Shown here: one piece after another, positions 1 to 27,150 of the stretch | Numbering within the stretch: the first letter of the stretch is position 1 | How the letters are laid out: each line of letters begins with the position of its first letter | Source: a virus | IMG/VR virus record: IMGVR_UViG_3300015371_000141 | Location: 1-27,150 of that record | DNA: 27,150 bases | Direction: 5' to 3' (one strand) | Made by a program: the position numbers and the translations under genes | Notes under the pieces: generated by a model | Database searches by the model: none | What the model was told of the DNA's origin: nothing | Seen by the model: only the letters and a program-made list of their open reading frames with translations

Positions 1-78
1 CAGCGCTACGCCAAACCCTGAGCTTGTCCACAGGGGCAAACACACCGCTTGCCCCCACGGTTGCCGTGCGATTTTGAC

Positions 79-101
79 CGAGTGCCGCAAATCGGCACTC
101 G
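79..101. repeat. palindrome 1, GTGCCG-N5-CGGCAC family
   Basis: The core is GTGCCG (82-87), spacer CAAAT, CGGCAC (93-98). The symmetry extends outward to a 9-base arm, 79-87 against 93-101. A TTGACC hexamer (74-79) abuts it. The most symmetrical of three related sites; looks like an operator for a dimeric DNA-binding protein. Confidence 0.6.
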
Positions 102-146
102 TGATGACAACAGGGTTTTTCCGGAATGCCGCACAGCACGACCACG

Positions 147-295
147 CATTGCTGGGGATTGGTTGCCGTAACAGTGCCGAAATGCGGCACACTACAAACA
201 GCAAAGGTTCAGTAAAATGCACATTATGCTAGGGATTAGTTGCAGTTTGTCAGTGTGGAACGCACCCTTGGTAAGAAGACACAACAAACAGCAAA
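147..295. repeat. imperfect direct repeat, two units of about 60-75 bases
   Basis: Blocks recur in the same order: GCTnGGGATTnGTTGC at 151-166 and 228-243, CAGTG at 172-176 and 251-255, and ACAAACAGCAAA at 194-205 and 284-295. Offsets grow from 77 to 79 to 90 bases, so the copies have diverged with small insertions. Unit 1 carries a perfect palindrome where unit 2 has only a degraded version. A duplicated regulatory segment is the simplest reading. Confidence 0.5.
174..190. repeat. palindrome 2, GTGCCG-N5-CGGCAC family
   Basis: GTGCCG (174-179), spacer AAATG, CGGCAC (185-190). Same half-sites and same 5-base spacer as the copies at 82-98 and 351-367, with a different spacer sequence, which fits protein recognition of the arms. 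It lies inside the first unit of the imperfect direct repeat. Confidence 0.55.
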
Positions 296-349
296 TAGAG
301 CACAAGACATTGAAATGCCTACAGATTTTTTCTCCCGTGCCGCTTGCAG

Positions 350-368
350 TGTGCCGAAAATCGGCACA
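350..368. repeat. palindrome 3, GTGCCG-N5-CGGCAC family
   Basis: GTGCCG (351-356), spacer AAAAT, CGGCAC (362-367), extended by one pair to 350-368. It sits four bases before the A-run of the terminator-like hairpin that precedes the tRNA. Confidence 0.55.
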
Positions 369-371
369 GCC

Positions 372-397
372 AAAAAAGGCCGGTTTGACCGGTTTTT
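372..397. terminator. bidirectional terminator-like hairpin
   Basis: A run of six A (372-377), GG, then CCGGT (380-384), loop TTG, ACCGG (388-392), then five T (393-397). The T-run suits termination on the plus strand and the A-run suits the minus strand. The stem is short (5 bp plus possible G-U and A-T extension). It ends only five bases before the tRNA gene, so plus-strand transcripts from the left would stop just ahead of the tRNA unless they read through. Confidence 0.5.
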
Positions 398-402
398 GCC
401 GT

Positions 403-474
403 GCTGCCGTAGCTCAGTGGTAGAGCACTCGCTTGGTAAGCGAGAGGTCGTGAGTTCAATCCTCACCGGCAGCA
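403..474 (+). tRNA. tRNA-Thr (anticodon GGT)
   Basis: A complete cloverleaf can be drawn. Acceptor stem GCTGCCG (403-409) pairs with CGGCAGC (467-473), with discriminator A474. The D arm is GCTC/GAGC (412-415, 423-426). The anticodon stem CTCGC/GCGAG (428-432, 440-444) encloses the 7-base loop TTGGTAA, with GGT at 435-437, which reads Thr codon ACC (and ACT by wobble). The variable loop is AGGTC. The T arm GTGAG/CTCAC (450-454, 462-466) has a loop starting TTCAA. CCA is not encoded (TTC follows the discriminator). This is the only clear plus-strand gene. It may be a phage-borne tRNA or the host tRNA at a prophage boundary; the window alone cannot separate these. Confidence 0.95.
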
Positions 475-482
475 TTCCACAC

Positions 483-609
483 CCCTCGGTGAGGGTGGCC
501 AGATTGCTCTGGACACCCCCACCGCTAACGCCTCACAGTGATCTTGATCGCGAGGATCAAGCGCACCATAATGCGCAACGGAAGGCGAGCGATCTTCACC
601 ATCGCTTTT
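483..609. other. run of consecutive small hairpins after the tRNA
   Basis: Between the tRNA and the end of the late operon I find, in order: CCCTC/GAGGG (483-487, 491-495), CCAGA/TCTGG (499-503, 508-512), CTTGATC/GATCAAG (543-549, 555-561), GCGCA/TGCGC (561-565, 572-576) and AGCGAT/ATCGCT (588-593, 601-606), the last running into four T. The third is a 7-bp perfect stem with a 5-base loop. No supported gene lies here. It could be a structured RNA, a 3' processing or termination zone for the tRNA transcript, or chance pairing in GC-rich DNA. Confidence 0.35.
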
Positions 610-621
610 CTCCCAAGGGTT

Positions 622-648
622 ACGCCGGGTGCCCCAAGCACCCGGCGT
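622..648. terminator. strong hairpin at the end of the late operon
   Basis: An 11-bp perfect stem, ACGCCGGGTGC (622-632) against GCACCCGGCGT (638-648), closes a 5-base loop, seven bases beyond the stop of the last minus-strand gene. On the plus strand it is followed by TT and then CC; on the minus strand there is no T-run. It probably ends or stabilises transcripts of the leftward operon and may also stop rightward transcription from the tRNA. Confidence 0.6.
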
Positions 649-655
649 TTCCATT

Positions 656-874
656 CTAGGGACGCTGGTCCGGCTTCAGCAAACAGCTCTCCACGATCTT
701 GGTCAGCAGCGCGTTCCGCTGTTCGCTGTTATGCGAGAACACCCAGCCGACCACCCCCAGGAACACGATGTTTAGGATGACCAAAAGCAAGAACGCGGGG
801 GGCAGGGCGCGGATCAGCTTTTCCGAGATCCCTGAGAGGATACCGGTCGCGGTGCTGGGCTGGGTCTCGGGCAT
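656..874 (-). CDS. small one-span membrane protein, holin-like candidate
   Basis: A 72-residue protein. The ATG at 874 is preceded by GGGAG at a normal distance; the frame is open further upstream but without a ribosome site. Residues about 27-46 are a strong hydrophobic segment (AFLLLVILNIVFLGVVGWVF), after a short polar N-terminus with a basic/amphipathic stretch (EKLIRAL) and before a charged tail with one Cys. Its first 61 bases lie inside the 3' end of the giant virion gene in another frame, so the two are translated from the same message. Small membrane proteins at the end of podophage ejection modules are often lysis proteins, but one span and the absence of a neighbouring endolysin leave holin as only one option; a spanin-like or virion-associated membrane protein is also possible. 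Coding status is well supported, function is not. Confidence 0.7.
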   Translation of the reverse strand: MPETQPSTATGILSGISEKLIRALPPAFLLLVILNIVFLGVVGWVFSHNSEQRNALLTKIVESCLLKPDQRP

Positions 875-3800
875 CGCGCCTGCTCCCGATAGGGTTCCAT
901 CGCATTGTAGTAGGACGCTCCGCCGACCACGCCGCCGGTCGCCATCGCACCGGTCTTGAGCCACCCCGGCAGACGCTGCATCACTGGGTTCATGGCACGG
1001 GCCAGAGGCACGATGGCGTCATCCACGAAGCCCCATGGGACGGACGCACCCGCACCGGTGCCACCCTCCGCCCCGGTGCCGTCGCCCTCTCCGGCGGTCA
1101 GCTTGTCGATGTTAGGCAGGATGTCGGTGTCAGGCGTGAGATCGTTCAACAGCTCGTCCACGTCGAGCGGTCCGCCGGCTGACAGTTTGGTGCCCTTGGG
1201 ACCGGTGATCATGTCGGCGACACCGGCGGCCGTGTTGGCGCTGGTGAGGTATTGCGCGGCCAGCCCGATCGGTGCGCGCAGCACCGGACCCCCGACGCTG
1301 GACAGCATGGTGGTCCCCAGCGCTGCCAGGGGGACACCCACGAGGTTGTACGCCGCGCGCACCTGATTATGGAACCGGGTGTTGGTCTCAGCGGGCTTGC
1401 CGTCCGCGCTGATCACCGGGGCCAGCAGGTTCTTCAGGTTGGCGAAAATGTAGTTCGGTCCAGCCCCCTCCAGCAGCGTCGATAGATCCTGGTTGTAGCG
1501 CAGCGAGGTCATCACCTGGATCAGCGGGTCGAACGTGCCGTTCAGCCCCGACCGCTGCACCGCGAGGCCCAGCAGGTATTCGTCCAGCGTGCCGGCCTCT
1601 GCGTTCTGGTTGAACTGCTCGGTGGCGAACAGGTATTGCCGGACCGTCGTGGTCAGCAGGGTCCCCAGCACCAGGGCACCCGCGAGCTTGATGGATTGCA
1701 CTGCCGCCGCCGTGCCACGCATCGCCGCGTTCAGCCCTGACGCTGCAACCCCATAGCCCTCTTCCCGGGCGATCCGATAGCCCTGTTCGGTCTTGGCGGT
1801 GACCCGGTCGAACAAGGGCAAGAGAATGTTACGTGTGAAACTATAGGCGAAGCCTTGCAGCTGGAAGCCCAGCCGGCCCAGCGGCGTGTTCGCCAGCGCG
1901 GGCCGGTCCATGCGGTAGCTCATCTGATAGCTGCGATCGGTGGCCCGGTTGAAATGCCGTGTGTAAAGCCCCGCCATCGGATCGCCGGTGAGATCCTCCA
2001 GCCGGGGGACCTGTCCGTTATGGCTTCTGATCCATTCGCCATATTGCTCGTGCAGCTGCGGCGGGATGCCCATCTCGTTGAAGTAGTTGTGCGCGTCCTC
2101 GATCTTGTATTTCGAGTTGCTGATCAGCTTGCGGGCCATCTCATCGGCCACCCAGTGGTTGGCGGTGAAGCTGGCCAGCCGTCCGCTTTCGGTCACCTGG
2201 GTCAGCCCGGTTGCCTTGTAGAACTTGCCCATGAAGCGGGCGAGCTGCGGGCTGTCGGCGTACTCGCCGCCAGAGCGGATGGATGTCGCATTGTCGATCA
2301 GCGAACTGGACAGCGCGCCGATCCACGCGGCGGTGCGCGCACGCTCATAGCTGTCCGCCGTGTGCATGACCTGACCGAACTGCGAGGCAAAGGCTTTCAG
2401 CCCGGCGCGCAGGCTGTTGTTGGCCAGACCGGTGTTGATCGGCTCCACCAGACCGTTCCACATCGCCCGGCTCATCAACATGGTGGACCCGAGTGCGTGG
2501 ACGTAATCCAGCGCCCGGTTGATGTTCTGCGGGATGCCCGTGCGGCCCCGCCCGGTGAGCCGTTCCTGCTGGTCCTTCAGCTTGTCGATGTGGCTGGATT
2601 TGACCCCCGCCTGTTCCGCCTCGCGGATCAACGCCTGGAACCGCTCGTTACCCGCACCGAACATCTCGGCGGACGTGGTCCTGCGCGCTGACGCCGAGAA
2701 GTAATCCGCCAGCAGGCTGGGCACGTCGGTGTGCAGAAAATCCTTCATGATGTCCTGCGAATACGCCGGCAGCTTGCGCTGTCGCAGGTAATCGGATTTC
2801 GGACCGACCGTGTCGAAATCATTGAACGCCCCGATATTGATCGCCGCGCGCCATTCACTCGCGGCCTGATCCGCGATGAACAGGCCCAGCGCGTCGTGAT
2901 GCTGTTCGGCGAGATCGATGGCGTGCTGGGTCAGCGCATCAAGCTGGGCCTGCATCCTGGCGATCTTCGCCGGGTCGGTCTCGGCTGCCAGCTTGCGTTC
3001 CAGCGCGGTCCGTGTGCGGAAGTTGCGCCGCAACTCGGTCATGCCACCGGCAAGATCGGCGCCCATCGTGTCGCGGACCGGCTTCGGGATCTGCCGATAC
3101 TTGTTGTAGAGCGCCAGGGGATCATCGCCGGGGGGACCGACGCGATCGTCAAACATGCGCTTGTGGAGTGTGGTGGCCTGCCGCATGAAGCCCTGCCGGT
3201 CAGCCTCCACCGCCGCATGGTTATACTTGATCGGCAGATACCCGGTCACCGCGTAGCCGATGTCCAGCCCCGCCCGGCGATTGAACTCGTATTCGTCGTT
3301 GAGCATGCGACGGATGTCGCCAGCGGCGCGTGTGACGCTGGCTGGCATAGCCTTGCCGTCGTAGGTGCTCTCGCCGGTCAGCAGCGCGTGACGCAGCTGA
3401 TCGTTCTGGAGCTTGGTGATCGAGGTGAGGTTCAGCCCGCTGCTGGTGAAGATGTGGTCCAGCGCATTGAGCTTGGCATTGCGGCGCTGGTGGCTCGTTT
3501 CCTCCCAGGTGTCCCCCACGAAGCGATGCATCCCTGCGGTCGGGGGACCCAGCAGATCCCGGATGACCTGGAGGGGACGTTGCGCGGCGGGGTTGTCCTT
3601 GTAGGTCTCGATCATGCTGTCCAGGAAGCCGCCCTCTGAGTAGGTCACATAGCGGGCGAACTCGGCAGCCCGCTGCATCCAGGTGAACCCCCTCGGATCG
3701 GGCTTGTTCTCGTCGTAGAGGCTCGCATTGCTCAGCCCCTGCCGCATGTCACGCAGCTGGCGCATGGTCTCCTGCATGGGCCGCGAGATGGACAGCCCGC

Positions 3801-6800
3801 GCGCCTGCTGGCTGGCATGGGGGGCCAGCATCAGGCGGGGGTCAGGTCTGCCGGTGTCCCCCGACCGCCGTGCCGGGCGGCCCGGGTAGAGACCCTCCTG
3901 GGCGAGCACGTTGTAGAACTCGTCCCAGGCCCTATGGATGTTGATGCGATCTTCCGCCTGCGGATAGATCGCCTTCATGATGTCTTCAAACTTGGACCCC
4001 GGCTGGTAGGTCTCGCTGCGGTAGCCCTCCGCCGGCTTGGCGAAACCACGGGGGTCCACGCCGGAACGCTCGGCGGCATAGCCCAGATGGCTTTCACCGG
4101 AGCGGGCCAGCATCTCGTAGATCGCGCCGAAATAGCCGGGGTCGCCGGTGAGCATCGCGCCTTCACGGAACCTGGTCAGCCGGGCGAGGGTCTCCGGGGC
4201 CATGCCACGCTCGATCACCTGAAGCCCCTGGCTGAGCTGCCCGGCCAGCGTGTGATTGCCCGCTGCTATCGCTTCGTCACGTGCCTTCTCCAGCTGTGCC
4301 ATGCGCAGGACCAGACCCTGTTTGTCGAACAGCATCGTGTTGACGATGTTGGCGAAAGCCTTTTCCACCGGGTTGGTGATGTTCAGGCCCTGTGTCCGGG
4401 CCACCGCCGACAACAGGGGTATGCCGGTCGTGGTCTTCATCAGGCGGTCCAGCAGATCGTGGTCCAGGGCGTGTATCCACTCGTGCCCGAATGCGTTCAC
4501 CCGCTCATGGGTGAGGTGGATCGAGCGTGTGGCGAACTGGTAGAATGCGTCAGCCGTCTTGTTCTCCCCGGTGAACTTGCCGGACAGGATGAGGGCCACC
4601 TTGCCCTGCAACCCGATCAGATCATGCGGCAGGTTGAGCACGGCGATCATGTCCTGGGCCGCGCGATGCAGATCCATCAGCACGTTCAGCCCCTGCCGGG
4701 GGGCCGTGCCCTTCTCCACGACCACGTCCCTGAAATCGGAGGTCTCCGGGCGCGTCATCTGATCGCGCACGATGTTGATCTGCTTCTCCACCGGCAGGCT
4801 GGTGGCGACATCGGGATCGAGGCCGGCGTCCGCGAACACCTTCTCGTAGACCGAGGTCCCGTCATTGTAGCGATACTCGTTCATCGTGCGTGCGGCATCC
4901 GGCTCGCGCGGCGGCAGCGGCCGTCGCGGCTCGGTCTGCTTGGCAGCACTGCGCCGTGCCCAGCGGTTGGAGCGGGCTTCCAGCGTCTCAGGCACCGGTT
5001 CCTGGCCCGTGACCAGATACTCGCGGGTGCGGATCAGCCGCTGCCGTCTGCCCTCCAGGGTGTCGATCTCGCGGGCCAGCTTGGTCTCGCCGCGAAAGCC
5101 CTTCTGGACCGGCAGCAGGCGTTTTTCACGCAAGGAGGTTTCCAGCCTGCTGATCTGCGCGTTAACCGCGTTGAGAGGCTCCTGGTCCCCGGGATGGAAG
5201 GCTCTCGCGAAGGGCCTGCCTTCGCCGGGGGGTAGGGTGGGCTGGTCCACGACGGTGTACCTGTCCCCCGTGCCAACCCCAGTTTCCGTGGGAGGTTCCT
5301 CGGCGAAGGGCGTCGGCGCCCGCAACCCGCCTTCTTCCTCACCCGGCAGGGGCGTGTCGAACTCAGGCCGGTCGGATTGCTCAGTGAGCCGGGCCAGTTC
5401 CTCGTCGGTATAGAGCCGGTCGGCCTCGCTTACCGGCCGACCTCGACCGGCTTCATCCACGGGAAGAGGCTCGGTTGGACGAGGGGCTTCCGCTGGCTGT
5501 GCAGCACGAGCCTCATCTTGGGTTCCGCCTTCAACTCTTGCACGTAGTGTTGTGTCAGCAGGTGGCGGTTCGTCGGGGGCACGCGGAACGATTGGGTTTT
5601 CTGTTGTGTCCCTGACATTTCCTGTGACATTTTGTTGTGTTCCTTGTTGTGCGCGAGGGGGGATCTCCGATGAGGGAAGCGGTCGGTCGGTGGGTGGCGG
5701 CGTGGCGGACGTATCGAGCGGAGCGGGCGTGGTCTCGGTTCCAGGAGGGCGCTCAGCTGAAACAGGCTCAGTACGAGGCGTCCCGGTCTCAGTGGACGGA
5801 GCTTCAGCATCGGCTGCGGGTGGAACAGATCGTGGCGAAACTACGGCTTCTGGGGGAGGACCCCCCGCCTGATCTGACCCAACGGGAGCTGGAGACGTGC
5901 CTGGAGGCAGCTCAGCTGGCGCACCGCCAGCAGCAGTGGGAGGCGCAGACGGCGGCTGATCAGGAGAAGGCGGCGGCTCCTGTTCGGTCAGCGGAGGTGG
6001 TGACACTACCTCGTAGCGAGGTTCCCCCGGCACAGGCTGACCCGCGTCTGGCGGGACCTCCGTCCCAGGTGGCGTGACAGTTTCGTCAACGCCGGGTTTT
6101 CCGGTGGGTGGGACATCCTCCGCAAGGCCGGGCCTGTGGGGTCCCCGGAATACCCGCTGTCCCCCGTGAAGCGCCGCGCTGACACCCAGGCCGCCGATCA
6201 CGTCCTGCGCCGCGCCGGTTACCAGTTCCTCGCCGGTCGGCATGGGTCCGCCGGTGATCAGCGGGTCCACTACCCGTGACGTGGTGCCCACGGCCGGCGA
6301 GGTCACCGCGTTCTCGAACAGCATCCTCCCGATGATCGATTTGATCGGGGTCAGGCCGAAGAGCGGCGCCGTCATGCCCATGATGCCGCCCTGCACGGCG
6401 GCCGAGGAATAGGCGTAATCCACCGCCTCGTCGTGCTCCAGGCCGCGCGCCCGGGCTTCGTCGTAGGCCGGCACCAGCCGCTGGGCAAAGGCTGTGGCGC
6501 CCATGCCCAGCGCGCCACCGCCAAGGGTGCCCGCGACCACCCCGGGAGGGCCGAACATCGCCCCGCCTGCCGCGCCGCCTGCCGCCCCGGTCGCCAGACC
6601 AGCCACCATGCTGGGCAGGCCCGACACCACACCCTCGCCGATCTGGCCCCCGAAACTCAGGTTGGGCTGTTCGGTCTCAGGCTGATCGGTGAACGCATGA
6701 CCGGTCACCAGCCGGCCCAGGTTGCTCAGCGTGCTTTGGGCACCATGCGCCATGCCGCCGAAGAACCCGGTGGTTGGTTGTTGTTGTGGTGGTTGTGGTT

Positions 6801-6996
6801 CTTCCTCTTGCGCGGGTGGGGCCACCACCTCGTAGCGGTTGTTTACGGCGGGAGTTGGTTGCGGGGCCGGAAGGGGACCGGCCTGGGCCACCTGAGACGG
6901 CTGGGCCACCACCTCGTAGCGCGCGTTTTCCTCGTCGGGCTGACCACCGCTCAGCCGCCGGGCCTGGGGAGCCACAAGATCCAGGAGATCGCTCAC
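814..6996 (-). CDS. giant virion/ejected protein with zincin motif and PLxRFG-type segment (T7 gp16 position)
   Basis: A 2060-residue protein, by far the largest here. Residues about 76-230 are Gly/Ala-rich with glycine-zipper-like hydrophobic stretches that could insert into membranes. Residues about 290-700 are a Pro/Thr/Ala/Glu-rich, probably disordered region. A short motif recurs: RYEVV at 26-30, 54-58 and 327-331, and RYTVV at 579-583. HEWIHALDH at 838-846 contains HExxH and resembles the zinc-peptidase-like domain of large polyvalent phage proteins. A mostly helical region follows to about residue 1700, then PLGRLGFQLQGFAYSF at 1705-1720, matching the PLxRFG signature of very large podophage proteins, then a hydrophobic segment (about 1750-1785). 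The ATG overlaps the stop of the transglycosylase gene by 4 bases. By order it takes the place of T7 gp16, the long ejected protein that spans the cell envelope, with the transglycosylase domain moved to its own gene. The ejection role is inferred from order and architecture; proteolytic activity is a prediction from one motif. Confidence 0.85.
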   Translation of the reverse strand: MSDLLDLVAPQARRLSGGQPDEENARYEVVAQPSQVAQAGPLPAPQPTPAVNNRYEVVAPPAQEEEPQPPQQQPTTGFFGGMAHGAQSTLSNLGRLVTGHAFTDQPETEQPNLSFGGQIGEGVVSGLPSMVAGLATGAAGGAAGGAMFGPPGVVAGTLGGGALGMGATAFAQRLVPAYDEARARGLEHDEAVDYAYSSAAVQGGIMGMTAPLFGLTPIKSIIGRMLFENAVTSPAVGTTSRVVDPLITGGPMPTGEELVTGAAQDVIGGLGVSAALHGGQRVFRGPHRPGLAEDVPPTGKPGVDETVTPPGTEVPPDAGQPVPGEPRYEVVSPPPLTEQEPPPSPDQPPSAPPTAAGGAPAELPPGTSPAPVGSDQAGGPPPEAVVSPRSVPPAADAEAPSTETGTPRTEPVSAERPPGTETTPAPLDTSATPPPTDRPLPSSEIPPRAQQGTQQNVTGNVRDTTENPIVPRAPDEPPPADTTLRARVEGGTQDEARAAQPAEAPRPTEPLPVDEAGRGRPVSEADRLYTDEELARLTEQSDRPEFDTPLPGEEEGGLRAPTPFAEEPPTETGVGTGDRYTVVDQPTLPPGEGRPFARAFHPGDQEPLNAVNAQISRLETSLREKRLLPVQKGFRGETKLAREIDTLEGRRQRLIRTREYLVTGQEPVPETLEARSNRWARRSAAKQTEPRRPLPPREPDAARTMNEYRYNDGTSVYEKVFADAGLDPDVATSLPVEKQINIVRDQMTRPETSDFRDVVVEKGTAPRQGLNVLMDLHRAAQDMIAVLNLPHDLIGLQGKVALILSGKFTGENKTADAFYQFATRSIHLTHERVNAFGHEWIHALDHDLLDRLMKTTTGIPLLSAVARTQGLNITNPVEKAFANIVNTMLFDKQGLVLRMAQLEKARDEAIAAGNHTLAGQLSQGLQVIERGMAPETLARLTRFREGAMLTGDPGYFGAIYEMLARSGESHLGYAAERSGVDPRGFAKPAEGYRSETYQPGSKFEDIMKAIYPQAEDRINIHRAWDEFYNVLAQEGLYPGRPARRSGDTGRPDPRLMLAPHASQQARGLSISRPMQETMRQLRDMRQGLSNASLYDENKPDPRGFTWMQRAAEFARYVTYSEGGFLDSMIETYKDNPAAQRPLQVIRDLLGPPTAGMHRFVGDTWEETSHQRRNAKLNALDHIFTSSGLNLTSITKLQNDQLRHALLTGESTYDGKAMPASVTRAAGDIRRMLNDEYEFNRRAGLDIGYAVTGYLPIKYNHAAVEADRQGFMRQATTLHKRMFDDRVGPPGDDPLALYNKYRQIPKPVRDTMGADLAGGMTELRRNFRTRTALERKLAAETDPAKIARMQAQLDALTQHAIDLAEQHHDALGLFIADQAASEWRAAINIGAFNDFDTVGPKSDYLRQRKLPAYSQDIMKDFLHTDVPSLLADYFSASARRTTSAEMFGAGNERFQALIREAEQAGVKSSHIDKLKDQQERLTGRGRTGIPQNINRALDYVHALGSTMLMSRAMWNGLVEPINTGLANNSLRAGLKAFASQFGQVMHTADSYERARTAAWIGALSSSLIDNATSIRSGGEYADSPQLARFMGKFYKATGLTQVTESGRLASFTANHWVADEMARKLISNSKYKIEDAHNYFNEMGIPPQLHEQYGEWIRSHNGQVPRLEDLTGDPMAGLYTRHFNRATDRSYQMSYRMDRPALANTPLGRLGFQLQGFAYSFTRNILLPLFDRVTAKTEQGYRIAREEGYGVAASGLNAAMRGTAAAVQSIKLAGALVLGTLLTTTVRQYLFATEQFNQNAEAGTLDEYLLGLAVQRSGLNGTFDPLIQVMTSLRYNQDLSTLLEGAGPNYIFANLKNLLAPVISADGKPAETNTRFHNQVRAAYNLVGVPLAALGTTMLSSVGGPVLRAPIGLAAQYLTSANTAAGVADMITGPKGTKLSAGGPLDVDELLNDLTPDTDILPNIDKLTAGEGDGTGAEGGTGAGASVPWGFVDDAIVPLARAMNPVMQRLPGWLKTGAMATGGVVGGASYYNAMEPYREQARCPRPSPAPRPVSSQGSRKS

Positions 6997-7598
6997 ACCG
7001 GCGCCGGGGTGTAGGGGTTCTGCGGATCGTCATTCGTGTAGACCGGGAACAACGGCCTGCCGCGAGGGATGCCTGTGGACACCCCAGACGGCGAAAACAG
7101 CCCGGCCAGTGATCCAGGGATCATTTTGGGAGCCGCCGGGGTCTGTCCAGCCGGCACCGCCACCGGGGATGGGGCCACCCCTGGCGACGGTGCCGCTGCC
7201 AACGGGCCGGTCGGACCTGGACCGCCCCCGCCGACCTTGGTCAGATAGGCCCGGGTCTCTGACGGCAGGGCCGCCATGCCCATGCGGGAGACATTCCCAG
7301 GCCCCCAGTTATACGCGGCAAGGGCCTTGTTCATGTCCCCGCCGAACTGGTTGAGCATCTGGCGCAGATACATCGCGCCGCCCTGGATGGCCTGCTCCGG
7401 GATCGTGGGGTCCACCCCCAGCATCTTCGCGGTGCCCGGCATCAGCTGGGTCAGCCCGACCGCTCCCGTCGGGGATCGGGCATATTGGTTGAAATTGCTC
7501 TCAGCCCCCACCAGCCGGCGGAACACGTCCGGCGGGAGGTTGTATTGCTGCGCGGCCTGGAGGATCAGCGCATCAAACGGTGAGCCTTCCTCTGCCAT
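6993..7598 (-). CDS. virion-associated lytic transglycosylase (SLT family)
   Basis: A 201-residue protein with an N-terminal SLT domain. The catalytic Glu is E33 in GAESNFNQ, followed by GAVGLTQLMPGTA (about 45-57), the alanine-rich helix and AAYNWGPG (94-101), the usual order of goose-lysozyme-type transglycosylases. The C-terminal half is Pro/Gly/Ala-rich and ends PYTPAPV. No signal peptide is visible. It should cleave glycan strands of peptidoglycan to open a local hole for DNA entry. The ATG at 7598 shares one base with the stop of the upstream gene (TGATG) and follows a G-rich ribosome site; a GTG one codon earlier is the alternative. The 3' end overlaps the giant gene by 4 bases. In T7 the same activity is the N-terminal domain of gp16, so the two genes look like a split version of that protein. 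A lysis role cannot be excluded. Confidence 0.9.
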   Translation of the reverse strand: MAEEGSPFDALILQAAQQYNLPPDVFRRLVGAESNFNQYARSPTGAVGLTQLMPGTAKMLGVDPTIPEQAIQGGAMYLRQMLNQFGGDMNKALAAYNWGPGNVSRMGMAALPSETRAYLTKVGGGGPGPTGPLAAAPSPGVAPSPVAVPAGQTPAAPKMIPGSLAGLFSPSGVSTGIPRGRPLFPVYTNDDPQNPYTPAPV

Positions 7599-9733
7599 CA
7601 CTGACCCCCGCCCGGCATCGGGACCGGCTCAAGGAAACCGTTCTGGATCACATAGTAGGTGCCGGTCAGCTTGTCGCGGATCGTCGTGCCGTTGGGCTGT
7701 CTGGCGACCTCGGCCGGCACCGGCAGTGGCTCGTTCGGACGCTGTTTCCGCCGGCTCATTCCCATCAGCGCGGTCGGGCGGGTGTCCACGTCAGGGGAGC
7801 TTGTCAGCGGTGTTGGCGGCTGGCGCGATTGTGGCCCGACCTTCTGCTGCGGCGGTCTCTTCGCCGCTGCCGCCACGTTGCCGGCCACGGTGCTGGCTGC
7901 CGTGGGGTCCCGGTATTTGATGATGAAATACTCTTTGGGTCTCTTGTTCTTGTCGAACGGGTCGGGCAGCGTCTGGACCCTGGTGTCGGTCTGGAGCGTG
8001 CCTTCCATCCGGGTGCGTGAGCGGTCCGGGACATCCAGCTCGCCGTTCCGTTCCATTTCGGCCAGAACCTGCTGCACCGCCACCCCCGGCGTCTGGGCCA
8101 GCCTGGGGTTGCGCTGAAGCAGTTGCTGGACCCGTTGCATCAAGACACGTTGCCCGGTGGCATCCAGCCGGGCCTCTGCCTGTAACGGCTGACCGGCCAG
8201 CGGCTGTCCGGAGAGCACGCCGGGGGCACTGGCGGATTTCGGCCCGAACATCGCAGCTACGGTCTGCTGTGCGACAAGGTCCAGCCCGATCTGGGCTTTC
8301 GCATCGGGCGCGTTCGTAGAGGTACCCGAAGCCCCCACTCCAAGGCGGCCTCGCTCGGCGATAGCAGCGGCGGCTTCATCGTCGGGAGCGCTGATCACAC
8401 CCTGGGTCACGTCGCCCTGTTGCTCGGCCACGGTGGCCCGTCTCTGCGGTGCCCCGCTGCCCTGCTGGACCAGCTTCCAGTTCGGCACCCGGTCAAACTG
8501 GTAGGGGATCGGGTTGCCGTTGGCATCCCGCCGCTGCACCTCGACCATGGCCGTCGCTTGATTGTATTCGTCCTTGGTCATCTCCCGCCGGCCATTGACC
8601 TGATCCCGGCGGACGATCTGCGGACCTGTGTTCTCATCGAAGACCGCAACATCGCCCCGGTTGAAAGCGACGGTGGCGGCATCAGCGGCGGCTTGTTCCC
8701 TTTGTTTCTCGGTGGCGAGAGTGCTGTCGTAGGCAGGCTGCCCCGGTTTGATGTCTCTAATAGGCATGTCCACCGGCACACCATTCGGTCCCATTACCGT
8801 CCTGATGCCGGCCTGCTGGCGTGCCATGGCGCCCTGTTCGATCAAGGCACGGTCGGCCAACGTCCGGCGCGTGGCTTCCTGCTGCTGGTAGAGAATGCCT
8901 TGCCCGATCGCCGCGTCGGCCTGGGCGCCACTGGATGCATCCAGCCTCCCGCTGCGCACCAGATCGTCTATGAAGCCGCCGCCCATCAGTTTGATCTGCT
9001 CGGCGCTCATGCCGGCCTGCGAGGCCAGCGCGACAATCGCTGCGGTGTTGATGGCGATCGGCGCCGGGCTGCCGTTGGCGGTCGCCGGTGGGGCATATTT
9101 CGGTCCGCCATTCGCATCCGTGATGCTGCCGGGGTGGACCGGCACCGCCGGCTCATTGTTGGGCACCTGACCATTCGTGGTCGTGGTGTTCGGCGCCGGT
9201 GGCGCACCCGGCACAGGGGAGGACGCGGGTGGCGGTTGCCCCCCGGTGACCATGGGGCTGTTCGGGTGGGTCGCGAGATCAGCGGTGGCCTGGGGGTTCG
9301 GCATGCCTAACCCTGGTCCCCCTGGTCCCCCGGTTGGGCCGGGGGCCACCGTAGCCGCCAAAGAGGGAGGCGGCCCTGATGCGGGCGACACGAACTGCGG
9401 CGGGGCCACCGAAATCGGTCCGCCGGTTGGCTGGAAGGTCGGAAAACCCGGGGTTCCCTCGGGGCTGCCGGGGAGCATCTGGGGCACAATCTGCCCTGAG
9501 AAAGCCGATACGCCCGTGCCCGGAAGGCCACTCTGGAGCCGCCACTGGGCATACTGGTCGTTGGACATCTTGGCGACCTCGGCCGCGCTCTGCCGGGTTT
9601 TCGCCCCATAGTAGCGCGCCTCGGCAAACTTGCTGGCGTCCGGCATGATGATCGAGCCGAGTGTCTTGAGACCGCTGGCGGCCCCTCCCAGACCGGTGGG
9701 GTCCTCAACGTCATAAGCGGACCGTGTCGCCAT
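7598..9733 (-). CDS. large virion/ejection protein (T7 gp15 position)
   Basis: A 711-residue protein I do not recognise by motif. Residues about 1-60 are helical and polar, with KMSNDQYAQWRLQSG near 55-69. Residues about 70-230 are a Pro/Gly/Thr-rich disordered region with a run of Thr and Asn. From about 230 on it is largely helical and Gln/Ala-rich (for example AIGQGILYQQQEATRRTLAD), then a small domain around DPFDKNKRPKEYFIIKYRDP, and the C-terminus contains TGTYYVIQNGFLEPVPMP, which looks like a small beta-structured repeat often found at protein ends. It starts 4 bases after the gp14-like gene and its stop overlaps the transglycosylase start. In T7 this slot is gp15, a tube-forming internal virion protein. 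The assignment rests on position, size and helical character, not on similarity. Confidence 0.75.
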   Translation of the reverse strand: MATRSAYDVEDPTGLGGAASGLKTLGSIIMPDASKFAEARYYGAKTRQSAAEVAKMSNDQYAQWRLQSGLPGTGVSAFSGQIVPQMLPGSPEGTPGFPTFQPTGGPISVAPPQFVSPASGPPPSLAATVAPGPTGGPGGPGLGMPNPQATADLATHPNSPMVTGGQPPPASSPVPGAPPAPNTTTTNGQVPNNEPAVPVHPGSITDANGGPKYAPPATANGSPAPIAINTAAIVALASQAGMSAEQIKLMGGGFIDDLVRSGRLDASSGAQADAAIGQGILYQQQEATRRTLADRALIEQGAMARQQAGIRTVMGPNGVPVDMPIRDIKPGQPAYDSTLATEKQREQAAADAATVAFNRGDVAVFDENTGPQIVRRDQVNGRREMTKDEYNQATAMVEVQRRDANGNPIPYQFDRVPNWKLVQQGSGAPQRRATVAEQQGDVTQGVISAPDDEAAAAIAERGRLGVGASGTSTNAPDAKAQIGLDLVAQQTVAAMFGPKSASAPGVLSGQPLAGQPLQAEARLDATGQRVLMQRVQQLLQRNPRLAQTPGVAVQQVLAEMERNGELDVPDRSRTRMEGTLQTDTRVQTLPDPFDKNKRPKEYFIIKYRDPTAASTVAGNVAAAAKRPPQQKVGPQSRQPPTPLTSSPDVDTRPTALMGMSRRKQRPNEPLPVPAEVARQPNGTTIRDKLTGTYYVIQNGFLEPVPMPGGGQ

Positions 9734-9736
9734 GGA

Positions 9737-10804
9737 TCAAAGCCCCCGATAACTGAAGGAACCGGGTGGAGCGACCGCACCCGAGTTGATCGCCCCCTGC
9801 GCACTGCCGACGCTCGCGCCACCGCCGAACGGATTGCCACCGAAATACCCGGCACCGTAGAGGCCCAGATTGCCCAGCTGGCTCCAGATCCCGGCGAGCT
9901 GCTGCTTATAGGCAGCGTCGGCCTTGGCTTGGCCCAGCGTGTTGGCGGCCAGCACGTTCTCGTTGCCCTGCCTGAGATTGGCCAGCGAGATGTCATTGCC
10001 GTAGCTCAGACCCGCCGTGTCCAGGCCGCTCTGGCCGCGCGAGCGGATCAGCTCATCCAGCGACGTACCCTCAGAGCCGGCGTTGCGGAACGCGATCTGC
10101 CCCGGCAGGGCACGCACCGGAGCACCGGCACGCAGCAGTTCACTCGCCGCCTGGGCCGGCATGATCCCGAACTTGCTGCCGGTGATCGCCTGTCCCACAT
10201 CCATGATCGGCTGGCCGTAGCTGGCGAGCTTGGCGGTCTTGGCGCCGTATTCCCGCACATTGACCGCCGCCTCGGCACCGCGCCGGGCCAGCGCCTTGCG
10301 GGTCTCGCTGTCCATGCCGGCCCCCGGATCGGTCTCGCCGGGGCCTGGGCCGGTGGTGGGCATGTTCTGGTCCAGCAGGAGGTTCTGCTGTTGCGCGCGT
10401 TCGGCCTGCGAGCGCGCCAGCTGCTCGGCGTTGGTTTGGCCCAGCAGTTCCTGCGCCCGCTTGTCCCCCTCCGCTCGCAAGGCTTCCGCCGTCTGGTTCT
10501 CCTGCAACAGGTTCTGCTTGTTGAGGTCCATGGCGCTGCCCTGCGCCTCGCGCATCTGCTGGGCTGCCGCGTAGCGGTCCGTCATGGTCTGGTTCATGAC
10601 GGCGGATTGCGCCTCGGTCTGCCGGCGTGCCGCCTCCATCCGCTGGTTGAAGGCTTGGTTCTGTGCCTGCTGGGTCCGGAGGTTGGCGGTTTCCGTGGCC
10701 TGTGCGGCCTGCTTGGCCGCCCCGGCCGATTGCGCGGCGCCATACACACTCGTACCGGCACCGATGACGGCGGCGGCAATGGGGAGCACTGCGGCATAGC
10801 ACAT
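9737..10804 (-). CDS. internal virion (ejection) protein, T7 gp14-like
   Basis: A 355-residue protein. The N-terminus MCYAAVLPIAAAVIGAG closely recalls the start of T7 gp14 (MCWAAAIPIA), the internal core protein ejected into the outer membrane. A hydrophobic Ala-rich segment (about 4-25) is followed by a long Gln/Ala-rich coiled coil (about 30-170) and a C-terminal Gly-rich part with YGAGYFGGNPFGGGASVGSAQG. The ATG follows a clear AAAGGAGGG ribosome site. The preceding gene starts with the similar MCFS, suggesting the two could be related copies. It lies between a Gln-rich protein and the gp15-position gene, in T7 order. I regard gp14-like as likely; the match is an N-terminal motif plus composition and order. 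Confidence 0.75.
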   Translation of the reverse strand: MCYAAVLPIAAAVIGAGTSVYGAAQSAGAAKQAAQATETANLRTQQAQNQAFNQRMEAARRQTEAQSAVMNQTMTDRYAAAQQMREAQGSAMDLNKQNLLQENQTAEALRAEGDKRAQELLGQTNAEQLARSQAERAQQQNLLLDQNMPTTGPGPGETDPGAGMDSETRKALARRGAEAAVNVREYGAKTAKLASYGQPIMDVGQAITGSKFGIMPAQAASELLRAGAPVRALPGQIAFRNAGSEGTSLDELIRSRGQSGLDTAGLSYGNDISLANLRQGNENVLAANTLGQAKADAAYKQQLAGIWSQLGNLGLYGAGYFGGNPFGGGASVGSAQGAINSGAVAPPGSFSYRGL

Positions 10805-10820
10805 TTGCGCCCTCCCTCCT

Positions 10821-11732
10821 TTAGGCTCTGTTGAACGGCGAGGGGCTGCCCAGGCCCGCCGCCTTGTAAAGATTGTTCTGTTGCAGCCCGCCCAGGTAGC
10901 TCCCGGCAGAGTTCAGCACGCTGCCGAAGATGGACCCCAGCGTGCTTACCGTAGGCACCGCGTTGAGCGACGCGGCGACATCCCCCGCCTGATTGGTGAT
11001 CCCCGAGATCGACTGTCGCTGGGTTTGCAGCTGGTTCCCCACGGTCCCGAGATCGCCGCCCGCAATCGGTGAACCAATGCTCTCCGCGTTGCGCACCTGA
11101 TCCAGCAGGCTCTGCTTGGTGTTCGCCACATTGGTCCGCAGCGTGTTGGCTTGGTTCTCCGCCGTGTCGGTCTGGTCAGCCAGTGTGCGGCCCTCCAGCT
11201 CGCTCATCAGCCCGAACTTGTTGACCAGTGACTGTGACCCGGTCAGCCCGCGCCGTGCCGCGTCGAACGTCACCTCTTTGCTGGCCTCGCGCTTCTGCTG
11301 AGCGAGCTGGTCCTGGACCTTGGCCATGTAATCGCCGGTGTAGGCTTTGAAGTAATCCGGCGTGAACCTGGAGAACGCCTGATCGATCTGGCCTTGCCCC
11401 TCGGACAGAAGCTGTGCCCGCCCGGTGTCGTAGGTGGTCTGGCGGGTCGCCTGATCCGCCGCCTCCTGCCGCTGACGTTCATCCAGCGCTTTCTGGTAAT
11501 CGAACTGCTGCTGATTGAACGTGTTCTGCTTGTCGGCGATCTCCTGTTGCGCCTTCAGCTGCTTGTCCGCCAGCTCCTGCTGCACCGTGGTCTGGTATTC
11601 CGAAACCGACGTGATGCCGCGTTTCAGATAGGACAGCGGGACACCGGCCTCGCCGACCATGATGCTCCCGGTCTCCGGGTCCCATTGCTGCACGTAGGGG
11701 GATTTGCTGCCGCCACTGCCGCTAAAGCACAT
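10821..11732 (-). CDS. Gln-rich coiled-coil virion protein (MCFS start)
   Basis: A 303-residue protein starting MCFSGSGGSKSPYVQQWDP. The ATG at 11732 overlaps the upstream stop (TGATG) and follows an AGAGGTG ribosome site; the frame extends nine codons further upstream without one. Residues about 45-130 are a highly charged, Gln-rich coiled coil (for example QQELADKQLKAQQEIADKQ). The middle part contains EVTFDAARRGLTGSQS and the last third is Gly/Ser/Asn-rich with a possible hydrophobic segment (LGSIFGSVLNSAGSYLGGL). It lies between the gp13-like and gp14-like genes. The Met-Cys start and composition resemble the next gene, so it is probably another internal or ejection protein. Specific function unknown. 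Confidence 0.7.
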   Translation of the reverse strand: MCFSGSGGSKSPYVQQWDPETGSIMVGEAGVPLSYLKRGITSVSEYQTTVQQELADKQLKAQQEIADKQNTFNQQQFDYQKALDERQRQEAADQATRQTTYDTGRAQLLSEGQGQIDQAFSRFTPDYFKAYTGDYMAKVQDQLAQQKREASKEVTFDAARRGLTGSQSLVNKFGLMSELEGRTLADQTDTAENQANTLRTNVANTKQSLLDQVRNAESIGSPIAGGDLGTVGNQLQTQRQSISGITNQAGDVAASLNAVPTVSTLGSIFGSVLNSAGSYLGGLQQNNLYKAAGLGSPSPFNRA

Positions 11733-12253
11733 CAGGACACCTCTTCGTGGCACCGCCACAATTTCCTGGGTTGATAGGCGTCGTTCAGCCGCAGGACATA
11801 GAGGATGTAATCCTCCAGGTTCCGCCCATACTGGTGTAGATACGCCTCTTTGTGCGCGCCCAGCACGTCAAGCCAGCGGCGGCTTTGCAGGTTCGTCGCC
11901 GAGACATAAGCCTCAGCCCGGTGATAGCCGGCGTTCTGCAAGGCGGGGATCACCCAGCGCTGCACCCAAGCCGTCATCGGCCGGATCGTGTAGCGCCACC
12001 GGTCGGTGCCGAACGCGGCGGCGATGACCACTCCCGGACGTACCGGCGTGGCCCCGCAGAGCGCCACCGGCTCGTCCTTCCAGGACCAAATCCGCCAGAG
12101 CGCGCCGCCGGACAGCATGACATCGGCGATCAGCTCGTCCTCGTTGTCATCCCATCGCACCGCGAAGATCTCTTCACGGTCGCGCTGACGCATGTTGCGA
12201 ACGATGTGGCTCACCGCGTCTTCGGTCACCCTGTGCTCAACGATGGCGCTCAT
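11732..12253 (-). CDS. GNAT-fold virion protein, T7 gp13-like
   Basis: A 173-residue protein with an acetyltransferase-like layout: an N-terminal part ending in WSWKDEPVALCGATPV, then WRYTIRPMTAWVQRWVIPAL, and a C-terminal block AYVSATNLQSRRWLDVLGA followed by two further strands. This last block matches the part of GNAT proteins that reads x-N-x-x-x-x-x-x-L-x-x-x-G-F. The same pattern is found in T7 gp13, internal virion protein A, which has the fold without known acetyl-transfer activity and is needed for virion assembly. No clear acetyl-CoA pyrophosphate loop (Q/RxxGxG/A) is seen, supporting a structural or assembly role. The start overlaps the nozzle gene stop by 4 bases (ATGA). It heads the ejection module, as gp13 does in T7. 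Confidence 0.7.
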   Translation of the reverse strand: MSAIVEHRVTEDAVSHIVRNMRQRDREEIFAVRWDDNEDELIADVMLSGGALWRIWSWKDEPVALCGATPVRPGVVIAAAFGTDRWRYTIRPMTAWVQRWVIPALQNAGYHRAEAYVSATNLQSRRWLDVLGAHKEAYLHQYGRNLEDYILYVLRLNDAYQPRKLWRCHEEVS

Positions 12254-13653
12254 TTCGTGTAGCCTTCGATCAGGTTGACGTGGATCGCCGCGAACAGCGC
12301 GGGTCCAGGCGCCTCGTGAACCATCTCAAAACCGAAATGCGTGCCATACCCGGCGAACGGTATGCTCATCAGGCCGAAGGTGTTGCTGTTGACGTTGGCC
12401 ACCAGCTCAAACGCCTCGACATTGTTCGGCAGCATGCCCGCCTTGAGCGACCACGCACCCTCGCACATCACATCGAGGCTCTTGATGCGCTTGTTCTCGG
12501 TGGGCGCACTGTTGTCCAGGTGCGGCGTGCGGATGGTGACCCGCGAGCTGTCATACTCGGCCCGCGAAGCCCCGCCATAGAAATACAGGTCACCCGTGGT
12601 GGACTGCGCGACCACACGCTGGCCCACCACCGCGAAACTCTCCACCTGAAATCCCGGCGTGAAGCTGGACCACGCGGTGATGTCACCGGCGGGGAAGTAG
12701 CTCAGCACGTAGATCACGCCGTTCACGTGAAGCCAGTAGCGCCCGAACGCCGGCTGGATCACCGCGCGGGCCTGGGCCGTGAGTTCAGGCGTGTCGCGCA
12801 GGATCGGTTGCAGCAGAAGGTCGATCGCGGCGCCCACGTCAGACACCCCGGCGACGTTGGTCACGGTCGCGGTCTTGAGGCTGCGCACACCGCTGTCCGA
12901 GAGGAAGAGGACATCCCCCGTGTAGAGCTGGACCACGCTCTGCGGCGCGACCGTGCCCACGCGCAGCACCTGTGCCAGCTCGTCATTCGCGGGATCGGGG
13001 TCCAGCTTCCAGATCTGGGTGGCCAGACGCGAGAACACCGCCATGTTGGAATAGAACACCTCCATGGACACGGCCGGTTCGGCATCAGGATCGTTCTGCG
13101 CGGTATGAATGAACCCGGCACCTGGGGCAGCGACATCGGACGGGTCCTGTTCGGCAGGATCACCGACCCCCGAGAAGCGCAGGTATAGCCCGTCAGCGCG
13201 ATACATCTTGGTCTTGTAGGTGCGCGCGTAGGTGCCGGTGACCATCGCGCCACCCACGTCCAGCACCAGGGCGCCGTTGAACCAGTTATAGGTCCGCCCG
13301 CTGGCCCCAAGGCCCACGACATAGAAGCTGTCACTGTAGGTCTCGACATCCAGATAGGCCACGATGGCTTCGCCGGGGCTGGCCAGATTGTGTGAGACCG
13401 AGGTCACCGGCAGACCCGAGAAGACCGGTGCGGTGGGACAGCCGAACACGTGCAGCGTGTTGAACTGTCCCGTCATGGTCCACGGCATCGCGGCACTCGC
13501 CAGCTGCACGAACGCCAACCGCTTCTCGACCTCGCCCCCCGGGTTGATCAGCGCGTTCTCCAGCCGACGCAGCGAGCCAGCGGGCGCGGTCAGTGCCGTC
13601 CGGCGGGTATCCAGCCCCCGGCGGAAATCCGAGACGGAAAAGACCTTCGGCAT
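12250..13653 (-). CDS. tail nozzle / packaged-DNA stabilisation protein
   Basis: A 467-residue beta-rich protein. Its N-terminus, SDFRRGLDTRRTALTAPAGSLRRLENA followed by NPGGEVEKRLAF, is the characteristic opening of podophage tail nozzle proteins, the group that includes P22 gp10-type stabilisation proteins and T7 gp12-type tubular proteins, which close the tail channel below the adaptor. The rest is a series of short strands (for example SDSFYVVGLGASGRTYNWFNGALVL and RVVAQSTTGDLYFYGG), fitting a beta-propeller. The ATG overlaps the adaptor stop by one base (TAATG). Order adaptor then nozzle is the usual one. Whether it is nearer P22 or T7 type cannot be decided by eye. Confidence 0.75.
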   Translation of the reverse strand: MPKVFSVSDFRRGLDTRRTALTAPAGSLRRLENALINPGGEVEKRLAFVQLASAAMPWTMTGQFNTLHVFGCPTAPVFSGLPVTSVSHNLASPGEAIVAYLDVETYSDSFYVVGLGASGRTYNWFNGALVLDVGGAMVTGTYARTYKTKMYRADGLYLRFSGVGDPAEQDPSDVAAPGAGFIHTAQNDPDAEPAVSMEVFYSNMAVFSRLATQIWKLDPDPANDELAQVLRVGTVAPQSVVQLYTGDVLFLSDSGVRSLKTATVTNVAGVSDVGAAIDLLLQPILRDTPELTAQARAVIQPAFGRYWLHVNGVIYVLSYFPAGDITAWSSFTPGFQVESFAVVGQRVVAQSTTGDLYFYGGASRAEYDSSRVTIRTPHLDNSAPTENKRIKSLDVMCEGAWSLKAGMLPNNVEAFELVANVNSNTFGLMSIPFAGYGTHFGFEMVHEAPGPALFAAIHVNLIEGYTK

Positions 13654-14405
13654 TACGGACCCGAACCCGGACCGCTACCGTAACCGGGCGGGATGTAGTC
13701 CAGGCCCAGCGTCGGCTGGCGGGCACCACGCGCCTGGGCATCGCCCCCGCCGGTGCCGATCGACACGGGCCTTGTCCCCTTATGGCTGAACTGCCTCACC
13801 CTGTGCCGGCGCATGGCCTCGTTGGCCTTGGCCAGTTTCATCGGCGCGTCCTTGGCTGCGTCCCGTGCCAGGAGTTCAGCCGCCGAGAACAGCACGATCA
13901 GGTTGTCCGGCAGCGTGGCCACGTCGCTGTCATTGATCATCGGGGCCACGGTCTTGGTGCCGCGCAGCCGGACGAGGGCGTTGGCGGCCTGCGCGGATGC
14001 ATCAGGGACCGGCCAGAGTTCAAACCGGTTATCGTCGGGATGATGCATCCATTTCTGCGTGGGCCAGCTCTTGAAGCCGTTGTCGCTGTTCCACAGTGTC
14101 ATGTCGTACGGGCCGATGCCGTAGGACAGCTCGTTGTAGACCGTGTTGATCAGCACCCAGATGTTGGTGATGTCATCGAACGCGAGATCGCTGGGGTAGG
14201 TGTAATACCGCTGACCGTCGAACAGCTGGACATCGCGGTCCACGATCAGCTGCGGCCAGTTGTAGTTCCGATAGAGATCGAGCTGGGTACGGTTCAGGTA
14301 ATAGAGCAGCGTCTCCCTGTCATTGATCCCATGGGCCACGTTGGTGCTGTGACCGATCTCGGCCCGCAGATCGGTCAGCATCTCCCGTAGCTGTCGCGCG
14401 GCCAT
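13653..14405 (-). CDS. head-tail adaptor (connector) protein
   Basis: A 250-residue protein. Residues about 1-60 are helical, with the segment RETLLYYLNRTQLDLYRNYNWPQL typical of podophage adaptor proteins, which form a ring beneath the portal. Next come beta elements (FDGQRYYTYPSDLAFDDITNIWV) and a Trp/Pro-rich region, then helices with LFSAAELLARDAAKDAPMKLAKANEAMRRHR, and a Gly/Pro-rich tail (YGSGPGSGP). The ATG has a GGGGGTG ribosome site just upstream and lies 3 bases after the preceding stop. Its place between the capsid block and the nozzle gene supports the assignment. Confidence 0.75.
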   Translation of the reverse strand: MAARQLREMLTDLRAEIGHSTNVAHGINDRETLLYYLNRTQLDLYRNYNWPQLIVDRDVQLFDGQRYYTYPSDLAFDDITNIWVLINTVYNELSYGIGPYDMTLWNSDNGFKSWPTQKWMHHPDDNRFELWPVPDASAQAANALVRLRGTKTVAPMINDSDVATLPDNLIVLFSAAELLARDAAKDAPMKLAKANEAMRRHRVRQFSHKGTRPVSIGTGGGDAQARGARQPTLGLDYIPPGYGSGPGSGP

Positions 14406-14408
14406 GGC

Positions 14409-15074
14409 TCACCCCCGGGGACGTTCGTCGGGCTGGCTGGGCCGGCGCTGGCGCCGCTCCACGTCCGGCAGATGATCCGGCTGGCGCGTGGTCGCCGGGG
14501 CATGCACCCCGCCCATGTTGACCCTGGCACGGGGCAGATCGGCCACTGCGGGCATCGCCACGTTCGATCCGCCGGTCAGGCCCAGGGCCACCAGATCCAG
14601 CCCCGGGTCGTCCTCGTCCTGGGCATGCGCGGCGATCTCGTCAGCGGTGGGTTCACCGTCATTCATCGCGGGGTCCGGCTCGGCGATCACCACCTGCCGG
14701 GCCACCAGATCCTTGAGGACCAGGGGCTTCAGCTTGGGATCGGGGCTGTCCGGTCGCGTGGGCGGCGGGATGATGATCGGCAGCGTGCAGATCGGCAGGC
14801 TCTGGTCCCCGGTCGGCAACCGGGGCCGGTTACCCGGGAACACCGTCGTGATGTATTCCTCACGGTAGAGAAATTTCAGCCGGGCCAGCATCTCGTCATT
14901 GGTCATCTCGCAGGTGCCCACGACATGGATGTCGTAGACCGCGTCCTCGCCGTGGATGTATTGCACGATCAACAGTTCCGGGAAGGTCAGCGGATTGAAC
15001 CGGCTGCGCACAACCGCGTTGCCCATGTCGCCGCCAAGACCAACCTCGCAGCGCAGCAACTGATACTCAGGCAT
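14409..15074 (-). CDS. phage protein of unknown function downstream of capsid gene
   Basis: A 221-residue protein. I chose the ATG at 15074 because GGAGG (15080-15084) is five bases ahead of it; the adjacent ATG at 15077 would be only two bases away. The first 90 residues look folded (YQLLRCEVGLGGDMGN, then PLTFPELLIVQYIHGEDAV and DEMLARLKFLYREEYITTVFPG), while the rest is Pro/Asp-rich and probably disordered, ending in an Arg/Pro-rich tail. I recall proteins with this start next to podophage capsid genes, but none with a known role. It begins about 100 bases beyond the capsid stop, after a large inverted repeat. Confidence 0.75.
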   Translation of the reverse strand: MPEYQLLRCEVGLGGDMGNAVVRSRFNPLTFPELLIVQYIHGEDAVYDIHVVGTCEMTNDEMLARLKFLYREEYITTVFPGNRPRLPTGDQSLPICTLPIIIPPPTRPDSPDPKLKPLVLKDLVARQVVIAEPDPAMNDGEPTADEIAAHAQDEDDPGLDLVALGLTGGSNVAMPAVADLPRARVNMGGVHAPATTRQPDHLPDVERRQRRPSQPDERPRG

Positions 15075-15107
15075 CATCGCCTCCAAATAGTTTCACGTGA
15101 GACGTAA

Positions 15108-15163
15108 CGCCGTGTGTGCAGCCAGGGGAGGGAACGCCCAAAACTCGTCCTGCACACACGGCG
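15108..15163. repeat. 14-bp inverted repeat between capsid gene and next gene
   Basis: Arms 15108-15121 and 15150-15163 are perfect reverse complements (core GCCGTGTGTGCA / TGCACACACGGC), separated by 28 bases. It begins 11 bases beyond the capsid stop codon. There is no T-run on either side, so it is not a textbook terminator; an RNA stem-loop that protects the capsid message or reduces read-through is the likeliest role. An 8-base palindrome TCACGTGA (15093-15100) lies just beyond it. Confidence 0.65.
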
Positions 15164-15174
15164 CCTTGCACAGC

Positions 15175-16254
15175 TCAGGCGATGTCCACCACGAGAGCGG
15201 AGTTGACCTGTTGCGCAACCATTTGGCCGGTATGCGTCATTGATTTGTACATTACGAACTGGTTATAAGGCCGCGCCGGGGTGAAACGATGATCCCACTC
15301 CCCCTCTTGTTTCATGAGGTAGATGTGACGCGGGTCCCACCAGTAGGCACGCTTGGCCTTGCCGAGATCATCCAGGGTCGGATCGTATTCGATGGTGGTG
15401 CTGCCGAACTTGAGCTGACCCATGGACCCATCCTGCGTGCCCGTGAAGCCGCTCATCGTGTAGTTGCCATTGGCACGCAGCTCGACCTCCATCGCGGCGA
15501 TGAAATCGCTGCCAGCGAGGCATTTGGTCGGACGCCCGCCGTAACGGATCAGCTGACGATACTCCTGCTGCAAGAACTGCAAGAGCGCCCCGCCATTTGA
15601 CGGATCGGACGTGATCGGACCCCGTCCGCCCGCCGCCCCGGCTGCCGCTGTCGCCGCGCGGTTGCGCCACCAGAGATTGGTGCGCGCCAGCCCGCCGAGA
15701 GTGCCGGTGGCGGGGTTGTCCACGATGATGCTCTGCATACCGGCCAGCGCCTTCGCGTCGGCGACACCGTCGCCCCACAGCAGCGCGTTCATCGACCGTG
15801 CATACATCTCCCCGAAATCCTCCAGCTTGTCAGCCAGGAGGTTGACCAGGACCGTGACCTCGCGGTCGCTGTGGTTCGAAGTGGTGGACCCGTTCCCCAT
15901 GTCATCGGTGACGGAGATGCCGTCGATCTTCAGTTCCGTGTGGGTCAGCGTGAGGCCCATGTGGTGTTCGCGCCACGGATAGTTCACCCGCTTGATATTG
16001 GCAGGCGTGTAGAACGCCACCGTATCATTGTGGGTGTATCCCACGACGTGGTCGTTGGTGCCGCCAGCGCCGTAATCACCTTTGACCGCCAGCGAGATGT
16101 TACCCTTGCCGCCGGGGAAACTCTTGGCGCTGTTTTCAGCCCAGCGTAGGAGCGGCTTGGCCTGGATACTCTGTTTGAACGTGTCTCCTTTGTTCATGTA
16201 GAAATCGAGCGAGGCATTGGCGATGTTCGTGAGTTCGCCAGCTGTGAACGCCAT
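15175..16254 (-). CDS. major capsid protein
   Basis: A 359-residue protein. Identification rests on position directly after the scaffold gene, on size, and on the sequence pattern of N4/P22-type podophage coat proteins: residues about 45-75 read SFPGGKGNISLAVKGDYGAG, then NIKRVNYPWREHHMGLTLTHTELKIDGISV (about 93-122), a region rich in long helices (VLVNLLADKLEDFGEMYARSM), and a C-terminal part naming ordered strands (LKFGSTTIEYDPTLDDLGKAKRAYWWDP). An HK97-type fold is expected for this group but not proven here. The ATG has AGGA upstream at a wide spacing and is 15 bases from the scaffold stop. It assembles into the icosahedral shell around the scaffold. Confidence 0.85.
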   Translation of the reverse strand: MAFTAGELTNIANASLDFYMNKGDTFKQSIQAKPLLRWAENSAKSFPGGKGNISLAVKGDYGAGGTNDHVVGYTHNDTVAFYTPANIKRVNYPWREHHMGLTLTHTELKIDGISVTDDMGNGSTTSNHSDREVTVLVNLLADKLEDFGEMYARSMNALLWGDGVADAKALAGMQSIIVDNPATGTLGGLARTNLWWRNRAATAAAGAAGGRGPITSDPSNGGALLQFLQQEYRQLIRYGGRPTKCLAGSDFIAAMEVELRANGNYTMSGFTGTQDGSMGQLKFGSTTIEYDPTLDDLGKAKRAYWWDPRHIYLMKQEGEWDHRFTPARPYNQFVMYKSMTHTGQMVAQQVNSALVVDIA

Positions 16255-16269
16255 GACCGGACATCCTGA

Positions 16270-17403
16270 TCATCCGGTCCGCGACATCTGCGCCAGAGCG
16301 TTGAGTGCTGCTTCCTTCATGGTGCGTGGCTGTGGCGGCGCTGTCCCGGACCCGTTGGGGCCATGAACGCCGGACGGAGACGGGCGCGTCGCTTGCGGCG
16401 GTGGCCGCATCCTCAGCAACTCGCGTGTCGCCTCGTCATACGCCGCCTGGGTCAGGGCCACCGCTTGTTCAGGGGTCGTGGGGATACCACGCTCCTGCAA
16501 CAGCGCCTGAGAGAAGCGACGGACAGCGTTCGCCTTGTGGGTGTAATCAGGGTCCCGTGTCCGGATGTTCGCCTCCCACCGTTCAACAGCGCTGCGGATC
16601 TCCGCGACGCTGCGTTGGGTGGTTTCGACCTGATGCTGCTGGCTCTGCTGGGTCAGGCGGCTTTCGGCCTGGGCAGCACGGTGGCGCGTGCGCGTCATCT
16701 CGCGCGCCGCTTCCTCGCTGATCGTGCCGTCGTCCACCTGGGATTGCAGATCCCGTGCGATGCGCAGCCCCACGGCTTCCTGCGCGGCCATGACATACGG
16801 CGTCACGCCTTCCAGGAACGCCTGATAGTTGCCGGCGCGCAGCGCGGCACCCACCGCCAGAAGAGCATTCACGTCATCCGGGGCCAGCTGATGCTGGGCC
16901 AGATAACCTTGCAGCTCCCGGTGCTGGGTTATCTCCGGCCTTACCTGTTCGAGTTCAGTACGGGCCAGATTGCGTTGCGCCAGCAACCGTTCGAAACGCT
17001 TGCGCGTCTCCGGCCGGAGCTTCTTCAGCTCGGCCTCGCTCGGATCTGGCGCGTTCAGGTCAAGAGGTTCATCCGGAGCGGGAGGTTTCTGATCTCCCGA
17101 AGCCGCTGCCTGATCCGGGGCCTTCTCGGTCTGCTCGCCGGTGTCCGCCGCCTCTTCAGAGGGGGCAGCCGGGGGAGCGTCCGTGGGAGGCACCACCGCG
17201 CGAACTGCGGCAAGCAATCCTTCGCGGTCGGATTGACGGCTGTCGCTTGACGAAGGCGATGTGCTGTCAGGGGTTTCGCTTGCCGAGGGCGAGGTGTTCG
17301 GCGTAGGGGCAGCCGTATCCTGTGACGTGGATACGCCCGTATCTGTTACGCTGGACGAAGGCGCGTCGTTGCTGTCCGTGGCTGATGTCGGGTTGTCGGA
17401 CAT
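16270..17403 (-). CDS. capsid scaffolding protein
   Basis: A 377-residue, highly charged protein lying just before the capsid gene. Residues 1-120 are Ser/Thr/Asp/Pro-rich and disordered. Residues about 120-330 are helical, with coiled-coil stretches such as LKKLRPETRKRFERLLAQRNLARTE (split over two helices) and a Gln/Glu/Arg-rich block. The C-terminus is Pro-rich and then ends in a short amphipathic helix, TMKEAALNALAQM, of the type that binds coat protein in scaffold proteins. No protease motif is visible. The ATG has only a distant AGGAA, but it is the first ATG after an in-frame stop. A promoter-like pair at 17441-17469 lies just upstream, so scaffold and capsid may be boosted together. 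Confidence 0.8.
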   Translation of the reverse strand: MSDNPTSATDSNDAPSSSVTDTGVSTSQDTAAPTPNTSPSASETPDSTSPSSSDSRQSDREGLLAAVRAVVPPTDAPPAAPSEEAADTGEQTEKAPDQAAASGDQKPPAPDEPLDLNAPDPSEAELKKLRPETRKRFERLLAQRNLARTELEQVRPEITQHRELQGYLAQHQLAPDDVNALLAVGAALRAGNYQAFLEGVTPYVMAAQEAVGLRIARDLQSQVDDGTISEEAAREMTRTRHRAAQAESRLTQQSQQHQVETTQRSVAEIRSAVERWEANIRTRDPDYTHKANAVRRFSQALLQERGIPTTPEQAVALTQAAYDEATRELLRMRPPPQATRPSPSGVHGPNGSGTAPPQPRTMKEAALNALAQMSRTG

Positions 17404-17440
17404 CCAGGGTCTTGCCGTTCCTGCTCAAGCCAGGATTGGC

Positions 17441-17469
17441 GTTATCGCGCTGTGTTGTTGTTTTGTCCA
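17441..17469 (-). promoter_or_regulatory. sigma70-like promoter upstream of scaffold and capsid genes
   Basis: On the minus strand TGGACA (17469-17464; one mismatch from TTGACA), a 17-base spacer, then GATAAC (17446-17441; four of six bases of TATAAT). Start of transcription would fall near 17434, about 30 bases before the scaffold ATG. The gap of about 107 bases here is one of the few real intergenic spaces in the operon. Prediction by eye only. Confidence 0.45.
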
Positions 17470-17510
17470 GCACGCACACGGCAAGACGTTGGGTGCAAGG
17501 GGGCAAAGGC

Positions 17511-17720
17511 TCAGCTATCGGCGGAACGAAGCTCACGCCTGAGCCGGCGCAGGGCGATGATGAGAGGGTCATCAAGGCGCTCAGTGAGACCCAGACGGTA
17601 TCGTTTGCCGTTGACCGCACGCGCGGTGGTCTGCAACACCGGAGCGATTTCCTCGTCGGTGCAGCCGGCAGCATGCATGCGCCGGAGACGGATGATCATC
17701 TCGTCCGTCCAGATCGTCAT
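17511..17720 (-). CDS. GcrA-like small helix-turn-helix protein
   Basis: A 69-residue protein. Residues 4-45 form a helix-turn-helix of the GcrA N-terminal type: it opens with WTDE, continues with a Gly turn and TDEEIAPVLQTT, and ends ARAVNGKRYRLGL, close to the A-V-x-G-K-x-x-R-L-G-L signature of GcrA. In Alphaproteobacteria GcrA works with sigma70 RNA polymerase at promoters with methylated GANTC. Here only the DNA-binding domain is present; the Arg-rich tail (IIALRRLRRELRSADS) is not the GcrA C-terminal sigma-contact part. The ATG follows GGGAG and lies five bases after the preceding gene. It may regulate phage promoters, such as the one just downstream, or be a DNA-binding packaging factor. 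Family resemblance is fairly clear; role is inferred. Confidence 0.7.
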   Translation of the reverse strand: MTIWTDEMIIRLRRMHAAGCTDEEIAPVLQTTARAVNGKRYRLGLTERLDDPLIIALRRLRRELRSADS

Positions 17721-17725
17721 GCCGC

Positions 17726-18115
17726 TCAGCTCCCGGGAGGACCCGGATCGAGGGGAGACAGCAACAGGTTATTCGGTTCGACCTTGTCGAAATAGCGCTG
17801 GAGATTGTCCTGACCGAAGTTGGACAGATTGGTCTGGCTAGGCATGAACGCCCAGTTGCCGGTCGGCAGCTGAACCCAGTTACCGCCGGATTGGTCGGGA
17901 GTGGCGTAGCGGCTGCCCGCGCTGAAGGTGGGATGATTAGGTTTCTTGAACTGATCCGTCAGATGGACCCCCTGCGGGACCTGTCCCCCAAGCTGCGCCC
18001 ACGCGCCACGCATGTCGTAATCGTTGCTGGCCTCCGGAGGCATCTGTTGCCGATAGAGCTGTTCGCCAGTGGGGGTCAGCTGCGTGTTGAACAGATCCGC
18101 GAGTGAACCGCTCAT
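17726..18115 (-). CDS. phage protein of unknown function (PNHPTFS motif)
   Basis: A 129-residue acidic, Pro/Asn-rich protein starting MSGSLADLFN. The ATG at 18115 has GAGGA seven bases ahead, overlapping the stop of the upstream 26-residue gene; a GTG 14 codons earlier lacks a good site. A central stretch, YDMRGAWAQLGG then HLTDQFKKPNHPTFSAGSRY, is of a type I recall in phage proteins near the portal and scaffold genes, always uncharacterised. No membrane segment. Probably a small virion or assembly protein; no function is claimed. Confidence 0.75.
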   Translation of the reverse strand: MSGSLADLFNTQLTPTGEQLYRQQMPPEASNDYDMRGAWAQLGGQVPQGVHLTDQFKKPNHPTFSAGSRYATPDQSGGNWVQLPTGNWAFMPSQTNLSNFGQDNLQRYFDKVEPNNLLLSPLDPGPPGS

Positions 18116-18125
18116 GGCATCGTCC

Positions 18126-18206
18126 TCACCAGGGTTTTGGGCCTCTGGGGCCGGCACCTTGACCGGGGCCGCTCGGAACAGGCTTAGGCGGCGGTTTCTT
18201 TGCCAT
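18126..18206 (-). CDS. tiny Lys/Pro-rich peptide, 26 residues
   Basis: Starts MAKKPPPKPVPSGPGQ and ends RGPKPW before TGA (18128-18126). A perfect AAAGGAGG ribosome site (about 18222-18215) precedes the ATG, and the next gene's ribosome site overlaps its stop. The peptide is strongly basic and Gly/Pro-rich, without hydrophobic residues other than two Val and a terminal Trp. The ribosome site and exact packing between neighbours are the evidence for coding; function unknown. It could be a small DNA- or RNA-associated peptide or a translational coupler. Confidence 0.65.
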   Translation of the reverse strand: MAKKPPPKPVPSGPGQGAGPRGPKPW

Positions 18207-18222
18207 AGCGCTACGCCTCCTT

Positions 18223-18279
18223 TCAGTAAGGCCGGGGTGGACGAGGATTGGGGTTCGACCTGGGTTTAGGCTTTTTCAA
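18223..18279 (-). CDS. tiny Lys/Arg/Pro-rich peptide, 18 residues, TTG start
   Basis: The frame reads MKKPKPRSNPNPRPPRPY with a TTG start at 18279, preceded at five bases by GGGAGAG (18285-18291). It lies between the stop of the small membrane protein (18302) and the ribosome site of the 26-residue peptide. Composition matches that next peptide (basic, proline-rich), suggesting relatedness. The TTG start and very short length make this less certain than its neighbour; it might be a leader peptide. Confidence 0.4.
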   Translation of the reverse strand: MKKPKPRSNPNPRPPRPY

Positions 18280-18301
18280 TGGATCTCTCCCTATTCATTG
18301 A

Positions 18302-18463
18302 TCAGAACCGTCCGCTGAACAGCAGTATCAGCACGATGACGAGGACTATCAGCCCGATGCCGCCGAACCCGCTGGGGCCGTAGTAGCCGCCGCGGTAGCC
18401 GTAATAGCCACCAAAACCACCGAAGAGCACGATGATGACGATGAGCAGCAGAAGCAGGTTCAT
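18302..18463 (-). CDS. small Gly/Tyr-rich membrane protein
   Basis: A 53-residue protein: a hydrophobic segment (residues 2-14, NLLLLLIVIIVLF), a Gly/Tyr-rich hinge (GGFGGYYGYRGGYYGP) and a second hydrophobic segment (about 37-50, IGLIVLVIVLILLF). Two short membrane spans flank a small loop, similar in layout to the small proteins of the DUF3309 type. The ATG has AGGTGG upstream and overlaps the preceding stop by 4 bases. Could be a holin or an unrelated small membrane protein; no charged catalytic residues. Confidence 0.7.
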   Translation of the reverse strand: MNLLLLLIVIIVLFGGFGGYYGYRGGYYGPSGFGGIGLIVLVIVLILLFSGRF

Positions 18464-18645
18464 GGTCCACCTCGAATGATGAACCCGAACACCCGCCAGC
18501 CAAGCAGGAAGAACAGCACGAAGCCGACCAGCCAACCGCCACGGTTCCAGTACGGCTGGCCCTGCGGCGTGAAGTTGCCGAACGCCCAGAAGATGATCCA
18601 GATCAGCATGATCAACCAGAAGACGAACCCGATATCCATCGTCAT
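18460..18645 (-). CDS. small two-span membrane protein
   Basis: A 61-residue protein with two hydrophobic segments (residues about 5-23, IGFVFWLIMLIWIIFWAFG, and 38-56, WLVGFVLFFLLGWRVFGFII) joined by a polar loop FTPQGQPYWNRGG. The ATG overlaps the upstream stop by 4 bases, and its own stop overlaps the next gene. Size and two-span layout fit a class II holin, but similar small proteins near terminase/portal genes of podophages have no known role. Function unassigned. Confidence 0.7.
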   Translation of the reverse strand: MTMDIGFVFWLIMLIWIIFWAFGNFTPQGQPYWNRGGWLVGFVLFFLLGWRVFGFIIRGGP

Positions 18646-18830
18646 TCTCCTAGTGGCCCGGCATCCTCTTCGCGCGGTGCTGCGTTAGTTACATCTGGAA
18701 CGAAGCAGAGCGCGACCGTCTGTGCATGCACCGTGCGATAGAGCCAGCCGCCCGGCACCCTGATCCGCTCCAGCCGGCGGAACGGACCGATCACCTCCCA
18801 CTCGATCATCTCACGCGCGAGATCGTTCAT
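18642..18830 (-). CDS. small phage protein of unknown function
   Basis: A 62-residue protein starting MNDLAREMIEWEVIGPFRRLERIRVPGG, with WLYRTVHAQTVALCFVPD (about 29-46), a short beta-rich core, and an acidic tail. Its ATG overlaps the portal stop by 4 bases (ATGA), so it is translationally coupled. The pattern of strands around the PGGWLYRT turn recalls small phage proteins seen next to portals; role unknown. Confidence 0.65.
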   Translation of the reverse strand: MNDLAREMIEWEVIGPFRRLERIRVPGGWLYRTVHAQTVALCFVPDVTNAAPREEDAGPLGE

Positions 18831-21145
18831 GGCGTCGGCATCCCCGGCCGGCCCATGGCGCCCCTGGGCATGCCGCCGCCCGTGCCGGGGGCGTTGCCGT
18901 TCCGTCCGAAGACCTGGAGCGGCGGAGGCCGGGGACCGATGCTGCCGGGTGGGTTGGCTGCGGGCGCGTTGTTGGGACCCGCTGCGGCCTGCGCGTTGGG
19001 GTCATTGGCGGGTCCAGGCGGACGCGGCGGTCCCTTGCCTGCACCCCCGCCACCCTCATCACCCTTGCCTTCGTCCTCGCCGGGTGCGCCTGGGGGCGGC
19101 TGGCCGGCCTGCTGGTTGAGCGCCTCGATCGAGGGAACCCCTTCGGCGAAGGCTTCCGTCAGGTCGATGTCGTCACCCATGCGGCGGATCAGCTGGCGGG
19201 CCAGCCATTCGGGGGACACCCCGGGGACCCTCTGGAGCAGGGGGACCAGCTGGACCAGCATCTGCACGTCCTCCTGCCGGTTCGGCGGACCATTGGACCC
19301 CGCGTCCACCTCCAGCCAGACGTTTTCCGCCATGGTCTGCTTGTCGATCTCAGGCCAGACCGCGCCGGGTCCGACGATCTGCTGGACCATCGGACCCGAG
19401 ACGTTCAACACGAGGATCTCGCTTGCCGCACGCGCCATGTCGGTCAGCACGTCGTTGAGATCATCAATCACGCTGGTCGTGTCGGTGTTCTGCGAGAACT
19501 CGGCGACCGACACCTCGGTCGCGGTCGCACCGCTCGTGGTCCCCTGGTCCGCCTGATCGCTGCCCAGCACCCGCAGAAGGTCTTCAAACACCGGGGACGT
19601 GTCGTACACGGCGGGGTCGATCGGCGGCATCTTCACCGGTTGCAACACATCATCGATCTTTTGCCCGGGAGACAGCGCGTTCAATTCCAGGAGCGCGTTC
19701 GCCGGGTGGGTACGCAGCTTGTCCTTGTCCGGTTCCTCCAGGATACCGGCGGCCACCGCAATCTTCGGGCGGTTGGCGCGACGATGCTCGCGCAGACCCT
19801 GTCGCGCCCGGTTCAGTTCGAGCTGCATGTCGCGGATCAGGTCGATGTCGGACGGCGGATACAGCCGCTTGTCGCTGTAGCCCTCGTTCATCACCACCGC
19901 GAACCAGGGATAGAAGCGCTGGCTCTCGGCCTCCGGCGCGGCAGGGGGCTGGAGCCAATCCGGATACCCGTCGCACACCACATAGACCGTGCCGTCTTTA
20001 CGATTGTAGATCTCCCACACGCAGCCGCGCGTGGTGCTGTCCCCGTCATGCGAGCCGTCACCGCCGCCCGCCATGTAATGGTCGGACGTGTCGCCGGTGC
20101 GGTTGAGGCAGTTGCCGGTCTCGTCGTAGGCGGTATAGGAACAATCCACGTCCACCATGTAGATCTCTTCGATCTCGTCGGGGGACAGGATGTATTCCTG
20201 GGCCACCCAATCGGCGCCGAGAAAGCCTCGCAAGGTCTTGCACTTTGGGTCCGGGATGATCGCGGTGCTGTCGGGATAATCGAAGGTGAGGCCCTCGCGC
20301 ACCACGATCTGGCCTTCCGCCGTCAGTGTCTGGATGGCGATGCGCAGGCTTTCGGCATCGGCGCTGTCGTATTCGATCTCCCCATCGGCGAGATCGCCGG
20401 CCAGCCGCTCGATATTGGCCAGACGCTCGCTGAAATCGCTGATCCGGCGTTCGATTTCCGGATGCATCTTCATGGCGCGCTGAAAGCCCAGCTTGACGTA
20501 GCCCACGGCGGTGATCACCGCGCGGCGCACCGTCATTTTCATGCAGGATTTGAAGCTGTGGTTCTGTTCGTCCACGTTGTAATCGTACAGGATCTTCAGC
20601 GTGTTCCCGACGCGATCCATCATCTGTTCCCACTGATGGACCATCGCCGCGTCCTGCATGATCGCCGCGCTCTGCGGGTCGGGCGGCATCATGTAGGTGG
20701 TCGCCAGCATCATCGATTGCTGTGCCTGCATCAGGCTCTGCGCCGTGCCGTCCCAGGTGGTCGCGATGAGCTTGGGCTTGCGCTTCGGCTTCATCGTCGG
20801 GTTGTTCGGGTAGAGTTCGGCGGTGCGCTGCATCACGTGACGCAGGCACACATTGGCGACGTAGCGATCGTCCCGCTTGCCGTCCGAGGGCGGCTCCGGC
20901 CACTGCTCGCCGTTCACGAACGCCATGTTCTCGCGCATGCGCTCGAAATCGACCTTCCATTTCGCCTTGGCCCGACGCACCCGGTCACACCAGCGGGTGA
21001 CCAGCTTCTTGACCTGATCAGGGACCTCCGGTCTCTCGCGGTTGACGAAGGTGTTGCCCGCCGTGGGATCGGCCGGCGGTGCCATCCCCATCGCGGCGGG
21101 ATTGCCCATGCCGGGGTCCATCGGCGGCGTCATCAGATCCGACAT
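18827..21145 (-). CDS. portal protein
   Basis: A 772-residue protein. Its N-terminal part (residues about 40-110) has the P22-portal pattern: a helix RWCDRVRRAKAKWKVDFERM, then NGEQWPEPP (78-86) and RYVANVCLRHVMQRTAELYPNNP. Long helical and beta segments follow, including SSHYG-free wing regions and WVAQEYILSPDEIEEIYMVD, and the stem/crown helices (DIDLIRDMQLELNRARQGLREHRRA). The last 95 residues are Gly/Pro-rich and probably disordered. The ATG at 21145 shares one base with the TerL stop (TGATG) after a G-rich site; a GTG one codon earlier is possible. It forms the dodecameric ring for DNA entry and pairs with TerL. Confidence 0.88.
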   Translation of the reverse strand: MSDLMTPPMDPGMGNPAAMGMAPPADPTAGNTFVNRERPEVPDQVKKLVTRWCDRVRRAKAKWKVDFERMRENMAFVNGEQWPEPPSDGKRDDRYVANVCLRHVMQRTAELYPNNPTMKPKRKPKLIATTWDGTAQSLMQAQQSMMLATTYMMPPDPQSAAIMQDAAMVHQWEQMMDRVGNTLKILYDYNVDEQNHSFKSCMKMTVRRAVITAVGYVKLGFQRAMKMHPEIERRISDFSERLANIERLAGDLADGEIEYDSADAESLRIAIQTLTAEGQIVVREGLTFDYPDSTAIIPDPKCKTLRGFLGADWVAQEYILSPDEIEEIYMVDVDCSYTAYDETGNCLNRTGDTSDHYMAGGGDGSHDGDSTTRGCVWEIYNRKDGTVYVVCDGYPDWLQPPAAPEAESQRFYPWFAVVMNEGYSDKRLYPPSDIDLIRDMQLELNRARQGLREHRRANRPKIAVAAGILEEPDKDKLRTHPANALLELNALSPGQKIDDVLQPVKMPPIDPAVYDTSPVFEDLLRVLGSDQADQGTTSGATATEVSVAEFSQNTDTTSVIDDLNDVLTDMARAASEILVLNVSGPMVQQIVGPGAVWPEIDKQTMAENVWLEVDAGSNGPPNRQEDVQMLVQLVPLLQRVPGVSPEWLARQLIRRMGDDIDLTEAFAEGVPSIEALNQQAGQPPPGAPGEDEGKGDEGGGGAGKGPPRPPGPANDPNAQAAAGPNNAPAANPPGSIGPRPPPLQVFGRNGNAPGTGGGMPRGAMGRPGMPTP

Positions 21146-22710
21146 CACCAGCCCCCGCTGCCGAAGCCCACGCGCACGGAGCGCTCGGCCTGTTCACGTT
21201 GCAGCTTCAGCCAGCCAAAGGTGCCCTCGACCTTCTCCGGCTCGCGCTGCTGCACACTCATGCCGACCTGCAAGGTCAGGCCCAGCCCGATATAGGCAAG
21301 CGTATCCACAAAATCGTCGTGCGCGTCGAACGGAAAGCGCAGCATCTGTTCGCGTGCCGCCGGCCACCAGGGCGCGCGTTCCGGGAAATGCACCCGCTGC
21401 ATGGACATCCGGCCCTGAATGGATTGCGCGCGGGTCTGCTTGTCGGCGATCGGCTGCATCTCGATCAGCGTGCAGAAAGTTTGAGTTTCCAGCATGCGTT
21501 TGCGCAAAAAGGGTCCGATGGATTTGCTGATATGCGACCGCTCAGCCCACCAGAAGAGCGGCTTGTAGGCGCGCATCATGCGCAACATCGCCTCGGTGGT
21601 CTGTTCGGCGGTCATGTTGCGCCAGATCAGGTCGGGCAGCACCCAAAGATGGTCCTTGGCGTCCACGCCGACCACCATCAGACAGGTCTTGTCGGCGATC
21701 TGCTTGAGCGACACCGCGTGATCGGACGCCGCGTAGTAGCGCAGATTGGTCGGCAGATCGTTGGGCCGATAGGTGTTCAGCCAGTTGACGGAAAAGAACG
21801 TGCCACCTGCGGGGGACGGCTTGCCCTGGTAGAGTGCGCTGAACCCCCGCTCATCCCGCCGCTGGACCCCCAGCAGGAACTCGCGGCCAAACCTGCCGGG
21901 CCACAGGGCCTCGCCCTCGCGACGACGCAAGGCGTCCTTGCCATCCGCGAGCGCCAGCGCCGGGAGATCGATGATCTTCCACTCGGCGGCTTCCTCCGGG
22001 TCGTAGTAGCTGTTCTGCGGATCGGTGAGCCGGCCCACGAGGTCATCCTGGTGCCAACGGGTCTGGATCAACATGATCCGCCCGCTCTCGTCCATGAGAC
22101 GGGACGCGATGACCTGGGTGAACCACGTCCAGAGGGTGTCCCGGATGGTGGGGCTGTCGGCTTCCTGGCGGTCTTTCAACGGATCATCGATGACCAGCAC
22201 GTCACCGCCGCGCCCGGTGATCGTGCCACCTCGGCCGACGAAGGCGAGGATGCCGCCCTGCGTGGTCTCCAGCCGATCGGAGGCTTGGCTGTCATCCTTC
22301 AGGATGGCGTTCGGGAACACCTGTGCATACGCCGGGGATTGCATGATGTCGCGCACGCTGCGCCCGATGTCCTGGGAGAACTTCTCGTTGTAGGTGCCGA
22401 AAATCAGGCTGAGATGCGGGTTCTTGCCGGTGAACCACGCGGGGAACATCTTGCTGGCGAGCTGGGTCTTGCCATGTCGTGGGGGAAGCGAAATGATCAG
22501 CCGCTTGTAATGGCCCTTCTCCAGCTCTTCCAGCGCGGCGCAGATCACGCGATGGAACCGCTGCGCGTCATAGCGCGAGTAATCCGGGTCCGCGTGATAG
22601 TTCGGCACCGGCATCATCAGCCGTGTGAACGCAAGAATGTCCTTCTCCGCGTCCAGCACGGCGATGAGCCGCTTGAGGACCAGCTCGTATCTGGTCTGGT
22701 CCGGGGTCAC
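21145..22710 (-). CDS. terL: terminase large subunit (packaging ATPase/nuclease)
   Basis: A 521-residue protein with both expected domains. ATPase: Walker A LPPRHGKT (75-82), Walker B VLVIDD (171-176) and a coupling motif LIQTRWH (214-220). Nuclease: an RNase-H-like set with Asp330 in YAASDHA, Glu390 in WWAERSH and the cluster DAHDDFVDT (462-470), suiting metal coordination. It translocates DNA into the prohead through the portal and cuts the concatemer. The start is GTG at 22710, overlapping the upstream stop (GTGA); no better ATG is nearby. Translation is coupled at both ends. No classical small subunit is recognisable next to it. Confidence 0.93.
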   Translation of the reverse strand: MTPDQTRYELVLKRLIAVLDAEKDILAFTRLMMPVPNYHADPDYSRYDAQRFHRVICAALEELEKGHYKRLIISLPPRHGKTQLASKMFPAWFTGKNPHLSLIFGTYNEKFSQDIGRSVRDIMQSPAYAQVFPNAILKDDSQASDRLETTQGGILAFVGRGGTITGRGGDVLVIDDPLKDRQEADSPTIRDTLWTWFTQVIASRLMDESGRIMLIQTRWHQDDLVGRLTDPQNSYYDPEEAAEWKIIDLPALALADGKDALRRREGEALWPGRFGREFLLGVQRRDERGFSALYQGKPSPAGGTFFSVNWLNTYRPNDLPTNLRYYAASDHAVSLKQIADKTCLMVVGVDAKDHLWVLPDLIWRNMTAEQTTEAMLRMMRAYKPLFWWAERSHISKSIGPFLRKRMLETQTFCTLIEMQPIADKQTRAQSIQGRMSMQRVHFPERAPWWPAAREQMLRFPFDAHDDFVDTLAYIGLGLTLQVGMSVQQREPEKVEGTFGWLKLQREQAERSVRVGFGSGGW

Positions 22711-23300
22711 GACATGAAATCTCGCGTGGAAGGCGCTATGGGTGCGTTCAGCGGCACGCCACCAGGGGCCGGCGGTGTCAGCGGCTGCCGTGGCTGGTTC
22801 TGCCGTTCCTCGATCGCGCGCTGCATGATGTCAGCGTCTTCTGCGGGATAGGTGTTCTGCTGCACCAACCCTTTCGCCCACCGTCCCGTATCAGCCTGCC
22901 ATATCTGCTGCTGTTCTTGGAATTGTTTATGAAGGTTCATGAACTGATCTGAAAGGGCCATAAATCGAGGGTCTGAAGGATCAGTAAAGCTATTCATCTG
23001 ACGGCTGATTTCTTGCATCTGCCCCACCAACTCAGAGGTGCGCTGTCTCCAAGACTGCCGGGTGGCTGGCTTAGCTAACTCTTCGTTGGAGGAAATCTCT
23101 GGTGTGGTCTCTGTGCCGGTATCCGATCCCTGAAGGAATACCGGGCTATCCGTCATCCGGTCAGGGCCTGTGCGCCAGTCAGGAACGCCCATCTGTGCCA
23201 GGACATACCCCTTCATCGGGTCCGGTGTCGGCGCAGGCGGCTGTTCGGCACCGGATAACCGGCGCCGAACATACTCCTGCATCGCAAGATTATCACTCAC
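22707..23300 (-). CDS. unknown protein preceding TerL, possible packaging partner
   Basis: A 197-residue polar protein, probable GTG start at 23300 with AGAGG upstream (an ATG six codons later has no site). Residues about 1-80 are Pro/Thr-rich; about 85-165 form a Gln-rich helical/coiled region (for example TSELVGQMQEISRQMNSF and NLHKQFQEQQQIWQADTG); the tail is Pro-rich. Its GTG overlaps the upstream stop and its stop overlaps TerL. The slot before TerL is where the small terminase usually lies, and helical oligomerisation is compatible, but I see no helix-turn-helix. Small terminase is therefore a weak positional guess. Confidence 0.65.
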   Translation of the reverse strand: MSDNLAMQEYVRRRLSGAEQPPAPTPDPMKGYVLAQMGVPDWRTGPDRMTDSPVFLQGSDTGTETTPEISSNEELAKPATRQSWRQRTSELVGQMQEISRQMNSFTDPSDPRFMALSDQFMNLHKQFQEQQQIWQADTGRWAKGLVQQNTYPAEDADIMQRAIEERQNQPRQPLTPPAPGGVPLNAPIAPSTRDFMS

Positions 23301-23578
23301 GGACGGGACCTCTTCCCGTTCGGAGGATCGTCGTCCTTCGTTCGGGAGGTTTTCGCTGGTGGATCTTCCGACGGCGGGGGTGCTTCCTCGCCCACGACAA
23401 CACCGGGGGTGGTCCCCGGGGGCAAGGTGGTCCCGGTATCAGGGGTGGGCACCGGCGGGTTGGTCCCCACCGGATTTTGACCCGGCTCCCAGACCGGCAT
23501 GGGTGGCATGTCGGGCGGGTTAGGCGCCTGGACCCCATCTTTGCCGGGGGGTTCGTCCACGGGTGAAGCTCCAGACAT
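23297..23578 (-). CDS. Pro-rich acidic small protein
   Basis: A 93-residue protein starting MSGASPVDEPPGKDG, almost entirely disordered (Pro, Thr, Gly, Asp), with a basic end (PNGKRSRP). The ATG has a perfect AAAGGAGA ribosome site, so it is likely made in quantity. It overlaps the next gene by 4 bases. No fold or motif is recognised; similar proline-rich linkers recur in several proteins of this operon. Confidence 0.65.
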   Translation of the reverse strand: MSGASPVDEPPGKDGVQAPNPPDMPPMPVWEPGQNPVGTNPPVPTPDTGTTLPPGTTPGVVVGEEAPPPSEDPPAKTSRTKDDDPPNGKRSRP

Positions 23579-23598
23579 GCGGGTTCTCCTTTCAGGTT

Positions 23599-23943
23599 TC
23601 AGGTGACGGTGAAGGTGCTCGACGTTTCCATGTTGATCGAGGGCTGCGTGCCACAGGACATCGCCAGTTTGTAGGCACCGGCGGCCACACCGGTGAACGT
23701 CACGGTCCAGGCTCCGGCCGCGTTCACCGGGGTGATCTGCTGGGCCTTCACGACGCCGGCCTGGGTCAGCGACGCCTTCAGCGACGTGGTCCCGCGCTGG
23801 ACCATCGTGCCATTGGCCAGGACCCTGCCGGCGACCGCCACGTTCACCGGGAGGGTGACCCCAATGACGCAGTTCTCGGCGAGATAATCCCGCCACGCCT
23901 GCTTCAGGTAGCGGAACACAGAAAACGGATGCTTCGCAGCCAT
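23599..23943 (-). CDS. small protein with Ig-like beta domain, possible decoration protein
   Basis: A 114-residue protein starting MAAKHPFSVFRYLKQAWRDYL. After this helical N-terminus come alternating short strands (VTLPVNVAVAGRVLANGTMVQ, then AGAWTVTFTGVAAGAYKLAMS, ending STFTVT), a beta-sandwich pattern such as an Ig-like domain. The ATG at 23943 has AAGGA at a rather long spacing; the frame continues upstream without a better site. Ig-like domains are common on phage capsids and tails, so a decoration or tail-associated role is plausible. Fold judged by pattern only. Confidence 0.6.
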   Translation of the reverse strand: MAAKHPFSVFRYLKQAWRDYLAENCVIGVTLPVNVAVAGRVLANGTMVQRGTTSLKASLTQAGVVKAQQITPVNAAGAWTVTFTGVAAGAYKLAMSCGTQPSINMETSSTFTVT

Positions 23944-23971
23944 AGTAGAGTGATCCTTCTGTTCAGACGCG

Positions 23972-24163
23972 TCAGGCGCTGGACGGGAACTGCGCGACGT
24001 TGCCGGGGGCAAGCTCCGCGTCGGCCTGCTGGCACTGCTGCTGTATGGACAGCCAGATATCGTTCACCACCCGGCGCGGCGCCTCATTCAGCAGCGTCAG
24101 GGCCGTGTTCCACTGCTGTGCGGTCAGCACGACAGTGATCTGCGTGTTCGGTTCAAGCATCAT
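23972..24163 (-). CDS. small phage protein of unknown function
   Basis: A 63-residue protein starting MMLEPNTQITVVLTAQQWNT; the first ATG immediately follows the tail-fibre stop, and GGAG lies just upstream. It is mainly helical (WNTALTLLNEAPRRVVNDIW, then a Gln-rich helix) and ends in a polar tail. The layout recalls small phage proteins located after tail fibre genes; a fibre assembly helper is one possibility, unproven. Confidence 0.65.
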   Translation of the reverse strand: MMLEPNTQITVVLTAQQWNTALTLLNEAPRRVVNDIWLSIQQQCQQADAELAPGNVAQFPSSA

Positions 24164-25831
24164 TCAAGCTCCAGCGTTGCGGGCCTGTTGCGCGTCAGCG
24201 AGTTGCTGCACCGCCCGCCACAGGGTGGCGCAGAGGTGCAAGGGGTTGAGCATGAGTGTGGCGGCTTCATCCGGCAGCTCCGCGACCGCCGAAGGGAGGC
24301 CCTTGCGGACCTCGTCCGCCAGCAGCGTGGCTTCCAGGTGCATCGGCTCGGCATCCGGCATCATACGCATGTCAGCCGTATAGACAGGCGTGTTGCGCAC
24401 CACAGCGAGGGCATCGAGGGTGCAGGCCAGGATGTTGGTCTTCCGCCGCCGGTCGGAGATCGTCGTGGTCCAGCCTGCGATCTGCGAGAGATTATTGAAC
24501 CACGCCACGCCGTAGCCGGTGGAGCTGTTCAGCGTGAACCTATCCACCCGGGCGTTGCCGCCATCAGACCATGACGCGATGAGGTTGCGGCTGGTGTCGC
24601 CGCTCAGGTTGGTCATGAAGCGGTAGCCGTCCCACCAGATGCCGATCGGCGGCTGACCCTGGAAGCTGATGCCCGTGTTGGTCTGCAAGGTGTTGTTCGA
24701 CGTGAGCGTGCCGTTGACGTTCAGGTTGCCGCTGACGCCAAGGTTACTATTGACCTGCAAGCTCCCGGTGACCGTGCCACCGGCCAGCGGCAGGTAGGTC
24801 CCACTGGCGTAGCTGACCACCCAGCTGGTCAGTGCCGCGTCGCCCTGGTAGCCGCCATCCACGTAGATATTGAGATTGCCGTTCCAGCCGAAGCTGAACC
24901 AGTGCCCGCCAAAGTTCTGGTAGTTGATCCCCAGCCCGCCAGCGAGGACGAAATTGTTCCTGACAGTGAGCTGCCCGCCACCGGACAGGTACATGTTGGA
25001 CACACCGGGGGCGTTCCAGCTGCGGTCGCCGTTGGTACCGTTCCATACGTCATACCAACCGGAACGATAGGACTGGTATTTGCTGCCGTTGCCGTCAACG
25101 GTGAACTGCCATTCCCATGAGTTGAAGCTGTTGGCGTAGAAAGCCGTGGTCGCGTACAGGTAGCGCCCGGAAAGCAGGTCCGCGTTGGCGTTGGTCGCGA
25201 GCGTGCCAGTCATTGTGTCACCCGACCGGAAGACACGCGTGTCGGTGTATTGCTTGGTCGCCGCGTACAAGGGACCGGGTGGGTCACCCACCAATTGCAG
25301 GTAACCAGTCAGCGTGCCCCCGCTAAGCGGCAGATAATTGGCACCCACATAAGCCCAGGTCGCGAAGGTCGCGTCCACATAGCTCCTGGTCGCGAAGGTC
25401 GCGTCCACGTAGCTCCGGGTCGCGAAGGTGGTGTCCGCGTAATCCTTGGTCACCGCCTGTAAGGGTGCCGTAGGCGGGCCAGACAGCATCAGCGGCCCGG
25501 TCATGATGCCGCCGCTCAAACGCAGATAGCGCGTATCGAGCGTGGAGAGGGAGGTGTACTGCTCCCAATCGGCGGCGGCGAACACCTTGGGCGCCAGCGG
25601 GGCCTTGGCCTTCCAGATATCACCGCCCTGGGTGACGAAATCTCCGGTGGCATATGACGCGGTCGCCGCGTGCCGGCGTATCGCCAGCAGGTCCTGTGCG
25701 GTCTTCGTGGGATCGATCATCATCAGGCGCTGGTCGGCGTAGTTGATGAACAGCTCGCCCACCTCACGTGTGGTCGCCGGGGGGTAGTAGTTGGTGACCG
25801 AAGATCGGTTGAGCTGGATGCGGCCGGTCAT
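24164..25831 (-). CDS. tail fibre/spike with C-terminal S74 self-cleaving chaperone
   Basis: A 555-residue protein. N-terminus MTGRIQLNRSSVTNYYPP is of the podophage fibre attachment type. Residues about 100-155 are repeated units such as TFATRSYVDA with PLSGGTLTG and GDTMTGTL motifs of trimeric fibres. A Gly/Asn/Tyr-rich beta body follows. The C-terminus carries the S74 intramolecular chaperone: SDRRRK with Ser459-Asp460 as the expected self-cleavage site, then helices (LLADEVRKGLPSAV, LHLCATLWRAVQQLADAQQ). The domain folds the trimer and is then cut off. The fibre binds the host receptor. I chose ATG at 25831, one base after the PEP-CTERM stop; a GTG at 25858 would give an extra nine residues starting MCFSAGG, resembling two other starts in this operon, so it is a real alternative. 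No strong ribosome site: probably coupled. Confidence 0.85.
   Translation of the reverse strand: MTGRIQLNRSSVTNYYPPATTREVGELFINYADQRLMMIDPTKTAQDLLAIRRHAATASYATGDFVTQGGDIWKAKAPLAPKVFAAADWEQYTSLSTLDTRYLRLSGGIMTGPLMLSGPPTAPLQAVTKDYADTTFATRSYVDATFATRSYVDATFATWAYVGANYLPLSGGTLTGYLQLVGDPPGPLYAATKQYTDTRVFRSGDTMTGTLATNANADLLSGRYLYATTAFYANSFNSWEWQFTVDGNGSKYQSYRSGWYDVWNGTNGDRSWNAPGVSNMYLSGGGQLTVRNNFVLAGGLGINYQNFGGHWFSFGWNGNLNIYVDGGYQGDAALTSWVVSYASGTYLPLAGGTVTGSLQVNSNLGVSGNLNVNGTLTSNNTLQTNTGISFQGQPPIGIWWDGYRFMTNLSGDTSRNLIASWSDGGNARVDRFTLNSSTGYGVAWFNNLSQIAGWTTTISDRRRKTNILACTLDALAVVRNTPVYTADMRMMPDAEPMHLEATLLADEVRKGLPSAVAELPDEAATLMLNPLHLCATLWRAVQQLADAQQARNAGA
25359..25448. repeat. 30-bp tandem repeat, three units, inside tail fibre
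   Basis: Units 25359-25388, 25389-25418 and 25419-25448. The first two differ at two positions; the third is more diverged. Each encodes ten residues of the YVDATFATRS type. The units keep the frame, so copy-number change would lengthen or shorten the fibre stalk without breaking it. Confidence 0.8.
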
Positions 25832-25832
25832 G

Positions 25833-26459
25833 TCATCGCCGCCGGCGCTGAAGCACACCCAGACCGAGAAGGCTCACACCGAGAAGCCCGAGAGTGCCCG
25901 GCTCCGGCACCGCGTTGGCGCCAAACGTGCCGGCTACACTGGAGGTGAAGCTACCGACCGTTTCATTATCGATGGTGAACGCGGGTGTGAGATTGGCGAA
26001 GCTGAAAGCGATCGAGCGTGGCAGCCCCAGCACCGTGATCACGTCGGATGTGAAATCGATCGTATCAGGCGGTGCGCCACTGGCGAGCACGCCACTGGTG
26101 CCTGAACCCAGCAATATGTCGGAAAACGTCCCGGACAGCAGATTGGTAGTGCCGTCCAGGATCGAAAAGCTTCCGGCATAGTGCTGAAACCCGCCGCCAC
26201 CCAAAGGCTGGGCTGTGTCGATCGAGGTGATGTTCAGATCGAAGAGAGCCGTTGTCGCCGGCAGGCCGATGATCTGCGTCACATCGACTGGCACGTCGGT
26301 CGCCGTGATCGTGGTGCTGGTGCCGCCGGCATTGGCCACCGCCGTGACGGTGTTCCCTGGGTCGGTCTGGCCGAATGTCAGGATCACGTCGGCCAGTGCC
26401 GGGACCGGTGTCGCCGCTGCCAGCACAGCTGCCGCCGCGATCGCAATACGGATGTGCAT
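25833..26459 (-). CDS. secreted PEP-CTERM protein
   Basis: A 208-residue protein. Residues 1-23 are a signal peptide (MHIR, an Ala-rich core, cleavage after PALA). The middle is low in charge and rich in Thr, Gly, Ser and strands (VILTFGQTDPGNTVTA, then DVPVDVTQIIGL, FQHYAGSFSILDGTTNLLSG). The C-terminus is a full PEP-CTERM signal: VPEPG (184-188), a hydrophobic helix (GLLGVSLLGLGVL) and RRRR at the end. Such proteins are exported by Sec and handled by exosortase in the envelope. The ATG at 26459 has a strong AGGAGT; a longer reading frame upstream is Arg/Pro-rich noise. The stop lies one base before the tail-fibre start, so it belongs to the phage operon. Host-derived cargo, surface modifier during infection, or virion protein are all possible. 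Confidence 0.85.
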   Translation of the reverse strand: MHIRIAIAAAAVLAAATPVPALADVILTFGQTDPGNTVTAVANAGGTSTTITATDVPVDVTQIIGLPATTALFDLNITSIDTAQPLGGGGFQHYAGSFSILDGTTNLLSGTFSDILLGSGTSGVLASGAPPDTIDFTSDVITVLGLPRSIAFSFANLTPAFTIDNETVGSFTSSVAGTFGANAVPEPGTLGLLGVSLLGLGVLQRRRR

Positions 26460-26476
26460 GTCTTTACTCCTGTATA

Positions 26477-26488
26477 GGTCGATCGACC
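26477..26488. promoter_or_regulatory. 12-bp palindrome in the PEP-CTERM leader
   Basis: GGTCGATCGACC is a perfect palindrome, centred about 23 bases before the PEP-CTERM ATG. It could be an operator, but a promoter match around it is poor. A separate hairpin lies just upstream. Confidence 0.4.
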
Positions 26489-26492
26489 ACGA

Positions 26493-26518
26493 CATGCGCG
26501 ACAGTGCTGCCGCGCATG
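26493..26518. repeat. hairpin between Pro-rich gene and PEP-CTERM gene
   Basis: CATGCGCG (26493-26500) pairs with CGCGCATG (26511-26518): an 8-bp perfect stem with a 10-base loop that itself contains CAGTGCTG. It lies 12 bases after the stop of the upstream gene. There is no T-run, so it is not a standard terminator; it may pause or protect the message. Confidence 0.45.
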
Positions 26519-26529
26519 CCGTGTGGCGT

Positions 26530-27009
26530 TTACTTCGGTTGCGGATAAGGCGGCAGACCCTGATCGGGTCGCAGTGATGGGTCCACGCTGACGTATTTCC
26601 AGCCGTGCCCCGGCGTATAGACAAGCATCCAGTAGGTCTGGCTGGCGATTGGATGCGTCGGGGCGCCGCCCTGTCCGCCCGGCAGCGTGTTATCCACGCC
26701 CGGCGGCGGGGTCGGCAGCGTGTTATCGACACCCGGCGGCAGCGTGTTGTCAGGCCGCATGGGCGGTGTCGGCAGGGTGTTGTCGGGGCGCCCGGGGCTG
26801 GGCCAGATCGTCCCCGGCGGTGTGCCCGGCGGGGCGATGACGATCGGATGGCTTGGCACCGGGGGCGGGAAGGTTCCCGGCGGTGGTGTCGGCAGACCCT
26901 GGTCGGGATAGGCGGGAGGCGTGGGTAACGTGTTATCGGGATAGCCGCCGCCGCCAAGACTGCCGGTCTCCACGTCGAGGACGCCGCCGGTTACATGAAC
27001 TCGTGTCAT
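26530..27009 (-). CDS. Pro-rich repeat protein of phage type
   Basis: A 159-residue protein. From residue 24 on it consists of short repeats such as PDNTLPTPP, PDQGLPTPP and VDNTLP, interrupted by PSHPIVIAPPGTPPGTIW (about 52-69). Near the C-terminus a compact piece, YWMLVYTPGHGWKYVSVDP, looks folded and could be a small binding domain; the end returns to PDQGLPPYPQ. I recall proteins with the same PDQGLP / HPI / GTPPGTIWP pattern in phages of GC-rich hosts, without known function. The ATG is preceded by a strong AGGAGA. Probably a virion or tail-associated protein. Confidence 0.75.
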   Translation of the reverse strand: MTRVHVTGGVLDVETGSLGGGGYPDNTLPTPPAYPDQGLPTPPPGTFPPPVPSHPIVIAPPGTPPGTIWPSPGRPDNTLPTPPMRPDNTLPPGVDNTLPTPPPGVDNTLPGGQGGAPTHPIASQTYWMLVYTPGHGWKYVSVDPSLRPDQGLPPYPQPK

Positions 27010-27018
27010 TGCTTTCTC

Positions 27019-27150
27019 CTATCCAATCATGGTTATGAAGGGGCCGTTACGCACGGTTGAGACGTTCGCGACGGACGCCCACTGCTCAAGCGCCACCTGC
27101 GTGACCACCGCTTGCAGGCCCGTGCTGGTGGTGCTGGCCCAATGCTCCAA
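27019..27150 (-). CDS. C-terminal end of a phage structural-type protein (partial)
   Basis: Open from the right edge to TAG (27021-27019), giving 43 residues. Two related pieces are visible: LEHWASTT near the edge and VTQVALEQWASVANVS later, ending GPFITMIG. The VTQxALEQW-type repeat is familiar from the C-terminal parts of phage structural proteins. The stop overlaps the ribosome site of the following gene. The rest of the protein lies beyond the window. Confidence 0.65.
   Translation of the reverse strand: MEHWASTTSTGLQAVVTQVALEQWASVANVSTVRNGPFITMIG

Follow-up and report, generated by a model that had tools for sequence, protein, structure and literature searches.

What is a PEP-CTERM protein, the substrate of a sorting system so far described from bacterial cells, doing among the genes of a phage? 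The question is raised by a gene in the window, the whole stretch of DNA analysed here, which is one whole IMG/VR record, linear and 27,150 bases long, and probably a fragment. Nearly all genes of the window are read from the minus strand. They encode, in order, the Pro-rich protein, PEP-CTERM protein, tail-fibre-type protein, small genes, terminase, portal, scaffold-like, capsid, tail and internal proteins. The features discussed below are:

25833–26459, minus strand: PEP-CTERM secreted-protein gene, 208 aa
26464–26471, minus strand: Shine-Dalgarno-like AGGAG region, minus-strand reading ACAGGAGTAAAGACATG
26530–27009, minus strand: Pro-rich repeat protein, 159 aa, with no Pfam or PHROG match
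24164–25831, minus strand: tail-fibre-type protein with a weak C-terminal S74-like (endosialidase chaperone) match
21145–22710, minus strand: terminase large subunit, which marks the phage type
18827–21148, minus strand: portal protein, by profile match
15175–16254, minus strand: major capsid protein, podovirus type (NF033394, 238.9 bits, cut-off 80)
656–874, minus strand: small single-TM protein, ATG start inferred (longest ORF 656–964), with a weak PHROG membrane-protein match

The PEP-CTERM gene starts with an ATG at 26459, with AGGAG 7 nt upstream, and its TGA at 25835–25833 is followed after a one-base gap by the tail-fibre ATG at 25831; the strong ribosome site and closely abutting stop codon described in an earlier note on this DNA are thus both present. 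The plus-strand reading of the same interval is not the gene. The protein consists of a signal peptide (residues 1–23), an all-beta core (24–183) and a VPEPG-TM helix-RRRR tail (184–208), with the N terminus MHIRIAIAAAAVLAAATPVPALA/DVILTFGQ... and the C-terminal end VPEPGTLGLLGVSLLGLGVLQRRRR. The MHIRIAIAAAAVLAAATPVPALA/D pattern, read from the sequence and seen likewise in homologues, is that of a Sec signal peptide. The tail has a PEP motif, a TM helix and a basic cluster at the extreme C terminus, and it scores above the curated cut-offs of both PF07589 (26.8 bits, cut-off 20.7) and TIGR02595 (22.6 bits, cut-off 16). A six-frame search of the record for such a tail matched this gene only, and none of 14 control genomes matched. 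In the AlphaFold2 model (mean pLDDT 86) there is an N-terminal helix at 3–15, an all-beta core and a single C-terminal helix at 188–207. Coordinates, profiles and model therefore agree with the signal peptide, beta body and tail that the earlier note had read; the note merely did not name the strand.

The terminase of the window has its closest isolated relative in Microcystis phage Mae-Yong1326-1 (57%). The neighbouring gene had been called an S74 fibre; a PHROG tail-fibre profile supports the fibre call (E 5.6e-9), while the S74 match itself is weak (Pfam 15.3 bits, cut-off 22). The description of the locus as a tail operon is a loose one, as the gene lies between the Pro-rich gene and the fibre, upstream of the terminase and portal genes.

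Homologues of the PEP-CTERM protein were found in 69 other viral contigs. A first search gave three, with 65–66% identity over residues 25–187 of the window protein, and a window-type phage with a 41% homologue was reached via terminase relatives; profile rounds raised the number of IMG/VR contigs besides the window to 14, then 58, and finally 69. The homologues include the core, and those of full length begin with a signal-peptide-like segment and finish with VPEP..GLLGLG..RRR. PF07589 was matched by 28 of the 29 aligned members; the tail of L015 is degenerate and falls below the Pfam cut-off. The carriers are unrelated soil and water phages from many metagenomes, of at least eight types. They differ in their core genes and include the window type (terminase phrog_38), the L087 type (phrog_2), the L092 type (phrog_979, 41–45% GC) and the L109 type (phrog_9); further types are those of L085, L002, L137, L144 and others. 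PHROGs has no family for this protein.

The homologues are found beside terminase, portal, scaffold, major head, ejection, DNA-polymerase and primase genes, which bears out the claim that an exported PEP-CTERM protein is encoded by phages. In the L092-type phages and in L109 the gene lies between terminase and portal, and in L140 and L156 it follows the portal; L015 has it between portal and scaffold, L144 between the polymerase and primase genes, and in the window it precedes the fibre. A conserved placement next to S74 fibres, which the earlier note had envisaged, was not found – the site varies even among window-type phages, homologues adjoin terminase, portal, polymerase and other genes, and adjacency to an S74 fibre is particular to the window.

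A scan of 84,980 species genomes, bacterial and archaeal, gave no genuine match; it used two short patterns from window-, L002- and L015-like members and would miss divergent members such as L085-like or L092-like relatives. Within that scope, and with 69 viral contigs on the other side, the gene is not a stray host gene, as the earlier note had argued, and the distribution is the reverse of the one that the note gave as refuting it, with homologues confined to bacterial chromosomes. The sole stretch retrieved by the scan, L096, was a chance match of 16 residues within a MutS-like ORF. Plasmids gave no match in tblastn searches with two members, and isolated phages gave one insignificant match to the window protein (E 0.1) and none to three other members. 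Foldseek comparison of the model with PDB and BFVD gave no match at E <= 0.001. The best VIA-align score (Z 8.2) was to small beta-barrels and was tied among unrelated Diels-Alderases, dirigent proteins and OmpA-like folds, within the stated background. Neither profile nor fold searches linked the core to any protein of known function.

The pairwise dN/dS of the PEP-CTERM genes is between 0.05 and 0.28, and the gene is under purifying selection. L140 and L143 have 89% identical residues in this protein and only 69% identical bases, with synonymous sites near saturation; the GC content of the two phages is 65% and 43%, respectively. Given these rates, the tail in 28 of 29 homologues and the conservation of the whole protein in 69 other contigs, the tail of the window protein is not a chance match.

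The distribution of the gene is patchy. It is found in only one of 15 long window-type records, and window-type phages carry it at different sites and from different branches of the gene tree. On this tree, a quick one with long branches, the phage types need 26 changes (the minimum is 10), and the window-type carriers alone need four label changes, all forced by well-supported branches. Patchy presence, varied sites in related phages and the tree changes together indicate a phage-borne accessory gene that has been acquired repeatedly. The locus is best explained by a phage-specific accessory ("moron"-type) gene, carried among structural, packaging or replication genes or beside them. No integrase was found in 20 of the 22 carrier records searched and no resolvase in any of the 22, which fits mainly lytic phages; the contigs may be fragments, and missing genes are weak evidence.

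No promoter was found in the window stretch or in L015, and terminator-like sites in these two were not above shuffles; L015 has a clean hairpin-T run 3' of its PEP-CTERM gene. Sigma-54/PrsR-type sites, known from bacterial PEP-CTERM genes, were not enriched upstream of the phage genes (2 matches, 1.25 expected). The gene downstream shares the strand of the PEP-CTERM gene in 51 of 57 loci, and in 26 of these 51 it starts within 5 bases or overlaps. With the strand shared and the spacing this tight, co-expression is likely.

Three-quarters of the loci (45 of 60) have at least one neighbour that is a one-TM, Pro-rich or beta-helix-like protein gene. In 32 of 60 loci a small one-TM gene stands no more than two genes from the PEP-CTERM gene; in the window some 25 kb separate the two, and the one-TM gene is at the opposite end of the record. 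This one-TM family has a conserved Cys near the C terminus, and its members adjoin the PEP-CTERM gene in L002, L085, L135 and others; it is possibly a partner or a holin-like protein, and it has no lysis annotation. A Pro-rich repeat protein is within two genes in 20 of 60 loci from unrelated phages, including the window, and is directly upstream in 14; in the window, too, it is the gene directly upstream. The Pro-rich proteins of the window, L085, L087, L141 and L144 have PDNTLP/PDQGLP repeats and a conserved C-terminal part. A beta-helix-like gene is within three genes in 13 of the 60 loci. The repetitive proteins upstream of the PEP-CTERM gene at L015:14088–15164, L113:8498–9649 and L123:7481–8659 have this pattern by sequence, and no accepted Pfam family.

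Four of the 24 records searched with PF07589 (L113, L137, L159 and L160) have two PEP-CTERM genes. The second is closely behind the first, and its body is unrelated to that of the first and different in each phage. L159 and L160 are 82–90% identical in DNA around the second gene (L159:10613–11440; L160:4797–5492), with the body swapped between about 10622–11362 in L159 and 4809–5414 in L160; the 24-residue C-terminal tail is identical in protein. Swapped bodies with kept tails suggest that surface display is the selected trait. As a tentative extension, it is possible that phages of exosortase-bearing bacteria run a surface display on the host's exosortase, in which a conserved beta-domain protein and, in some phages, a second slot with unrelated exported bodies exchanged ahead of a constant sorting tail give each phage its own coat for the infected cell. 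In L113 (10685–11518) and L137 (2114–2971) the second proteins, whose bodies are unrelated, have a poly-proline segment ahead of the tail.

No exosortase (PF09721) was found in any of the 18 phage records searched, so that the exosortase of the host would be needed. PEP-CTERM proteins are found in outer-membrane, exopolysaccharide-making bacteria that have EpsH/exosortase (PMC1569441). By analogy with that pathway, export and exosortase processing of the phage protein are probable, and with good confidence. The protein would cross the inner membrane by Sec and be kept anchored by the C-terminal helix and Arg cluster; the host exosortase would then cut at the VPEP motif, and the product would pass to the outer surface or into the exopolysaccharide matrix. 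There the beta-domain may give the infected cell an altered surface, most likely by masking or changing what incoming virions bind, and so could control re-adsorption or superinfection, including adsorption to debris after lysis. Surface remodelling by an accessory PEP-CTERM protein through the host exosortase is the best explanation of the gene, at somewhat less than an even chance. For mainly lytic phages, an exported protein most plausibly acts outside the infected cell, by limiting re-adsorption, changing the matrix or both. Control of adsorption or superinfection is the likeliest single purpose, proposed tentatively, and matrix remodelling is the next likeliest. That the core is conserved fits a specific partner better than a simple mask.

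The protein resembles the substrates of bacterial PEP-CTERM/EpsH systems (Haft et al. 2006, PMC1569441) in its signal-peptide-like N terminus, short VPEP motif, TM helix and C-terminal Arg cluster, as well as in its environmental origin and a beta-rich body without known homologues. It differs in that the family is phage-encoded, often in tight order with phage genes, has no sigma-54-like upstream site above chance, and has no exosortase on the same genome as far as was found. A similar tripartite C-terminal tag, with an intramembrane protease and surface display, belongs to the MYXO-CTERM/myxosortase system as described in PMC11980579. Its profile matches the window protein weakly; the PEP-CTERM match is stronger, and the invariant Cys given there for MYXO-CTERM is missing. 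Among phage genes, the nearest likeness may be the lipoprotein Llp of T5, a superinfection-exclusion moron and thus also an accessory gene for an exported envelope protein. Surface-acting superinfection-exclusion morons of phages, such as T5 Llp, use lipoprotein or membrane anchors, whereas the route of the phage PEP-CTERM protein would be the exosortase tag.

Several other readings of the gene were weighed against surface remodelling of this kind. Instead of blocking adsorption, the processed protein could act on the matrix itself, changing the cohesion of the exopolysaccharide and so making it easier for progeny to escape or to get to new cells in soil aggregates and biofilms. There are known links of PEP-CTERM proteins to exopolysaccharide loci (PMC1569441) and to the formation of flocs (Gao et al. 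2018, cited in PMC12642866), and beta-helix-like genes are nearby in the 13 loci mentioned. For several members, the curated full-length PEP-CTERM family with the best score is also that of the flocculation protein PepA (NF033554), and the full-length floc_PepA profile weakly matches 28 of 29; the window protein scores 31.4 bits and members scanned singly at most 53.2, below the cut-off of 80. This homology, promising on full-length proteins, did not survive removal of the tail – of six members tested in this form, none matched PepA or any other NCBIfam family, so it is the tail that accounts for the link. Nor did the phage protein show an enzyme signature, and the matrix reading is doubtful as the main account. 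The one-TM neighbour could point to lysis instead, with the PEP-CTERM protein acting unprocessed, as a periplasmic protein anchored in the inner membrane, together with the small TM protein. That neighbour is frequent (32 of 60 loci), and its stop or start codon often overlaps that of the next gene, which speaks for such a pairing. Yet an uncleaved anchor would not need the PEP motif, which is kept; the TM gene of the window is about 25 kb distant; some phages have the PEP-CTERM gene beside polymerase and primase; and the TM gene has no lysis annotation. A role in lysis or as an envelope accessory is thus improbable.

Less probable still is that a substrate made late in infection saturates the exosortase and blocks sorting of the host's surface proteins, the body being unimportant. 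Such a decoy is consistent with the lack of an exosortase on the phage records and with two substrates in some phages, but it would need neither the purifying selection nor the core conserved across phage types. The earlier note had also suggested that the protein is carried on virions. The window gene does adjoin the fibre gene, but this position is not conserved, and the protein has a signal peptide and a TM tail; the signal peptide makes carriage the least likely of the roles proposed there, and it is very unlikely overall. That the gene is a host insertion or an assembly artefact might be supposed, since PEP-CTERM proteins are otherwise known from bacteria (PMC1569441), but the family's presence in so many viral contigs from many metagenomes, and the lack of a genuine bacterial match in the pattern-limited scan, leave it scarcely credible.

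No earlier report of a phage PEP-CTERM family was found in the open-access literature, to which the search was limited. Both parts were already known, PEP-CTERM substrates on one side and phage accessory genes for envelope proteins on the other; what appears to be new is their union as a widespread phage family. Conserved, mobile substrates specific to phages would mean that phages exploit the PEP-CTERM/exosortase system. The family offers a way into the surface function of PEP-CTERM display, and the gene is a likely marker of exosortase-bearing, exopolysaccharide-producing hosts for many uncultivated soil phages.

A few other parts of the window are of potential interest. The first 660 or so bases (1–660) have no similarity to the related loci compared and include a tRNA-Thr(GGT) at 402–475 on the plus strand; this may be either a phage-borne tRNA or a host flank. 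The minus-strand gene at 814–6996 encodes a putative ejection protein of 2060 aa; its HEWIH (HExxH-type) motif could belong to a metallopeptidase domain. An acetyltransferase-like protein is encoded within the virion gene cluster (11732–12253, minus strand), and the gene in the same position in Microcystis phage Mae-Yong1326-1 is annotated as an N-acetyltransferase. At 18302–18639, also on the minus strand, two very small proteins are encoded, both hydrophobic and with segments rich in Gly and Tyr, which are present in many of the phages that carry PEP-CTERM genes.
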